64,000 nt of DNA from the NCBI RefSeq assembly GCF_000820505.1, contig NZ_JWJD01000001.1:255094-319093 (forward strand), in the 5' to 3' direction. Numbering within the stretch: position 1 is the stretch's first letter; every line of letters begins with the position of its first letter. Source of the DNA: Geoalkalibacter ferrihydriticus DSM 17813 (GTDB taxonomy: Bacteria > Desulfobacterota > Desulfuromonadia > Desulfuromonadales > Geoalkalibacteraceae). This document shows, piece by piece, positions 1-64,000 of the stretch. Made by a program: the position numbers and the translations under genes. The notes beneath the pieces were generated by a model. The model worked only from the letters and a program-made list of their open reading frames with translations, did no database searches and was not told the origin of the DNA.

Positions 1-777
1 GAGGAGCAGTCCGTTTTACGCACCACTTTGGTGCCGAGCCTGCTGCAGACGGTTGCACAGAACCTTGCCCATCGCAGCGCCGCGGATTTGCGGCTGTTTG
101 AGTTGCGGCCTGTTTTTTTGCCCCGTGAGAATGAGGACCTGCCGGAGGAAAACCCGCGGCTGACCGCTCTTATGTGTGGCCGGCGCAGTCCTCTTGGCTG
201 GTCCCAGAGTGGTGAGACCGTCGACTTTTTCGATATCAAGGGCGTTGTGGAAGAACTTCTGGGACACTTGCGCCTGCAAAATCTTTCCTGGCGCAGCGAG
301 GTCGGCGAGTCCTTTTATCATCCCGGCAAAAGCTGTGCACTGTACGGCAACGAACAACTGCTTGGCAACTTGGGAGAAATTCATCCCAGGGTTTTGAGCG
401 CCTTCGAAATTGAGCAGGCGGTCTTTCTCTTTGATTTGGATCTGGGGGCTCTTTCTCGATGCGGCCTGGGGCGCACGGAATTCACAGCCCTGTCTCGCTT
501 CCCCGGAGTTTATCGCGACAGTGCCATGTTGTTTGACGAAACCGTTACCGCTCAGCAAATCCTCGATGTCGTGCACTCGGCAAAGGCGCAAGATATGGAA
601 GACGTCGTGCTGTTCGATGTTTACCGAGGCAAGGGGATCGCAGGGGACAAAAAAAGTGTCGCGATTCGCGTCCGCTACCGTTCTGCGGAGAAAACCCTGA
701 CTGATGAAGAAATCAGCAAGGCTCATGGGCGAATCATCCGAAGTCTCGAAAATCAGTTAGGTGCTGAAATTCGCTGA
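1..777 (+). CDS. pheT: phenylalanyl-tRNA synthetase beta subunit, 3' part
   Basis: The reading frame is open from the first base of the window, so this is the C-terminal part (about 258 residues) of a longer protein. It starts in the catalytic-like core (LRTTLVPSLLQTVAQN) and ends in the ferredoxin-fold anticodon-binding domain, recognisable from FDVYRGKGIAGDKKSVAIRV and the closing TLTDEEI segment. PheT pairs with PheS to charge tRNA-Phe in the cytosol. ihfA follows at once, the same order as in many proteobacteria. Family identity is firm; the true start lies outside the window. Confidence 0.95.
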   Translation, partial: EEQSVLRTTLVPSLLQTVAQNLAHRSAADLRLFELRPVFLPRENEDLPEENPRLTALMCGRRSPLGWSQSGETVDFFDIKGVVEELLGHLRLQNLSWRSEVGESFYHPGKSCALYGNEQLLGNLGEIHPRVLSAFEIEQAVFLFDLDLGALSRCGLGRTEFTALSRFPGVYRDSAMLFDETVTAQQILDVVHSAKAQDMEDVVLFDVYRGKGIAGDKKSVAIRVRYRSAEKTLTDEEISKAHGRIIRSLENQLGAEIR

Positions 778-786
778 AAAAATCGG

Positions 787-815
787 TTGCGGTGCCTATT
801 GTCCTGTGTTATAAA
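787..815 (+). promoter_or_regulatory. candidate sigma-70 promoter for ihfA
   Basis: TTGCGG (787-792) and TATAAA (810-815) are separated by 17 bases and lie just after the pheT stop, 43 bases before the ihfA start. It would let ihfA and the genes after it be made independently of pheT. Seen by pattern only. Confidence 0.5.
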
Positions 816-858
816 ACCAGCAAATTCAAGGACATGGGTTTTGCGTACTGGAGGTGCT

Positions 859-1137
859 ATGACCAAGGCGGATCTGATCGAAAATGTTTATCTGAAAACC
901 GGCTTTTCCAAAAAAGAGTCGGCCGAAATCGTCGAAATGGTCTTTGACCTGATCAAAACGACCCTGGAAAAGGGTGAGAAGATCAAAATCGCCGGGTTCG
1001 GTAACTTCGTTGTAAAAGAAAAAGATTCACGGCGAGGTAGAAATCCCCAGACGGGTGATGAGATCGAAATTACTTCGCGGCGCATTCTGACATTTAAGCC
1101 CAGTCAGGTTCTGAAGGCGTCGATCAATACCGACTGA
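859..1137 (+). CDS. ihfA: integration host factor alpha subunit
   Basis: A 92-residue DNA-bending protein of the HU/IHF family that forms a heterodimer with IHF-beta. The N-terminal helices (MTKADLIENVYLKTGFSKKE) are followed by the IHF-alpha hallmark IKIAGFGNFVVKEK and the minor-groove arm RRGRNPQTG. The ATG at 859 was preferred to an upstream in-frame start because GGAGGT lies 7 bases before it and the family begins here. It sits between pheT and a MerR-type regulator. A likely partner, a HU/IHF-beta-like gene, lies at 61823-62104. Confidence 0.95.
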   Translation: MTKADLIENVYLKTGFSKKESAEIVEMVFDLIKTTLEKGEKIKIAGFGNFVVKEKDSRRGRNPQTGDEIEITSRRILTFKPSQVLKASINTD

Positions 1138-1179
1138 TGATGCCCCTGTGCTGCCGAGAGGTGCTGCGCTCCGAATGCC

Positions 1180-1545
1180 ATGATCCCCGATAAGCTCTAC
1201 TTCAAGATCGGTGAAGTCTCCCGGATCACGGGTGTCAAACCCCATGTCCTGCGATACTGGGAATCGGAATTCGGCTCTTTTTCTCCCATAAAGAGTCGTA
1301 CGCAGCAACGCCTTTATCAGCGCAAGGACATCGAACTGGTGCTGCGCCTCAAGCAACTTCTTTACGAAGAGGGGTTCACCATTGCCGGAGCGCGCAAAAA
1401 ACTCAGGGAGGAGCGTGCGGAGACAGCGCAACCCTCCCTTGAATTTTTTGCCCCACCGCCTGACCTCCTTTCCGAAATCCGCCAGGATCTTAAGGTCTTG
1501 CGTGATTCTTTGTGTTCCCCGAAAATTCCGCGGCGCGATGATTAA
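1180..1545 (+). CDS. MerR-family transcriptional regulator
   Basis: A 121-residue protein with an N-terminal winged helix-turn-helix of MerR type: YFKIGEVSRITGVKPHVLRY, then the second helix and wing (YQRKDIELVLRLKQLLYEEG, residues about 45-65). The C-terminal part is short with no cysteine cluster, so a metal or redox ligand is not indicated. It lies between ihfA and surE in a run of co-directional genes, a position known for this small regulator in Geobacter-like genomes. Target unknown. Confidence 0.88.
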   Translation: MIPDKLYFKIGEVSRITGVKPHVLRYWESEFGSFSPIKSRTQQRLYQRKDIELVLRLKQLLYEEGFTIAGARKKLREERAETAQPSLEFFAPPPDLLSEIRQDLKVLRDSLCSPKIPRRDD

Positions 1546-1569
1546 TCTTCACGCATGGACTGATACGTC

Positions 1570-2331
1570 TTGTTCATTCTGATTACCAATGATGACGGCA
1601 TCCACGCCCCCGGCCTCGTCGCCCTGGCGCAGGAATTGAGCGAGCTAGGTCGCATCGTGGTGGTTGCGCCCGATCGGGAACGCAGTGCCACCGGGCATTC
1701 CCTGACCCTGCATTCGCCTTTGCGCGCCGAAGAAGTTCGCCCTCACTGGTTCGCCATCGACGGGACTCCGACCGATTGCGTTAATCTCGGAATTCATGGT
1801 TTGTTTCGCGAACGTCCCGCCTTGGTTGTTTCCGGCATCAACCGAGGGGCCAACATGGGCGATGATATTACCTATTCGGGAACCGTTGCCGCCGCAATGG
1901 AGGCTACCCTGATGGGAGTTCCGGCATTTGCCGTTTCTTTGGCACTGACTCATGGGTGCAGTGAGGATTATCGCCCCGCGGCGCGTATCGCAGCGCGACT
2001 TGCCCGCACGCTTATGACTCATGGCCTGCCAACGGACACCTTTTTTAATGTCAATATCCCGCCGGTTGACGACGCACAGATTCAGGGGATTCGTCTGACT
2101 CGCCAGGGCAAGCGCATTTATGGTGATCTCGTTATTGAGAATACCGATCCCCGCGGGCGCAAATATTATTGGATCGGTGCCGGAGATCTCGATTTCAAGG
2201 ATGTCGACGGTACGGATTTTCACGCTGTTCACCGCGGTTATGTTTCGCTGACTCCACTTCATCTGGATCTCACGAATTATCGTTCATTTGATGAATTGTC
2301 CCGTTGGGATATTTTTTCTTCCCAATCATAA
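1570..2331 (+). CDS. surE: 5'/3'-nucleotidase SurE
   Basis: A 253-residue metal-dependent phosphatase that acts on nucleoside monophosphates. The start is a TTG giving MFILITNDDGIHAPGL, whose NDDG holds the metal-binding aspartates. SGINRGANMGDDITYSGTVAAA follows at about residues 90-110 and matches the family's second metal and substrate region. Length is typical. It opens the surE-pcm-yqaA-nlpD-rpoS series, associated with stationary-phase survival in proteobacteria. The ribosome-binding site before the TTG is poor, so the exact start is slightly uncertain. Confidence 0.95.
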   Translation: MFILITNDDGIHAPGLVALAQELSELGRIVVVAPDRERSATGHSLTLHSPLRAEEVRPHWFAIDGTPTDCVNLGIHGLFRERPALVVSGINRGANMGDDITYSGTVAAAMEATLMGVPAFAVSLALTHGCSEDYRPAARIAARLARTLMTHGLPTDTFFNVNIPPVDDAQIQGIRLTRQGKRIYGDLVIENTDPRGRKYYWIGAGDLDFKDVDGTDFHAVHRGYVSLTPLHLDLTNYRSFDELSRWDIFSSQS

Positions 2332-2351
2332 CGTAGGCCTAAGGGTTATTG

Positions 2352-3005
2352 ATGGATTTTGCCATTTCCAGGCGCCGCATGGTCGAGCAGCACATTAAGT
2401 CGCGCGGTGTCAAAGACCCGCTGGTGCTTGATGCCATGCTCCAGGTTCCTCGTCATTTGTTTGTGGAACAGGCCCTGGCCGATCAGGCCTATGGCGACTA
2501 TCCATTGCCCATCGGGCAACGCCAGACCATTTCGCAACCCTACATGGTGGCGGTCATGACGGAGGCCTTACAACTCAAAGGCGGAGAGAAAATTCTGGAA
2601 GTCGGCACAGGTTCGGGTTACCAAGCAGCAGTATTAGCGCGCATTGCCGGTCGGGTTTACTCGGTGGAGCGTATTCCCGAACTGGCCCGCCGGGCCCGTC
2701 GGATTCTGGATCAGATCGGATGCACCAACGTTAACGTCAAGGTGACTGACGGTACTTTCGGCTGGGAAGAGCAGCAGCCTTTTGATGGAATCATCGTTAC
2801 CGCAGGCGCGCCCTCCATTCCGCGCAGCTATCTGGATCAACTCGGGCCGGGCGGTCGCCTTGTGATTCCCGTTGGCAGCCTCGGCAGCCAGGTACTGATG
2901 CGTGTCACCAAATCCGGAGAAGGGCGTTTTGAAGAAGAGCGTCTTCTCGATTGCAGGTTCGTTCCGCTCATCGGCGGCAACGGCTGGCAGAATGACGGGA
3001 CTTGA
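2352..3005 (+). CDS. pcm: protein-L-isoaspartate O-methyltransferase
   Basis: A 217-residue SAM-dependent enzyme that methylates isoaspartyl residues in aged proteins so that they can be repaired. [20 protein letters not shown] is the family N-terminal signature, and [20 protein letters not shown] is SAM-binding motif I. An in-frame TTG lies one codon upstream; the ATG at 2352 was chosen because AAGGG is spaced better for it. It is 20 bases after surE and followed 3 bases later by the next gene, so the three are probably co-transcribed. Confidence 0.95.
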
Positions 3006-3008
3006 TCA

Positions 3009-3602
3009 ATGTTTGGCTTGCGGCGGCTTTACGATTGGGTTCTTTCCTGGGCGCAAACCCCTTATGGCGGCATCGCTCTTTTTTTTCTGGCGTTTGCCGA
3101 ATCCTCCTTTTTTCCCATCCCTCCTGATGTTCTCCTGATCGCTCTGGCCTTGTCTCTTCCGACTCGCGCTTTTCGCTTTGCCTTCCTGGCAGCCTGCGGA
3201 TCGGTGCTTGGTGGCCTTTTCGGCTATTTGCTGGGTTTCGGAATGTGGCATGCGCTGGATTCTTTTTTCTATACGTATATTCCCGGCTTTTCGCCGGAGG
3301 GTTTTGTTCAGGTTCAGGAACTGTTTGAACGTTACAATTTCTGGGTGGTCTTTTCTGCAGGATTTACCCCCGTTCCTTACAAACTCATTACGGTCGGCGC
3401 CGGGGTCTTTCATATCAATGTGCCGATCTTCGTGCTGGCTTCCGTGGTCAGCCGAAGTCTGCGCTTTTTTCTGGTGGCATGGTTTATTTACCGCTTCGGT
3501 CCTCCCGTGCGCGTCTTTATTGAGAAATATTTCAACTTTCTGGCATTGGTCTTTTTTATTCTTCTAGTTGCGGGAGTGTGGGTGGTAAAATATCTTGTCT
3601 GA
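3009..3602 (+). CDS. YqaA/DedA-like inner membrane protein
   Basis: A 197-residue protein with about four hydrophobic segments. The N-terminal GGIALFFLAFAESSFFPIPP is the acidic/proline re-entrant motif of the DedA (SNARE-associated) superfamily, YqaA branch. SAGFTPVPYKLITVGAGVFH is the second conserved half-motif. DedA proteins are needed for membrane homeostasis, and some move undecaprenyl phosphate or phosphatidylethanolamine; which applies here cannot be told. It begins 3 bases after pcm. Confidence 0.85.
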   Translation: MFGLRRLYDWVLSWAQTPYGGIALFFLAFAESSFFPIPPDVLLIALALSLPTRAFRFAFLAACGSVLGGLFGYLLGFGMWHALDSFFYTYIPGFSPEGFVQVQELFERYNFWVVFSAGFTPVPYKLITVGAGVFHINVPIFVLASVVSRSLRFFLVAWFIYRFGPPVRVFIEKYFNFLALVFFILLVAGVWVVKYLV

Positions 3603-3677
3603 AACCGGCCCCGAATCCCATGATTGCCGGGAACGCTTTTTCTGTGCAGATTTGCCGTGCATCAGCCAAGGGACGCA

Positions 3678-4445
3678 ATGGCACGTTTAATCTCCCCTCT
3701 TATCAGCTTATTGCTTGCAGCGCTTCTGTGGAGCTGTGCGCCCCATAAGGGTATCTATCACACTGTTGAGCCGGGACAGACTCTTTACCGCATCAGCCGT
3801 AGCTATGGCGTGGATGAAAAAAACCTGGCGCGTCTCAACGGCATCGGCGATCCAACCCAACTGCGCGCCGGGCAGCGCATCTTTATCCCCGGCGCCACCC
3901 AGGAAAAAAGGGTTGGCACTGCGGTGACCACTGCGCAGAGGCCGGCCCCACCGGCTCGACCCTCAGCGTCTGTTTCTGCTCCCAGGCCCCCACCTGCACC
4001 CCCAACAGCCAAACCGCCTCCGACCCGGCAGACTCCGCCTGTGTCTCGCCCGCCCGCGGCCTCCACGGTGGGCAAGGGGCATTTTGCCTGGCCGTTGAAG
4101 GGCGAACTCCTGAAAAAATTCGGACAGCAAAGCGGTGGCACCAATCGAGGCATCGAAATAGCCGGTGGCAAGGGCAGTCCCGTGCACTCCGCAGCTTCCG
4201 GCCGGGTCATTTACAGTGGGGATGGCATTCGCGGTTATGGCAACTTGATCATTGTTGAGCATGACGACAATTTCTTCACGGTTTATGGTTTCAATGAACG
4301 AAATCTGGTTCAGGATGGAACCTTTGTCGGGCGCGGCGAGCATATCGCCGCCGTCGGCACACCGCCCGGGGGAGGTGCTTCGCGTCTTTATTTCGAGGTG
4401 CGTCGTGGCAAGGAGACGGTTGATCCCCTTTTTTACTTGCCATAG
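3678..4445 (+). CDS. nlpD: NlpD-like lipoprotein: LysM plus degenerate M23 domain
   Basis: A 255-residue envelope protein. A hydrophobic signal ends in the lipobox LLWSC (Cys20). A LysM domain follows (YHTVEPGQTLYRISRSYGV), then a Pro/Ala/Thr-rich linker and a C-terminal LytM/M23 fold. The usual zinc ligands are absent: the HxxxD position reads NRGIEI and the HxH position reads LYFEV. It should therefore act as a non-catalytic activator of a cell-wall amidase, as E. coli NlpD does. It lies directly before rpoS, the classic arrangement. The ATG at 3678 has AAGGGA upstream. Confidence 0.9.
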   Translation: MARLISPLISLLLAALLWSCAPHKGIYHTVEPGQTLYRISRSYGVDEKNLARLNGIGDPTQLRAGQRIFIPGATQEKRVGTAVTTAQRPAPPARPSASVSAPRPPPAPPTAKPPPTRQTPPVSRPPAASTVGKGHFAWPLKGELLKKFGQQSGGTNRGIEIAGGKGSPVHSAASGRVIYSGDGIRGYGNLIIVEHDDNFFTVYGFNERNLVQDGTFVGRGEHIAAVGTPPGGGASRLYFEVRRGKETVDPLFYLP

Positions 4446-4513
4446 CACCTCAGCTCTCCTAGACTTTCCGCTGCCTCAAACACATCCGGGAAACCCGACT
4501 AAAAGGATCGACA

Positions 4514-5497
4514 ATGAACGACGAGCTGAGCGAACTCGAAGAAGTTGAACTCGAAGAGGAAGAGAGCGACGCGATGGAAGAAGGGCGCAATGACGACGAA
4601 GAAGAGGTCGAGGAAGAAAGCGAGGAAGTTGAGGCCAAAAGCGATTTCAGCGACCACTCCGACGACGCAATCAAGCTCTATCTGAAAGAAATTCAGAAAA
4701 CCAAACTATTGACCGCGGAAGAAGAACGAGAGCTCGCGCGCCGCATTGCCAAGGGCGAAATGGCGGCGCGCGACCGTATGATCGAGTCCAACCTACGCCT
4801 GGTGGTTAAAATTGCCAAGCGCTATATGAATCGTGGTCTTCCCTTTCTCGATCTGATCGAAGAAGGCAATATGGGATTGATCAAAGCGGTGGAGCGCTTC
4901 AAGCTGAGTAAGGAATGCCGCTTCTCCACTTATGCCACCTGGTGGATCAGGCAGTCCATCGAGCGTGCATTGGTCAATCAGAGCCGCACCATACGGCTTC
5001 CCGTGCACGTTTCCGACGATATCAACAAACTCATCAAAATCAGCCGCGAGCTGCAGCAGAAACTCAATCGCGAACCACAGGTCAAAGAGGTTGCCGAAGC
5101 CATGGGCGTCGAGCCGGCCTACGTGCGACGACTCATGGTGCTGGTCAAAAAGACTTATTCCATCGAGCATCCCATGGGTGAGAACAGCGATTACAGCCTC
5201 ATGGACACGATTGAGGACTCTTCGGCCATCGACCCTTCAGGACTGGTTGAGGATCTTGAAAAATTCACACGCGTTCAGGAATGGCTGGCGACCCTGAATG
5301 AAAGCGAGCGCGAAATTCTCAGCCTGCGTTTTGGGCTTGAGGACCGCGAACCGCAAACTCTTGATACCATAGGTCGAAAATTCGGCGTTACCCGTGAACG
5401 CATTCGTCAGATTGAAGCCAAGAGCCTCGAAAAGCTGCGCAAAATCATGGAAGAGGGTGAAGCGAGCGCCAAGGCCAACAGGGAAGAACATAGCTGA
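4514..5497 (+). CDS. rpoS: RNA polymerase sigma factor RpoS
   Basis: A 327-residue sigma-70-family factor. It opens with an unusually acidic tail (residues about 1-45, runs of E and D). Region 1.2 is [20 protein letters not shown], region 2 covers [20 protein letters not shown] and [20 protein letters not shown], and region 4 carries the [23 protein letters not shown]. Size, acidic N-terminus and position after surE-pcm-nlpD identify it as RpoS, the general stress and stationary-phase sigma, rather than the housekeeping factor. AAAGGA lies 8 bases upstream of the ATG. Confidence 0.94.
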
Positions 5498-5557
5498 AAC
5501 CTTCGAACTTTCTATTCCGGAAATTCTGCGTCGGTTTTTTTTCAGGAGTTATGTACC

Positions 5558-6076
5558 GTGGAAGAACTCAAATCAATCATTCGCGATATTCAGGACTTTC
5601 CTAAACAAGGGGTCGTTTTCAAGGACATCACCACGCTTCTCTCGGATGCCAAGAGCTATCACCGCATGGTTGATCTCATTGCCCATCGCTATTTCGGGCA
5701 GAATATCGCCCAGGTCGTCGGAGTCGAGGCCCGCGGATTTGTTCTGGGCGCGGCTCTCGCATACAAGCTCGGTGCCGGGGTGACCCTGGTCCGCAAGCCG
5801 GGAAAACTGCCTTTTCGCACGCGCAAGAAAAGCTATCAACTGGAATACGGTGAGGATACTCTAGAAATTCACGAAGATGCTTTTCAGCCTGGAACCCGGG
5901 TCATTATTGCCGACGATCTGCTCGCCACCGGTGGTACCGTCGCCGCCGTCTATGAGTTGGTGACCAGCCTGGGTGCCGAGATCGTCGAATGTGCCTTCAT
6001 GACGGAGCTCAAGTTTCTCAACGGCCGCCAGCGTCTACCGGCAGACAAGGTCTTCAGTCTGATGCAGTTTGACTGA
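5558..6076 (+). CDS. apt: adenine phosphoribosyltransferase
   Basis: A 172-residue purine-salvage enzyme that makes AMP from adenine and PRPP. The PRPP-binding loop is [20 protein letters not shown] (about residues 112-131), and the adenine-specific region [20 protein letters not shown] is present. The start is GTG, with CAGGAG spaced 8 bases before it. It lies 60 bases after rpoS in the same direction and just before tRNA-Arg, which has its own promoter. Length is normal for the family. Confidence 0.96.
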
Positions 6077-6092
6077 TGATCGGAAGCCAGGG

Positions 6093-6121
6093 TTGTTCTC
6101 TCTCCATTGTTGGTGTATAAG
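6093..6121 (+). promoter_or_regulatory. candidate promoter of tRNA-Arg
   Basis: TTGTTC (6093-6098) and TATAAG (6116-6121) are spaced by 17 bases, with the tRNA beginning 12 bases after the -10 element. This spacing suits a tRNA gene. Confidence 0.55.
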
Positions 6122-6133
6122 ATTACAGCTTCA

Positions 6134-6210
6134 GGCCCCGTAGCTCAGCTGGATAGAGCACTCGCCTCCTAAGCGAGGGGTCGTGCGTTCGAATCGCGCC
6201 GGGGCCGCCA
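6134..6210 (+). tRNA. tRNA-Arg (anticodon CCT)
   Basis: A complete 77-base cloverleaf. The acceptor arms GGCCCCG and CGGGGCC pair. The anticodon stem CTCGC/GCGAG encloses the loop CTCCTAA, giving anticodon CCT, which reads AGG. The T arm has TTCGAAT, and the 3' CCA is encoded. It is followed directly by a strong terminator. Confidence 0.97.
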
Positions 6211-6215
6211 TCAAT

Positions 6216-6258
6216 AAAAACAGGGACTTGTGCCTCCTCGGCGTAAGTCCCTGTTTTT
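6216..6258 (+). terminator. bidirectional intrinsic terminator after tRNA-Arg
   Basis: A perfect 14-base inverted repeat: AAAAACAGGGACTT (6216-6229) pairs with AAGTCCCTGTTTTT (6245-6258). There are A and T runs on both sides. It ends the tRNA transcript and can also serve the minus-strand gene ending at 6299. Confidence 0.9.
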
Positions 6259-6298
6259 CTTTTTTGGTTCTGCGTAAAACTTTTCGAGCGTTGCGGTT

Positions 6299-7375
6299 TC
6301 ACCGTATTTTAGCGGTCAACCTGTTGACAAGGCTGCAAAGGGTCGCAGAGTTTTTGAGGCCATCGACGAAGCGCTGTGGAATGCGGGAGAACCCTGCCTG
6401 GGCGCCGACGAGGGCGCCTGTGAGGATAGCGCGGGCTTGATTCTGGCCGCCACCGTTGACGGCGTGGAGAATGGCCAACTCAAAATCCTGCGGGTAACGT
6501 GCGGCAAGGTAATAAGCTGCGGGCAGTTGGTGGTAGATGGCGCAGGGCATGCCGTACACGATGGAAACTTTCCAGGCCGGTTCTATGCGGATATCTGAAT
6601 CCTCGACGGCTGCGGCCATGTAAGATGGCGTCAGCAGGGCGTCGGGAGAAGCGAAACGACCGGCGCGGGGCGGATCAGGATCACCGGGTCGAGGTGGCTC
6701 GAGATTGTCACCGGTGACTGCGTGAAAGGGCAATTCGCCGGATTTGACCAAGTCCATAAGCTTCGCCGAGATTTGGTTATCCAGGGCGTACCCCTGGACC
6801 AGCAGGCCGAGCACCGCACCATAGGCAACGGTCATTGAGACCACGGTTTCATCGGTTTGGGTGAGAACCGTGTTGCCGGCCACCTTCTGGGCAAGTTGTT
6901 TGGGGTGGAGAGCATAACGAATCGCGATGGCAAGAGTGCGCTCTATGGCTTCGGTAGTGTCGGCATGCCCGCCTGTCTGACCCCAGGGCCGTTTCTTTTG
7001 TACGCGCCGCCGCCAGGCTTCACGGATGGACTGACTGGTGTAACCGCCCGGTCCACTGACCGGGGTGCCGTCGAGAAGGGGAAAGAGTTCTTCGTCCATG
7101 CGGCGGCAAAAATCGGCCTCATCATAATGTCCGCATTCAGCCAACGAGGCAAGCATAAGGGTGAGGATAAACCCGGCTTGAGAGAGTTGTCCTGCTTTGA
7201 GGCCGGCATGATAGCGTCCGGGTTTAGGGTCGGTGTAGTCGCTGATCCATTCGCCGTAGTCGCGGCGCAGTTCCTCCAAGTCGTAATACCAATGGGGACC
7301 CAGGGCCAGGGCATCACCGATCAAGGCGCCCATGAGGGCACCTTTGGCGCGGTCGCGAATGGCTGTGGTGGTCAT
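6299..7375 (-). CDS. ADP-ribosylglycohydrolase superfamily protein, altered metal site
   Basis: A 358-residue protein of the ADP-ribosylglycohydrolase (DraG/ARH) fold. The start GALMGALIGDALALGPHWYY fits the family's opening GxxxGDALG motif. The features that bind the two magnesium ions in active members differ: where a TDDT motif is expected near residues 65-70 it reads LSQAG, and the C-terminal GGDxDT motif is replaced by NGGGQNQARAILTGALVGAQ. Hydrolysis of ADP-ribose bonds may therefore be lost, or another ligand bound. GGAGGAG lies 7 bases before the ATG. It is monocistronic, flanked by tRNA-Arg and divergent yacG. Confidence 0.82.
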   Translation of the reverse strand: MTTTAIRDRAKGALMGALIGDALALGPHWYYDLEELRRDYGEWISDYTDPKPGRYHAGLKAGQLSQAGFILTLMLASLAECGHYDEADFCRRMDEELFPLLDGTPVSGPGGYTSQSIREAWRRRVQKKRPWGQTGGHADTTEAIERTLAIAIRYALHPKQLAQKVAGNTVLTQTDETVVSMTVAYGAVLGLLVQGYALDNQISAKLMDLVKSGELPFHAVTGDNLEPPRPGDPDPPRAGRFASPDALLTPSYMAAAVEDSDIRIEPAWKVSIVYGMPCAIYHQLPAAYYLAARYPQDFELAILHAVNGGGQNQARAILTGALVGAQAGFSRIPQRFVDGLKNSATLCSLVNRLTAKIR

Positions 7376-7503
7376 TTGTCAACTCCTCCATGGAAAACGA
7401 GCCGTCTTGCCTTGATCCAAGTTTTCCCTTGAGGCTGTACGATCTCAATTTCTCCGCCGCAAAAGGGCTGTCAGCGTCCGGCACAGCACAGGGATAAATG
7501 CTG

Positions 7504-7532
7504 TTGCATGAGGATTGTCTTGTCATTATGTT
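7504..7532 (+). promoter_or_regulatory. candidate promoter for yacG-queD-queE
   Basis: TTGCAT (7504-7509) and TATGTT (7527-7532) are 17 bases apart. They sit in the 250-base gap between two divergent genes. Apart from this element the gap shows nothing I recognise. Confidence 0.35.
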
Positions 7533-7626
7533 AGAGGTATGCTTTTTTCACACAGCCCTCTCAAGGAAACTTTACCCGTAAAAAGCTCAACTGGAAGGCT
7601 TTTTCTTTTTTGGACGAGGCGATAAG

Positions 7627-7815
7627 ATGGGAGACGAAAAAAAACGGCAGGTCGCTTGTCCGCGCTGCCGGACAAAAGTTTCCTGGGATGAGAATCCTCA
7701 CCGCCCTTTTTGCAGTGAGAAATGCCGCTTGGTGGATCTTGGCAAATGGGCAGAAGGGGAGTACTTTATCCTTGGGGAAAAAGTTCCACAACCGGATTCG
7801 GAAGACAACAACTGA
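7627..7815 (+). CDS. yacG: YacG-family zinc-binding protein (gyrase inhibitor type)
   Basis: A 62-residue protein with the four-cysteine zinc ribbon CPRCRTKVSW ... FCSEKCRLVDLGKWAEGEY, the signature of YacG. In E. coli YacG binds GyrB and inhibits DNA gyrase. Length is normal. It lies 14 bases before queD; the functional link between the two is unclear. Confidence 0.9.
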   Translation: MGDEKKRQVACPRCRTKVSWDENPHRPFCSEKCRLVDLGKWAEGEYFILGEKVPQPDSEDNN

Positions 7816-7829
7816 CAAAGGATTAAAAT

Positions 7830-8201
7830 ATGTATCACTTAACCATCCAGACTCACTTTGCTGCTGCCCACAACCTGATTCATTACCAGGGAGACTGTGA
7901 GAATCTCCACGGGCATAACTGGAAAGTTGAAGTGACGGTGGGTGCACACGAGCTTGACAAGGCGGGTCTGGCCATTGATTTCAAGATCCTCAAGCGCGAA
8001 ACCAACCTCATTCTTGATCTGCTTGACCATAAATATCTCAATGAAATTAAGCCATTTGACGAAATAAGTCCTTCTTCGGAGAATATTTCCCGGTTTATTT
8101 TCGAGAAATTAACGGAATCTCTCAATAATGGCAATGTCATCGTCGAACGAATTACCGTCTGGGAATCGGACAATGCCTGTGCCAGCTATACCGCCGACTG
8201 A
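7830..8201 (+). CDS. queD: 6-carboxy-5,6,7,8-tetrahydropterin synthase
   Basis: A 123-residue enzyme of the 6-pyruvoyl-tetrahydropterin synthase fold, second step of the queuosine/7-deazaguanine pathway. The zinc ligands are visible as FAAAHNL and the pair in CENLHGHNW. A catalytic aspartate/histidine region is at LLDHKYLNE, and the glutamate that anchors the pterin is at VWESDNACASY. AAAGGA precedes the ATG. queE overlaps its 3' end, so the two are translationally coupled. Confidence 0.93.
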   Translation: MYHLTIQTHFAAAHNLIHYQGDCENLHGHNWKVEVTVGAHELDKAGLAIDFKILKRETNLILDLLDHKYLNEIKPFDEISPSSENISRFIFEKLTESLNNGNVIVERITVWESDNACASYTAD

Positions 8202-8934
8202 GGCCCCACTTCTCGAGGTCTTCTCCTCAATCCAGGGAGAGGGTCTGCTGGTGGGGTGTCGCCAGGTATTTCTGCGTTTCGCTCTGTGCAACCTCGATTG
8301 TGCTTATTGCGACACTCCCTATGCGCCAACTCCCGAATGCCGCATCGAAGATGCGCCAGGATCCGGGGTGTTTCGTGGGCTGGCCAATCCGGTGCCGCTG
8401 GAAATCCTTGCCGGAATTCTCTGCCGCTGGCATCAAGAGGCCCCGCAGATGCACCATTCACTGAGCCTTACCGGGGGCGAGCCGCTTCTGCAGGCAAATG
8501 TTCTGGGTGAGTGGTTGCCGGTCTTGCGCCAGATCATGCCCATCTACCTGGAAACCAATGGAACACTGGCGGCGTCTTTGGAGACACTGATCGACCATCT
8601 CGACTGGATTTCCATGGACCTCAAGCTGGCTTCGGTCAGCGGGTGCCCAACCCCCTGGGCGGCCCATCGGGAATTTCTCTCCATTGCGCGCCGCAGGCAG
8701 TGTTATGTCAAGGCGGTCATCGGCGAGGAAACACCGGCAAGCGAGGTCTTACGCGCAGCACGCCTGGTTCACGAAACGGCACCGGAAGTCGTACTTGTTC
8801 TGCAGCCTCTGACCCGTAACGGGCAGATTGGGGTTTGCGCCTCAACCCTGCTCGATTTGCAGCGTCAGGCGTCCGCTATCCACGCCAATCTTCGCATCAT
8901 TCCTCAAACTCACCGTTTTGTCGGGCTTCTGTAA
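8173..8934 (+). CDS. queE: 7-carboxy-7-deazaguanine synthase
   Basis: A 253-residue radical SAM enzyme making 7-carboxy-7-deazaguanine. EVFSSIQGEGLLVGCRQVFL is the QueE opening, and CNLDCAYC is the Cx3Cx2C cluster motif. SLTGGEPLL binds SAM. The ATG at 8173 gives the family's usual N-terminus and overlaps queD by 29 bases; an earlier in-frame ATG at 8128 would add 15 unconserved residues. With queD it supplies preQ0 precursors; queC and queF are not in the window. Confidence 0.92.
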   Translation: MPVPAIPPTEAPLLEVFSSIQGEGLLVGCRQVFLRFALCNLDCAYCDTPYAPTPECRIEDAPGSGVFRGLANPVPLEILAGILCRWHQEAPQMHHSLSLTGGEPLLQANVLGEWLPVLRQIMPIYLETNGTLAASLETLIDHLDWISMDLKLASVSGCPTPWAAHREFLSIARRRQCYVKAVIGEETPASEVLRAARLVHETAPEVVLVLQPLTRNGQIGVCASTLLDLQRQASAIHANLRIIPQTHRFVGLL

Positions 8935-8964
8935 GTCGCGCTTCGAGTGATTTAAGGGCAATTC

Positions 8965-9684
8965 ATGATACTTTCCGAAATCACCATGCCGGAATTCGAA
9001 AAGGGATTGAAGCGCACCCGCACCGTGTTGATTCCCTTTGGTGTGGTGGAGCAGCACGGCGATCATCTGCCTTTGGGAACCGACACCATGCAGGCCGAAG
9101 ATGTCTGCCTGAAACTGGCGCAACGGCGGGCTGTGTTTGTTGCGCCCCCGATACACTACGGCGTCTGCCGTTCAACGGCGGATCATCCGGGGACGATTTC
9201 GATTTCCACCGAAACCCTCAAAGCGCTGACCGTGGATATCGTGAGCGATCTGTATCGCAACGGCCTGCGCTGTTTCGTGCTGATCAGCGGACATGCCGGA
9301 GGGACGCACAATGCTACGCTGCTTGACGCGGGCGAGGTGTTGTTGAAAAAGTTGCCTGAGGCACAGATTGCAGTTGTCACCGAATACGATCTGGCGGTCG
9401 GGGAGGGAGGCGATATCATCGAAACGTCTGGTGATGCGCATGCCGGCGAGATCGAGACATCACGCATTCTGCACGCGCGGCCGCATCTGGTCAAGGGCAG
9501 GGGGAGGGCGGAGGTTCCGACTTTCCCTCAAGCAATCCTGGTGCGCGACAAGCGCCGTTACTGGCCCGGAGGGGTGCATGGCGATCCCACCAAGGCTTCG
9601 GCGGACAAGGGTCGCCGGATCGAGGCGTTGGTGGTGGATGCCCTTGAACGTCTCGTCTTGAAATTGGAACAGGCGCGCGATTGA
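8965..9684 (+). CDS. creatininase-family amidohydrolase
   Basis: A 239-residue protein of the creatininase/MftE superfamily. Its metal-binding motifs are visible in order: GVVEQHGDHLPLGTDTMQAE (Glu, His, Asp), HPGTISIS, ISGHAGGTHN and GDAHAGEIETS. Members hydrolyse creatinine, act on formamidopyrimidines (ArfB), or trim the mycofactocin peptide. Nothing here shows the substrate. It lies 30 bases after queE, so a role linked to pterin or deazapurine chemistry is possible but only inferred from position. Confidence 0.85.
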   Translation: MILSEITMPEFEKGLKRTRTVLIPFGVVEQHGDHLPLGTDTMQAEDVCLKLAQRRAVFVAPPIHYGVCRSTADHPGTISISTETLKALTVDIVSDLYRNGLRCFVLISGHAGGTHNATLLDAGEVLLKKLPEAQIAVVTEYDLAVGEGGDIIETSGDAHAGEIETSRILHARPHLVKGRGRAEVPTFPQAILVRDKRRYWPGGVHGDPTKASADKGRRIEALVVDALERLVLKLEQARD

Positions 9685-9697
9685 CGGCGATGGCCGA

Positions 9698-9895
9698 TTA
9701 GGAGTTGCGCGCGGCCCGGTTGAGCTCCGTCATCAAGTCATCAAGATTCACCTGGTGTTTACCGGCTCCGTACTCGACCTCTTCGTAATCGGCGATCTGG
9801 CATTCCATGCAGGCAAGGCCGAACTTTTCAAACACCGCGACTGTTTCGGGATACCTGCGGATAACATCTGAAATTTTCATGTCTTTGGTAATCAT
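9698..9895 (-). CDS. DUF1858-domain small CxxC protein
   Basis: A 65-residue protein matching the DUF1858 pattern: KDMKISDVIRRYPETVAVFE, then a single CMEC motif and a helical end (LDDLMTELN). Members are thought to be redox-related because of the CxxC pair, but no function is established. GGAGG lies 6 bases before the ATG. A paralogue is encoded at 42919-43134. Direction and an 18-base gap place it after coaD. Confidence 0.8.
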   Translation of the reverse strand: MITKDMKISDVIRRYPETVAVFEKFGLACMECQIADYEEVEYGAGKHQVNLDDLMTELNRAARNS

Positions 9896-9913
9896 GGTGA
9901 CCTCCGGAAAGTG

Positions 9914-10411
9914 TCAGCTGGAACGAAGGTTGGTGAATTTTTTCTGCAACGCGGCCTTTACAGGAGGCGGAACAAAAGAGTCGACGGGTCCGCCGAGTGA
10001 GGCAACGGTTTTAACGACGGATGAACTGAGGTAGACATAGGGAACGGATGTCATCATGAAGATGGTTTCCACCTCGGGGTGAATGGCGCGGTTGGTCTGG
10101 GCCAGTTGAAACTCGTACTCGAAATCCGAAACCGCGCGCAAGCCGCGGATAATGACGCTGGCACCACGAGAAACGACATAATCCACCAGCAGGCCCTGAA
10201 AAGTTTCGATCTGTACGCGTGGGTTGTCTCCCACCAGTTCTTCGAGCAACCCAAGACGTTCGGCGAAGGTGAACAAACCGCTTTTTTCGGAATTGCCTGC
10301 AACCGCGATGATCAAGTGATCAAAAACTTCAAGCCCCCTCTGGATGATATCGAGATGGCCATAGGTGACTGGATCAAAGGAGCCGGGATAAACCGCAAGG
10401 CGCTTTTTCAT
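9914..10411 (-). CDS. coaD: phosphopantetheine adenylyltransferase
   Basis: A 165-residue nucleotidyltransferase for the penultimate step of coenzyme A synthesis. YPGSFDPVTYGHLDII holds the TxGH nucleotide-binding motif, IRGLRAVSDFEYE follows, and YLSSSVVKTVASLGG is the C-terminal SSxxVK-type motif. Its ATG overlaps the rsmD stop as ATGA, so the two are translationally coupled, a common pairing in bacteria. Confidence 0.96.
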   Translation of the reverse strand: MKKRLAVYPGSFDPVTYGHLDIIQRGLEVFDHLIIAVAGNSEKSGLFTFAERLGLLEELVGDNPRVQIETFQGLLVDYVVSRGASVIIRGLRAVSDFEYEFQLAQTNRAIHPEVETIFMMTSVPYVYLSSSVVKTVASLGGPVDSFVPPPVKAALQKKFTNLRSS

Positions 10412-11010
10412 TCGTGCGAATCCTCTGCGTCTGAATGAGTGAAAAAATGCACGGCGGTCGCTCCGTAAATGCGCGAATCAGCAAGAACCAGCGTCGCACC
10501 CTGGCCGGCGACGATCGTGGGAATGCTCTCGCGTGCGGAACTTTCGGCGCAGACCAGACCGCCTGCGGCGAGTACGTCAAGATCGCCGATGAGTTGAAGC
10601 GTTTTTTCGACAAGCCCTTTGTCGTAGGGCGGGTCGAAGAAAATCAGATCGAAGGGTTGGTCTTCGGGCAGTCGGGCGAGTTGCTCTGCGACCGTACCGC
10701 ACAGGATCTGAACACCTTCGGCCAGGCGACAGGCGCGGGCGTTGAATTCAATGGTACGGATCGCCTGGCGAGCGGCATCGATCACAACAGCGCGCTGCGC
10801 TCCACGGCTCAACGCTTCCAGAGCCAGGGCGCCGGTTCCGGCATAAAGATCAAGCACACTTTTTCCGGTCAGTTCTCCCAACCGGCTGTAGATAATGCTG
10901 AAAATTGCCTCGCGAACACGATCGGAAGTAGGCCGGATGTCTTTTCCGGCGAGGCCTGCCAATCGGGTGCCCCGAGCTGAGCCGCTGACGATGCGCACTG
11001 GTGACCCCAT
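10408..11010 (-). CDS. rsmD: 16S rRNA (guanine-966-N2)-methyltransferase
   Basis: A SAM-dependent rRNA methyltransferase of about 200 residues. It begins MGSPVRIVSGSARGTRL, binds SAM through VLDLYAGTGALALEALSRGA, and has the catalytic DPPY motif in LIFFDPPYDKG. The start at 11010 fits the family; an ATG at 11046 has a better ribosome-binding site (GAAGG) and would add 12 residues, but it sits very close to the predicted transcription start. It is transcribed divergently from dgt and coupled to coaD. Confidence 0.92.
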   Translation of the reverse strand: MGSPVRIVSGSARGTRLAGLAGKDIRPTSDRVREAIFSIIYSRLGELTGKSVLDLYAGTGALALEALSRGAQRAVVIDAARQAIRTIEFNARACRLAEGVQILCGTVAEQLARLPEDQPFDLIFFDPPYDKGLVEKTLQLIGDLDVLAAGGLVCAESSARESIPTIVAGQGATLVLADSRIYGATAVHFFTHSDAEDSHE

Positions 11011-11059
11011 ATCCCGGCCGAAATGCTGAAGGCCATCTAAATACATGAAAACCTTCAAA

Positions 11060-11088
11060 AAATTAACATAATCAAGTGCCACGGTCAA
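11060..11088 (-). promoter_or_regulatory. candidate promoter for rsmD-coaD
   Basis: On the minus strand TTGACC (11088-11083) and TAATTT (11065-11060) are 17 bases apart in the 121-base gap between rsmD and divergent dgt. If real, transcription would start near 11053, which favours the downstream rsmD start. Confidence 0.45.
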
Positions 11089-11131
11089 GGCACAAGAGAT
11101 AAACTTTAAATTCTTCAGGAGCCTGCCAGGC

Positions 11132-12268
11132 ATGGAACGTCCCGATCTCGCCCCTTACGCCGCTCGCAGCAGCAACAGCCGCGGTCGCCGTCATACTGAA
11201 CCCTTTAAAGACAATCGCCCCGCGTTTGAACGTGACCGCGACCGCATTATCCACTGCGCTGCCTTTCGCCGTCTTGAATATAAAACCCAGGTCTTCGTCA
11301 ATCATGAAGGAGATTACTACCGTACCCGTCTGACCCATTCACTGGAAGTCGCTCAAATCGCCCGGGGCATCGCTCGGCAGATGCGGCTCAACGAAGATCT
11401 CGTCGAAGCCCTGGCCCTGGCCCACGATCTCGGTCATACGCCCTTTGGCCACAGCGGCGAAGAGGTGTTGAGTCGGTTGATGGCCGATCAGGGCGGATTT
11501 GAACATAACCGTCAGTCCTTGCGCATCGTTGAGCTCCTTGAAGAACGATATCCCGGCTTCTGCGGCCTTAATCTCAGTTGGGAAACCCGCGAAGGGATCA
11601 TCAAGCACTCTTGCGCCTGCATCGGGCAAGAGGATGATGCGGCGCTCGCCGATTATGACCCCCGCCACAGCCCCGCCATCGAGGCCCAGATTATTGATCT
11701 CGCCGACGAAATCGCCTACAACAATCATGATATCGACGATGGCCTAAAATCAGGCTATGTAACCTTAATCGATTTGGAGCAGGTTGCGATCTGGGAGGAA
11801 ACCTGGATGATGGTGGCGCAAAAATTCCCCGGCGCCGACCAGAGCCGCCATATCCACCAAACCATCAGTCATCTTATCGGCGCTCTGATTCAAGATCTGG
11901 TCACCACGACCACGCAGGCAATAAGTGCGGCCGGTATCCAGTCCGTTGATGACGTGCGTTCCCACCCTGCCGGCCTGGTCGGTTTCAGCCCTGGAATCGC
12001 GGAAAAAAATCAGCAACTCAAAACCTTCCTTCACAAATATCTGTATCGGCATTATAAGGTTGAACGCATGCGGCTGAAAACAGAGCGCTGCCTGACTTTT
12101 CTCTTTGATGCCTATGTGACCAATCCCCAGTTGCTCCCGCTCGAACAACAGAAAAAAATGGATCAACACGGGCATAAACGCGCCATTTGCGACTATATCG
12201 CAGGGATGACGGACCGTTATGCTTTGGACGAATTTCGTCGTCTCGTTGAACCTTATGAACCCGTATAA
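11132..12268 (+). CDS. dgt: deoxyguanosinetriphosphate triphosphohydrolase-like protein
   Basis: A 378-residue HD-domain phosphohydrolase that removes triphosphate from dGTP or other dNTPs. The order is RDRDRIIHCAAFRRLEYKTQ (family signature), the metal site THSLEV ... LAHDLGHTPFGHSGE with the paired HD, and the later aspartate in LADEIAYNNHDIDDG. Its length fits the shorter type of dGTPase. AGGAG lies 14 bases before the ATG. It is monocistronic and divergent from rsmD. Confidence 0.92.
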   Translation: MERPDLAPYAARSSNSRGRRHTEPFKDNRPAFERDRDRIIHCAAFRRLEYKTQVFVNHEGDYYRTRLTHSLEVAQIARGIARQMRLNEDLVEALALAHDLGHTPFGHSGEEVLSRLMADQGGFEHNRQSLRIVELLEERYPGFCGLNLSWETREGIIKHSCACIGQEDDAALADYDPRHSPAIEAQIIDLADEIAYNNHDIDDGLKSGYVTLIDLEQVAIWEETWMMVAQKFPGADQSRHIHQTISHLIGALIQDLVTTTTQAISAAGIQSVDDVRSHPAGLVGFSPGIAEKNQQLKTFLHKYLYRHYKVERMRLKTERCLTFLFDAYVTNPQLLPLEQQKKMDQHGHKRAICDYIAGMTDRYALDEFRRLVEPYEPV

Positions 12269-12282
12269 GGATAAGATGACGC

Positions 12283-12475
12283 AAGGAGTTGGGAGCCCAT
12301 GTGAGTGGATGGTGGCGTTGAAAGTTGCTGTCGTTGCGGCATTATGCGCAAGACGGCGTGGCGCGGTCGGACGAACGGTCGCCGCCGGCTGAGGAAGCCG
12401 GATTGGCCGAGACCGGGGGGGATGGGTTTTTGCGCATAGCCCGTACCCGCAACCGGGTTTGGGCTGTGCCATCTA
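12283..12475. other. foldable intergenic stretch, possible structured RNA
   Basis: The 267-base gap between convergent dgt and yhbY has no supported gene but contains nested inverted repeats. TATGCGCAA (12343-12351) pairs with TTGCGCATA (12430-12438) around a GC-rich core that includes CCGGCT/AGCCGG. Next comes an 11-base-pair hairpin, GCCCGTACCCG (12439-12449) with CGGGTTTGGGC (12454-12464) and a CAAC loop. No known RNA family was recognised, and no T run marks a simple terminator. Strand is undetermined. Confidence 0.35.
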
Positions 12476-12535
12476 AAATTACAGAGGACTGAAAAGAGAC
12501 GACGCCAAGCGGCCCCGAGCCGGACCGAGGATCGA

Positions 12536-12862
12536 TTATCCCTTTTTCGCCGAGCTCTTGGGTGAAGCCGCAGGTAGGCTGATACGCTGTTTTTCGCTCG
12601 GACGATAAAGCAGGATCGTTTGACCGAGAATCTGCGCCACGACGGAACCACTGCGGCGCGCCAGTTCCTCGGCCACATCCTTGCGGTCAGTCAGGCAGCC
12701 TTTCTGGATCTTCACCTTGATCAGCTCGTGGGCTTCAAGCACTTCTTCGACGGATTGCATTACCCGTTCGTCGATCTCTTCCTTGCCCACCATGACGGTC
12801 GGATTGAGATGATGCCCAAGGGCGCGCAGGTGACGTGCCTGTTTTCCGGTTAACTTTTGCAT
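12536..12862 (-). CDS. yhbY: CRS1/YhbY-domain RNA-binding protein
   Basis: A 108-residue protein of the CRM (YhbY) domain family, which associates with pre-50S ribosomal particles. MQKLTGKQARHLRALGHHLN is the usual opening, and HELIKVKIQKGC with a following GSVVAQILGQTILLYRPS makes up the rest of the fold. The C-terminus is a short Ser/Lys tail. The ATG at 12862 was preferred because the protein family begins MQ-LTGKQ and GAGG lies upstream. Confidence 0.9.
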   Translation of the reverse strand: MQKLTGKQARHLRALGHHLNPTVMVGKEEIDERVMQSVEEVLEAHELIKVKIQKGCLTDRKDVAEELARRSGSVVAQILGQTILLYRPSEKQRISLPAASPKSSAKKG

Positions 12863-12950
12863 GAAATAGCCTCGATGCCGGTTAGTATGAAAGAATCCGC
12901 ATCTTCTATCATGGTCAAAGCGGATTTCCAAGGAAGAAAATAGGAATTGC

Positions 12951-12978
12951 TTGACAGGCGTGGATGATGAGATAGTGT
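12951..12978 (+). promoter_or_regulatory. candidate promoter for the GGDEF-EAL gene
   Basis: A consensus TTGACA (12951-12956) is followed 16 bases later by TAGTGT (12973-12978), 37 bases upstream of the start codon. The -10 match is only moderate. Confidence 0.4.
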
Positions 12979-13015
12979 CAATCAGTGACCGTTCACCCCT
13001 AGCCCCAGTCAGACA

Positions 13016-15055
13016 ATGTTGCTAAAACACACCACCCCTAAAGATTCCCTCAAGAATCTGCTGCCCGCAGGATGGGCAACCGCCCTTAAAATCGCGGGTG
13101 GTTATTTGCTCGCCGGACTGCTCTGGATCCTGCTTTCGGATCGACTTGTGGCTGTTTTCATTACTGATCCCACTGCATTGACCCGATTGCAAACTTTTAA
13201 AGGGTTGATTTTTGTCCTGATCACCGGACTTCTGCTGTTTTTTCTGCTATGGCGCCATCTGCGCACCCTGCGGCGTGCCGAAGAGCAAGTTTTTCTTGCC
13301 GCGCAGGGCATTTCGGCCGAAATCGGTGATGCTTTTTTCACCTCGCTGGCTGCTTATCTCGCTCAAGCCCTCAACAGCGACTGCGCCCTGATCGCAGCTT
13401 TTGAGGATGAAGAGAAACACCAGGCACGCACTATTGCGTTCTGGAGAGACGGCGCCATCGGCGACAATTTTGATTTTGCCCTGAAGGGGTCCGCTTGCAG
13501 TGCGCTGCACACCAGCGAAAGTTGCTGGTGCCCCAATGGGGTCGCAAACCGGCAGGAAGCAGACCATCCCTTCAGTCGCATGCAGATTGAAGGTTGTCTG
13601 GCCCTGGGGCTGCGCGATACCCGGCAACGGCTTCTCGGCGTTGTGCTGGTCATGTCGCGACAGCCCATGGGGCAGAAGAAAACGGCGGAATCCCTTCTGC
13701 GGATTTTTGCGTCGCGTGCCGCGTCTGAACTTGAAAGGCGCGCCGCGGAGAAAAAGATGCTGCGGATGGCTTACTATGATGAGCTGACAGGTTTGCCCAA
13801 CCAGCAGATGTTTCGCGAGGGGTTTGATGCCGCCCTGGGGCGGGCGCGGCAAAGCGGCAGCCAACTGGCCCTTATTTATCTCGATTTCGATCGCTTTAAA
13901 ACCATTGTCCGCACCCTTGGCCATCGCCATGGACGGCAGGTTTTACAATTGACCGCCGAACGGCTCAGTCAGCAGATGGACGGACAGGGGTTGCTGGCTC
14001 ATCTCGACGGAGATGAATTTGCCTTGTGCCTTCCCCAGGTGAACTCTGTCGAGGACGTGCAAGGCTTTATCGCGCAGTTACTGGCGGCAATTAAAATCCC
14101 ACTCAACGTTGTCGGGCATGAACTTTATGTAACTGCCAGCATCGGGGTGGCCGTCTTTCCCCACGATGGTCAGGACAGCGAAACCCTGCTGCGCAACGCC
14201 GATGTGGCCATGAGTCGCGCCAAGGCCCTGGGACGAAACAATGTGCAGTTTTTTAATCCTGAGATGAGTCGTGCATCTTTTCAGACGCTGGTTCTGGAAA
14301 ATCGACTGCATCGCGCCATGGAGCGTGACGAGTTCGTCCTTCTCTATCAGCCTCAGCTAGATCTCTCCCGCGGCACATTGAGCGGCATGGAGGCACTGAT
14401 CTGCTGGACCCAGGAAGGACGCTCGCAGTTTTCTCCCTCGGAATTCATTCCCCTGGCCGAGGAAACAGGGTTGATCGATCCTCTGGGAGAGTGGATTCTG
14501 CTGTCTGCCTGCGAACAAAACCGGCTTTGGCAGCAGGCGGGATTGCCGCCGCAAAGGGTTGCGGTGAATGTTTCCGCCCGCCAGTTCTATCATCGCGACA
14601 TTGCCGCCCTGGTAGCCCGGGTATTGCGCGAGACCGGGCTTGATCCGCGCTGGCTTGCTCTGGAAATCACCGAAAGCGTCCTCTTTCGAGATATCAGTGA
14701 AACCGTAAGGACATTGGAAAAATTGCGCGACCTGGGTGTTCATCTCATCATCGATGACTTCGGCACGGGTTATTCATCCCTGTCCTATCTGAAGAATTTT
14801 CCTGTCGGCACCCTTAAGATCGATCAATCTTTTATTGCCGGTATCCCGGATGATCGGGGGGCGTGTACCATTACAACGGCTGTTGTTGCCATGGCTCACC
14901 ATCTGAAAATGTCCGTTGTCGCCGAAGGGGTTGAAACCGCAGCGCAAAAAGCCTTTTTAGCTGAGGCGGGTTGCGATAAGATGCAGGGCTATTTATTCAG
15001 TCCGCCATTAAGAAGCGACGCATTTGCAGACTTGCTTGAACGCAGCGCTGCCTGA
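13016..15055 (+). CDS. membrane GGDEF-EAL protein, probable c-di-GMP phosphodiesterase
   Basis: A 679-residue signalling protein. Two membrane segments (residues about 20-45 and 60-80) come first, then a GAF-like region (about 95-240), a GGDEF domain (about 250-410) and an EAL domain (about 420-675). The cyclase motif reads DGDEF instead of GGDEF, so synthase activity is doubtful. The EAL domain looks intact: MEALICW, NVSARQF, ALEITES, IIDDFGTGYSSL and VAEGVET supply the expected acidic and metal-binding residues. An orphan HPt gene follows after 28 bases. No strong ribosome-binding site precedes the ATG. Confidence 0.88.
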   Translation: MLLKHTTPKDSLKNLLPAGWATALKIAGGYLLAGLLWILLSDRLVAVFITDPTALTRLQTFKGLIFVLITGLLLFFLLWRHLRTLRRAEEQVFLAAQGISAEIGDAFFTSLAAYLAQALNSDCALIAAFEDEEKHQARTIAFWRDGAIGDNFDFALKGSACSALHTSESCWCPNGVANRQEADHPFSRMQIEGCLALGLRDTRQRLLGVVLVMSRQPMGQKKTAESLLRIFASRAASELERRAAEKKMLRMAYYDELTGLPNQQMFREGFDAALGRARQSGSQLALIYLDFDRFKTIVRTLGHRHGRQVLQLTAERLSQQMDGQGLLAHLDGDEFALCLPQVNSVEDVQGFIAQLLAAIKIPLNVVGHELYVTASIGVAVFPHDGQDSETLLRNADVAMSRAKALGRNNVQFFNPEMSRASFQTLVLENRLHRAMERDEFVLLYQPQLDLSRGTLSGMEALICWTQEGRSQFSPSEFIPLAEETGLIDPLGEWILLSACEQNRLWQQAGLPPQRVAVNVSARQFYHRDIAALVARVLRETGLDPRWLALEITESVLFRDISETVRTLEKLRDLGVHLIIDDFGTGYSSLSYLKNFPVGTLKIDQSFIAGIPDDRGACTITTAVVAMAHHLKMSVVAEGVETAAQKAFLAEAGCDKMQGYLFSPPLRSDAFADLLERSAA

Positions 15056-15083
15056 AGCGTCATAGAGAAGGATTACTCGCGAC

Positions 15084-15431
15084 ATGAGTTCCAACACCTT
15101 GCCTCCACCGGTGGATCTGACCGACTTGATTGAGGATCTCGGCAGCCAGAAAAGTGTTATTTCCAGCTTGATTGAACAGTTCAACATTGATTGTCCGCGC
15201 TATGTGCGAACTCTCAACGAGGCCATTTGTCAAAAAGACGGCGCGAAAATCGAGAAAACCGCCCATAGCATGAAGTCGCTGCTGGGGATTTTTCAGGCCC
15301 TTCAGGCCTATGCGTTGGCCGAGGAAGTGGAGCAAAGAGGCAGGGAAAACAAATTTGAAGGTATCGACGCCCTGGCCGTCGAACTTAACCAGGAAGTTGA
15401 GCGCGTCCAGACTTATCTTGCGAGGTTCTGA
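15084..15431 (+). CDS. stand-alone HPt phosphotransfer protein
   Basis: A 115-residue all-helical protein. KTAHSMKSLLGIF carries the phosphorylatable histidine in the pattern expected of histidine phosphotransfer domains. The flanking helices (LIEQFNIDCPRYVRTLNEAI and ALAEEVEQRGREN) fit the four-helix bundle. No histidine kinase or receiver is adjacent; its partner in phosphorelay must lie elsewhere. It follows the GGDEF-EAL gene by 28 bases, with AGAAGGA upstream of its ATG. Confidence 0.8.
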   Translation: MSSNTLPPPVDLTDLIEDLGSQKSVISSLIEQFNIDCPRYVRTLNEAICQKDGAKIEKTAHSMKSLLGIFQALQAYALAEEVEQRGRENKFEGIDALAVELNQEVERVQTYLARF

Positions 15432-15471
15432 GCGGACAATCGAGAATGGAGACGATTGCCCAGTAAAGGAT

Positions 15472-15882
15472 TTATTCCTGCAGGAGGCGAGCGGTAAGCG
15501 CGGCGGTTTCCTGGGTAATGCGCCGGCAGTTCTCGCGATGTTCCCTGCTGTTCCAGCGGAAACTTTTTGACAGGGCAGCACAGCAGGTTGCACGATGATT
15601 TTGTTTGAATTCTTCAACGAGTCGGGCGGCGAGGTGTCCTCGGTCCTTTATTGAGAGAGCCATAACGCCCCCCGTAACCGCCCCACACAGGCATTTGGCT
15701 CCGCCGATTCCGCCGCCGAATGCTTCGGCCATTTTCAGAATCCGAGGATCCTCTTCGCCGGTCGTCGCCACAAAAACAGCCTGGGTGCAATTGTGACCTG
15801 ACGCAAACAGCATCCCTGCTTTTTCGGCAACCGTGGCACTCTCAGGTATCTTTTTGCGCAACCGCCAAAATTTCTTCAGCAT
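15472..15882 (-). CDS. C_GCAxxG_C_C family protein
   Basis: A 136-residue protein with the family's spaced cysteines: HNCTQAVF near residue 32, then AEAFGGGIGGAKCLCGAVTG carrying the CGAxxG core, and later ATCCAAL and ENCRRI. The conserved cysteines suggest redox or metal binding, but the family has no settled function. It is transcribed alone, convergent with the HPt gene. AAGG lies about 6 bases before the ATG. Confidence 0.8.
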   Translation of the reverse strand: MLKKFWRLRKKIPESATVAEKAGMLFASGHNCTQAVFVATTGEEDPRILKMAEAFGGGIGGAKCLCGAVTGGVMALSIKDRGHLAARLVEEFKQNHRATCCAALSKSFRWNSREHRENCRRITQETAALTARLLQE

Positions 15883-15978
15883 AAAAAGCCTTTTTTTCTA
15901 CATGTGCTTTCAGCGTTTAGTCAGTGTCTTATCCTGCAAAACGGGACAGAAAAAGTCAAGTATTCACGGGCGTTTCTC

Positions 15979-17703
15979 TCAGCGGATATAGGCCTCCGTT
16001 ACGTAGCGGCGCATCATGACATGGGTGTTGAAATAATAGGCGTTTTTGCCGATGGCATTTTTCATCACCCGGATCCACCCCGAACGGTCGCTGGTGTAGA
16101 GGGGCAGGATAACCTTTTCGAGCTTGCGATAAAGGTCTTCGACGTCTTCAAGACTGTCGCCGTTGGCGATGGCACTGTTTTCGGTGGGGGCGGGTCCGAT
16201 GGACCAACCCGTCACACCCTCGATATGCCCTTCAATCCACCACCCGTCAAGAATGCTGAAATTGGGAACACCGTTGATGGCTGCCTTCATGCCGCTGGTC
16301 CCTGAGGCTTCCAGGGGGCGCACCGGGGTATTGAGCCACAGGTCGACTCCGGGGATGAGACGATAGGCCACATCCATGTTGTAATTTTCCAGATAGACGA
16401 CGCGGATTTTGCCCTGGAGACTCGCGATTTTTTCATAAATGCGGTGAATGATTTCCTTGCCGGGTAGATCCCGGGGATGGGATTTGCCGGCGAAAACCAG
16501 TTGCAGCTTGCCTTCACCGAGGCGCACCAGACGCTCGAGATCGCTGAAGATCAGATCGGCCCGCTTGTAGGTTGCCGAGCGGCGGGCAAAACCGATCGTC
16601 AGAACGTTGGGGTCAAAGCGCTGCCCGGTGGTTTCCTCGATATACATAAACAGAAAAGCTTTGGCGCCGCAGTGGGCATCCCAGATTTCTTCGTCCGGAA
16701 TGTTGTCCACGCGGACCAATAGTTCGGGCTCGTTGGCCCAGCCGGGCAGATATTTGTTGTATAACTGCACGAAAAACGGCGAAGTCCAGGTGAAACTGTG
16801 AATGCCGTTGGTGATTGCATGGATTTTAAATCCGGGGAACATGGTTTTGGATATTTCACCATGTTTTTTTGCAACCCCGTTGACAAAATTGCTCAGGTTG
16901 AGGGCAAGCAGGGTCAGGTTGAAGGTCTCTTGGCCGGCCAGATCCCGCAACAGGGTAAAGGGGACGATTTCCGGCAGGACACGCTCGACCATCTCCCAGG
17001 GGAACTTGTCATGTCCGGCTTCAACGGGCGTATGGGTGGTAAACACGCACTGTTCAATGACCCGGTGGGTATCCCAGGAGGCACGCTCTTCCCAGGGGTC
17101 GTCAATGCGCCCTCGGGTGTTGCTGAGCAGCTCCAGGGTCAGCATCGCCGCATGCCCTTCGTTCATGTGATATTTGCGGATGCTGAAGTTCAGGGCGCCG
17201 AGAATGCGGGCGCCGCCGATGCCCAGGACGATTTCTTGCTTGAGCCGATATTCCAGATCTCCGCCGTACAGGTAGTCGGTCAGGTGACGATCTTCTTCGG
17301 CGTTGCCGGGAATGTCGGTGTCGAGCAGCAGCACCGGAACCACACCTCCGGCGGGGCTTTTGACGCGATAAAGCCAGGGTTGGATCTTGACATCGCGCCC
17401 CTCCACGGCCACCAGCGCCTTGACGGGTAAAAGTTGCAGATATTTCTCGGGATTCCACTCGACCGGAAATTCACGCTGCCAGCCTTCAGGGTCGATCTGC
17501 TGGCGAAAATAGCCTTTGCGGTGAAGCAGGGTCACCGCAACCATGGGCAGATCCAAATCGGCGGCACTTTTGATCGTGTCACCCGCGAGAATTCCCAAGC
17601 CGCCACTGTAGGTAGGTATCTCGGCAGAAAGGCCCATTTCCATGGAAAAGTAAGCAATGCGCGGTTCCCAGGTGAATTTCTTCCAGGAGTTGTGTTTTTC
17701 CAT
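15979..17703 (-). CDS. glgP: alpha-glucan phosphorylase (GT35, short form)
   Basis: A 574-residue glycosyltransferase-35 enzyme that releases glucose-1-phosphate from glycogen or maltodextrin using pyridoxal phosphate. EPRIAYFSMEMGLSAEIPTY and YSGGLGILAGDTIKSAADL mark the N-terminal sugar site, and EASGTSGMKAAINGVPNFSI holds the cofactor lysine. It is the compact alpha-glucan phosphorylase type, shorter than E. coli GlgP. The ATG at 17703 has AAGGAGCAAGGA upstream; an in-frame start at 17790 is less likely. Confidence 0.93.
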   Translation of the reverse strand: MEKHNSWKKFTWEPRIAYFSMEMGLSAEIPTYSGGLGILAGDTIKSAADLDLPMVAVTLLHRKGYFRQQIDPEGWQREFPVEWNPEKYLQLLPVKALVAVEGRDVKIQPWLYRVKSPAGGVVPVLLLDTDIPGNAEEDRHLTDYLYGGDLEYRLKQEIVLGIGGARILGALNFSIRKYHMNEGHAAMLTLELLSNTRGRIDDPWEERASWDTHRVIEQCVFTTHTPVEAGHDKFPWEMVERVLPEIVPFTLLRDLAGQETFNLTLLALNLSNFVNGVAKKHGEISKTMFPGFKIHAITNGIHSFTWTSPFFVQLYNKYLPGWANEPELLVRVDNIPDEEIWDAHCGAKAFLFMYIEETTGQRFDPNVLTIGFARRSATYKRADLIFSDLERLVRLGEGKLQLVFAGKSHPRDLPGKEIIHRIYEKIASLQGKIRVVYLENYNMDVAYRLIPGVDLWLNTPVRPLEASGTSGMKAAINGVPNFSILDGWWIEGHIEGVTGWSIGPAPTENSAIANGDSLEDVEDLYRKLEKVILPLYTSDRSGWIRVMKNAIGKNAYYFNTHVMMRRYVTEAYIR

Positions 17704-17936
17704 CGCCGTTCCTTGCTCCTTGTTGCGGATTGACCCAAAAATCGTATCTAGAATAGCAGGATTTTCCCGTGCCGACAGGGAAAACTTCATGCCCTCGACG
17801 TACCGGGAAATGCGCGGAGCGGAAAAGTCGATCCTTACAGTTTCTGCTTGAAATACGCTGGGATCTATGGGAAATTGGTGGAGTTTTTCAACCCTCTGTC
17901 CGGGTCGGGCAAAGGCCCGGCGACACCAGGGATGCC

Positions 17937-18836
17937 ATGTATCTTGATTATTACGGTTTGAAGGAAAAACCCTTCACCATCACGCCGAACCCCAAGTTCA
18001 TCTATCTGAGCAAAAACCACAAGGAAGTCTTCGCCCATCTGCTCTACGGGGTTCAGAATCAGGCTGGGTTCGTGGTGGTGACGGGTGAGGTGGGCACGGG
18101 GAAGACCACGGTGCTGCGCACCCTGTTCGGTGAGCTTCAGGAAGACCACTATTGCCTGGCGTTCATCTTTAATCCCTGTCTATCGGCGACGGATTTGCTG
18201 CGCAACATCAATCGCGAATTCGGCCTCGCCGACAAGGAAGGCAGCAACTCCGACCTGCTGAGCGCACTCAACGAATTTTTGCTGCAACAGCGCAGCGAAG
18301 GCCGTACCGTGGTGCTGGTCATCGATGAGGCCCAGAACCTCGAGCCCGCGGTTCTTGAACAGATCCGCCTACTCTCCAACCTCGAAACGGAAACCGACAA
18401 ACTGATCCAGATCGTTCTGGTGGGGCAACCCGAGCTCAAAGATATTCTGTCACGTTCCGACCTGCGCCAGCTCAATCAGCGCATCACCGTGCGTTACCAT
18501 CTGCAGCCCATGGACTTTACCGATACCTGCGATTACATCAGCCATCGTTTAAGGATTGCCGGCGGAACGCAACAACGGGTTTTCGGTGACGGCGCACTGA
18601 AAAAAATCTTTTCTTTTTCCAAGGGGTATCCGCGCCTGATCAATATTCTGTGCGATCGCGCACTGCTGGTCGGCTATGCCGAAGGGTGCCGGGAAATTGA
18701 CACCCGTATGATCCAGACCGCCATCGGTGAGCTGGGTTATCCGCAAAGAACTTTTCAGCGTCGCCCCATGCTCTGGATTGGAGCCTTGGTCGTGGCCTTC
18801 GCAGTAGGGATTCTAGGCTACTATCTGAATCTGTAG
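17937..18836 (+). CDS. gspA: GspA/ExeA-type AAA ATPase
   Basis: A 299-residue ATPase of the ExeA group. MYLDYYGLKEKPFTITPNPK is the family opening, VVVTGEVGTGKTTVLR is Walker A, and VVLVIDEAQNLEP is Walker B. A single hydrophobic segment ends the protein (residues about 275-297), anchoring it to the membrane. With GspB it helps type II secretion secretins assemble through peptidoglycan. The ATG at 17937 has AGGGA upstream. gspB follows after 122 bases. No other secretion gene is nearby. Confidence 0.9.
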   Translation: MYLDYYGLKEKPFTITPNPKFIYLSKNHKEVFAHLLYGVQNQAGFVVVTGEVGTGKTTVLRTLFGELQEDHYCLAFIFNPCLSATDLLRNINREFGLADKEGSNSDLLSALNEFLLQQRSEGRTVVLVIDEAQNLEPAVLEQIRLLSNLETETDKLIQIVLVGQPELKDILSRSDLRQLNQRITVRYHLQPMDFTDTCDYISHRLRIAGGTQQRVFGDGALKKIFSFSKGYPRLINILCDRALLVGYAEGCREIDTRMIQTAIGELGYPQRTFQRRPMLWIGALVVAFAVGILGYYLNL

Positions 18837-18958
18837 GTGTAACCTCGGCGCCTGAGCGGTTTTGGGCATGTTTCTGGTATAAAGAAAGCTGCGATAAGCG
18901 AATCCGTCTTTCGACAATTCGTCCGCGACCGTGACTATTGATATAGGGGAGTTTGTAC

Positions 18959-20131
18959 ATGAGTTCCATTCTCAAAGCCCTCAAAAAGCTTGAAGAACAA
19001 AAAGCGGAAAAAAAAGAGGGCGCGGTCAATATCGCGCGCGACATTCTGCGCTCGAGTCGCAAGGCGAAGAAGGTCGAAAACTGGATTCTCCCTACGGCCA
19101 TTGCTGCCTTACTCCTGACCGGAGGCATGGTCGCCTATGCCTTGTTCGGTGGATTTTCCTCGCCCGACGAAGAGCAGGTCGCCGTGCCTGCCGTCGCCAA
19201 TGAGGTTGCCGAAACAACCATCGTGCCCCTCGACGGCATCGATCCCCCCCTAGTGGTTGAAACTCCCGAAGCGCTTTTTGCCGGCAGGGATCCTTTGCCG
19301 GCAGGGGGAGACGACTCCACAGCATCTGAGTCTGTGGCGGGTTCCGGAGACAAGGCTGTCGATGCAAGCATTGCCGCACAAAATGAGACCGCTGCCGCGC
19401 TCAACGAAACGGCCCGGGCTCTGAAGGATACGGCTGAAGCCCTTAAAGATCGGGTGGTGTTTCCCAGGGAGGTTCTGGTTGTCTCCCCGGACAAGCCCCA
19501 ATCAAGCAGGGCGGAAACCGTCGTTGCCGTTCGCGAAAAACCTGCGGAACCGGCCAAGACCGCCGCGCCTGCCCCAGCTAAGGTTGAAAAATCTCAAGCC
19601 GCACCGCAAGCGCAGCCGCGTAGTGTCGTGCAGGCACAGCCCACTGCGCAACCTGCACCTCGTTCCGCCACGCCGGCACCGACGACAACCAGGACGGCCT
19701 CCGATCAGGCACCCTCAAGCACCACAGCCACCGCCGTCAGCGGGAGCAATGTGCGGGTTCTCTACCTTGCGGAAAACACTCCGGCGCCGACACCCACACC
19801 GCGCACCAACCAGAGTCAAACTCAGAATCAGACTCAGGCTCAGACCCAGGTTAATCGTCCGAGCGCGGTGACACCAACACCCTCTGGGTCGACGACCACG
19901 CGCCGGCCCACGACAACCCGCTCTGCTTCCGGAACGGTCGCTTTTCCTACTCTGCGGGTCAGCGAAATTCATTACCAGTGGGATGTGAAAAACCGCTTGG
20001 CGGTGGTCAACGATTTGCCGGTCATGGAGGGCACTGTTATCGAGGGGGTCAAGGTCGATCGCATTCTTCAGGATCGGGTGCGCTTTATTCACAACGGCCA
20101 GTATCGCGAAATTCGGCTGGAGAAACGCTAA
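18959..20131 (+). CDS. gspB: GspB-like type II secretion accessory protein
   Basis: A 390-residue inner-membrane protein. MSSILKALKKLEEQKAEKK is the typical GspB start and one membrane helix lies at about residues 43-62. A very long Ala/Pro/Thr/Gln-rich periplasmic linker of roughly 250 residues follows, including a stretch of repeated Q-T pairs near residue 285. The C-terminal GspB domain starts around FPTLRVSEIHYQWDVKNRLA. It works with GspA. AGGGGAG precedes the ATG at 18959. A strong terminator follows. Confidence 0.88.
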   Translation: MSSILKALKKLEEQKAEKKEGAVNIARDILRSSRKAKKVENWILPTAIAALLLTGGMVAYALFGGFSSPDEEQVAVPAVANEVAETTIVPLDGIDPPLVVETPEALFAGRDPLPAGGDDSTASESVAGSGDKAVDASIAAQNETAAALNETARALKDTAEALKDRVVFPREVLVVSPDKPQSSRAETVVAVREKPAEPAKTAAPAPAKVEKSQAAPQAQPRSVVQAQPTAQPAPRSATPAPTTTRTASDQAPSSTTATAVSGSNVRVLYLAENTPAPTPTPRTNQSQTQNQTQAQTQVNRPSAVTPTPSGSTTTRRPTTTRSASGTVAFPTLRVSEIHYQWDVKNRLAVVNDLPVMEGTVIEGVKVDRILQDRVRFIHNGQYREIRLEKR

Positions 20132-20166
20132 TCGAGGCCCTACGTCGCCCTTTTAAGCAAATTTTG

Positions 20167-20195
20167 AAGGCCGCGGATGTTCTGCGGCCTTTTTT
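20167..20195 (+). terminator. intrinsic terminator after gspAB
   Basis: AAGGCCGC (20167-20174) pairs with GCGGCCTT (20184-20191) around a 9-base loop, followed by a T run. It separates gspAB from the DAC-like gene starting at 20232. Confidence 0.88.
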
Positions 20196-20231
20196 CTGAA
20201 ACCGCCGCAAGGATAAGGCAATCGGAACGAA

Positions 20232-21518
20232 ATGCCCAAGTCAGCTTTCAGCGCCATTGAAAATAGCGTTCAAACCTTCCTCGGCGGGGCGAAATTATCT
20301 TTGACGGAGATCGAAGAAGACGATTCGTCAAGTGAAACGAACAACCCTCTTGAAATCAGGGTTCCGCTTGAATTCGACAAGGACAGATTCCTGTTTCGTG
20401 CGGTCCGTAAAGAGCTTGCCTTCACTGCCACGGAAAAAAACTTTGTTCAGGAGTTGCTCACGGCCTTTGAGGGGCTCTTCGCCGGGTTCTCGGCCCAAGG
20501 TTACGCAGCCCATTTCCGCACTGCACTGCTGACCTCACTGACGGATATTGCCGTGGCGCGCTTTATTCGCGGTGACCGCAAAGGGGTTTTCTGGCCGACC
20601 CAGAGCCTCATCCAGCTCTTGAAAAGTCTTTCTTATCAGCGCTATGAAGGCGTACCGGCGACGACCGGGTTTATCGTCTACCGCACACAGCTTGATGATT
20701 TTCTTGCCGCCGCTGAAAAAAGCCGCTACGACTGGTTTGATCTTGGTGAGGATCGTCAACGTATTTCCGGCGATTTTTTTCGCAATCCCCTGTCTTACCG
20801 TTTTGTTGACGGACTGCGTGCTCTGTTTGTCTGTGATATCCGCATGAATGTCAAAGGAATCCTGCGAACCAGGGCTCCAGGTCCCCGCGATTCCATCGAC
20901 CAGTTGGCCAATCGGGAAAGTCTCGCTTTGCTTGCGACTGCCGGGGAAGGGGCGTTCGCCATTTTCGTCAACAAGGTTTCGGAAGTGGAGATCGTTCTGG
21001 ACAGCGATCAACTGCTGGTGTGGCGCAAAGGTTACTGGGGAGTCTACGATCCCGACATCTTTCGCGATTTTCTCGCTGGTCATCTGGATAAGCGCTCTAT
21101 TGATTACCTGGTGTGGTCCATCTACGCTTTATCCAAGGCTCGCCATGGAACCGTGGTGCTGATCGCCGATGATGAAACCGACCTTAAGGCCCTGCGCAAG
21201 GGCTCGGTAGGCGGTCGTGAGGCCCTGAGCCGCGCCCTGATCCGCCACGTACGCGGTTCTAAAATCGGCCTGCTCAAGCGCTCCGGTGAGTTGAGCCGCA
21301 TCCTTTCGTCCGACGGGCTGACAGTGATCAACCGCAAGGGCGAATTGCTCGATACGGGGGTGATCATCGACACCTCCAAAGTTGGTGACCTGGTTACCGG
21401 CGGCGGCCGCACCACGGCTGCTACGGCGGCGTCGTACTATGGTTGGGTCTTCAAGGTGTCTGAGGATGGCCCCGTGGAACTCTATCGGAACGGTCGCTGT
21501 GTTTACCGCTTCGGGTAG
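20232..21518 (+). CDS. diadenylate-cyclase-like (DAC/DisA_N) domain protein, degenerate active site
   Basis: A 428-residue soluble protein. The C-terminal 110 residues or so follow the DAC fold that makes c-di-AMP: SSDGLTVINRKGELLDTGVI aligns with the DGA motif region, and GGGRTTAATAASYYG with the GTRHRAA region, ending in KVSEDGPVELYRNGR. The key Ala and the His-Arg of RHR are replaced (DGL, RTT), so catalysis is doubtful and a nucleotide-binding role is possible. Residues 1-300 resemble no domain I can name firmly, though they recall the DACNV sensor region described for such proteins. It sits between gspAB and cls. Confidence 0.65.
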   Translation: MPKSAFSAIENSVQTFLGGAKLSLTEIEEDDSSSETNNPLEIRVPLEFDKDRFLFRAVRKELAFTATEKNFVQELLTAFEGLFAGFSAQGYAAHFRTALLTSLTDIAVARFIRGDRKGVFWPTQSLIQLLKSLSYQRYEGVPATTGFIVYRTQLDDFLAAAEKSRYDWFDLGEDRQRISGDFFRNPLSYRFVDGLRALFVCDIRMNVKGILRTRAPGPRDSIDQLANRESLALLATAGEGAFAIFVNKVSEVEIVLDSDQLLVWRKGYWGVYDPDIFRDFLAGHLDKRSIDYLVWSIYALSKARHGTVVLIADDETDLKALRKGSVGGREALSRALIRHVRGSKIGLLKRSGELSRILSSDGLTVINRKGELLDTGVIIDTSKVGDLVTGGGRTTAATAASYYGWVFKVSEDGPVELYRNGRCVYRFG

Positions 21519-21551
21519 GCAAGGGCTTAGTGACCTGTTTGGGGGGGGAAA

Positions 21552-23069
21552 TTATTGAATTGGGGCCAGCAGGCGCGCCACCCGTACGGCCAGGCGAAAA
21601 GGAAAACTGCGTTGCTCGAGTTCCTGAGCCGATGACAAACGTGATTCGGAAAAATTCTGCAATAACATCTCTTCCACCTCGCGCGCAAACTCTTCGTCCT
21701 GTACTTCCAATGTTATTTCAAAGTTCAGCCGGAAAGAGCGGTTGTCGAAGTTGGCTGTGCCGACGGCACTGGTCTCGTTGTCGAGCAACATGGTTTTGTG
21801 ATGCAGAAAACCGTTGGTATAGCGATAGACCTTTACACCCGCTTTTTCCAGGGCTGCCACATAAGACCAGCCCGACAAGCGCACCAGACGGTTGTCGCAG
21901 TCTTCGGGCACCAGGATTCGGACATCCACCCCGCGCAACGCCGCCAATTGCAGCGCGCTGACAATCTGCTCGTCAGGCACGAAATAGGGGCTGGCAATCC
22001 ATAAGCGATGGCTGGCGCTGTTGATACTGTGGAGAAAATACAACGCGCAGGTTTCAAACCGATCAGCGGGTCCGGTGGGCAGGATGAAAACGGTGCGCGA
22101 TGTGCCATTGGGGGCGGCTCGCGGTGTCCAATCCAGATCCAGCATTTCGCCGCTCGCCCAGAACCAGTCTTCCAGAAAGGGGACTTGGAGGGCCTGTACC
22201 GCCGGCCCTGTGACTTTGACCATGGCATCCACCCAGGGTGTCAGTCGCGGGTGAAGCCCCAGGTATTCATCACCGACGTTGGCTCCACCCACCCAGGCAT
22301 GGCGACCGTCAACCACCACGATCTTGCGATGGTTGCGGAAATTGATCTGAAAAGGGTTGGCGCGCCCCTGGGTGCTGTTGAAAGCGCTGACCTGAACACC
22401 GCTTTCTCGCAGGGTATCGAGATAGCTGCGGGGCAATTGATAGGAGCCGATCTCATCATAGAGAAACTTGACTCTCACGCCACGTTGGGCTGCAGCGAGA
22501 AGTCGGGCCTGGAGTTCACGTCCCAGGTTGTCGTCGCGGACAATGTAGAACTGAACCAGCAGGTAATCCTCGGCTTTTTCCATACCGCGAAAAATAGAGG
22601 GAAAAATTTCTTCGCCGTTGCGCAGCAATTGGACATCATTACCGACGGTGGCCGGGAGGTTGGTCAGACGCTCCAGAAGCGGGGTTTCCCGGGTCCGATT
22701 TGACACCAGGAACTGCTCCTCGCGCGCCAGGTCGATGAAATGCCGGACCAGGGGATTGGTTTCATCAATTTTCTCCTGGCGCTTTTTCACGTATCCCTGA
22801 AACTTGGTGCGCCCAAAAGCCCAGTAGGCGGGGACCGCGGCAATGGGAATGGTATTAAGGGAGACTGCCCAGGCAATGGCACCCTGGGCGGTGCGGGTTT
22901 CCATGACGGCTTGAACCGATGTCAGCGCTCCGGCAATGTGGGCCAGGGTCACAAACAGCGCAAAGAAGCGCTTTTGGCGTGCCCTGATATAGGCGATCGC
23001 CTGCTTAAAAGGCGCAAAGTACGCAGTTGCGCGAAATTTTAGCTGGTGCATTTTGTCCGTTAGGTTCAT
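21552..23069 (-). CDS. cls: cardiolipin synthase, phospholipase D type
   Basis: A 505-residue membrane enzyme that condenses two phosphatidylglycerols into cardiolipin. Two N-terminal hydrophobic segments (residues about 40-60 and 70-90) precede two phospholipase D motifs: FRNHRKIVVVDGRHAWVGGA and LHHKTMLLDNETSAVGTANF. Both HxK(x)4D signatures are intact. The N-terminus begins MNLTDKMHQLKFRAT; the ribosome-binding site is weak, and Met7 is an alternative start. Confidence 0.92.
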   Translation of the reverse strand: MNLTDKMHQLKFRATAYFAPFKQAIAYIRARQKRFFALFVTLAHIAGALTSVQAVMETRTAQGAIAWAVSLNTIPIAAVPAYWAFGRTKFQGYVKKRQEKIDETNPLVRHFIDLAREEQFLVSNRTRETPLLERLTNLPATVGNDVQLLRNGEEIFPSIFRGMEKAEDYLLVQFYIVRDDNLGRELQARLLAAAQRGVRVKFLYDEIGSYQLPRSYLDTLRESGVQVSAFNSTQGRANPFQINFRNHRKIVVVDGRHAWVGGANVGDEYLGLHPRLTPWVDAMVKVTGPAVQALQVPFLEDWFWASGEMLDLDWTPRAAPNGTSRTVFILPTGPADRFETCALYFLHSINSASHRLWIASPYFVPDEQIVSALQLAALRGVDVRILVPEDCDNRLVRLSGWSYVAALEKAGVKVYRYTNGFLHHKTMLLDNETSAVGTANFDNRSFRLNFEITLEVQDEEFAREVEEMLLQNFSESRLSSAQELEQRSFPFRLAVRVARLLAPIQ

Positions 23070-23207
23070 GGGAGGTGGCCCCCCAAAAGGTCATCGGACG
23101 AAAAACATGCCTGTCCGGCAACCGTTTGCAGGAGCCTTGGCGTCCAGACGACAAAGAACTCAGGAATAAGGTCAAAACCTCGTGTTGGCGGGACAGAAAA
23201 CCAAGAG

Positions 23208-24623
23208 TCAGTCAAGGGCATCGATCCCGAAAGCCTCGCAGTCGGCAAGGTCTGATGCAGGCGCTTCGGGAAGCTGTTTTGCCAGTCTGCGCAAGGCCTT
23301 GCGCAGTCCTTCTTCAACAACTGGATGATAAAAAGGCAACCGCAGCAGATCGTGCACGCTAAGCTTCTGTTGAATGGCCAGGGCGAGCAAATGGGCCATA
23401 TGTTCTCCTTGCGGGGCACAGATCTCGGCGCCCAGCAAGCATCCGCTTTGTTTGTCGGCGTACACGCGTAAACCTCCGCGATTGGTCGCCGCGGCGAGGG
23501 CTCGACCCGAACGCGCAAAACTGACATCGCCGATGAGAGTTTGGTCCTCGGGCAAATCGGCAAAACGCCGGCCCACGACCGCAATGTTGGGATCGGAGAA
23601 AACAATAGCCAGGGGCGTTCGGCGGGCATGGCACTGCGGTTTTTCAGCGGTGGCATTGCGCCCGGCAATGTGTCCGTCGTCGGCGGCTTCATGCAATAGC
23701 GGGGCGCGCTGGTTGACATCGCCGGCAATAAATATCGGCAGATCGGCGATCTGCATGGTGAGCGGATCAAAAGGCGGCAACCCTTTTTCGTCCAGGGCGA
23801 CTCCCAGCACCTCAAGGCCGAGGTGCTCGAGGTTGGGGCGGCGCCCCAAGGCGGCCAGCACCTTGTCGACAACCATATCGACGTCGCCGGAACGCACCCT
23901 GACCCCATCTCCCGCAGGTTCCAGTTCGGCTGATGCGCCAAGGTAGACAGAGAACTCCTCCCTCAGGCAAGCGGCAGCGATATCGTTGATTTGCGGATCG
24001 GAGAGGTTCGCAATCCAGCCGCCTCTATCAAAAGCATGAAGATGGATACCCAGACGCGCCAGAGCCTGGGCCATTTCAACACCGATGACCCCGAGTCCGA
24101 TCACGGCCATTTTGGACGGAAGATCAATCTGCTCAAACAGGTCGTCACTGGTCAAGATCCGCTTTCCCAGTCTTTGCCAGGCATCAGGAACGACGGGACT
24201 TGAGCCTGTTGCGATAATGATTTTATTTGCCCGCACACGGCGATCTCCGACAGCCAGGGTATCAGGTTCGAGGAACCTTGCCTGGCCGGCAATGTTGCGC
24301 TCTCCCAGAGTCTCTGTCGCTTTCAGAGTGCCGCGTACGAAGTCGTCCCGCAGTCGCCGCACGCGCGCCAGGGCCGAAGGTATATCCATGCGCAGCCCCG
24401 CGCTGCCGCGGATACCGAAATCCTCAAAAACTTCGCGGCGATGGAAAGCGGCGGCGGTTTCGATAAGCACTTTGGAGGGCATGCACCCCACACGCGCACA
24501 GGTGGTGCCGTAGGGTCCATGGTTGATCAGCACGAAATTTTCTGTGCTTTTCTTCACCTCGTGCAATGCCGCCAGGCCGGCGGTGCCTGCACCAATGATA
24601 GCCACATCGTAGAATTCCGGCAT
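23208..24623 (-). CDS. dihydrolipoamide-dehydrogenase-like flavoprotein
   Basis: A 471-residue pyridine-nucleotide-disulfide oxidoreductase. FAD binds at DVAIIGAGTAGLAALHE, the redox-active pair is GTTCARVGCMPSK (Cx4C), NAD binds at MAVIGLGVIGVEMAQAL, and the dimerisation domain ends with FYHPVVEEGL carrying the catalytic His and Glu. It is about as long as lipoamide dehydrogenase, but no E1 or E2 gene is near, so the natural substrate is open. AAGGAG lies 5 bases before the ATG. Confidence 0.85.
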   Translation of the reverse strand: MPEFYDVAIIGAGTAGLAALHEVKKSTENFVLINHGPYGTTCARVGCMPSKVLIETAAAFHRREVFEDFGIRGSAGLRMDIPSALARVRRLRDDFVRGTLKATETLGERNIAGQARFLEPDTLAVGDRRVRANKIIIATGSSPVVPDAWQRLGKRILTSDDLFEQIDLPSKMAVIGLGVIGVEMAQALARLGIHLHAFDRGGWIANLSDPQINDIAAACLREEFSVYLGASAELEPAGDGVRVRSGDVDMVVDKVLAALGRRPNLEHLGLEVLGVALDEKGLPPFDPLTMQIADLPIFIAGDVNQRAPLLHEAADDGHIAGRNATAEKPQCHARRTPLAIVFSDPNIAVVGRRFADLPEDQTLIGDVSFARSGRALAAATNRGGLRVYADKQSGCLLGAEICAPQGEHMAHLLALAIQQKLSVHDLLRLPFYHPVVEEGLRKALRRLAKQLPEAPASDLADCEAFGIDALD

Positions 24624-24649
24624 AGATTGCTCCTTGGGAGTCAGTAACC

Positions 24650-24866
24650 GTTCAGCATGTACTGCAGGGCGCGGCGGTTGAACAGGTACAAAAACTTATC
24701 GAACAAAGTCTCCGCAGTCAACGCGTTGCGAAGAGATTGATGGCAGCCTGACGGATCAGTTTGTGACCACCTGAGTGGGGGTGGGGCAGATCGGTACTTG
24801 CGAGATGGAATGAATTCCGATAGATATGTACCTGTTCGGCATGTACTGCAGCCGGATAGGTACATA
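24650..24866. repeat. direct repeat pair and hairpin in a non-coding gap
   Basis: The 297-base gap upstream of the flavoprotein gene has no convincing gene. An 18-base direct repeat GTTCRGCATGTACTGCAG occurs at 24650-24667 and 24834-24851. The second copy forms the loop of a hairpin whose 9-base arms are TATGTACCT (24825-24833) and AGGTACATA (24858-24866), with an inner CGGC/GCCG pairing. AGGTACA also follows the first copy. It may be a remnant of a mobile or palindromic element; no transposase is seen. Confidence 0.5.
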
Positions 24867-24920
24867 GATCCGAGATTCATGCGCAGGGCACAAACACCCT
24901 AATTTTCATTGCGAGGCGTT

Positions 24921-25187
24921 GTGACAGCTTTTTTTCTGTTTCTGGTTCTGGCGTTCGGTGTTTTCAATTTCCTGTGCGCCATTGTGATCCTGCGGGAACT
25001 TTCCGCGGAAAAAAATAGTACCCTGACTTTTGATCTGCGCTGGCATGTGTTCAAAAATCTCGGCAAGTATCGAGATTTGACCAAAGCCAAACACGGCCGG
25101 ACCGGTCCGGCCTATTACGGCTATTTGGTCAGCTTTGCTTTTTTACTCCTAGCGGTGGTCCTACTTCTCGATTCCCTTGTTAAATGA
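24921..25187 (+). CDS. small membrane protein, function unknown
   Basis: An 88-residue protein with hydrophobic segments at both ends (TAFFLFLVLAFGVFNFLCAI and YLVSFAFLLLAVVLLLDSLV). A charged middle (LRWHVFKNLGKYRDLTKAKH) lies between them. I do not recognise a family. The GTG at 24921 has GAGG four bases before it; a TTG at 24909 would add four residues. It precedes an NfeD-like gene by 34 bases, so the two may work in the same membrane process. Confidence 0.55.
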   Translation: MTAFFLFLVLAFGVFNFLCAIVILRELSAEKNSTLTFDLRWHVFKNLGKYRDLTKAKHGRTGPAYYGYLVSFAFLLLAVVLLLDSLVK

Positions 25188-25221
25188 TCAATATATTTTA
25201 GAAAGAAAGGATGGGGCTCCC

Positions 25222-25473
25222 ATGGACGTTCTGCTTTGGTGGCATTGGATTCTATTCGGATCAGCCTTGGTGATTTTGAAAAAGTTCATTCCAGTCGTCA
25301 GCATTTTCTGGTTTGGTCTGGGGGCTGTTTTCGTGGGTGTCTTGCTGGCGATTTTCCCAGCGATCCCCCCGGAGGCCCAATTGTTGCTGTTTTCTTTCTC
25401 CAGCATTGCTTTTGTTATTCTCTGGACGCGGGTTCTCGAGCCGCGCAGGCGATCATCGTCCAAATCTGATTAG
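25222..25473 (+). CDS. NfeD-like short membrane protein
   Basis: An 83-residue protein with about three hydrophobic segments beginning MDVLLWWHWILFGSALVILK. Its pattern matches the membrane half of NfeD proteins, which partner stomatin/prohibitin-like proteins and proteases. The usual C-terminal OB-fold domain is missing; the protein ends in a basic tail (EPRRRSSSKSD). The ATG at 25222 has GGGG 5 bases upstream. Its stop overlaps by 4 bases the end of the convergent MBL gene. Confidence 0.6.
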   Translation: MDVLLWWHWILFGSALVILKKFIPVVSIFWFGLGAVFVGVLLAIFPAIPPEAQLLLFSFSSIAFVILWTRVLEPRRRSSSKSD

Positions 25474-26309
25474 GCTTCAAGCTGAGTTCCCACGGTAGCA
25501 AAAACAAAGCGCGCGCCAAAGCGCGCCTGGAGTTGCGCTGCGCGCGGCAGACCAGTGCAGTGGGCCGCGGCGATTTTTTCCACGCCAAACTCATCGAGAG
25601 CCCGTACCGTTTCTTCAAACAATGCGTCACTGGCGGCCATCAGGTGGGTGCCGCCGACAATCGCGTAAATTTTCTCCCGCCCGGTTTTTGCCCTGACATG
25701 GTGCAGGATGTTGATAAGCCCGGCGTGGGCACATCCCAGAACCACGACCAGACCTCGCGGGGCATCAATCACCAGAGACAGATCATCACTCAGGGGGTCA
25801 ATCGTCTCACGGCCATTCGCGTCGATCATCACCATGTTGGCATCGCCTTTTTCCAACGGATGACGCCGGGGAATTTCGCCTGTCACCCATAAACCCGGTG
25901 CAAGGGGCGTGAAGGAAGACGTGAAGCGAAAGCGGCAACCCAGATTTTCCAGGTAGGGCCGCTGGTAGGGGATACCGATAAAGCGTCGAGGTCCCAGTCC
26001 CGCCCAGTAACGTTCTGAAAAAATGTCGGGATGTGCCACCACCTCGATCTCGCCGGTGAGTCTCAGCAGGTCCGGCAATCCGCCCGTGTGGTCGTAATGT
26101 CCGTGACTGAGAACAACCGTCGAGACGCGTGCGAGGTCCTTTTTCAGCGCTCGGGCATTTTGCAGTAGTCCCAGCCCCTGGCCGGTATCGAATAAATAGG
26201 TGTCCGCCCCGCGTTCGATCAGGCAGGCAAACCCGTGCTCGCCGATGGCCGCTATGGGCCGGCCGACAGTATTTTCACACAGAATGGTCAGACGCAAAGA
26301 GGGCTGCAT
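25470..26309 (-). CDS. MBL-fold metallo-hydrolase
   Basis: A 279-residue metallo-beta-lactamase-fold hydrolase. The zinc motif is VLSHGHYDHTGGLPDLLRL (HxHxDH), with later metal ligands at LGCAHAGLINIL and GGTHLM. The opening LTILCENTVGRPIAAIGEHG matches the COG1237 group, related to archaeal beta-RFA-phosphate/dihydropterin enzymes, but the substrate here is unknown. AAGGA lies 9 bases before the ATG. It is convergent with the NfeD-like gene and divergent from the MazG-like gene. Confidence 0.85.
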   Translation of the reverse strand: MQPSLRLTILCENTVGRPIAAIGEHGFACLIERGADTYLFDTGQGLGLLQNARALKKDLARVSTVVLSHGHYDHTGGLPDLLRLTGEIEVVAHPDIFSERYWAGLGPRRFIGIPYQRPYLENLGCRFRFTSSFTPLAPGLWVTGEIPRRHPLEKGDANMVMIDANGRETIDPLSDDLSLVIDAPRGLVVVLGCAHAGLINILHHVRAKTGREKIYAIVGGTHLMAASDALFEETVRALDEFGVEKIAAAHCTGLPRAAQLQARFGARFVFATVGTQLEA

Positions 26310-26381
26310 GGCGCATCCTTTTTGTTGATTTCGTCAATCAGCGTAAATGCATCACGTATTTTATCAGGAGACACCCAGAAA

Positions 26382-26651
26382 ATGCTTGAAAACCCAAACA
26401 TTTACCGCAAAACCCTGGTCAAGTGGGGGAGCGAGGCTCAATATGATCAGGCCGTGGAGGAATGCGCCGAGTTAATTGCGGTCCTTAAACATTTCCGACG
26501 TGGCAAGGCCGATGCGGACCGCGTTGTTGAAGAGTTGGCCGATGTCTGGTTGATGGTCGGGCAACTCACCTTCATGTTCGGCGAAGAGAAGGTGAAAGCG
26601 GCAGTGCAGGCCAAGCTGGCCAAACTCAACCATCTATTGCAAGGCCCCTGA
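26382..26651 (+). CDS. MazG-like nucleotide pyrophosphohydrolase
   Basis: An 89-residue protein carrying the MazG helical core: DQAVEECAELIAVLKHF supplies the ExxE pair and VVEELADVWLMVGQL the ExxD pair that together bind magnesium. Such enzymes hydrolyse NTPs or dNTPs to monophosphates. It is the single-domain short type. CAGGAG lies 12 bases before the ATG. Function is inferred from the motif only. Confidence 0.75.
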   Translation: MLENPNIYRKTLVKWGSEAQYDQAVEECAELIAVLKHFRRGKADADRVVEELADVWLMVGQLTFMFGEEKVKAAVQAKLAKLNHLLQGP

Positions 26652-26677
26652 ATCTGCTGCGCCCAAGGGTTGATGTC

Positions 26678-27718
26678 TTAGAACTCATCTTCGTAATAAC
26701 CTGCGCCGATGGCCCAATCCCAGGGTTCGAAATAGGTGATCGCCGAAGTTTTGTAGCGCGCATGGACTTCGCCGGGATTCTTCCAGGGGTAGCGTTCAAA
26801 GGCGATGGGTACAGAAATGCGCTTTTTATGCGGATTGAGATTCAGAGCCTGATTGATAAGGGAACGGATGATTGGGCGTCCGGCAGCATCCGTCGCCCTC
26901 CAGATGTCCTCTCCATCGCGCAGGCCTCCAGAGGAAATGGCGTAATGACCACGCTGGGCCCCGGTGGCCTTGAGAGCAAAAACATAACCCGTGCGACCCA
27001 CATTTAATTGCAGTAGGTTCTCACGCAATCGATCGAGATTCTGATCCTTGACGTGTAACACCAGGGAGCCGATCGTTTTACGCCCTTCTCGCAAAGGGCG
27101 GTAGATGGAAAGATATAGTCGGCCATGAACCAGTTCCGGCCGTATCACGACTTCCCCCCGGGATAGGGGTTCCAGAAAAATATCCGGTTGTCCCCCGGGC
27201 AATTGTCCCGGCACCAGTGTCGTGACCTGCTGAGGACCACTGATGGAATCGAGTGTGCAAAAAACCTTGACCTGATCACCTCGTTGGTTGAGGTTCTGCA
27301 GAACTGTGATCTCTCCACCGGTGCGGCGCATAATGAGCGTGACCAGAGTTGAAAGTTCTCTGGTTTCGCTGCTTTGATGGTAGAGGCGCAGTGGCGCCAG
27401 GCTGACATTGCGGGTCTGTCCATCCTCGGGAGAACGGACTTCCCAGTTCTGTCGACCTGGCCCGAGGGAGGGCTCGCCAAGCATGGACGCGGCCTCCTCC
27501 ATGGCGACAATGAGATCGTTGGCTCGCTTCTGTAACAGGCGCTCGGTGACCTGGCACATGAAATAGGCGCTCTGCACGACTTCCTCGGCGCGACTTTGAA
27601 CCCTGCGGGTCGAGTCCATGCCGAAATAGGTGTTGTAGTACAGATAATACCCCAGGGCGGCTACGACCATGACAGTCAAGGGCAACAGGCTGCTTTTTAG
27701 AATTTTTGAAAAAACCAT
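26678..27718 (-). CDS. membrane-anchored Cache sensor protein without output domain
   Basis: A 346-residue protein. One N-terminal membrane helix (SSLLPLTVMVVAALGYYLYY) is followed by a large periplasmic region ending YKTSAITYFEPWDWAIGAGYYEDE, the closing strand pattern of Cache_2/Cache_3 sensor domains. TGYVFALKATGAQRGHYAIS is typical of the membrane-distal repeat. Chemoreceptors and kinases with such domains have a second helix and a cytoplasmic module; here the protein stops. It must act by a partner or as a binding protein. The ribosome-binding site is weak. Confidence 0.75.
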   Translation of the reverse strand: MVFSKILKSSLLPLTVMVVAALGYYLYYNTYFGMDSTRRVQSRAEEVVQSAYFMCQVTERLLQKRANDLIVAMEEAASMLGEPSLGPGRQNWEVRSPEDGQTRNVSLAPLRLYHQSSETRELSTLVTLIMRRTGGEITVLQNLNQRGDQVKVFCTLDSISGPQQVTTLVPGQLPGGQPDIFLEPLSRGEVVIRPELVHGRLYLSIYRPLREGRKTIGSLVLHVKDQNLDRLRENLLQLNVGRTGYVFALKATGAQRGHYAISSGGLRDGEDIWRATDAAGRPIIRSLINQALNLNPHKKRISVPIAFERYPWKNPGEVHARYKTSAITYFEPWDWAIGAGYYEDEF

Positions 27719-27994
27719 AAAAACCGTGAAAATTCAGGGTCAAAGAGAGGTCAAAACATCCCCAATGAAGGGCAATTTCCAGCAGATATGGCCCCTAAGT
27801 CAATTAAAAAATCACTTATCTGGCAGCTTCAGGCACTCTTTGAAGCCTCATGCGTCTTTTTTTGGTGTGTTTACAGAGTCGGCGCGGGTGCTAGAATTAA
27901 TCTTATCATAGTTGTCATGGGGTCAAATGCTGAAAGGGTCTATCGGTTTGGGATTTTCCCCGTAAATCAATCCCCGGTGAATGTGGAGGAAACC

Positions 27995-28345
27995 ATGAAA
28001 ATCAAAATCAGAAAAAGCGCTCTTGCTGTCATGGTTACTGCAATCTTTATGATGGCGGGCCTCGCGCCCGGTTCGGTCATGGGCGAAGATTCCGAGGGGA
28101 ATCGGAAAAACATTGAAGAGGAATATCGTATCGAAAAAAAAGAGATGCAAGAGCGTCACCAGCAGGAGCGCAAGGAACTGGAAGAGCGCTACAATATCCA
28201 GAAAAAAGAAATGAAAGGTGTGCGCAAGGATGAGCGCAAAACGTATCGCGATGACCGCCCGCAACGGCGGGATGATGACCGGGGCTATTCCGGCACAGGT
28301 CGTGATGATCGGGGTCCTGACGACAGTGGCCGTCGGGGCCGTTAA
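27995..28345 (+). CDS. exported charged coiled-coil protein, unknown
   Basis: A 116-residue protein with a signal peptide (KIRKSALAVMVTAIFMMAGL, cut near VMG-ED). A very charged helical middle rich in E, K, Q and R (residues about 35-85) follows, then an arginine/aspartate/glycine tail. Low sequence complexity prevents a family call. GGAGGAA lies 5 bases before the ATG. The 276 bases upstream (27719-27994) contain nothing else I can support. A periplasmic location is inferred from the signal. Confidence 0.7.
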   Translation: MKIKIRKSALAVMVTAIFMMAGLAPGSVMGEDSEGNRKNIEEEYRIEKKEMQERHQQERKELEERYNIQKKEMKGVRKDERKTYRDDRPQRRDDDRGYSGTGRDDRGPDDSGRRGR

Positions 28346-28413
28346 ATGAAAATCCAGCAGGAGAGGGGAGCCGGCGCCCCCGCAGCGCTGAGGATTGAGG
28401 CAAAGGACGAATA

Positions 28414-29088
28414 ATGAACGAATTGCACCAGGTCGTCTCCATCATTGCCTTGACCATGGGTGTTGCCTGGGCCAGCGGCATCAACCTGTATGCTGCGATT
28501 CTGGTGCTGGGGCTGCTTGGCGCAAGTGGCCATATGGTACTGCCGCCAGGCCTTGAAATTGTCACTCACCCTTTGGTTCTGGTGGCTGCCGGGTTTATGT
28601 ATCTGGTTGAATTTTTTGTCGACAAGATTCCGGGAGTTGATACGTCCTGGGATGTTTTTCACACCTTTATCCGCATTCCCGCCGCTGCGGCATTGGCTGC
28701 CGCGGCGGTAGGAGAGATGCATCCGGCTATCAGCCTTGCGGCCGCTCTTGTAGGGGGCGGGCTTGCAACCGGGGCTCATCTGACCAAGGCCGGCACACGT
28801 GTCTTGATCAACACTTCGCCTGAACCTTTCTCCAACTGGACGGCCTCGGTCAGTGAAGACATCGCGGTTGTCGGGGGGTTGTGGACTGCTCTCTATTACC
28901 CCTGGGTGTTTCTTATTCTATTGATCGTTTTCATCGCCGCCATGTTCTGGGTATTGCCCAAAATCTGGCGTGGAATCCGCAGCGTTCTCGATGCACTCCA
29001 GCGTCTGTTCCGAGGCAAGTCAGACGGGCCGCCACAGCTTCCCCCCGGCGGTTCTGCCCGGGTGGTGGGTAAAGATCCTCCGGCGTAA
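28414..29088 (+). CDS. DUF4126 membrane protein
   Basis: A 224-residue membrane protein with about five hydrophobic segments, matching DUF4126 in the start VSIIALTMGVAWASGINLYA and in FFVDKIPGVDTSWDVFHTFI. A second half, GGLATGAHLTKAGTRVLINT, is also typical. The C-terminus is a cytoplasmic proline/glycine tail. The function of the family is unknown. It lies 68 bases after the exported protein and may share its transcript. Confidence 0.8.
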   Translation: MNELHQVVSIIALTMGVAWASGINLYAAILVLGLLGASGHMVLPPGLEIVTHPLVLVAAGFMYLVEFFVDKIPGVDTSWDVFHTFIRIPAAAALAAAAVGEMHPAISLAAALVGGGLATGAHLTKAGTRVLINTSPEPFSNWTASVSEDIAVVGGLWTALYYPWVFLILLIVFIAAMFWVLPKIWRGIRSVLDALQRLFRGKSDGPPQLPPGGSARVVGKDPPA

Positions 29089-29184
29089 ATCTTGACCCAG
29101 GGTAGGTTTTGTGCTACCGCTGCATCCTTTCCACGGGAACGATTTACCGGTGTGCGCAATCTGGGCTGGCTTAAAGGAGAGGAT

Positions 29185-29730
29185 ATGATTCTGGATCTGC
29201 TGAAACAGCGCCGCAGCATTCGTCAATTCAAGCCCGAACCCTTGAGTGCCGAAGAGATTAAAATTCTGGCAGAAGCGGTGTTGCGCTCACCTTCTTCACG
29301 AGGCCGCAATCCCTGGGAATTCATTTTTATCACCGAGTCCGATCTGCGCGCGCAGGTCTCTCTCGCCAAGCCTCATGGCGCCGACTTTCTGAGTCAGGCA
29401 CCTTTGGCCGTGGCGGTGGTTGCCGACCCGAACAAGTGCGATGTGTGGATCGAAGACTGCTCCATAGCCGCGATCCTTCTGCAAATCACTGCGGAATCGC
29501 TCGGGCTGGGAAGTTGCTGGGCGCAGATGCGCTTGCGCGAGCATGGCGACGGCGATAGCGCCGAGGACTACCTGCGCGAGGTTTTGCAATTGCCCAAGGA
29601 TTATGTGGTGCCCTTTATTATCGGCATCGGTCGCCCTGCTGAGTCCAAACCTGGTCATTCACAGGAAGATCTTGCCTGGGAGAAGATTCATTCTAACCGT
29701 TTCGCGACCAAGCAGGAATTCACCGCGTGA
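29185..29730 (+). CDS. nitroreductase-family flavoprotein
   Basis: A 181-residue FMN-dependent oxidoreductase. LLKQRRSIRQFKPEPLSAEE is the RRSxR flavin-binding start, SPSSRGRNPWEFIFI the substrate/flavin loop, and GLGSCWAQMRLRE the C-terminal motif. The natural electron acceptor cannot be told. The ATG at 29185 was chosen because AAAGGAGAGGA lies just upstream. The next gene overlaps its stop by one base, so they form an operon. Confidence 0.88.
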   Translation: MILDLLKQRRSIRQFKPEPLSAEEIKILAEAVLRSPSSRGRNPWEFIFITESDLRAQVSLAKPHGADFLSQAPLAVAVVADPNKCDVWIEDCSIAAILLQITAESLGLGSCWAQMRLREHGDGDSAEDYLREVLQLPKDYVVPFIIGIGRPAESKPGHSQEDLAWEKIHSNRFATKQEFTA

Positions 29731-30272
29731 TGCTTCGGCAAAAAGATCTCGAGCAGCTCAACGCCAACCTCAAGACCCAGAAAAATCTTTGGCTGCTGAT
29801 GTTTGCGGCACCCTTCATCTATCTGTTTATGGGGTATCTGGTCGGTCCCATTTGGACTGATCGCACTTGGGGGGGCGATTGGATGTTGCCGTTCATGCGG
29901 GCCGGGCTTGCCCTGCTTGCTCTGCTTAACGTCGCGGTTTCCTGGCAGGCTCGGCGATTGACCCTGGCCGGTAGGCCCTGGCGGTTGATACTGCGCATTG
30001 AACGGCGTCTCGCCGCAGCCGCCCCTGATTATCTGCACCCTGCGGCACGCCTTTATCAGGCGCTGCAGATTTTCACCTTGGGACTTGCCGAAAGCATCGC
30101 ATTGCTCGGCCTGGTGCTTTTCATCCTGGGCGACGGGCTGATTGCCCTTTTCCTTTTTGCCAATTTCTCCGTCATCGTTTTGATCCTGTTCCGTCCTCGC
30201 ATGGTCGAGCTTATCGGTATTGCCGGACGCCTGCTCAGCGGCCAGATCAACCTCGACCGCAACCAGGCTTAG
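29730..30272 (+). CDS. membrane protein, function unknown
   Basis: A 180-residue protein with four hydrophobic segments, for example LWLLMFAAPFIYLFMGYLVG and ESIALLGLVLFILGDGLIAL. An N-terminal heptad-like segment (LRQKDLEQLNANLKTQK) precedes the first. I do not recognise a family. The ATG shares its A with the nitroreductase stop (TGATG), which implies translational coupling and possibly a shared redox role in the membrane. Confidence 0.7.
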   Translation: MLRQKDLEQLNANLKTQKNLWLLMFAAPFIYLFMGYLVGPIWTDRTWGGDWMLPFMRAGLALLALLNVAVSWQARRLTLAGRPWRLILRIERRLAAAAPDYLHPAARLYQALQIFTLGLAESIALLGLVLFILGDGLIALFLFANFSVIVLILFRPRMVELIGIAGRLLSGQINLDRNQA

Positions 30273-30320
30273 TTCCACCGGGGTTCCCACCGCCTGACTT
30301 CCTGTGCTAGGATTCTGGGC

Positions 30321-31430
30321 ATGAAGTGGGTGCGGTTTTTATCATACCTCCTGGCGGCTGTTCTACTCAGTGGTTGCGGCGAGCTGGCGTATTACAGCCA
30401 GTGCGTGACAGGGCATCTGCACCTGATGTCCAGAGCCCGCCCCATTACTGCTGTTCTCAACGACCCTGAAACCTCTCCAGAATTGCATGAACGTCTTTCA
30501 AGGGTGCTGGAAATCCGCAATTTCGCCAGCCGTGAGTTGAATCTTCCGGAAAACGGAAGTTATCGCTCTTATGCCGATCTGCAACGACCCTATGTCGTGT
30601 GGAACGTGGTGGCGACCCCGGAATTTTCCGTTGATCCCATCACCTGGTGTTTTCCTGTCGCCGGCTGCGTTCCTTACCGCGGCTATTACAAAGAAGAGTC
30701 CGCACGCAGATTCGCCGAGCAACTCAAGGAGCAGGGTCACGATGTCCAGGTGTATGGCGTTGCGGCCTATTCGACGCTAAGTTGGTTCAACGACCCGGTT
30801 CTCAACACCTTTTCCCATCGTGAAGAAACGTCCCTTGCCGCTCTGATCTTTCACGAACTGGCGCATCAGCAGGTCTATGTGAAAAATGATTCGTCCTTCA
30901 ATGAAGCTTTTGCGGTGGCTGTAGAACTCGAGGGTGTAGAGCGCTGGCTCGAGGCGCGGGGCAATAGCGAACAAATCGAAAAGTACCGCAAGCGCTTTGT
31001 CCGCGAGGAAGAGTTTGTCCTTCTGCTGCTCGAAATGCGCAGCCGTCTCATGCAGGTCTATGCTCTGCCTTTGGACGAGGATCTCATGCGCTCGAAAAAA
31101 GAGGAAACATTTGAACTTTTCCGCAATGACTACGCCCAGCTCAAAGAGCGCTGGGATGGCTATGCCGGTTTTGATTCCTGGCTCAATCGTCCACTGAATA
31201 ATGCTCACTTTGCCTCGGTAAGTACCTATCGTACGCTGGTGCCGGCTTTTCAGAGCCTGCTTGTGCGCCATGGCGGCAATCTGAAGCAGTTCTACACGGA
31301 AGCCCAGAGACTTGCCGATTTGCCGCGCGAAGAGCGGTCCCTCGTTCTGGCGCACTGGTTGGAGAAAGGTCGTGAGATTCCCTATCTGACCGTAGATGCT
31401 GAGTTTCCCGAATCGCATCCGCAATTTTGA
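30321..31430 (+). CDS. lipoprotein, predicted zinc aminopeptidase (PF10023 type)
   Basis: A 369-residue envelope protein. The signal ends in LLSGC (lipobox, Cys19). The zinc motif HELAH occurs in ALIFHELAHQQVYVKNDSSF with a downstream glutamate in NEAFAVAVELEG. The start of the mature part (YYSQCVTGHLHLMSRARPI) and the rest agree with the predicted aminopeptidase family, common in Proteobacteria but little studied. It acts in the periplasm, attached to a membrane. AGGA lies 9 bases before the ATG. Confidence 0.85.
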   Translation: MKWVRFLSYLLAAVLLSGCGELAYYSQCVTGHLHLMSRARPITAVLNDPETSPELHERLSRVLEIRNFASRELNLPENGSYRSYADLQRPYVVWNVVATPEFSVDPITWCFPVAGCVPYRGYYKEESARRFAEQLKEQGHDVQVYGVAAYSTLSWFNDPVLNTFSHREETSLAALIFHELAHQQVYVKNDSSFNEAFAVAVELEGVERWLEARGNSEQIEKYRKRFVREEEFVLLLLEMRSRLMQVYALPLDEDLMRSKKEETFELFRNDYAQLKERWDGYAGFDSWLNRPLNNAHFASVSTYRTLVPAFQSLLVRHGGNLKQFYTEAQRLADLPREERSLVLAHWLEKGREIPYLTVDAEFPESHPQF

Positions 31431-31457
31431 GTCGTCTCTTTTCAGGCTGGTGTGTGA

Positions 31458-32129
31458 ATGTCTCTTGGCGTCGAGCATGAAGGAGTCGTTAAATTTCACT
31501 GCCGCTATCGTGCCGGCGCGCCTCTGGACTCAGGCTTTCTGGCAGAGATCAACGCCTGGCGCAAAATTCTCTTCCAGCTTGAATTGATTGGCAGCGTGCC
31601 GGATCGCTACGCCGGGCTGGGGTTCGGCAATATCAGTCAGCGTTTGCCGCCTTTGCCCGACGGCTCCGCGGGCGGCTTTGTCATCAGCGGCACGCAAACT
31701 GGTGGGATTCGGGACCTTGAACCCGGGCACTATGCTATTGTGCGACACTGCGATCCGCAGCGCAATCTGGTAGAGGCACAGGGACCGATCAGGCCCTCCT
31801 CGGAGTCGCTGACCCACGGCATCGTCTATGCCCTTGATCCCCGCGTGAATTGTGTGCTGCATGCCCACTCACCCCACATTTGGCGTCTGGCAAAACAGCT
31901 TGATCTGCCCCTGACCCGTGAGGATGTACCCTACGGAACCCCGGCGATGGCCGATGAGGTGCGCCGCGTTTGTATGGAGGAGGAGCTTTGTCCACTCGCT
32001 GTGCTGGCCATGGGCGGGCACGAGGATGGGATTCTGGCCTTCGGACCGGATTCTGGCTCCGCGGGGACGGCCCTGATCGCCTACCTCGCTCAGGCCTATT
32101 CCCTTGCGGGAAAGGCTGCTTTGAGCTGA
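31458..32129 (+). CDS. class II aldolase/adducin-family protein
   Basis: A 223-residue protein with the class II aldolase fold. NISQRLP supplies the phosphate/backbone loop, VLHAHSPHIWR the two zinc histidines, and AMGGHEDGILAFG the third. Family members cleave or epimerise sugar phosphates or dehydrate methylthioribulose phosphate, and the substrate is not shown. It begins 27 bases after the peptidase gene. The ribosome-binding site is weak, so the start could be slightly downstream. Confidence 0.8.
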   Translation: MSLGVEHEGVVKFHCRYRAGAPLDSGFLAEINAWRKILFQLELIGSVPDRYAGLGFGNISQRLPPLPDGSAGGFVISGTQTGGIRDLEPGHYAIVRHCDPQRNLVEAQGPIRPSSESLTHGIVYALDPRVNCVLHAHSPHIWRLAKQLDLPLTREDVPYGTPAMADEVRRVCMEEELCPLAVLAMGGHEDGILAFGPDSGSAGTALIAYLAQAYSLAGKAALS

Positions 32130-32228
32130 ACTCAAGCGCGAACAGTTCTTTACAATCTTCGTACTTTCCTGTATATCCTAATGGTTTGTCATTCTGAATT
32201 TCCCCTAACCGTGTTTATCTGAAGGCCC

Positions 32229-34028
32229 ATGAAACAAGAGCTGATCCGTAATTTTTCCATTATCGCCCACATTGACCACGGCAAGTCGACCCTGGCCGAC
32301 CGTTTGCTTGAAGAAACCGGCACACTCTCGGCGCGTGAGAAGGCCGACCAGTTCCTGGATAAGATGGAGCTGGAGCGCGAGCGCGGCATCACCATCAAGG
32401 CCCAGGCGGTGCGCCTCAAGTATCACGCCGATGATGGCAAGGACTATATCCTCAACCTCATCGATACCCCGGGACATGTGGATTTCTCTTATGAGGTGAG
32501 TCGCTCGCTCAAGGCCTGCGAGGGTGCTTTGCTGGTGGTCGACGCCTCCCAGGGGGTCGAAGCACAGACCCTCGCCAATGTTTATATGGCCATCGACCAG
32601 AATCTCGAAGTCTTTCCGGTCATCAACAAAATCGACCTGCCTGCTGCCGATCCGCAGCGAGTCAAGGAAGAGATCGAAGAAATTATCGGACTTGATGCTT
32701 CTGATGCCGTGGAAGCCAGTGCCAAGGAAGGCATCGGCATTCACGAAATTCTCGAACACATCGTGCAGAAAGTGCCGCCCCCAAAGGGGGATCCCGATGC
32801 GCCCCTCAAAGCCCTGATCTTCGACAGCTGGTATGATTCTTATCAGGGAGTCATTACCCTGGTGCGCATTATTGACGGCCGGTTGAAAAAGGGCGACAAG
32901 ATTCTTCTCATGGCGAATAAAAAAAACTACGAGGTGACTCAGGTCGGGGTCTTTTCGCCTCACCCGGTGGCCATTGGCTCCCTTTCCGCCGGCGAAGTCG
33001 GGTTTGTCATTGCCAGCATCAAGGTTGTGCAGGATGCCAAGGTCGGCGACACCATCACCCATCCTGATCGGCCCACCGCCACACCGCTGCCCGGTTTCCA
33101 GGTGGTCAAGCCCATGGTTTTTTCGGGGCTTTATCCCATCGACACGGGCGAATACGACCTGTTGCGCGACGCACTGGAAAAGCTGCGCCTCAACGACTCG
33201 TCTTTTTCCTTTGAGCCGGAGAACTCTCTGGCGCTGGGGTTTGGTTTTCGTTGCGGTTTCCTCGGCCTGTTGCACATGGAAATCATTCAGGAACGCCTTG
33301 AGCGCGAATTCGGCGTCGACCTGATCACGACCGCGCCGACGGTCGTTTACCATGTCACTACGGTCAAGGGCGAAATGCTCAAGGTGGAAAGCGCCAACAT
33401 GCTGCCCGAGGTCCAATACATCGAGAAGATGGAAGAGCCTTTCATCCTCGCCTCTATTCATGTCCCCAACGAGTACGTGGGAGCGGTGCTTGCCCTGTGC
33501 GAGGAAAAGCGCGGGACACAGCGTGAAATCAAATACCTGACGGCCAGTCGGGTGATGGTGGTCTATGAGTTGCCCCTCAATGAAATCGTTCTCGATTTTT
33601 ATGACCGGCTCAAGACGCTCACCCGTGGTTATGCCTCTCTGGACTACGAACCTCTCGACTACCGCAAGAGTGATCTGGTTCGGCTCAATATTCTAGTCAA
33701 CGGTGAACCCGTCGATGCTCTCTCCCTCATCGTGCATCGCGACAAGGCCTATTATCGCGGCAAGGATCTGGTCTCCAAAATGAAGGAGTTCATTCCTCGC
33801 CAGCAGTTCGAGGTCGCTTTGCAGGCGGCCATCGGCGGCAAGGTCGTGGCGCGCGAAACGGTCAAGGCGTTGCGCAAGGACGTCACCGCCAAATGTTACG
33901 GCGGCGACATCAGCCGCAAACGCAAGCTGCTGGAAAAGCAGAAAGAGGGCAAGAAACGCATGAAACAGGTGGGCAATGTGGAGTTGCCTCAGGAGGCCTT
34001 CATGGCCATTCTCAAAGTGAAAGAATAA
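32229..34028 (+). CDS. lepA: elongation factor 4
   Basis: A 599-residue GTPase that binds ribosomes and back-translocates or helps assembly. G motifs are [17 protein letters not shown] (G1), DTPGHVDF (G3) and NKIDLP (G4). [10 protein letters not shown] is the switch region. The EF4-specific C-terminal domain ends [17 protein letters not shown]. Length is standard. It is followed 3 bases later by lepB, the classic lepA-lepB pair. GAAGG lies just before the ATG. Confidence 0.97.
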
Positions 34029-34031
34029 CCC

Positions 34032-34703
34032 ATGTTCAAATCCAAAACTCGGGGCCATAGCGAACAATCCATCGCCGCGGTCAAGCGACCCTGGTACCGT
34101 GAATACGGCGAAGCCCTGATCGTTGCCCTGATTCTGGCCCTGATTATCCGCACCTTCGTTATTCAGGCTTTCAAAATCCCTTCGGGCTCAATGGAAGATA
34201 CGCTGCTGGTGGGCGACCACCTTCTGGTGAACAAATTCATCTACGGCACCAACATTCCGTTTACCGATATCTCCTTTCTCGCTCTGCGTGATCCGGCGCG
34301 CGGTGACATTGTGGTCTTCGAATTCCCCGGGGATCGGGATAAGCCCTATTTCCAACGCAAGGATTTTATCAAGCGCATCGTCGGGCTGCCGGGGGATGTC
34401 ATCGAAGTACGATCTAAGACCCTTTATGTCAACGGCGAGCCTTACCGCATTCCTGAAGAGGTGCATAAGGATCCCGTGACGCTTGCGCCAAACAGTAATG
34501 GACGCGATCACTTCGGACCCATCACGGTTCCCGAAAGCCATTATTTCACCATGGGCGATAATCGCGATTATTCCTACGACAGCCGATTCTGGGGGTTTGT
34601 GCCCGAAGAGAGCATCAAGGGGTTGGCGTTTATCAAATACTGGTCCTGGGATGCAGAAAAGAATTCCCCGCGCTTCAACCGTATCGCTCGGCCGATTCGC
34701 TAA
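34032..34703 (+). CDS. lepB: signal peptidase I
   Basis: A 223-residue membrane protease removing signal peptides. One N-terminal membrane helix (EALIVALILALIIRTFVIQ) precedes IPSGSMEDTLLVGDHLLVNK, which contains the catalytic serine. The catalytic lysine is in RKDFIKRIVGLPGD, and GDNRDYSYDSRFWGFVPEE is the C-terminal family box. It is translationally linked to lepA by a 3-base gap. Confidence 0.96.
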   Translation: MFKSKTRGHSEQSIAAVKRPWYREYGEALIVALILALIIRTFVIQAFKIPSGSMEDTLLVGDHLLVNKFIYGTNIPFTDISFLALRDPARGDIVVFEFPGDRDKPYFQRKDFIKRIVGLPGDVIEVRSKTLYVNGEPYRIPEEVHKDPVTLAPNSNGRDHFGPITVPESHYFTMGDNRDYSYDSRFWGFVPEESIKGLAFIKYWSWDAEKNSPRFNRIARPIR

Positions 34704-34731
34704 GGCTTGTTGCAAGCGTCAATATTTTATA

Positions 34732-34760
34732 TTGACAAGGCCGGCGCTGCCCTGATAGGG
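34732..34760 (+). promoter_or_regulatory. candidate promoter of the pyr operon
   Basis: A consensus TTGACA (34732-34737) with GATAGG (34754-34759) 16 bases downstream gives a moderate -10 match. It is placed so that transcription runs through the PyrR leader. Confidence 0.45.
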
Positions 34761-34784
34761 TTCCGAAAATCGACCGTTTGTCTC

Positions 34785-34895
34785 CTTTTAAGCTGATCCG
34801 AGAGGTCGGCAAGGGTGACCCCGAATGCACACCAAGTTAAAGACATCGACCATCCAGGTACCCTGGCGCATTGCTGCGCCGCGGTACCTTTTTTT
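34785..34895 (+). promoter_or_regulatory. PyrR-binding RNA and attenuator of the pyr operon
   Basis: The leader holds GATCCGAGAGG (34795-34805) and GGCAAGGG (34808-34815). These match the purine-rich bulge (TCCxGAGAGG) and GCAAGG loop of the known PyrR-binding anti-antiterminator, with GGTC/GACC arms closing the loop. An intrinsic terminator lies 36 bases on. By analogy with Bacillus, UMP-loaded PyrR would bind here and allow termination; without it an alternative fold would let transcription reach pyrR-pyrB-pyrC-carA-carB. Confidence 0.8.
34856..34895 (+). terminator. attenuator terminator upstream of pyrR
   Basis: AGGTACC (34856-34862) pairs with GGTACCT (34883-34889) around an inner GGCGCA/TGCGCC stem, followed by seven T. 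It lies 50 bases before the pyrR start and is the terminator half of the PyrR switch. Confidence 0.85.
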
Positions 34896-34932
34896 GTGTC
34901 CGCAAACGCTCTCATGCTGCGCCATCAACTGA

Positions 34933-35472
<540 letters not shown>

Positions 35473-35494
35473 TCCTTTTCCTGTGGAGGGATCC

Positions 35495-36424
35495 ATGACG
35501 TTCCGGCACAAAAACATCCTGGGTATCGAACAGCTCTCGAAAGAGGATATCGGCTTCATTCTCGATACGGCGGACAGCTTCAAGGAAATCAACAGCCGCG
35601 AAATCAAGAAAGTACCGACTCTGCGGGGCAAAACCATCATCAATCTGTTCTTCGAGGCCAGTACTCGCACGCGCACTTCTTTTGAGATCGCGGGCAAGCG
35701 CCTTTCCGCCGACACCATCAACATCACGGCCTCATCCTCCTCCGTTGTCAAAGGCGAAACCCTCGAAGATACCGCAAAAAACATCGAAGCCATGCGGCCG
35801 GACATCATCGTCATGCGCCATGGGGCTTCAGGCGCCTGCCATTACTTGGCGCAGCGCGTCGATTGCTCAATCATCAACGCAGGCGACGGAGCCCATGAGC
35901 ATCCCAGCCAGGCACTTCTCGACATGCTCACCATCCGCCAGCACAAGGGACGGATTGAAGGGCTCAAGGTCGCCATCATCGGAGATATCACCCACAGCCG
36001 GGTGGTGCGTTCGAATCTCTACGGCCTGACCCGCATGGGGGCCGAGGTACGCTTGGCCGGCCCCGGCACCATGATGCCGCCGGGCATCGAGCGCCTGGGC
36101 GCCACAGTCTATCATGACATGAACCAGGCGATTGCCGGCGCCGATGTGGTCATGATGCTGCGCATTCAGCTGGAGCGCCAAGGCAAAACCCTGCTGCCGA
36201 CCCTGCGCGAGTACGCCAGGTTTTATGGGCTCAACACGGAAAATCTCAAACTCGCGGCCAAAGATGCCCTGGTCATGCACCCTGGTCCGGTGAATCGCGG
36301 GGTGGAACTTTCAAGCTATGTCGCCGATGGTGCGCAAAGCGTAATTCTCGACCAGGTGGAAAACGGCGTGGCGATACGCATGGCTCTGCTGTACCTGGTG
36401 CTGGGCGGCGAGCAGCCACGGTAA
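35495..36424 (+). CDS. pyrB: aspartate carbamoyltransferase catalytic subunit
   Basis: A 309-residue enzyme for the first committed step of pyrimidine synthesis. The carbamoyl-phosphate loop is [19 protein letters not shown], and [17 protein letters not shown] plus [13 protein letters not shown] are further active-site motifs. No pyrI regulatory subunit is present. The ATG at 35495 follows GGAGGG by 4 bases; an in-frame GTG at 35483 precedes that site and is unlikely. Confidence 0.97.
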
Positions 36425-36465
36425 GTAAAAAAACAATGTCATCCTTAACGCAGGAGAACATAGAG

Positions 36466-37737
36466 ATGAAGATTCTGATCAAAGGTGGCCGGGTGATCGA
36501 TCCGGCGCATGGAATTGATGATGAATTTGATCTGCTCATTGAAGACGGTCTGATCAGTCGCCTGGAAAAAGACATTCAGGCTGAAGGCGCGCAAATCATC
36601 GATGCACGCGGCAAGCTGGTGACGCCGGGTCTGATCGACATTCACGTGCATCTGCGCGACCCCGGCCAGGAGTACAAGGAAGACATCGCCAGCGGCACCC
36701 GTGCCGCAGTGGCCGGCGGGTTTACCGCTGTGGCCTGCATGCCCAATACCAAGCCGGTCAACGATAGCGCGAGCGTGACCCGCTACATCCTCGACAAAGC
36801 CGCTGCAGAGGGTTTCTGCCATGTGTTGCCGGTGGGTGCCATCACTCAGGGCTCCAAAGGCGAGGCCCTGGCGGAAATGGGCGATATGAAGGAAGCGGGC
36901 TGCGTCGGATTTTCCGACGACGGCCATCCGGTGACCAGCGGCGAACTGCTGCGCCGCGCGCTTGAATACTCGCGGCCCTTCGGCATGCCCATTATCGCCC
37001 ACTCGGAAGATCTTGAACTGGTGGGGCAGGGAGTTATGAACGAAGGCTTCGTTGCCACCGAACTCGGACTCAAAGGCATTCCCTGGGTGGCCGAAGCGGC
37101 CCCCATCGCCCGCGACGTAATGCTTGCCGAATTCACCCGCGGCCACCTGCACCTGGCGCATGTGTCCTGCGCGGCCGCTGTCGCAGTCATCCGCGCCGCC
37201 AAAAAACGTGGCGTGCGCGTGACTGCCGAGGTAACACCTCATCACTTTACCCTGACAGACGAAGCGGTCCGTGGATACGACACCAACGCAAAGATGAATC
37301 CGCCCCTGCGTTGCGCCGAAGATGTGGCCGCCGTGCGCGAAGGGTTGGCCGACGGAACGATCGATGCCATCGCCACCGATCACGCCCCGCATCACATTGA
37401 TGAGAAGAACGTCGAATTCAATATTGCCTACAACGGCGTGGTCGGGCTGGAAACGGCGCTGCCTCTGACTCTGCGCCTGGTCAGCGACGGGGTATTGTCG
37501 CTCTCCGACGCCATTGCCAAGCTCACCATCAACCCGGCTCGGGTGCTGGGCCTGAAGAGCGGGACGCTGGAAGTCGGGCGCGCGGCGGATGTCACCGTCA
37601 TCGATCCTGAGTTGAAATGGACGGTGGACGCACAGAAATTTTCCTCCAAAAGCAAAAACACGCCCTTCGACGGCTGGAAGATGGTTGGCGCCGCCACCTA
37701 CACCATCGTTGCCGGGCATATCAGTTATCAGCGCTAA
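36466..37737 (+). CDS. pyrC: dihydroorotase
   Basis: A 423-residue amidohydrolase that closes the pyrimidine ring. [20 protein letters not shown] carries the HxH zinc site, [17 protein letters not shown] and IATDHAPHH give the later zinc ligands and catalytic aspartate. It is the longer class-I type common with PyrB. The ATG at 36466 has AGGAG upstream. It lies 41 bases after pyrB and 20 bases before carA. Confidence 0.96.
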
Positions 37738-37757
37738 ATAAAAGGAGTTTGTGCAGC

Positions 37758-38882
37758 ATGAAAGCCATTCTGGCCCTGGCCGACGGCAGAGTTTTTCACG
37801 GCAGAGCGTTCGGAGCCGGCGGTGAAATCACCGGTGAGGTGGTATTCAACACCAGCATGACCGGTTATCAGGAAATCCTCACCGATCCCTCCTACTGTGG
37901 TGAGATCGTTACCATGACCTATCCGCAGATCGGAAACTACGGCATCAACGTGGAGGACGTGGAATCGGCGCGCCCCTTTCTTTCGGCTTTCGTGGTTAAA
38001 GAAGTGTGCGAATTTCCCAGCAACTGGCGCTCAAAGATGAGTCTCGATGCCTACCTCAGAGAAAACGGTGTCATCGGGATTCAGGGCATCGATACGCGCG
38101 CCCTGGTGCGTCACATTCGCGATAAGGGTGCGCAGACCGGCATCGTCAGCTCCATTGATCTGGATCCCGAGAGCTTGGTGGAAAAGGCGCGGCGGGCACC
38201 CTCCATCGTTGGGCGTGATCTGGTACGCGAAGTTACCTGCCAAACATCCTATCCTTGGAGCGAAGGGCCCTGGCAACTCGGCAAAGGCTACACGAGTCCG
38301 GATCAGGCGCCGCGCTACAAGGTCGTGGCCTACGATTTCGGCATCAAGCGCAACATTTTGCGCAAGCTGGTGGCCTCCGGCTGTGATGTCACCGTAGTGC
38401 CGGCGGAGACGCCGGCCGAAGAGGTGCTGGCAATGAATCCCGACGGGGTCTTTTTAAGCAATGGTCCCGGCGATCCCGCACCCATCGTCTACGCCCAGGA
38501 AAATATCCGTAAGCTCCTAGGGAAAACACCCATTTTCGGCATCTGCCTGGGACATCAGCTCCTTTCTCTGGCCTTGGGCGGCAAGACCTACAAACTCAAG
38601 TTCGGCCATCGCGGTGGCAACCAGCCCGTACTTCGCGGCGAGGATCAACGTGTTGAGATTACGTCACAAAATCACGGTTTTGCCGTGGATGCCGCATCGA
38701 TTCATGATGCCGCTATTCAGACCCACACCAATCTTAATGACAACACCGTGGAGGGCATTGAGCATAAGCTGCTGCCGGCGTTTTCCGTGCAGTATCATCC
38801 CGAAGCTTCGCCCGGTCCCCACGACGCAGCCTATCTGTTCGAGAAGTTTACGCGCATGATGGACAAGGCCAAAAAGCAATAG
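37758..38882 (+). CDS. carA: carbamoyl-phosphate synthase small subunit
   Basis: A 374-residue glutamine amidotransferase subunit. The N-terminal domain has [19 protein letters not shown]. The class I glutaminase has its nucleophile in [15 protein letters not shown], with the His/Glu pair in [13 protein letters not shown]. It supplies ammonia to CarB. AAAGGAG lies 9 bases before the ATG. carB follows after 62 bases without a terminator. Confidence 0.97.
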
Positions 38883-38944
38883 GGCGATAGGTGGTCAACC
38901 ACACTTGTCACGCATCATTTATCATTCATCTCTGGATTTAAAAA

Positions 38945-42202
<3,258 letters not shown>

Positions 42203-42238
42203 GCCTGCAGGCTCTACATAGAAAAATCTGATATTGAC

Positions 42239-42260
42239 GGGCGGGGTTTCCCCCGCCCTT
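42239..42260 (+). terminator. hairpin between carB and greA
   Basis: GGGCGGGG (42239-42246) pairs with CCCCGCCC (42251-42258) across a 4-base loop. The T run is short (TTAACTTTT), so termination may be partial. Confidence 0.55.
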
Positions 42261-42291
42261 AACTTTTGTCCCTCAGCAAGGAATCGGTTTC

Positions 42292-42768
42292 ATGACCCAA
42301 AGCGTCCCCATGACCCGCGAAGGCCATCAGCGTCTTCAGGAAGAGTTGAAAAAGCTGATTCGCGAAGAACGCCCCAAAGTTGTGCAGGATATCGCCGAGG
42401 CCCGAGGCCATGGTGATCTTTCGGAAAACGCCGAGTACGACGCTGCCAAAGAACGTCAGGGCTTTATCGAAGGGCGAATCCAGGAAATCAATGATAAGCT
42501 GTCCCGCGCTCAGGTCATCAATCCCGCGGAACTCGACACAGACAAGGTGGTTTTCGGCGCCCGCGTGACTCTCTTTGATGTCGACTCAGGTAACGAAGTG
42601 ACCTATCAGATTGTCGGCGAAGATGAGGCTGATCTCAAATTCGGCAAAATCTCTGTGACTTCGCCCGTGGGAAAAGCCCTCATCGGGCACAAACTTGATG
42701 ACGAGGTCACGGTAAAAATTCCCTCCGGCCTCAAAACTTACGAAGTTATCGATATCAAGTACGAGTAA
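42292..42768 (+). CDS. greA: transcription elongation factor GreA
   Basis: A 158-residue factor that rescues backtracked RNA polymerase by stimulating transcript cleavage. PMTREGHQRLQEELKKLIRE starts the coiled coil, and GDLSENAEYDAAKERQGFIE holds the acidic tip residues. The C-terminal globular domain includes ISVTSPVGKALIGHKLDDEV. Length is standard. AAGGA precedes the ATG. It ends in a strong terminator and is separated from carB by a GC hairpin. Confidence 0.96.
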   Translation: MTQSVPMTREGHQRLQEELKKLIREERPKVVQDIAEARGHGDLSENAEYDAAKERQGFIEGRIQEINDKLSRAQVINPAELDTDKVVFGARVTLFDVDSGNEVTYQIVGEDEADLKFGKISVTSPVGKALIGHKLDDEVTVKIPSGLKTYEVIDIKYE

Positions 42769-42799
42769 GGCCGCTGCCGCGCCCGCAAGCTTGATCTCC

Positions 42800-42824
42800 A
42801 GGCCCACCTTTTGGGCCTTTTTTT
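42800..42824 (+). terminator. intrinsic terminator after greA
   Basis: AGGCCCA (42800-42806) pairs with TGGGCCT (42812-42818), followed by a seven-base T run. Confidence 0.9.
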
Positions 42825-42918
42825 GTTGCAGACGTGCAAAAATCTTTTTTTTTCGCAACATATTGCTGTAATATTCAAGGTTTCAAAACCCAATCATTAC
42901 CATTACTGCGGAGTCGAC

Positions 42919-43134
42919 ATGAGCCAGACCATCACCAAAGACATGACATTTTTCCAGATTCTCAAAATGCATCCCGATGTGGCAAAAGTGCTTGGCAGCT
43001 ACAATATGGGCTGCGTCGGTTGCATGGGAGCCATGAACGAAAGACTTGAGCAGGGCGCCACTGCCCACGGCATCAACATTGACGATCTGTTGCGCGATCT
43101 CAACGCCATCTTCGAAAGTTCTTCGCCCCAGTAA
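42919..43134 (+). CDS. DUF1858-domain small CxxC protein
   Basis: A 71-residue protein: KDMTFFQILKMHPDVAKVLG, then NMGCVGCMGAMNERLEQGAT and a helical end LDDLL-like (IDDLLRDLNAIF). The GCVGC motif offers a redox-active or metal-binding cysteine pair. It is a paralogue of the protein at 9698-9895. GCGGAG lies 6 bases before the ATG. It precedes recG by 12 bases, yet no link with recombination is known. Confidence 0.8.
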   Translation: MSQTITKDMTFFQILKMHPDVAKVLGSYNMGCVGCMGAMNERLEQGATAHGINIDDLLRDLNAIFESSSPQ

Positions 43135-43146
43135 AGGGGAGGGCCG

Positions 43147-45297
43147 ATGCCCCCGACCCCAACCTATCAACGCAGTCGCGAATTGCTGGCCACCCCCTTG
43201 GCGCAGATCAGGGGGGTGGGCCCGCGTTTGCTGCAAATCCTCGCCAAAGCCGGTCTGAATACCGTTGAAGATGCCCTCTACCACCTGCCGCACCGTTATG
43301 AAGACCGCCGAGAAATCCGACGCATTGCCCAATTGCGCGAAGGACGACAAGAAGTTTTTGTTGGGGAGGTTCTCGCCAGCGGTGAAACCTTCACGCCCAA
43401 GGCTCGCAAGCGCATCTATGAAGTCGTGGTCAGCGACGGCAGCGCTCAGGTGTCTCTCAAATGGTTTCATTATCGCAAGGATTGGTTGAAGAAACGCTTC
43501 TGTGTCGGTACTCGCGCCGTATTTACCGGCGAAATAAAGCGCTTCGGTCCGATTCGCGAGATCCATCATCCTGATTCCGAAATTCTCGGCGACAAATCTC
43601 TTGAACAGGTAATGACTGAAGATCCCATGAACTTCGGTCGCATTCTTCCCGTTTACCCCCTCACCGAAGGCCTGTCCCAGAAGGTCGCCCGTAAAATCTT
43701 CAAGCAGGTCGTCGATGAGTTCGCGCCTTTCGCGGTCTCGCCCATTCCTCCCCACATCCTTAAAAAACAAGAACTTTTGTCACTTTCCCTCGCCTTAGCC
43801 GAGTGCCACTGGCCTGAAAATCCCGAACCGGATTTCGATCTGGAAACGGGTGCCGGGCGCGCTAGGTCCGCTCTGGTGTTCGATGAATTCTTTTTTCTCG
43901 AATTGGGACTGGCTCTCAAGCGACGTGGCGTGGTGCTCGAACCCGGCATTGCCTTTGACGTCACCCACAAGTACACCCGGCCTCTGGCGCAAATGCTGCC
44001 TTATCGCCTGACCGGTGCGCAGCGGCATGTTCTCGGTGAAATCAAACAAGACATGATGGCACCACATCCCATGAACCGCCTGGTGCAGGGTGATGTCGGC
44101 AGCGGCAAAACAGTTGTTGCTTTGATGGCCGCCTTGATCGCTATCGAGAACCACACCCAGGTGGCGGTCATCGCCCCGACGGAAATCCTTGCCGAACAGC
44201 ATTTTCTGCAGTTTCACGATTGGTTGGAAAAGCTTGGCCTGCGGGCCATTCTGTTATCCGGCTCTCTTGGGCCCAAGGACAAGGCCCAGGTGCAGGACAA
44301 GATCAGGGCAGGGGAGGTCGACCTGGTTGTCGGTACCCATGCGGTTCTGCAGCAGGGCGTGGAATTCAAAAAGTTAGGCCTTGGAATCATCGACGAACAA
44401 CACCGTTTCGGCGTTCTGCAGCGTGGAATTCTGCGCCGCAAGGGAGAAAATCCCGATATCCTGGTGATGACGGCAACTCCCATTCCGCGTACTTTGTCGC
44501 TCACCCTCTATGGAGATCTGGCCCTGTCGGTCATTGACGAGCTGCCGCCGGGGCGCACGCCCATCAAAACCCGGGTGCTGGCGGAAAGCCGGCGGGAAGA
44601 GGGTTATCGTCTCATTAAAAAAGAGCTGGAGCAGGGCAGGCAGGCCTACATTGTTTATCCTCTGGTAGAGGAGTCGGAAAAAAGCGATCTGCTTGCCGCA
44701 GCGGCAGCGGCCGAAACCCTGCAGTCTGAGGTTTTCTCCGATCACAAGGTTGGTTTACTCCACGGCCGTATCAAGCCCCAGGAAAAAGAATCGGTCATGA
44801 AGGCATTTAAAAATCGGGAAATCGACCTTTTGGTGGCGACGACGGTCATTGAAGTGGGGATCGACGTTCCCAATGCCAGCGTCATGATGGTGGAGCATGC
44901 AGAGCGTTTCGGGCTGGCGCAGCTACATCAATTACGCGGGCGTGTGGGACGAGGTGCCGAGAAAAGTTACTGTCTGCTGGTTCAGTCGTCCCGCTGCAGC
45001 CAGGACGGTAAGCGCCGTTTGCAGGTCATGGCCGAGACCACCGATGGTTTTCGTATCGCGGAAGCCGACCTTGAGATCCGTGGACCAGGCGAATTTCTCG
45101 GCACCCGCCAGGCGGGCTTACCGGATTTTCGTGTCGCCAATCTTCTGCGCGACGGCCGCATGCTTGAATCGGCCCGCACAGAAGCCTTTCGCTTGGCGGA
45201 GAATCCCGAGTTTTTATCTGCGGCCAAGTATGCCGATACACGCCTGGCCCTTATGGACCGTTGGGGCAGTCGCCTGGAGTTGGCAAGTATCGGCTGA
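43147..45297 (+). CDS. recG: ATP-dependent DNA helicase RecG
   Basis: A 716-residue helicase that remodels stalled replication forks and Holliday junctions. The N-terminal wedge domain (about residues 1-230, with ALYHLPHRYEDRREIRRI) is followed by the helicase: QGDVGSGKTVVALMA (Walker A), IDEQHRFGVLQR (DEQH box), MTATPIPRTLSLTLYGD and QLRGRVGRGAEKSYC. Slightly longer than E. coli RecG. AGGGG lies upstream of the ATG. Confidence 0.96.
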   Translation: MPPTPTYQRSRELLATPLAQIRGVGPRLLQILAKAGLNTVEDALYHLPHRYEDRREIRRIAQLREGRQEVFVGEVLASGETFTPKARKRIYEVVVSDGSAQVSLKWFHYRKDWLKKRFCVGTRAVFTGEIKRFGPIREIHHPDSEILGDKSLEQVMTEDPMNFGRILPVYPLTEGLSQKVARKIFKQVVDEFAPFAVSPIPPHILKKQELLSLSLALAECHWPENPEPDFDLETGAGRARSALVFDEFFFLELGLALKRRGVVLEPGIAFDVTHKYTRPLAQMLPYRLTGAQRHVLGEIKQDMMAPHPMNRLVQGDVGSGKTVVALMAALIAIENHTQVAVIAPTEILAEQHFLQFHDWLEKLGLRAILLSGSLGPKDKAQVQDKIRAGEVDLVVGTHAVLQQGVEFKKLGLGIIDEQHRFGVLQRGILRRKGENPDILVMTATPIPRTLSLTLYGDLALSVIDELPPGRTPIKTRVLAESRREEGYRLIKKELEQGRQAYIVYPLVEESEKSDLLAAAAAAETLQSEVFSDHKVGLLHGRIKPQEKESVMKAFKNREIDLLVATTVIEVGIDVPNASVMMVEHAERFGLAQLHQLRGRVGRGAEKSYCLLVQSSRCSQDGKRRLQVMAETTDGFRIAEADLEIRGPGEFLGTRQAGLPDFRVANLLRDGRMLESARTEAFRLAENPEFLSAAKYADTRLALMDRWGSRLELASIG

Positions 45298-45304
45298 GTC
45301 GGTA

Positions 45305-45688
45305 TCACCAGCTACCGCCGACCAGAGGCAAAGACTTCTCCAGGGAAAAATAAACCAAATGTTTCGGGCCCTTGTCCTTGTCTTCTTCCACGGACAGGGA
45401 AGGTCTGGTCATCTGTGCAAGAAGTTCGGGATCCTGGTCCTCGCGGACTTTTTTCAGAAAAAGCCGCACACCGCGATAACCACCGCCGGCCTCGATAAAG
45501 AGATAGGCGGCATGGGGATTGACCTTGATATTGCTGTAAGTCAGGCGTTCACGCATGACAAAGGCAAGTGTGCCGTCGGGCATCACATGCGGACGAGCAT
45601 AGATTGCAGCATCAACGCGGCCTTGGTCATCCGCGGTGGATAGAACACCGGTGCCGCTGGCGTCGCTGAAGTATCGAGAGAGGTCCAT
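45305..45688 (-). CDS. pyridoxamine-5'-phosphate-oxidase-like FMN-binding protein
   Basis: A 127-residue split-barrel flavin protein. MDLSRYFSDASGTGVLSTAD and VDAAIYARPHVMPDGTLAFV are typical of the PNPOx-like family. LTYSNIKVNPHAAYLF and the C-terminal LVYFSLEKSLPLVGG complete the barrel. Members bind FMN, haem or F420; which one applies is not visible. It is convergent with recG by an 8-base gap. GGAGAA lies 6 bases before the ATG. Confidence 0.8.
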   Translation of the reverse strand: MDLSRYFSDASGTGVLSTADDQGRVDAAIYARPHVMPDGTLAFVMRERLTYSNIKVNPHAAYLFIEAGGGYRGVRLFLKKVREDQDPELLAQMTRPSLSVEEDKDKGPKHLVYFSLEKSLPLVGGSW

Positions 45689-45730
45689 AGGTTATTCTCC
45701 TTTGCTGGTTTTGCACACGGTGGCGGCTTT

Positions 45731-45769
45731 CTACTTAACGATATCAAGCTCTTGGCAAATAGCTACCAT
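45731..45769 (-). CDS. possible 12-residue small ORF (leader peptide?)
   Basis: On the minus strand AAGGAG (45781-45776) lies exactly 6 bases before an ATG that encodes MVAICQELDIVK and a TAG stop. It is in the 263-base gap upstream of the PNPOx-like gene and would be in its leader. The AT-rich palindrome TAATATATATTA lies further upstream. The ribosome-binding site is the best evidence; the length is too short for coding statistics. Confidence 0.3.
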   Translation of the reverse strand: MVAICQELDIVK

Positions 45770-45951
45770 GCAACTCTCCTTGCTACTAAAGTTTACATAA
45801 TATATATTATGCGACGTTAGGTGTTTTGCGGTCTCTGGCTTCTGACCTCTCATTTTATTGTTCTTTGCCTTTTTGCTGTGTTACCTTGATGTCCGTTTTC
45901 TTATCCACAAACCTCCCCTAAGGGTCTTTACTCTTCTCTGGAAAATCGTCT

Positions 45952-46758
45952 ATGGATTTTTTGCAGATCTTTGTTCTCTCCGTGGTTCAAGGCCTCACAG
46001 AATTTTTGCCCATATCCAGCTCGGCTCATCTGATTCTTGTCCCCATATTTACCGCCTGGGAAGATCAGGGTCTGGCATTTGATATTGCCACCCATGTCGG
46101 AACCCTCGCCGCCGTCATGCTTTACTTTCGCCGCGACCTCTACCAAGTCAGCGTCGAATGGGCCCATTCGCTCAAAAGCCGGCGCCTGACGCCCTCCGCG
46201 CGCCTTGGTTGGGGAATTCTGCTGGGCACCATACCCGTTGGACTAGCCGGTTTGAGCTTTAAGGGGTTCATTGAAACATCCATGCGCTCGCCCGTCATTC
46301 TTGCCTGCAGCCTGATCGGCTTCGCCTTTGTGCTCTCCTACGCCGACTGGCGCCGCCGAGGCGCACGTGACGAGTACAGTCTGACCTGGAAAGACATTCT
46401 GCTCATAGGGTGCGCGCAGGCATTGGCTCTGATTCCCGGCACCTCGCGCTCGGGAATCACTATGACCGCCGCCTTGCTTCTTGGCCTTAACCGCGAGGGT
46501 GCGGCGCGCTTCTCCTTTCTTCTTTCCATCCCCGTGACTGCTCTGGCTGGTGGCCTGCAAGCCGTAGAACTGACCCGTTCACCGGGTCTGGTCCATTGGA
46601 CGCCCATGATTCTCGGCGCCCTCTTTTCCGGAATCAGCGCCTTTATCTGCATTCACTACTTCCTGGTCTTTATTCGGCGCATCGGCATGCAGCCCTTCGT
46701 CATCTACCGTATCGCCCTGGGCATTTTACTGCTGGTTGTGTTCGGTCCAAAACTGTAA
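45952..46758 (+). CDS. uppP: undecaprenyl-diphosphatase
   Basis: A 268-residue membrane phosphatase recycling the undecaprenyl carrier of cell-wall synthesis. VVQGLTEFLPISSSAHLILV has the family's E/PISSSAH signature and LIPGTSRSGITMTAALLLGL the arginine motif. About seven to eight hydrophobic segments are seen. Loss or excess of this family changes bacitracin sensitivity in other bacteria. nagZ follows after 9 bases, grouping two peptidoglycan genes. Confidence 0.96.
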   Translation: MDFLQIFVLSVVQGLTEFLPISSSAHLILVPIFTAWEDQGLAFDIATHVGTLAAVMLYFRRDLYQVSVEWAHSLKSRRLTPSARLGWGILLGTIPVGLAGLSFKGFIETSMRSPVILACSLIGFAFVLSYADWRRRGARDEYSLTWKDILLIGCAQALALIPGTSRSGITMTAALLLGLNREGAARFSFLLSIPVTALAGGLQAVELTRSPGLVHWTPMILGALFSGISAFICIHYFLVFIRRIGMQPFVIYRIALGILLLVVFGPKL

Positions 46759-46767
46759 GGAAACCAA

Positions 46768-47883
46768 TTGAAAACTGTAAGGAAAGTTGCTTTTTTTCTG
46801 CTGGTTGGCGCTTTTTTTCTGGCGGGCTGCTCCCCCAAGGCGTCCGCCCTCTCCCCTTCCCTTGACGAAAAAATCGCTCAGATGCTGATGGTTGGCTTCC
46901 GGGGGACAATCGTGGACGAAAATCATTTTATCGTTCAGGATATCAAAGCGAGGAAACTCGGCGGGGTTATCCTGTTCGATTACGATATTGCCGAAAGACA
47001 ACCAGGACGCAATATCAAGTCGCCGGCCCAGGTTGACGCTCTCGTTGCATCCCTGCAGGCAGCGTCCTCTGCCCCCCTGCTCATTGCCATCGACCAGGAA
47101 GGGGGAAGAATCGCACGCCTGAAAGCGCGCGATGGTTTTCCGCCGACGGTCTCCCACGGTTTTCTGGGACAGGTGGACGATCTGGAAATCACCTCAGAAC
47201 ACAGCGCCAAACTTGCGAAAACGCTCGCCGACCTGGGCATCGGACTGAATCTTGCTCCGGTTGTCGATCTCTGCGTCAATCCCGACAATCCGGTCATCGC
47301 CCATTACGAGCGTTGTTTTTCGGCAGATCCCGAGAAAACGACGGCTCATGCCTTGAGATTCATCAAGGCCCATCATCAGGCGGGAGTACTGACCAGCCTC
47401 AAGCATTTTCCCGGCCATGGCAGCTCAACAACCGACTCTCACCTCGGATTTACCGATATCAGCGACACTTGGTCGGAGACTGAACTCATACCCTTCCGCC
47501 GGCTGATCGCACAGGGAAGAGCCGATGCCGTGATGACGGCCCATGTTTTCCACGCCCGTCTCGACGAGCAGCACCCCGCCACCCTCTCCTCCGCAGTCAT
47601 CGGCGGCCTGCTGCGGGAGGATCTGGCTTTTGAGGGGGTGGTGATTTCAGATGACATGCAGATGGGCGCGATTACCCAACATTACAGTTTTGAAACGGCC
47701 GTTCACTTGGCGATCAAGGCCGGAGTCGACATTCTGGTTTTCGGCAACAATCTAGACTACGATGAAAAAATCGTGGTTCGCACCATCGCGCTTATCAGAG
47801 GCTTGGTGGACAGCGGCTCGCTCAGCGCGTCCCGCATCGATGAATCTTACCACCGCATCCAGAATCTGAAACGTCGTCTATAG
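46768..47883 (+). CDS. nagZ: beta-N-acetylhexosaminidase-like lipoprotein (GH3)
   Basis: A 371-residue glycoside hydrolase 3 enzyme, probably removing N-acetylglucosamine from peptidoglycan fragments. TSLKHFPGHGSSTTDSHLGF is the KHFPGHG signature, and VVISDDMQMGAI carries the catalytic nucleophile region. The start (AFFLLVGAFFLAGCSPK) is a lipoprotein signal, so it acts in the envelope rather than in the cytosol as E. coli NagZ does. The TTG start lies between two 15-base direct repeats, and AAGGAAA serves as ribosome-binding site. Confidence 0.88.
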   Translation: MKTVRKVAFFLLVGAFFLAGCSPKASALSPSLDEKIAQMLMVGFRGTIVDENHFIVQDIKARKLGGVILFDYDIAERQPGRNIKSPAQVDALVASLQAASSAPLLIAIDQEGGRIARLKARDGFPPTVSHGFLGQVDDLEITSEHSAKLAKTLADLGIGLNLAPVVDLCVNPDNPVIAHYERCFSADPEKTTAHALRFIKAHHQAGVLTSLKHFPGHGSSTTDSHLGFTDISDTWSETELIPFRRLIAQGRADAVMTAHVFHARLDEQHPATLSSAVIGGLLREDLAFEGVVISDDMQMGAITQHYSFETAVHLAIKAGVDILVFGNNLDYDEKIVVRTIALIRGLVDSGSLSASRIDESYHRIQNLKRRL

Positions 47884-47957
47884 CCATCAGGCAATGCTTA
47901 TAAGTGTCGACAATCAATCAATATACAGTCCGGCAAACCCTGACTTGCGGAGATTCC

Positions 47958-48362
47958 ATGGCCTACGACAGCATAGAGGATGCTTTTCACTTTGTCAGCG
48001 ACGCCCCGCCCGGCGAACGCAGCGCCGTGGTCCATCGGCTCACCGGCCAGGTCTTTATTGCTTCTCTTAAAGCCGGGTACGACCAACGACCTGCCGGAAG
48101 TGAAGCAGATCCCGACTACCTGACCATCCCCCACCGCAAAGATTTAGATCCCGGCAAACCGCTGGTGCTGGAATTCATTCAGAACTACTGTCCGCGCGAA
48201 TTGGCGCGCGTTGAAGCGCTCTTCGCCCGCCCCGGCGCATTTCGCCATGTTAAGGACCTGCTGCGTCGCCAAAATTTGCTGGACAGTTGGCAGGTTTTCG
48301 AAGACCAACGGATCGAAGCACTGCTGCGTCACTGGTGCGCAACACAGGGACTGTCGGTGTAG
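47958..48362 (+). CDS. UPF0158-family protein
   Basis: A 134-residue protein starting MAYDSIEDAFHFVSD, with the family's acid-rich opening, IPHRKDLDPGKPLVLEFIQN and the helical RHVKDLLRRQNLLDSWQVFE. Function of the family is unknown. The ATG at 47958 was chosen over an in-frame start at 47904 because GCGGAG is spaced well. It lies between nagZ and a CPBP protease. Confidence 0.75.
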   Translation: MAYDSIEDAFHFVSDAPPGERSAVVHRLTGQVFIASLKAGYDQRPAGSEADPDYLTIPHRKDLDPGKPLVLEFIQNYCPRELARVEALFARPGAFRHVKDLLRRQNLLDSWQVFEDQRIEALLRHWCATQGLSV

Positions 48363-48402
48363 CTCACCTGAGCTCGGTAAGGGACGAAATGGCGCGGACT
48401 GT

Positions 48403-48954
48403 ATGAACAAAAACCTGTTCCTCTACTTTACTGCGTTTTTTTATGCAGGCCTCACACTGGTCGCCCTGATTCTCAATCGCCTGCTGACGGGAACCTATCT
48501 TCCCTCGCCTGTTGTGTTGAGCTGGGAGGCGGCAGGGCTAGCAGTCGCGGCGTCCGGGTTGATGATGGCGGCGGTATGGCTGCTGGTTGTCCTTGACCTG
48601 CCCTTTATGGGGCGCATTCAAGAAAAATTGGCGCAATACCAGCCGTTGCTGGCCGGCCTGAGTCAGTCAGAAAGGATTTATGTTTCTGTCCTGGCTGGTT
48701 TTTCCGAGGAATTACTGTTCCGGGGTGTTTTGCAGCCATCCTGGGGAATTGCGGTGACCAGTGTCGTTTTTGGTGCCTTGCACGCCGTCACTTTCAGTTA
48801 TTTTCTTCTGGCGACAGCCGTAAGTTTTTACCTTGGCTGGCTGTTCCAATACACTGGCAACCTGTTTGTGCCGATGGCCGCTCATGCCCTCTATGATATC
48901 TTTGCACTGAACCTGCTGGCTTGGCTTAATGCCCGCGACGAGCTGAAACGATGA
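48403..48954 (+). CDS. CPBP-family intramembrane metalloprotease
   Basis: A 183-residue membrane protein. The protease motifs are SEELLFRGVLQPSWG (EExxxR), VVFGALHAVTF (His) and AAHALYDIFALNL (HxxxD). About four to five hydrophobic segments surround them. It belongs to the CAAX-protease/bacteriocin-processing family. Substrate unknown. No good ribosome-binding site is seen, so the start is tentative. Its end is 5 bases from that of the convergent RES gene. Confidence 0.85.
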   Translation: MNKNLFLYFTAFFYAGLTLVALILNRLLTGTYLPSPVVLSWEAAGLAVAASGLMMAAVWLLVVLDLPFMGRIQEKLAQYQPLLAGLSQSERIYVSVLAGFSEELLFRGVLQPSWGIAVTSVVFGALHAVTFSYFLLATAVSFYLGWLFQYTGNLFVPMAAHALYDIFALNLLAWLNARDELKR

Positions 48955-48959
48955 GTGAT

Positions 48960-49664
48960 TTATTCAGCAGAACCATGCTGGATCTTCATCCACCCAATTC
49001 CTGGCTCGCGCTCCACCACCACGGGACTGCGGAGCGCGGGATTGAAGCGGTAGTTCAGGTAGCAGAAGTCCTGTGGATTGGAGAGGATATCCGGCGTAAA
49101 GCTTGCCAGATTAACCCCTTCGCAGCGGGCCGATCTGACCAACAGGCCATTAAGTCGCTGGTCATGGAGATAAGCCCCCAGCGGCTGGGTGAAGGCGTAG
49201 TCATCGGCGATCAGAGCCGGCCACCTTTTTTCCTTGCCGCGTAGATCGACCAGCACTCCCTGGCAGAAAACCTGAAAAATACGACGCTCCCCAAGGATCT
49301 CACGCTCCTCGTCGGGAAAAGCACTCAGGACAAATTTACGCCAGTGGTGGACGGTTTCGTAGACGGTGGTCTCCATCTCAAGTGAGCCGTACCACACTCC
49401 ATAGCGGCTGCCGTCGCTGAAGCGGGTGTGCTGCCAGGGCTGTGCAACGAAGGGGTAGCAGATCAGCGCATAGTCAAAGGGCCTGCGCACAAAGGTGTCT
49501 TTGGCTGCGGGCTTTCCCAGGCTCTCGGCGGCGACAGCGGCAGCCGAGTCCTGCTCATCCTCGGCGAGGTCATCAAAAAGATCCTGGGAATCACGAATGC
49601 TCTTGATATTGCGAAAGGGGCGTCCCTCAAAGACACGCACGCGCGAGACAAGATCGGCATACAT
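48960..49664 (-). CDS. RES-domain toxin
   Basis: A 234-residue protein with the RES domain: HTRFSDGSRYGVWYGSLEME leads into TTVYETVHHWRK, containing the conserved Arg, Glu/Tyr and Ser pattern. RES toxins resemble ADP-ribosyltransferases and destroy NAD+. An N-terminal extension (residues 1-70) includes FRNIKSIRDSQDLFDDLAED. Its ATG shares one base with the antitoxin stop (TGATG), so the toxin depends on antitoxin translation. Confidence 0.85.
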   Translation of the reverse strand: MYADLVSRVRVFEGRPFRNIKSIRDSQDLFDDLAEDEQDSAAAVAAESLGKPAAKDTFVRRPFDYALICYPFVAQPWQHTRFSDGSRYGVWYGSLEMETTVYETVHHWRKFVLSAFPDEEREILGERRIFQVFCQGVLVDLRGKEKRWPALIADDYAFTQPLGAYLHDQRLNGLLVRSARCEGVNLASFTPDILSNPQDFCYLNYRFNPALRSPVVVEREPGIGWMKIQHGSAE

Positions 49665-50080
49665 CAGCGGCCCCGTTCAAAATCCAGGTAACGGCGAATG
49701 GCCAGAAGCCCTTCGTAGCCTTCGCGCATGATGTCGAGGGGTCTGCGACCGGCAAACCGGCTGTTGGGCTGGCTGATCCAGCGATAGGCCAGATCCCGGT
49801 CATGGGGAAAAAAGATGCGCAGGGATTTATGAATGGCCAGAAGGTGGCCGGCACGCCCCAGCAAATCTACGCTGTCGGCCAGGGGCTCGCCCCTGCGGTA
49901 GCGTCCCAGGGAGGTTCTGGCCTGCGGAGAAAGGCCCAGCAGCAGGCACTGGTCTTCGGCGGAGAGATCCCAGTGCTCCAGCAACCGCATAATCATGCGT
50001 GCCAACCGGGCGCGCGTATCGCGATCACGCAAATCCGGGGACTCGGGATTCTGGTGAATTTGGCGTGCATAAGGGACCAT
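49664..50080 (-). CDS. Xre/MbcA-type antitoxin of the RES system
   Basis: A 138-residue protein. The N-terminal half contains an HTH-like segment (LEHWDLSAEDQCLLLGLSPQ), and the C-terminal half has IFFPHDRDLAYRWISQPNSR then RRPLDIMREGYEGLLAIRRY, the toxin-binding DUF2384 (MbcA/ParS) signature. It neutralises the RES toxin encoded next and should repress its own promoter through the dyad at 50094-50135. AGGAGGT lies 5 bases before the ATG. Confidence 0.87.
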   Translation of the reverse strand: MVPYARQIHQNPESPDLRDRDTRARLARMIMRLLEHWDLSAEDQCLLLGLSPQARTSLGRYRRGEPLADSVDLLGRAGHLLAIHKSLRIFFPHDRDLAYRWISQPNSRFAGRRPLDIMREGYEGLLAIRRYLDFERGR

Positions 50081-50093
50081 GCGTTACCTCCTC

Positions 50094-50135
50094 TTGTTGC
50101 AGACATTGTAACACTTGTTACATGGAGTGCAACAA
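50094..50135. promoter_or_regulatory. nested dyad operator of the RES/Xre operon
   Basis: Two perfect inverted repeats share one centre. The inner pair is TGTAACA (50107-50113) and TGTTACA (50116-50122). The outer pair is TTGTTGCA (50094-50101) and TGCAACAA (50128-50135). The spacers between inner and outer arms are both 5 bases. The promoter lies inside it, so antitoxin binding would block RNA polymerase. Confidence 0.8.
50105..50132 (-). promoter_or_regulatory. promoter of the RES/Xre operon
   Basis: On the minus strand TTGCAC (50132-50127) and TACAAT (50110-50105) are 16 bases apart, 25 bases before the antitoxin start and overlapped by the dyad operator. Confidence 0.65.
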
Positions 50136-50221
50136 AATCCGCCTGAGACCCCGAGGAAATAGCATCGACTTCGGCTTGCTCGACCGAACTCTGTCATCGC
50201 GACATCCTGACTCTATCGCCT

Positions 50222-50266
50222 AAAAGCAAAAAGGCCGACCCTTGCGGGTCGACCTTTTTGCTTTTT
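50222..50266 (-). terminator. terminator of tRNA-Pro
   Basis: A long hairpin: AAAAGCAAAAAGG and CGACCC on the left pair with GGGTCG and CCTTTTTGCTTTT on the right, with one mismatch and a TTGC loop. A/T runs on both sides allow action in either direction; it lies just downstream of tRNA-Pro on the minus strand. Confidence 0.85.
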
Positions 50267-50268
50267 TA

Positions 50269-50346
<78 letters not shown>

Positions 50347-50363
50347 TCAACCAATGCGTCGGG

Positions 50364-50392
50364 ATTATGTTGGATTCGAGGTTAAATGTCAA
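50364..50392 (-). promoter_or_regulatory. promoter of tRNA-Pro
   Basis: On the minus strand TTGACA (50392-50387) and CATAAT (50369-50364) are exactly 17 bases apart, 17 bases before the tRNA. A near-consensus sigma-70 promoter. Confidence 0.7.
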
Positions 50393-50446
50393 GCAGAAAA
50401 AACGACCCGTGAAAAACAAAAAACCTCTGTAACTTTCGATTGTTAT

Positions 50447-51748
50447 TCAAGGTTTGCGGCGATCGATGACACGCTGGGCCTTGCCTTCGTGGCGTGGTAT
50501 GGAGGTCGGCTCCACCAGCTTCACCCGCGCACGAAGCCCCAGCGTCGCGGCCAGGCGTTTTTCCACCATGCCGACGAATTCACGCTGTTTTTTCATCTCA
50601 TCAAAGAAAATTGTCTCGTTGACCTCAACCTGGACCTCCAGAGTATCCATATGTCCCTCGCGGTCAAGGACCAGCTGGTAATGGGGTTCGCAGCCCTCCA
50701 CCTGAAACAGCACTTCTTCGATCTGCGTCGGAAATACGTTGACCCCTTTGACGATGAGCATGTCGTCAGAGCGCCCACGGGTTTTTTCCATGCGCACGAG
50801 GGTGCGTCCGCATTGGCAGGTGTCGTAATGCAACCGCGTGATATCCCGGGTGCGATAGCGGATCATAGGAAAGGCTTCCTTGGTCAGGGTGGTGAGTACC
50901 AGCTCGCCCACCGCTCCAGCGGGAAGCACCTCACAGGTGTGAGGATCGATGATTTCAGGGATAAAATGATCCTCGAAAATGTGCATGCCGCACTTGAATT
51001 CACACTCCCCCGCGACCCCTGGCCCCATAACTTCTGAGAGCCCGAAGTTATCGGTGGCAAGAACACCCAGCCGCGTTTCGATCTCTCGGCGCATTTCCTC
51101 GCTCCAAGGTTCGGCACCGAACAAACCGACGCGCAACTTGAGGCTGTCCGCTCCCAAACCCATGCGATCGAGGTGATCAGCGATCGTCAACGCGTAGGAG
51201 GGCGTGCAGACCAGGGCCGAGGACTGATAGTCCTGCATAATCATAATCTGCTTTTCGGTGTTGCCGCTGGAAATGGGGATCACCGAGGCTCCGATCCGTT
51301 CGGCTCCATAGTGCAGGCCGAAAGCGCCGGTGAACAGGCCATAGCCGAAGGCGATATGCACGATGTCGTCGGCCGTTACACCGGCGGCCGTCATCATGCG
51401 CGCCACCAACTCGGTCCAGTTGTCGAGATCGTTGCGCGTATACCCGACCACGGTGGGTTTGCCCGTAGTCCCCGAAGAAGAATGAATGCGCACCACTTCG
51501 CGCAAGGGAACGGCGAACATCCCATAGGGATAATTGAGGCGCAGGTCTTCCTTGGTGGTGAAAGGAAAGTGGGCCAGGTCGGAAAGTTGTTGTAGGTCTT
51601 TTGCGCTGACGCCGGTTTCCAGAAACTTTTTCTGGTAACAGGGAACGTTGCGATAGGCGCGCTCAAGGGTGATACGCAGGTTTTCGAATTGCAGCGCTTC
51701 GAGTTTGTCGCGCCCCATGCATTCGCGATCGGGATCCCAGATCCTCAT
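50447..51748 (-). CDS. paaK: phenylacetate-CoA ligase-like enzyme (copy 1)
   Basis: A 433-residue AMP-forming aryl-CoA ligase. [19 protein letters not shown] binds [22 protein letters not shown] lies at the active site, and [15 protein letters not shown] with [16 protein letters not shown] begins the C-terminal lid. It would activate phenylacetate or similar acids, or run in reverse to make ATP from aryl-CoA. It is last in the iorA-iorB-paaK-ACT-paaK series. AGGAAGG precedes the ATG. Confidence 0.9.
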
Positions 51749-51807
51749 GCCATACCTTCCTGAAAAGCCTCAATCCGTTTCGAGAAATACGGCCACAACC
51801 ATTCGTT

Positions 51808-52239
51808 CTACATGCAATAGACTCGCTCACCCGCCAAGACATTCACACCCTTCGCAGTCAATACCTGGATTGCGCCTTCGGTATCGTCAAAGCGAAAGAT
51901 GATCACTGCATTCTCCCCGCAGCGCTCGACAAAGGCATACATGTACTCAACATTGATGCGCGAAGAATCGAGGACTTGAAGAATACTGCTGAGTCCAAGC
52001 GGACGATCCGGTACTTCAACCGCGACCACCGCGGTCTTGTTGACGGTAAATCCTTTACTTTTGAGCACTTCGTTGGCTGCATCGGTTTTATCCACAATCA
52101 GCCGCAGAATGCCGAAATCTGAGGTATCAGCCAGGGACAGAGCGCGAATATTGACGCCTGCCTCCCCCAGAACCCGGGTGACCTCTGCCAGGCGACCCGA
52201 TTTGTTTTCGATGAAGATGGAAATCTGCTCGACTTTCAT
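51808..52239 (-). CDS. tandem ACT-domain protein
   Basis: A 143-residue protein of two ACT domains: [20 protein letters not shown] opens the first and [20 protein letters not shown] the second. ACT domains bind amino acids and regulate enzymes. A cysteine next to the end (ERVYCM) is unremarkable. It lies between two paaK copies (19 bases after one), so it may sense an aromatic amino acid for this pathway. AGGGGAG lies upstream of the ATG. Confidence 0.88.
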
Positions 52240-52258
52240 GGCTCTCCCCTCTCTTGGC

Positions 52259-53563
<1,305 letters not shown>

Positions 53564-53614
53564 GGCAACCTCTTAAATGCAGTGATGGGTGATACTCATC
53601 ACTTATCACCTTAT

Positions 53615-54193
53615 TTAGGCCTGGCGTCCCAGGGAAAACGCCTTCAGGTTTTCGTCGAGAAATCTTGCGGGCACCCGGTTTTTCATGGCCTGAACCCAGG
53701 CGTCTTCGGCGATATCCATCATCGTCGATAGCGCGCCGAGCAACACGGTGTTGACGGTACGCATATTGCCGGCCTGCACGGCCAGATCCATGCTGTTGAC
53801 AATGCGACTGCGGGGGAAGGCCGCGCGGATTTTGCCCGGAACATCCTCGGGGTAGCTTTCCTTGCCCAGGGCCACGCCCGGGGGCACAATCTGCAGGTCG
53901 CTGACCACCACCTGTGCATCCTTCTTGAGCAGCGGCAGATAGCGGTAAGATTCGAGAAGCTCAAAACCGAAGAGGATGTCCGCCTCGCCTTCGGGAATAA
54001 TGGGTGAATAAACCTTTTCACCGTAACGCACATGGGAGACGACACTGCCGCCGCGTTGAGCCATGCCGTGCACCTCGGCTTTTTTGACGTCATAGCCGCC
54101 GAGCATGAGCACTTCGGAGAGAATTTCGCTGGCGAGCAGGATACCTTGCCCACCGACACCGACCAGCAGGATGTTTTGTACTTTATTCTTCAT
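53615..54193 (-). CDS. iorB: indolepyruvate ferredoxin oxidoreductase beta subunit
   Basis: A 192-residue gamma-type domain of 2-oxoacid:ferredoxin oxidoreductase. NILLVGVGGQGILLASEILS is the opening and EVHGMAQRGGSVVSHVRYGE the conserved central motif. With IorA it oxidatively decarboxylates arylpyruvates to aryl-acetyl-CoA and reduces ferredoxin. The ATG at 54193 overlaps the iorA end by 11 bases, so the two are coupled; a longer upstream frame is an overlap artefact. Confidence 0.94.
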   Translation of the reverse strand: MKNKVQNILLVGVGGQGILLASEILSEVLMLGGYDVKKAEVHGMAQRGGSVVSHVRYGEKVYSPIIPEGEADILFGFELLESYRYLPLLKKDAQVVVSDLQIVPPGVALGKESYPEDVPGKIRAAFPRSRIVNSMDLAVQAGNMRTVNTVLLGALSTMMDIAEDAWVQAMKNRVPARFLDENLKAFSLGRQA

Positions 54194-55952
54194 GGCAGAC
54201 TCCGAAGGCACCGAATTTACAGACTTGCATACAAACCTCACATCCCACGCAGACCAACTTGTCAATCTGCGCCTGCCCCTTGGTTCCGGCAGACGGATTC
54301 CACTTTATGGCGGGACAGCCAAGCTTCAGACAGGCCTTGCAAGCGGTGCATTTCTCGGCATCGACAAAAAGCGGCGGCTTTCTTTGAATGAGGTCGCGCT
54401 TGTGCAACATGCAGGCGCGGCGCGTGATGATGACGGAGACTTCGGGACGCTCCATCTCGCGCTTGATCAGGTCGCGGGTCTCATCAAGACCGTAGGGATC
54501 GATGGTATAGACGTGCTTGACACCGACTGAGCGGCACAGAGCTTCGAGATCCACCTGATAGGAGGGATCGCCCTTGAGGCTATAACCGGTGCCGGGATGG
54601 TCCTGACGGCCGGTCATGCCCGTGGTGCTGTTGTCGAGGATGATCACGGTGGCGGTGGAGCCGTTGTAGACCATGTCGATCAGGCCGTTGATGCCGGTGT
54701 GCAGAAAAGTCGAATCGCCAATAACAGCGACCACTTTCTGCTTGTCCTCCGCCGGGAGAACCTTGCTGATTCCCGTCGCGTTGCCGATGCTGGCCCCCAT
54801 GCATACGCAGGTGTCCATAGCCGAGAGCGGCGGCATGAAACCCAGGGTGTAGCAGCCGATATCGCCGGTGACATACGCCTTGAGGCGATTGAGTTGATAA
54901 AACACACCGCGATGGGGGCAGCCCGGACACATGTTGGGCGGACGCTGCGGCAGGGTTTCCGTGGGCGTGAATCCCTGGGGAATTTCCTTCTTGTGCAGGC
55001 CGGCAGCGACCCGTCCGGGGGTCAGTTCCCCGCAGATGGGCAACAGATCCTTGCCATGCACTTCAATACCCATGGCACGCACCTGCTCTTCAATGAAGGG
55101 GTCGAGCTCTTCAATGACGTAGAGCGTCTTGCAGCGCGCAGCGAACTCGCGAATCAGGTTTTTCGGCAGCGGATGAACCAGACCGAGTTTGAGCATCTGA
55201 GCCTCAGGCAGCACTTCCTTGGCGTACTGATAGGCCACGCCGGATGTAATGACGCCAACATCGCTTTTGCCTTCCTCGATGCGGTTGAAGGGTTGGGTGC
55301 AGGACCATTCGGCCATTTTCTCCAGGCGCTCTTCCACGAAATAGTGGCGCTTGCGGGCGTTGCCGGGCAGCATGACCAGCTTGGCTGGATCACGCACCAG
55401 ACTCGGCTCGGGCAGCCCTTCCACCGGTGCCTCGGGATGAACAATAGACTTGGAGTGTGAAATACGGGTGGTCGAGCGCACCATGATGGGCGTATCGAAC
55501 TTCTCGCTCGCCTCGAAGGCCAGGCGGGTAAAGGCGCGTGCCTCCTCGCTGTCCGCGGGCTCAAACATGGGTACCTTGGCGAAGCGTGCGTAATGACGGC
55601 TGTCCTGCTCGTTCTGTGATGAGTGCAGCTCCGGGTCATCGGCGACGATTAGCACCAGGCCGCCGCGCACCCCGGTATATGACAGCGTGAACAAGGGATC
55701 GGCCGCCACGTTGACGCCGACATGTTTCATGGTGCAAAGGGCGCGCGCGCCGCCGAAACTGGCGCCAATGGCAACTTCAAGGGACACTTTTTCGTTGGGG
55801 GCCCAGGAGGAATCAATACTGGGATAAGAACGCGCGATGTTTTCGAGAATTTCCGTACTGGGCGTACCGGGATAGGCCGAAGCCACCTTGACGCCGGCCT
55901 CAAAGGCCCCGCGGGCAAAGGCTTCGTTGCCCGAAAGAATGGTCTTGTCCAT
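54183..55952 (-). CDS. iorA: indolepyruvate ferredoxin oxidoreductase alpha subunit
   Basis: A 589-residue subunit. AFEAGVKVASAYPGTPSTEI is the pyrimidine-domain start, and MGASIGNATGISKV with VIGDSTFLHTGINGLIDMVY form the thiamine-diphosphate site. Two [4Fe-4S] motifs end it: CTACKACLKLGCPAI and CVGCEVCMQVCKFGAFG. It drives aromatic amino-acid breakdown, or reverse synthesis, with ferredoxin. AAGGA lies 7 bases before the ATG at 55952. A near-consensus promoter is upstream. Confidence 0.95.
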   Translation of the reverse strand: MDKTILSGNEAFARGAFEAGVKVASAYPGTPSTEILENIARSYPSIDSSWAPNEKVSLEVAIGASFGGARALCTMKHVGVNVAADPLFTLSYTGVRGGLVLIVADDPELHSSQNEQDSRHYARFAKVPMFEPADSEEARAFTRLAFEASEKFDTPIMVRSTTRISHSKSIVHPEAPVEGLPEPSLVRDPAKLVMLPGNARKRHYFVEERLEKMAEWSCTQPFNRIEEGKSDVGVITSGVAYQYAKEVLPEAQMLKLGLVHPLPKNLIREFAARCKTLYVIEELDPFIEEQVRAMGIEVHGKDLLPICGELTPGRVAAGLHKKEIPQGFTPTETLPQRPPNMCPGCPHRGVFYQLNRLKAYVTGDIGCYTLGFMPPLSAMDTCVCMGASIGNATGISKVLPAEDKQKVVAVIGDSTFLHTGINGLIDMVYNGSTATVIILDNSTTGMTGRQDHPGTGYSLKGDPSYQVDLEALCRSVGVKHVYTIDPYGLDETRDLIKREMERPEVSVIITRRACMLHKRDLIQRKPPLFVDAEKCTACKACLKLGCPAIKWNPSAGTKGQAQIDKLVCVGCEVCMQVCKFGAFGVCHEE

Positions 55953-56012
55953 GGATGTCCTTTCCAGAGTGCCGTTCAAAGATTGAATTTGGAGAGTCTA
56001 AGCAGAACCGGG

Positions 56013-56041
56013 AATATAGATCAAGCGCGGGGAGATGTCAA
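56013..56041 (-). promoter_or_regulatory. promoter of the iorAB-paaK operon
   Basis: On the minus strand TTGACA (56041-56036) and TATATT (56018-56013) are 17 bases apart, 61 bases upstream of the iorA start. A strong sigma-70 match. Confidence 0.65.
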
Positions 56042-56065
56042 TTTCATTCAGGATTATACGGGGTT

Positions 56066-56090
56066 GGCGCCCGCCTTTGAGGCGGGCGCC
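56066..56090 (-). terminator. GC-rich hairpin after the Na/Pi cotransporter gene
   Basis: GGCGCCCGCC (56066-56075) pairs perfectly with GGCGGGCGCC (56081-56090) around a 5-base loop, 8 bases after the end of the minus-strand transporter. No T run follows, so it may act as an RNA-stabilising or weak terminator structure. Confidence 0.55.
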
Positions 56091-56097
56091 CAGGGAT

Positions 56098-57798
56098 TTA
56101 TTTGCGCCCAACCAGTGCCTTGGTCACATTGAAGGTATGGTCGCCGATCTTTTCGAAACTGTGCAGGATATCGATGAAGATCAGTCCGGGCAGCACGGCG
56201 CACTCGCCAGTATTGAGTCGAGAAATATGCCCATTGCGATAGACTTCCTCAGCCTGATTGATGCTCTTCTCGAAAAATTCGGCCTTTTCCATGACCGAAG
56301 TGTCTTCCCGCTCTACGGCATCGATAATGAAAGCCAGGAAATCCCGCGCTTTTTGCGCGATGTCGGCAACTTCCTGATCGGCCGTGCCGGAGAAGATTAT
56401 TTTCTGTTCCTGTTTGCGCTGCCCCAGCAGCCAGATTTTCTCACAGTAATCGCCAATGCGCTCCAGGTCGTTAACCATGTGCATGAGCGAAGCGATTTCC
56501 TTGTGCATCTGCGAGGAGACTGATTGCTGAGAGAGCGCCACCAGAAAATTGGTCACCTCCTTTTGCAGGAGATCGACGGTTTCCTCTTTTTTCTCAAGAG
56601 TTTCAAGCCTTTTTTTGTCATTGTCGTGCAAATACGCCATGGTTTCTTCAACCATTTCACGACAAATAAGCCCCATACGACGGGTTTCGGCACGGGCCTG
56701 TCCCAATGCAATCGGCGGCGAATTGAGTACGCGTGTATCGATGTGCTTGAGATGAAAATCCTGGACGGCATCCTCGCCGCGAATCATTATTGTCGTCAAT
56801 TTTGCCAGAATCCCGACCAAAGGCAGGAAAATCAGCGTATTGATGATATTGAAGAGAGTATGCGTATTGGCGATGTGGCGGGCTATGTAAGGCTTCTCTC
56901 CCTCCTTGAGGCCGGCACCGAAAGCATCAGCCTGAGCCTGGGTCTGCAAAACAAAATCCGCGTCGCCGGGAGTTATGGCCGAAATAATCTGGAGGAAAAA
57001 CGGAAACAACAACAGCATGTAAGTCACCCCGATGGCGTTAAACAGAAAGTGCGCCAAAGCAGTGCGTCGTGCGGCCAGATTGGTTCCCATCGCCGCCAGA
57101 TTGGCGGTGACGGTGGTGCCGATATTTTCGCCCAGAATCAGAGCAACGCTTGCCTCGAAGGTCAACAGGCCGCTGCTGGCCAGGGCCAGGGTTATGGCGA
57201 TGATCGCGGTGCTGCTCTGCACGATTACGGTCATGATCGCGCCAATGAGCACCCCCAGCAAGAGGTTGTCACCGATCAGCAGAAAAAAAGTCCGAAACTC
57301 CTCACTGGCGCGAAGGGGATCAAAGGCCTCGCGCATGATGGTGAGACCGAAAAACAACAAGCCAAAACCGAGAATCACCTCGCCAAAATAACCCCATTCA
57401 CGTTTTTTCCGGCAGAAAAGCTTGAGAAAAACACCGATTCCGATGGCCGGCAAGGCATATTTGGTGATTTTGAAGGCGATAATCTGAGCCGTGACCGTGG
57501 TGCCGATATTAGCGCCCAATACCACACCGATGGCCTGCATCAGATTCATCAGCCCAGCATTGACAAAACCCACCACCATGACGGTGGTGGCGCTCGAAGA
57601 CTGAATGATCGTGGTTACCCCGATTCCAACCAATGTCCCCATGAAGCGGTTGTTGGTGAGTGCCGCAAGAATTTGCCGCATGCGGTCGCCGGCGATTTTC
57701 TGCAAGCCCTCCGACATGATTTTCATGCCGTAAAGAAACAGGCCAAGGCCACCGAGAAGCATGAAGATCAGGGTTTCATCAAGCAGGACAGATAACAT
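56098..57798 (-). CDS. Na+/Pi-cotransporter II family protein with PhoU-like domain
   Basis: A 566-residue membrane protein. Two Na_Pi_cotrans repeats each hold the QSSSAT-type motif (GVTTIIQSSSATTVMVVGFV and IMTVIVQSSTAIIAITLALA), and a cytoplasmic helical PhoU-like domain follows (about residues 350-560). It probably takes up phosphate with sodium, or exports it; PhoU-fused members may also control this. It is monocistronic. AGAGGGAA lies 5 bases before the ATG. Confidence 0.9.
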   Translation of the reverse strand: MLSVLLDETLIFMLLGGLGLFLYGMKIMSEGLQKIAGDRMRQILAALTNNRFMGTLVGIGVTTIIQSSSATTVMVVGFVNAGLMNLMQAIGVVLGANIGTTVTAQIIAFKITKYALPAIGIGVFLKLFCRKKREWGYFGEVILGFGLLFFGLTIMREAFDPLRASEEFRTFFLLIGDNLLLGVLIGAIMTVIVQSSTAIIAITLALASSGLLTFEASVALILGENIGTTVTANLAAMGTNLAARRTALAHFLFNAIGVTYMLLLFPFFLQIISAITPGDADFVLQTQAQADAFGAGLKEGEKPYIARHIANTHTLFNIINTLIFLPLVGILAKLTTIMIRGEDAVQDFHLKHIDTRVLNSPPIALGQARAETRRMGLICREMVEETMAYLHDNDKKRLETLEKKEETVDLLQKEVTNFLVALSQQSVSSQMHKEIASLMHMVNDLERIGDYCEKIWLLGQRKQEQKIIFSGTADQEVADIAQKARDFLAFIIDAVEREDTSVMEKAEFFEKSINQAEEVYRNGHISRLNTGECAVLPGLIFIDILHSFEKIGDHTFNVTKALVGRK

Positions 57799-57898
57799 GG
57801 AGTTCCCTCTTCCCCGGTCGCCCGGGAAGAATGAAGTTTAGGCGGGAATGAACGGGGCACGCAGTCCTTGAAAAAACGGGCTGAATATAGCGGATAGA

Positions 57899-58540
57899 TC
57901 AGTTTTTTTCAACGGAAAAGGGGAAGCGAAAATCGGCGTCTTCAGATAGAGGTGTGCCGGGCAGGAAATAACGTAGTTCAAAAGACTTCATGCGGGTCAA
58001 ATCGGCAACGAAATAAACCAACCCGGAAACACGGCCGCCGGGTAGAACAACGCCTTCAGGCAGAGCCTGCGTGTAGAGATCCTGGGGAAATCGCTGGGGA
58101 AAATAAGGCAGGGAGCTGTCAAAATCAGCGGCGCGCGAGACGCGGACGGCATCCTGAAGATAATAAAAGCCCACATAGGGATAAGGAATCAGATAGAAGG
58201 AATCACGCGCAATCATTTCGTGGACTTTTTTCGGCGTAACCGGACGCATCTGATTGCCGCCTCCATCGACCAGGTAAAAACCGTCGAGGGAAAGAGGTAC
58301 ACCCTGATTGGATGAATTATCGAAGCCGATCCAAAAGGAAGTTAGATTCTCTACCATCTGGTAAGGACGCACTTCCAGATCCTGCACCCTGACGGTAAGA
58401 CTCATCTGTTCCAGTTGCTGGGTCACCGATCCGTCAGAAGGATCAACCTGGGAACCGGCCAGGGGTTGTGGCACCACTTTGACGCCACAGCCGCCGAGAA
58501 ACACAAAGGAACACAAGATTATCAGAATTACTCGATTCAT
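57899..58540 (-). CDS. lipoprotein, function unknown
   Basis: A 213-residue protein with a lipoprotein signal (ILIILCSFVFLGGCGVK, Cys18). The mature part has no motif I recognise; LEVRPYQMVENLTSFWIGFD and VSGLVYFVADLTRMKSFELR look like beta-sandwich strands. It is the last of four closely spaced genes, starting 2 bases after the cyclic-nucleotide-binding gene, with GGAGGT before its ATG. Attachment to a membrane is inferred. Confidence 0.75.
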   Translation of the reverse strand: MNRVILIILCSFVFLGGCGVKVVPQPLAGSQVDPSDGSVTQQLEQMSLTVRVQDLEVRPYQMVENLTSFWIGFDNSSNQGVPLSLDGFYLVDGGGNQMRPVTPKKVHEMIARDSFYLIPYPYVGFYYLQDAVRVSRAADFDSSLPYFPQRFPQDLYTQALPEGVVLPGGRVSGLVYFVADLTRMKSFELRYFLPGTPLSEDADFRFPFSVEKN

Positions 58541-58542
58541 TT

Positions 58543-59028
58543 TTAGTGACCTCCGGCATGGTGAGGCGATTTGCCCAGTGCAAAACGCAGCATCTGGTGA
58601 TAATCCTCTTCAGCGGCTCGCACTCGCTCGCTGAACACCCGCAGGATGTTGCGCATCAGCTTCATTCCCAGGCGGGGATGGCGATCGCAAAGACGGTTGA
58701 ATTCTTTTCGGGTCAGATTGAGCAGACAGGCGGCTTCGACAATACGCGCCGTCACCGGACGGCGGCCCTGGATCACAACAGCCAGCTCGCCGAAAACCTC
58801 CTCCGGACCCAGAATGATCAGCGTTCGCTCCTCCCCTTCGGCGGTTGCCTTCGAGATTTGCACGGCACCGCTTTGGATGAGATAGAGGCTTTCCCCGGGC
58901 ATGTTTTCGATAAAGACGGTGGTTCCTTCAACCATGGTCTTTTCATTGAAGGAATCAGCCAGCAGGACCAGCTCCCCCTCGTCGAGGCCCTTGAGCAAAG
59001 CACAGTTTTCAAGACCAGCAAAAGCCAT
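58543..59028 (-). CDS. stand-alone cyclic-nucleotide-binding domain protein
   Basis: A 161-residue protein comprising a CAP-family cyclic-nucleotide-binding domain and a short helical tail. EGTTVFIENMPGESLYLIQS begins the jelly roll, and EEVFGELAVVIQGRRPVTAR is the phosphate-binding cassette with its Glu and Arg. No DNA-binding HTH follows, so it is not a CRP-type regulator. It lies in an envelope operon after a small OmpA-like gene (14-base gap). AGGGGA lies before its ATG. Confidence 0.82.
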   Translation of the reverse strand: MAFAGLENCALLKGLDEGELVLLADSFNEKTMVEGTTVFIENMPGESLYLIQSGAVQISKATAEGEERTLIILGPEEVFGELAVVIQGRRPVTARIVEAACLLNLTRKEFNRLCDRHPRLGMKLMRNILRVFSERVRAAEEDYHQMLRFALGKSPHHAGGH

Positions 59029-59042
59029 TGGATCCCCTGCGG

Positions 59043-59516
59043 TTATCGCGTGATGGCCTCTTGAATATCGACCGTATCAATATCGAGAAGATTATCATAT
59101 AAAACGATTTCCACACGGTCCGGTGCAAGGCTCCCGGCAGTTCCGATCGCCACGGCATGGCCGGTTAGCGTCGGGGAGAATTTCGGCAAGCGCTGCCTGA
59201 TCGCTTCGCCGACCGCATTGGCCCGAATCATGGATAATGTCACCCTGTCACCGGCGTTGCCGCAAGAGGTCGAAAAGCCTTCAATGCGCACCAGCCTGCG
59301 AGGCTCTTCAAGACTTCTCAGTTGCGGCACCAGGGCCGAGATTGCCCGCCGTCCCTCCTCGGTAAGTTGATGTGAATCTTGATCAAAATTGACCGTGCCC
59401 AACACCCGGCGGTCGGCGAAATAATTTTCCGTTTCCGCCGCCTCGGGTGGCGGTGATTGCGCCACTGCCGCAAAGCAGAGAAACGCTATCCAGAAGCCGA
59501 CCAGAAGAGACCTCAT
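59043..59516 (-). CDS. small exported OmpA-like protein, altered binding site
   Basis: A 157-residue protein with a signal peptide (LLVGFWIAFLCFAAVAQS) and one OmpA C-terminal-like domain: GTVNFDQDSHQLTEEGRRAI and SMIRANAVGEAIRQRL. In typical members an aspartate of a TD(x)xG motif and an arginine hold diaminopimelate of peptidoglycan; here the segment reads GFSTSCGNAGDRVTLSMIRA, keeping Arg but not the Asp. Its ATG overlaps the stop of the large OmpA gene (ATGA). Confidence 0.75.
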   Translation of the reverse strand: MRSLLVGFWIAFLCFAAVAQSPPPEAAETENYFADRRVLGTVNFDQDSHQLTEEGRRAISALVPQLRSLEEPRRLVRIEGFSTSCGNAGDRVTLSMIRANAVGEAIRQRLPKFSPTLTGHAVAIGTAGSLAPDRVEIVLYDNLLDIDTVDIQEAITR

Positions 59517-61009
59517 GGGTTTGCAGCCTTCGGCAGCAGCACCAGAATTTCGACCCTCCGATTGGTACTGCGTCCTTCAGCTGTCTGATTGTCGGCCAGG
59601 GGTTGGGTATCCCCATGGCCTTTAACGAAAATGCGGGTCGGATCCAATCCTTCATGCGTAGCGATGTGGGAACCCATGGCGATAGCCCGTCGCACCGACA
59701 GCCTGGTGTTGTATTGCGCGGAACCGACGTTGTCGGTGTGGCCGTCGATGCGCAGCAAAAACCAGCGCCCTTCTCTGCGAAGGTCGGCGATGATTTCCGA
59801 AACAGCTTTTTTGCCCTCGTCGGACAGGCTGTACTGATCAAAGTCAAAGCTGAACTCAGGCAGCCTGAACTTACGATAGACATAAGTACGGATGGGCTCC
59901 TCGTCCACCTGTGCATCAGGTTCAGAAACTGCTCCCGCGGGTCTTTGCGGTGCGGTCGTCATGGGGGCCAGAGGACTGACAGCGCGGGTCCGTACCGAGG
60001 AAGCCGCAGTCTCCGGCAGACGTTCCGCAGGCGTTAGAATCACATCCGCAGCCGACGTGGGCGGCGCCACCGGCATTTCATGCAACTCCACCCCGGTCAG
60101 GGCACGGGGTCGGGCCTGGGTTGCCAGCAACGGCGAGAGCGGCCGGATGCCGGGCACCGGTTCCGCCTCCACTCCCGGCGCTGCGGCGACAGGATCGGGC
60201 GCCTGGATCAAGCGCGGCACCTGTACGAAGTAGGTGCCGACGCCCTGAGTGGTCGACATCCCGAGAAGAACGCGCCAATCCGGGGTGGCATCCGTCAGTC
60301 CCACGCCGACCCCGAGGTTGAAGGTCAGGTGCGGCGATGCGAAGTATTGCACCCCGATCATGGCTTCACCCTCCTCGCCCCGGCCCTTTTCCTTCTCTGT
60401 GGAGTAACCCACTTCGGCAATCAGGCGGGCGCGTGAACTGGGATAGAATTCAATGCCGCCGCCCATCACTACCTGGTTGCCATAGTCTGCGTCTACCGGA
60501 CTTTCGTTGCCCTGATAGCCAACATTGGCGTGGACTCCAAAACGATCCGGGCGATAACTTGCGATCATGCGGCTCAGGTAGCTGTTGATTCCATCGCGTC
60601 CGGGGTCGTCGGACACGGAGCGACGCCCCTGAATATCGAAGGCCAGCTTAAAGGGTGAGGAGCGCTTACCGAGGACGCGGGCCTTAAAGCCAAGACTGAC
60701 ATCGCCGCGCCCGCTGCTCAGGTCGTCATCGTTGAATAGCAGGTTGGGATAGGAGCCGTAGACCTCCAGAAAGGAACCCAGGCCCAGGGTAAGGGATGTC
60801 GGCATAATCGTTGCGCTGCCGGCATCGCCGTCCGAGTGATTAAGCCATACGCCGAAACTGAGGTTGCCGGCGTCCAGAGTGTCGGCACTTGGTTGGGACA
60901 ACAGGCCGGTGTCGCCATATTGCGTGGGGACTGCGTAACTAGACCCGGGAAAGCTCAACCACAGGGCGAGCGAGCCGATGATGAGCAACTTAACGGCGGT
61001 GGTTCTCAT
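59513..61009 (-). CDS. OmpA-family outer membrane protein, beta-barrel plus peptidoglycan-binding domain
   Basis: A 498-residue protein. A signal peptide (LLIIGSLALWLSFPGSSYA) is followed by about 230 residues of alternating strands like an outer-membrane barrel (YGDTGLLSQPSADTLDAGNL). Then comes a Pro/Ala/Thr-rich linker (about 260-375) and a C-terminal OmpA domain (GHTDNVGSAQYNTRLSVRRA) with intact TDxxG and Arg. It should tie the outer membrane to peptidoglycan. It heads the four-gene operon. AGAGG precedes the ATG. Confidence 0.88.
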   Translation of the reverse strand: MRTTAVKLLIIGSLALWLSFPGSSYAVPTQYGDTGLLSQPSADTLDAGNLSFGVWLNHSDGDAGSATIMPTSLTLGLGSFLEVYGSYPNLLFNDDDLSSGRGDVSLGFKARVLGKRSSPFKLAFDIQGRRSVSDDPGRDGINSYLSRMIASYRPDRFGVHANVGYQGNESPVDADYGNQVVMGGGIEFYPSSRARLIAEVGYSTEKEKGRGEEGEAMIGVQYFASPHLTFNLGVGVGLTDATPDWRVLLGMSTTQGVGTYFVQVPRLIQAPDPVAAAPGVEAEPVPGIRPLSPLLATQARPRALTGVELHEMPVAPPTSAADVILTPAERLPETAASSVRTRAVSPLAPMTTAPQRPAGAVSEPDAQVDEEPIRTYVYRKFRLPEFSFDFDQYSLSDEGKKAVSEIIADLRREGRWFLLRIDGHTDNVGSAQYNTRLSVRRAIAMGSHIATHEGLDPTRIFVKGHGDTQPLADNQTAEGRSTNRRVEILVLLPKAANP

Positions 61010-61078
61010 GCAGCCTCTTTCCCCGGCCCGGGCTTTACGCGGGAATGGAATAATAGGATTGCCTAAAAAATTAGAGCA

Positions 61079-61107
61079 ATCATATTATTTTTTATCCATA
61101 AAATCAA
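61079..61107 (-). promoter_or_regulatory. promoter of the OmpA/cNMP operon
   Basis: On the minus strand TTGATT (61107-61102) and TATGAT (61084-61079) are 17 bases apart. An inverted repeat GATTGC (61057-61062) / GCAATC (61076-61081) touches the -10 element and could be an operator. Confidence 0.55.
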
Positions 61108-61640
61108 CCCCTCTTTCTCTCCTGGTCCCGAAGCAAAGAAAAATACTGCTGCATGTAGCCCACATAGTTTTCTGCCGAAGTCTTCAAATGCGCCCGTTCC
61201 TCATCGCTCAAGGCCCTTTTAACCCGCGCGGGACTGCCGAGAACCAGGTGCCCTGGAGGTATTTGGGTGCCGGGCGCGATCAGTGAACCGGCGGCTACCA
61301 GGCAATCGTCTCCGATCACCGCACCATCGAGGACAATCGCTCCGATGCCGATCAGGCAGCGATCGCCGATAGTGCAACCGTGCAGGGTCACGTTGTGTCC
61401 CACCGTCACATCGTTTCCGAGAAAAGTCGGATGGGTCTTGTGGCTGACATGAACCACGCTGCCGTCCTGAATGTTGGTGCGCTCACCAATGCGGATATGG
61501 TTGACATCGCCACGGACAACGACATTGAACCACACGCTTGATTGATGCCCGATGCGAACATCCCCAATGATTCGGGCGCTGTCGTCAATAAAAACTTCGC
61601 CCTCAAGATGGGGAGTGGATTCAAAAAAAGGGATAAGCAT
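61104..61640 (-). CDS. gamma-carbonic-anhydrase-family protein
   Basis: A 178-residue left-handed beta-helix protein. Its hexapeptide repeats include SSVWFNVVVRGDVNHIRIGE (the RGDxxxIxIG signature) and SVVHVSHKTHPTFLGNDVTV, which with VGHNVTLHGC supplies the three zinc histidines. Such proteins may be carbonic anhydrases or lack activity. The ATG at 61640 was chosen for AGGAGAG just upstream, and because an upstream frame overlaps a terminator. Confidence 0.9.
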   Translation of the reverse strand: MLIPFFESTPHLEGEVFIDDSARIIGDVRIGHQSSVWFNVVVRGDVNHIRIGERTNIQDGSVVHVSHKTHPTFLGNDVTVGHNVTLHGCTIGDRCLIGIGAIVLDGAVIGDDCLVAAGSLIAPGTQIPPGHLVLGSPARVKRALSDEERAHLKTSAENYVGYMQQYFSLLRDQERKRG

Positions 61641-61689
61641 GAGTCTCTCCTGTGCGTTAGATAAAGGGGCAGCCTTCGCAAAAACAGAT

Positions 61690-61722
61690 AAAGCCCGGAA
61701 AAGAAAAGCTTTTCCGGGCTTT
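61690..61722 (-). terminator. intrinsic terminator between the HU gene and the carbonic anhydrase gene
   Basis: A perfect 14-base inverted repeat: AAAGCCCGGAAAAG (61690-61703) and CTTTTCCGGGCTTT (61709-61722) with a 5-base loop. On the minus strand it is followed by ATCTGTTTT, fitting termination of the HU-gene transcript. Confidence 0.8.
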
Positions 61723-61822
61723 ATCGAGAGTTGCGCCCACAACCGCCGAACCTTTCAAGCCACGGCGGACTTTTTCCCAAGGCAAGTAGATTTTTGTGTT
61801 GTTTCCAGCAAGGGCCGCGCGC

Positions 61823-62104
61823 TTAATGGCCTTTGTTGACCCGCTCGCGCAGCTCTTTACCAACCTTGAAGAACGGCAGCTTTTTGGGCTTTACGTGAAT
61901 TACCTCACCCGTTTTCGGGTTACGCCCCATGTAGTCTTTGTAATCCTTGACCACAAAACTACCGAAACCGCGGATTTCAATGCGGTCACTGTTAATCAGA
62001 GCATCGGTCATCGAATCAAAGATCAGATTGACAATTTCCTCTGATTTCTTGTAGGTCAGATTCTTCTTGCTAGCCAGCTTTTCCACCAGTTCAGACTTGT
62101 TCAT
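61823..62104 (-). CDS. HU/IHF-beta-like DNA-binding protein
   Basis: A 93-residue HU-family protein: MNKSELVEKLASKKNLTYKK, then DRIEIRGFGSFVVKDYKDYM and the minor-groove arm GRNPKTGEVIHVKPKK. EIRGFGSFxV is the pattern of the IHF-beta group, so it may pair with IhfA of 859-1137, but HU-like homodimers cannot be excluded. It has a consensus promoter and a terminator of its own. GGAGGC lies 5 bases before the ATG. Confidence 0.9.
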   Translation of the reverse strand: MNKSELVEKLASKKNLTYKKSEEIVNLIFDSMTDALINSDRIEIRGFGSFVVKDYKDYMGRNPKTGEVIHVKPKKLPFFKVGKELRERVNKGH

Positions 62105-62173
62105 GGTGCCTCCGGATAAAAATCGCCTTGGCGCGAACCAAAAACAACTCTAACGCCTTAAAACCTTTATAAA

Positions 62174-62201
62174 AATATACCTCCTGAAAAAAAGGTGTCA
62201 A
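62174..62201 (-). promoter_or_regulatory. promoter of the HU/IHF-beta gene
   Basis: On the minus strand TTGACA (62201-62196) and TATATT (62179-62174) are 16 bases apart, 70 bases upstream of the start codon. Confidence 0.65.
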
Positions 62202-62216
62202 CAGGGCGAAAAAATT

Positions 62217-63488
62217 TCATGATTTTTCCGGAGTCGAAACCAGCTTTTCAGCCGCCGCCCTAAGCTCGGAGGGCAGGTCGGGGTGGTTAATGATCTTCTC
62301 CACCAGGGCGAGTCCATCTTTTTTCCACCCGCGGGCAAGGTAAGTCTCACCAATTCTGAGCTGCCACCGGGGGTTGGCGGGTTCCTGTCGGGCCGCCTGG
62401 TTGAAAGCATCCAGAGCTTTGTCGAGATGACGCCCGTGGCGCAGCCAGAATTCGGCAAGATAAGCCGAAGCGCCCCCTTTGCATCCGCCGCCTCCAAGAG
62501 TGGAAAGCAACTGTTCAGCCTCAGCGAGTTCGCCGCGCTTTTCCAGCAAGGAGGAAGTCAGCAGCACGATCTCCGGATCGGGACGTCCACCTCCCTGCAG
62601 CGCCTGCCGCGCAAATGCCAGGGCTTGATCCAAATCCCCCTGACGCGTGCAAATAATCGCCAGACGGGACAGGCAGAAAGCTGGTGCCGTCCCGGACTCA
62701 AGGGCTCGCAAAGCATGGGTGCGGGCCTGCTCAAGCTGATTGTCGGATAGTTCCAGTGTGACCAGCGCTTCAAGAGCCTGAACATGGGCGGGGTTAAGCT
62801 CCAGGGCGCGACCCAGGTCGCGGCGCGCGGCAGCGGCGTCGCCGGAACGCGCCGCAAGGCAGCCGCGTTCGAAAAAAAACAGGTCGTCCTGCTCTGCTTC
62901 GGGAATTTGGGAATAAAGGTCCAAAGCCTCCCGGTCACGTCCTTCATGGGTGGCGAGAAAGGCCTGACGGAAAGGCTCCGACACAGCGAGGTAGCGCTGT
63001 GCCAACTCGGGTGGGTAAGAGGCAAGAATCAGCTCGAAGCGACTTGATTCATCGAGAACCTGCGGATCGGCTGCGGCTGCAGAAACCGCACCGCTTCCAG
63101 CGCAACCGCCGGAGGCGCAGTGGGCGGCGGTTGCGCTCGCGGTCGCGACAGGCGCCTCCCCGGCCGTGGAAAAAGTGCTCAGGGCGGTGGCTATCTTTTG
63201 TCGCAAAGGCGCATTGCGCACTTGGGTCAGAGCCAACTCCAGGTGTTCGCGGGCCTTGAGATTTTCGCCGGCGCGCAGGCAGCCTTCACCCTCTTCAAGG
63301 TTAAGCTGCGCCAAATGGTCGCCCGCGCGACCGAGAAGTGTTTCGAATTCATGCCGATCCGCCTCTGGCAGGGCTTCGCGATCGATCCCTTCACCAATCT
63401 GCAGGACATCCGCCCAGCGGTTGTCCTGCAGGGCGCGACGCATTTGAACGAGGGGGTTTTTGCGGCCGAACAATCGGGAGAAAACCAT
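62217..63488 (-). CDS. tetratricopeptide-repeat protein with cysteine-containing linkers
   Basis: A 423-residue, mostly helical protein without a signal peptide. TPR units are seen from about residue 170 (AFLATHEGRDREALDLYSQI, GDAAAARRDLGRALELNPAH and others). Two glycine-rich cysteine segments stand out: AHCASGGCAGSG near residue 125 and GGGGCKGGAS near 340, which could bind metal. Family function is not known; TPRs mean protein contacts. The ribosome-binding site is weak. It lies between the XRE-cupin gene and the HU gene. Confidence 0.75.
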   Translation of the reverse strand: MVFSRLFGRKNPLVQMRRALQDNRWADVLQIGEGIDREALPEADRHEFETLLGRAGDHLAQLNLEEGEGCLRAGENLKAREHLELALTQVRNAPLRQKIATALSTFSTAGEAPVATASATAAHCASGGCAGSGAVSAAAADPQVLDESSRFELILASYPPELAQRYLAVSEPFRQAFLATHEGRDREALDLYSQIPEAEQDDLFFFERGCLAARSGDAAAARRDLGRALELNPAHVQALEALVTLELSDNQLEQARTHALRALESGTAPAFCLSRLAIICTRQGDLDQALAFARQALQGGGRPDPEIVLLTSSLLEKRGELAEAEQLLSTLGGGGCKGGASAYLAEFWLRHGRHLDKALDAFNQAARQEPANPRWQLRIGETYLARGWKKDGLALVEKIINHPDLPSELRAAAEKLVSTPEKS

Positions 63489-63508
63489 AGCGGAAACTCA
63501 TTTTCGGA

Positions 63509-64000
63509 TTAAATGATGGTAAATGGGGAAAGAGTCCAGAGCACCTTGGCATCCTGATCGCTGACGTTGTCCCAGCGGTGGGGCAGATGCGACTTGAAGG
63601 ACAGGCTGTCGCCGGGTTGAAGCACGTACTCCTCGTCGGCGATGGTGACCCGCAACCTTCCCTCAACCAGATAGATCAATTCATCGCCGGGGTGATACAT
63701 GTGCTTCACGCCACTGGTTCCCCCGGGAGGCACGGTGCAGAAGAAGGACATGAACTGCGGATCGCGCAGTCCCGATGTGAAGGACTCCGTGTGCATATTA
63801 TGTTCGTCGTCATACACAGTCGTATCGCGCTTGCCGGGAGTGGTGAACACAACCTCGTGGGTCGTGCTGACCTCCTCGACGAAATAGTTGATGCTCTTAT
63901 CGAACACCCCTGCCAACTTCATCAGAATTTCCACTGAAGGGATGGTCAGCCCACGCTCGACCCGACTGATCATATTGGAAGAAACGCCGGATTTCTCGGC
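63509..64000 (-). CDS. XRE-family regulator with cupin domain, 5' end outside window
   Basis: The frame stays open to the window edge, so the N-terminus is missing. What is seen: the end of a helix-turn-helix (AEKSGVSSNMISRVERGLTI), a short linker, then a cupin barrel: GVKHMYHPGDELIYLVEGRL and LQPGDSLSFKSHLPHRWDNV with His/Glu metal-type ligands. Such HTH-cupin regulators sense small molecules, often in amino-acid or polyamine metabolism. An internal ATG at 63973 is not the true start. Confidence 0.88.
   Translation of the reverse strand, partial: AEKSGVSSNMISRVERGLTIPSVEILMKLAGVFDKSINYFVEEVSTTHEVVFTTPGKRDTTVYDDEHNMHTESFTSGLRDPQFMSFFCTVPPGGTSGVKHMYHPGDELIYLVEGRLRVTIADEEYVLQPGDSLSFKSHLPHRWDNVSDQDAKVLWTLSPFTII

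Follow-up and report, generated by a model that had tools for sequence, protein, structure and literature searches.

Bacterial proteins with a cyclic-nucleotide-binding domain are known chiefly as DNA-binding regulators or as parts of channels, and the barrel of OmpA has eight strands. The window analysed here, a stretch of 64,000 nucleotides from Geoalkalibacter ferrihydriticus DSM 17813, contains a stand-alone cyclic-nucleotide-binding protein (CNB) among genes for two OmpA-like proteins (OmpA1 and OmpA2) and a lipoprotein (lipo). The closest described systems are the CRP/FNR regulators and PKA regulatory subunits for CNB, OprF/OmpA-type proteins and FapF/COG4313 (Phenol_MetA_deg) channels for OmpA1, and YjhA, YcdA and YxkC of Bacillus for lipo. 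Among the open-access papers listed by our searches, no title or abstract beginning described this locus. Its genes and sites are the following.

56098-57798, minus strand: NaPi, a Na/Pi cotransporter with PhoU domains (PF02690, 241.1 bits; PF01895, 82.5 bits)
57899-58540, minus strand: lipo, an ORF of 213 aa
57912-57884, minus strand: promoter-like site before NaPi, overlapping the end of lipo (TTGAAA-17-TATATT, 10/12)
58543-59028, minus strand: CNB, an ORF of 161 aa
59043-59516, minus strand: OmpA2, an ORF of 157 aa
59513-61009, minus strand: OmpA1, an ORF of 498 aa
61107-61079, minus strand: promoter-like site ahead of the four-gene unit (TTGATT-17-TATGAT, 9/12)
61104-61742, minus strand: gCA, a hexapeptide-repeat protein upstream of OmpA1 (ORF and Pfam)

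The original prediction described OmpA1, OmpA2, CNB and lipo as a quartet on one strand with gaps of -4, 14 and 2 bases, and all four ORFs and gaps were recovered (57899-61009, minus strand). The promoter that it had placed at 61079-61107 was conserved in all three further genomes of the genus that were searched, but its score alone was not above chance (54000-63600 holds six such sites, compared with 4.3±1.8 after shuffling). A known RNA element ahead of the unit is ruled out by an Rfam scan of 54000-64000, which gave no match at the gathering score, and a chance line-up of the four genes by the recurrence of the same order in many genomes. The four genes would form a single transcription unit within an old locus conserved in the class. 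Upstream, a terminator-like hairpin (61725-61687) falls within the listed ORF of gCA, presumably a gamma-carbonic-anhydrase-like protein, and the annotated start of this gene is probably too early. Downstream, NaPi is the next gene on the same strand, 100 bases from lipo, and the predicted unit ended before it; the promoter-like site at 57912-57884 is near-identical in four congeners.

CNB shares with CRP/FNR regulators and PKA regulatory subunits the PF00027 domain (70.0 bits; cut-off 27.5), the Glu/Arg phosphate-binding cassette and a conserved C-terminal stretch after the domain. It differs from them in that it comprises 161 aa in all, in which no DNA-binding or other output domain was found. 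PF00027 is the only Pfam domain in the protein, as had been predicted; a CRP/FNR-type C-terminal helix-turn-helix was not found, and the NCBIfam CRP and FNR models scored far below their cut-offs. The cassette is intact in the window protein (E81, R90) and in the sequences aligned from the organism's own order (Glu in 36/37, Arg in 37/37). The key Arg is followed by Pro in the genus and by Ser, Thr or Ala in most relatives. Orthologs measured 152-164 aa in 37 aligned sequences and were present in 38 of 58 relatives. With this constant size and distribution, CNB can be ruled out as a broken-off piece of a CRP-type regulator. It yielded no DNA-binding domain, from which we infer that it works by protein contact, and its proposed control over the other three genes has no sequence support.

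The C-terminal domain of OmpA1 is of the OmpA type (PF00691, 66.4 bits; 35% identity to the C-terminal domain of OprF in Foldseek), and it retains the Asp (Asp426, 25/25 aligned sequences) and the Arg (24/25) of this family of peptidoglycan-binding domains. This part of the predicted OmpA barrel/peptidoglycan-binding protein was correct. The barrel, however, is not the small eight-strand barrel of OmpA: the AF2 model (pLDDT 73.9, pTM 0.47) has 12-13 strands, followed by a low-confidence linker and the C-terminal domain, and in Foldseek the barrel matched FapF best (E 1.6e-10) and also a COG4313 channel (E 8.7e-8). OmpA1 thus differs from OprF/OmpA-type proteins in its modelled barrel, and also in having OmpA2 as a partner that lacks the Asp. 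It resembles FapF/COG4313 channels in barrel fold and in its match to PF13557 (25.1 bits; cut-off 22), and differs from them by the added wall-binding domain; among the neighbours of the locus, no gene for amyloid secretion was noticed. OmpA1 begins with a helix, by position a signal peptide. We read the protein as an outer-membrane channel that is anchored to the cell wall through its OmpA tail.

The small OmpA-like protein, OmpA2, matches PF00691 above the cut-off (31.0 bits; cut-off 27.2; positions 2-64 of 98), but the key peptidoglycan-contacting Asp is gone from all 19 aligned sequences (18 with other residues, one with a gap); the Arg is kept in 19/19. OmpA2 is an OmpA-like protein that has lost one key wall-binding residue. 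The lipoprotein assignment of lipo agrees with an N-terminal signal helix and a Cys18 that is invariant in 26/26 aligned homologues. Nothing in Pfam scored above a cut-off, and the AF2 model (pLDDT 76.3; weak segments 56-62, 115-129 and 138-153) is a beta-sandwich. Foldseek matches to it were weak (YjhA, E 2.8e-4; YcdA, 7.1e-4; YxkC-DacA model, 2.1e-2; TM-score 0.41 on the query). The predicted fold may resemble that of these Bacillus proteins, from which lipo differs by a conserved middle region of its own and by belonging to no Pfam family.

Gene order was compared across related genomes, as proposed with the original prediction. Loci were gathered through CNB or lipo matches, so that loci with OmpA1 alone would escape, and were called complete where HU plus NaPi or Ppx were both seen. 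The own-order sample comprised 92 loci from 91 genomes (G489 contributed two). Across the class the order reads HU-(gCA)-OmpA1-OmpA2-(CNB)-lipo-NaPi-(Ppx/GppA)-IorA. Of 71 complete own-order loci, 29 contained all four genes and six lacked OmpA2 only, 35 had CNB without OmpA1 and lipo, and one had a truncated OmpA1 and no lipo. Because the four genes recur together in 29/71 loci, or in 35/71 if OmpA2 may be absent, their co-occurrence is not rare. These counts treat L051 as a four-gene locus, its CNB lying at L051 6539-7012 beneath a long overlapping ORF, and L207, which carries a broken lipo, as CNB-only. In the class as a whole, 89 CNB orthologs were counted, with G594, G619 and G600 (CNB E-values 5.6e-32 to 5.1e-31) left out. 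All 48 genomes with both CNB and lipo and all 41 with CNB only were read at the locus, as were 35 of the 43 with lipo only (32/40 outside the own order, 3/3 inside).

The unit consists of two separable parts: an envelope trio (OmpA1, OmpA2 and lipo), and CNB, which persists in loci without the trio. In 70/71 own-order loci OmpA1 and lipo are either both present or both absent, although CNB has its place between them, and this co-retention supports the trio as one part. On a quickly built NaPi tree, their joint absence requires 11 changes, of which well-supported branches force at least four; this tree and the CNB tree carry long-branch warnings. Traces of decay are visible in single genomes. 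In G499 a broken lipo, detected with both query relatives, lies beside an intact CNB, and on the other side is a weak OmpA2 remnant (64-residue match, 30% identity, E 3.5e-5, with one of two query relatives); in G056, OmpA1 has no barrel, lipo is missing and CNB is intact. Relocation of lipo elsewhere is ruled out for the 41 CNB-only genomes, in which no match was found at E 0.001. The reverse arrangement, OmpA1 and lipo without CNB, was present in 31/31 complete loci of three other families of the class, which were picked by their lipo gene and hence contain lipo by selection. Inside G026, locus L078 shows OmpA2 and lipo with no CNB between them, which rules out a contig end as the cause of its absence. 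G004 and G487 also have lipo without CNB, but lie at contig ends and are hence uninformative. The trio and CNB thus persist or disappear independently of each other, which makes them neighbours, possibly in a common pathway, and not one machine. For the proposed link between a nucleotide signal and envelope attachment, an obligate form is therefore not supported; nor was a class I or class III adenylate cyclase found in the window's genome.

Within the class, the genomes that hold both CNB and lipo are consistent with a pair of these genes. In 47 of these 48 genomes the two were direct neighbours on the same strand, CNB preceding lipo, and in the remaining one they were split over two contig ends. 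Outside the class, CNB adjoined lipo in four of nine lipo-bearing genomes (G088, G125, G068 and G142), which belong to two distant families and in which the pair sits in other surroundings; the link may thus be old. In these distant families CNB is paired with lipo and not with NaPi. A CNB relative was found in all nine lipo-bearing genomes outside the class, compared with 46 of all 378 non-class genomes of that sample. In the CNB tree, the lipo-adjacent copies of G068 and G142 cluster apart from the trxB-linked copies of the same genomes, and the branch that separates lipo/Ppx-linked from nuo/trxB-linked copies had a support of 91/87, below the tool's 95/80 mark. CNB relatives occur in many unrelated neighbourhoods (nuo, trxB, comM, pilT), and three of them adjoin Ppx/GppA. 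Stand-alone CNB proteins might form a family that spans the phylum and supplies non-regulatory machines with plug-in ligand sensors, with one line attached to the beta-sandwich lipoprotein and phosphate genes, another inserted between nuoG and nuoH of respiratory complex I, and others next to thioredoxin reductase and Ppx/GppA, a cyclic nucleotide tuning transport, redox and respiration by protein contact; we regard so broad a role as quite improbable. A search of the open-access literature returned nothing joining cyclic nucleotide-binding with nuoG and nuoH.

The downstream genes may point to phosphate. As completeness was defined by NaPi or Ppx, complete loci say little about NaPi, and all 92 own-order loci were used instead: NaPi was read in 85, and of the remaining seven, five are cut off by a contig end. 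A gap of 62-682 bases separates CNB from NaPi in loci that lack the trio. Among loci with both NaPi and IorA in view, Ppx/GppA lay between them in 46/55 own-order and 21/21 other loci, with a median Ppx/GppA-NaPi gap of 0 and 8, respectively; the nine own-order loci without it comprise those of the window and its genus together with five others. In a single genome outside the class, lipo lies ahead of genes for a PhoU_div protein and a PHO4 phosphate transporter, and four loci of other families have lipo and Ppx without NaPi. HU and IorA are equally regular neighbours with no evident link to phosphate, so that constancy of neighbours proves little by itself. Also against the phosphate lead are the separate promoter-like site of NaPi in this genus, its distance from CNB in loci lacking the trio, the pairing of CNB with lipo and not with NaPi in distant families, the loci that lack Ppx/GppA or NaPi, and the restriction of the lipo-PHO4 arrangement to one genome. 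No paper in an open-access search combined at least four of the terms PhoU, exopolyphosphatase, Geobacter, OmpA and phosphate cotransporter.

Our preferred reading, which we advance tentatively, is that of a co-transcribed envelope trio and an independently kept cytosolic CNB sensor, perhaps for phosphate handling. CNB would dimerise through its C-terminal helix and bind a cyclic nucleotide or a similar ligand in the intact cassette. Its likeliest targets would be the PhoU-bearing Na/Pi transporter or the Ppx/GppA phosphatase of the same locus, the latter following NaPi in most relatives and absent from the window. The whole locus would then serve phosphate or polyphosphate handling, with the trio as its outer-membrane side. 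It is also conceivable, if somewhat unlikely, that what CNB has in common with the trio is a promoter and an old chromosomal address, and no pathway. The independent loss of the two parts is consistent with such plain co-transcription, as are the presence of HU, gCA and IorA in the locus without an evident common role and the scatter of CNB relatives over unrelated sites; a mere address, however, does not explain the CNB-lipo pairs of distant families in other surroundings. Those pairs speak for CNB as a dedicated sensor of the trio, above all of lipo, through which a cytosolic nucleotide signal would tune outer-membrane/cell-wall attachment, the view taken in the original prediction. All 48 class genomes with both genes agree with this, and the presence of CNB relatives in every lipo-bearing genome outside the class and the separate grouping of the lipo-adjacent copies in G068 and G142 point the same way. 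We nevertheless consider it unlikely: CNB occurs without lipo in 41 genomes and lipo without a CNB ortholog in 43 (G004 and G487 among them), the trio decays while CNB remains, and the products belong to different compartments, with no inner-membrane go-between encoded in the four-gene unit.

The ligand bears on a further alternative, that CNB is a structural adaptor whose ligand has been lost or changed. No class III adenylate cyclase (PF00211) was found in the window's genome, the genus (0/4) or the family (0/6), and no class I enzyme (PF01295) in the window's genome or any of the 58 relatives. These absences and the Pro after the key Arg in the genus would fit an adaptor. The near-invariant Glu and Arg of the cassette speak against it, as does the occurrence of a class III cyclase in 20/38 CNB-bearing relatives compared with 4/20 without an ortholog, the cyclase evidence covering classes I and III. 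We give the adaptor little credence.

Taken together, a CNB protein without an output domain has been widely kept in an order while the genes that accompany it appear and disappear together, and this provides a short list of testable targets. The envelope trio is of interest by itself, as a conserved and putatively wall-anchored channel with two helpers. Should CNB act on a phosphate transporter or on a phosphatase, or CNB relatives on complex I, a small cyclic nucleotide would control a membrane machine directly, and would do so in bacteria that often show no class III cyclase (18/38 CNB-bearing relatives).

The four open reading frames lie on the minus strand at 57899-61009, at the positions and with the gaps (-4, 14 and 2 bases) of the original prediction. 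They encode an outer-membrane barrel protein with an OmpA-type tail (OmpA1), a small OmpA-like protein (OmpA2), a stand-alone cyclic-nucleotide-binding protein of 161 aa (CNB) and a lipoprotein (lipo). A single transcript covering all four genes is plausible. The promoter-like site proposed for them is present and conserved in congeners, with an invariant TTGATTTT block and a largely retained -10 region in an alignment with three congeners, but its score of 9/12 alone means little, because the region holds six such sites versus 4.3±1.8 in shuffles. Two further signals were found:

57912-57884: second promoter-like site (TTGAAA-17-TATATT), near-identical in all four congeneric genomes
61725-61687: terminator-like hairpin of 17 pairs, within the listed ORF of the upstream hexapeptide-repeat gene (gCA), close to its start

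The promoter-like site would give NaPi, the downstream Na/Pi cotransporter gene with PhoU domains, its own transcription start. Within 61687-61742, the hairpin is located downstream of the listed TTG start of gCA, and the true start is therefore probably further downstream.

Pfam detected PF00691 at the C-terminus of OmpA1 together with a weak PF13557 barrel match, a partial PF00691 match in OmpA2 and no match above cut-off in lipo; against NCBIfam, none of the four proteins reached a curated cut-off among the matches listed (for OmpA1, 25 of 39). The AlphaFold2 model of OmpA1 (25-row alignment, mean pLDDT 73.9, pTM 0.47) predicts a 12-13-stranded barrel joined by a low-confidence linker to an OmpA domain. 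Its top Foldseek matches were to FapF (1.6e-10), with the OprF wall-binding domain (35% identity, 4.6e-8) and a COG4313 channel (8.7e-8) lower down. An Asp and an Arg of OmpA domains contact the cell wall. OmpA1 retains the Asp in 25/25 and the Arg in 24/25 sequences; OmpA2 lacks the Asp in 19/19 (18 other residues, one gap) and keeps the Arg in all 19. The lipo cysteine is unchanged in 26/26 homologues. The predicted structure of the protein is a beta-sandwich whose middle segments are weak, and it resembles YjhA (E 2.8e-4) and YcdA (E 7.1e-4). Some OmpA1 orthologs are unusually long (661-904 aa versus the usual ~490):

L035 2216-4912
L036 5034-7040
L060 4004-5989
L066 2985-5699

Among 58 relatives, the window's genome counted, a CNB ortholog was found in 38 (E ≤4.9e-34; next match 4.5e-19) and lipo in 28. 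A search of 277 genomes of the class detected lipo in 91 and CNB in 89, a count that omits three weaker matches. Both occurred in 48 genomes; in 47 they are adjacent on the same strand with CNB first, and the remaining genome has them at two separate contig ends. All 41 genomes with CNB and no lipo belong to the window's taxonomic order, and 40 of the 43 with lipo and no CNB lie outside it.

All CNB-bearing loci were read, as were 35 of the 43 that have lipo alone. The common frame is HU, (gCA), OmpA1, OmpA2, (CNB), lipo, NaPi, (Ppx/GppA phosphatase), IorA, with parts absent in many loci. Across the window's order, the four-gene arrangement is intact in 29 of 71 complete loci, i.e. those with HU plus NaPi or Ppx both visible (28 without correcting L051, where a long ORF masks the CNB gene). 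CNB stands without the other three in 35, OmpA2 alone is missing in six, and one locus (L054) has a shortened OmpA1 and no lipo. OmpA1 and lipo thus agree in 70/71 loci, despite CNB between them. Their joint absence (32/90 rows) requires 11 changes on a quick NaPi tree, at least four of them forced by supported branches. In the other families of the class (f22-f24), which we take to be Geobacterales, CNB is missing and OmpA1 present in all 31 complete loci, which had been selected by lipo; 27 of them have OmpA2. A further genome of the class outside the window's order (G573) carries OmpA1-OmpA2-CNB-lipo. In two genomes, envelope genes are decaying while the adjacent CNB gene is intact:

L207 (G499) 3633-4159 and 4702-4893: downstream of CNB, lipo in two fragments whose frames differ; upstream of CNB, a weak OmpA2 remnant
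L054 (G056) 2353-3117: OmpA1 without barrel

OmpA1, OmpA2 and lipo thus behave as one unit and CNB as another.

PF00027 is the sole Pfam domain of CNB, and the cassette has its Glu in 36/37 and its Arg in 37/37 sequences. The stretch C-terminal to the domain is conserved, with N127 and R137 invariant; by analogy with the CRP family, we infer that CNB may dimerize through it. Class III cyclases, present in 24/58 relatives (20/38 with CNB versus 4/20 without), were not found in the window's genome, genus (0/4) or family (0/6), nor class I cyclases in any of the 58 relatives. For this genome, cAMP thus cannot safely be assumed to be the ligand.

CNB relatives also occur elsewhere. In 10 of 21 loci examined, a stand-alone CNB gene lies between a nuoG-like gene and nuoH in complex I operons (genes Pfam-checked in L284, named by eye in the others):

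L280, L283, L284, L285, L288, L291, L293, L294, L295, L296: nuo-linked CNB loci

These ten copies fall on one side of a branch (100/99) and retain the cassette Glu in 10/10 and the Arg in 9/10; an open-literature search found no paper combining CNB with nuoG and nuoH. In L278, L279, L281 and L287, CNB directly adjoins a thioredoxin-reductase-like gene, with a tandem CNB pair in three of the four (L278 Pfam-checked). In L282, L289 and L292 (family f37), CNB relatives lie between an enoyl-CoA-hydratase-like gene and Ppx/GppA (L289 Pfam-checked).

NaPi is present in 85/92 rows of the window's order; of the other seven, five are cut off by the end of the contig, and the gene is missing from L035 and L188. 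Among rows that show both NaPi and IorA, Ppx/GppA lies between them in 46/55 of the window's order and in 21/21 others; it is absent there in the window and its genus. Four other-family loci have lipo and Ppx without NaPi. A phosphate-related role of the locus is conceivable, though somewhat short of an even chance, since it is read from neighbouring genes only and HU and IorA are regular neighbours as well.

The original prediction was that a nucleotide signal may be coupled to the envelope. The separability of the two units argues against an envelope machine of which CNB is an indispensable component, but a looser coupling may exist, with evidence from distant genomes. In a phylum sample of 395 genomes, lipo was found in 20, nine of them outside the class. 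Four of these nine (f35, f54) have lipo immediately preceded by a CNB gene in the same orientation, in very different surroundings. The four genomes of f37 have no CNB gene adjoining lipo, and in L181 a TPR protein (Pfam) precedes it. The single f64 genome has another neighbourhood, in which the upstream protein matches Big_1 weakly, below cut-off:

L178 3583-6259: lipo relative, followed immediately by genes for a PhoU_div protein and a PHO4 phosphate transporter

A CNB relative (E ≤1e-28) occurs in 9/9 outside-class lipo genomes versus 46/378 outside-class genomes in the sample, the nine not being independent because they come from only four families. In an unrooted tree of 64 CNB sequences with long branches, the lipo-adjacent copies of f35, f54 and G573 cluster with Ppx/GppA-adjacent copies (98/93); lipo/Ppx-adjacent copies and those of the window's order split from nuo-, trxB-, comM- and pilT-adjacent copies with moderate support (91/87). 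Titles and abstract openings among the best matches of an open-literature search held no description of the locus. The CNB-lipo pairing looks old, and where both are present CNB may report to the envelope trio, a possibility best supported by the CNB-lipo pairs of the distant families.
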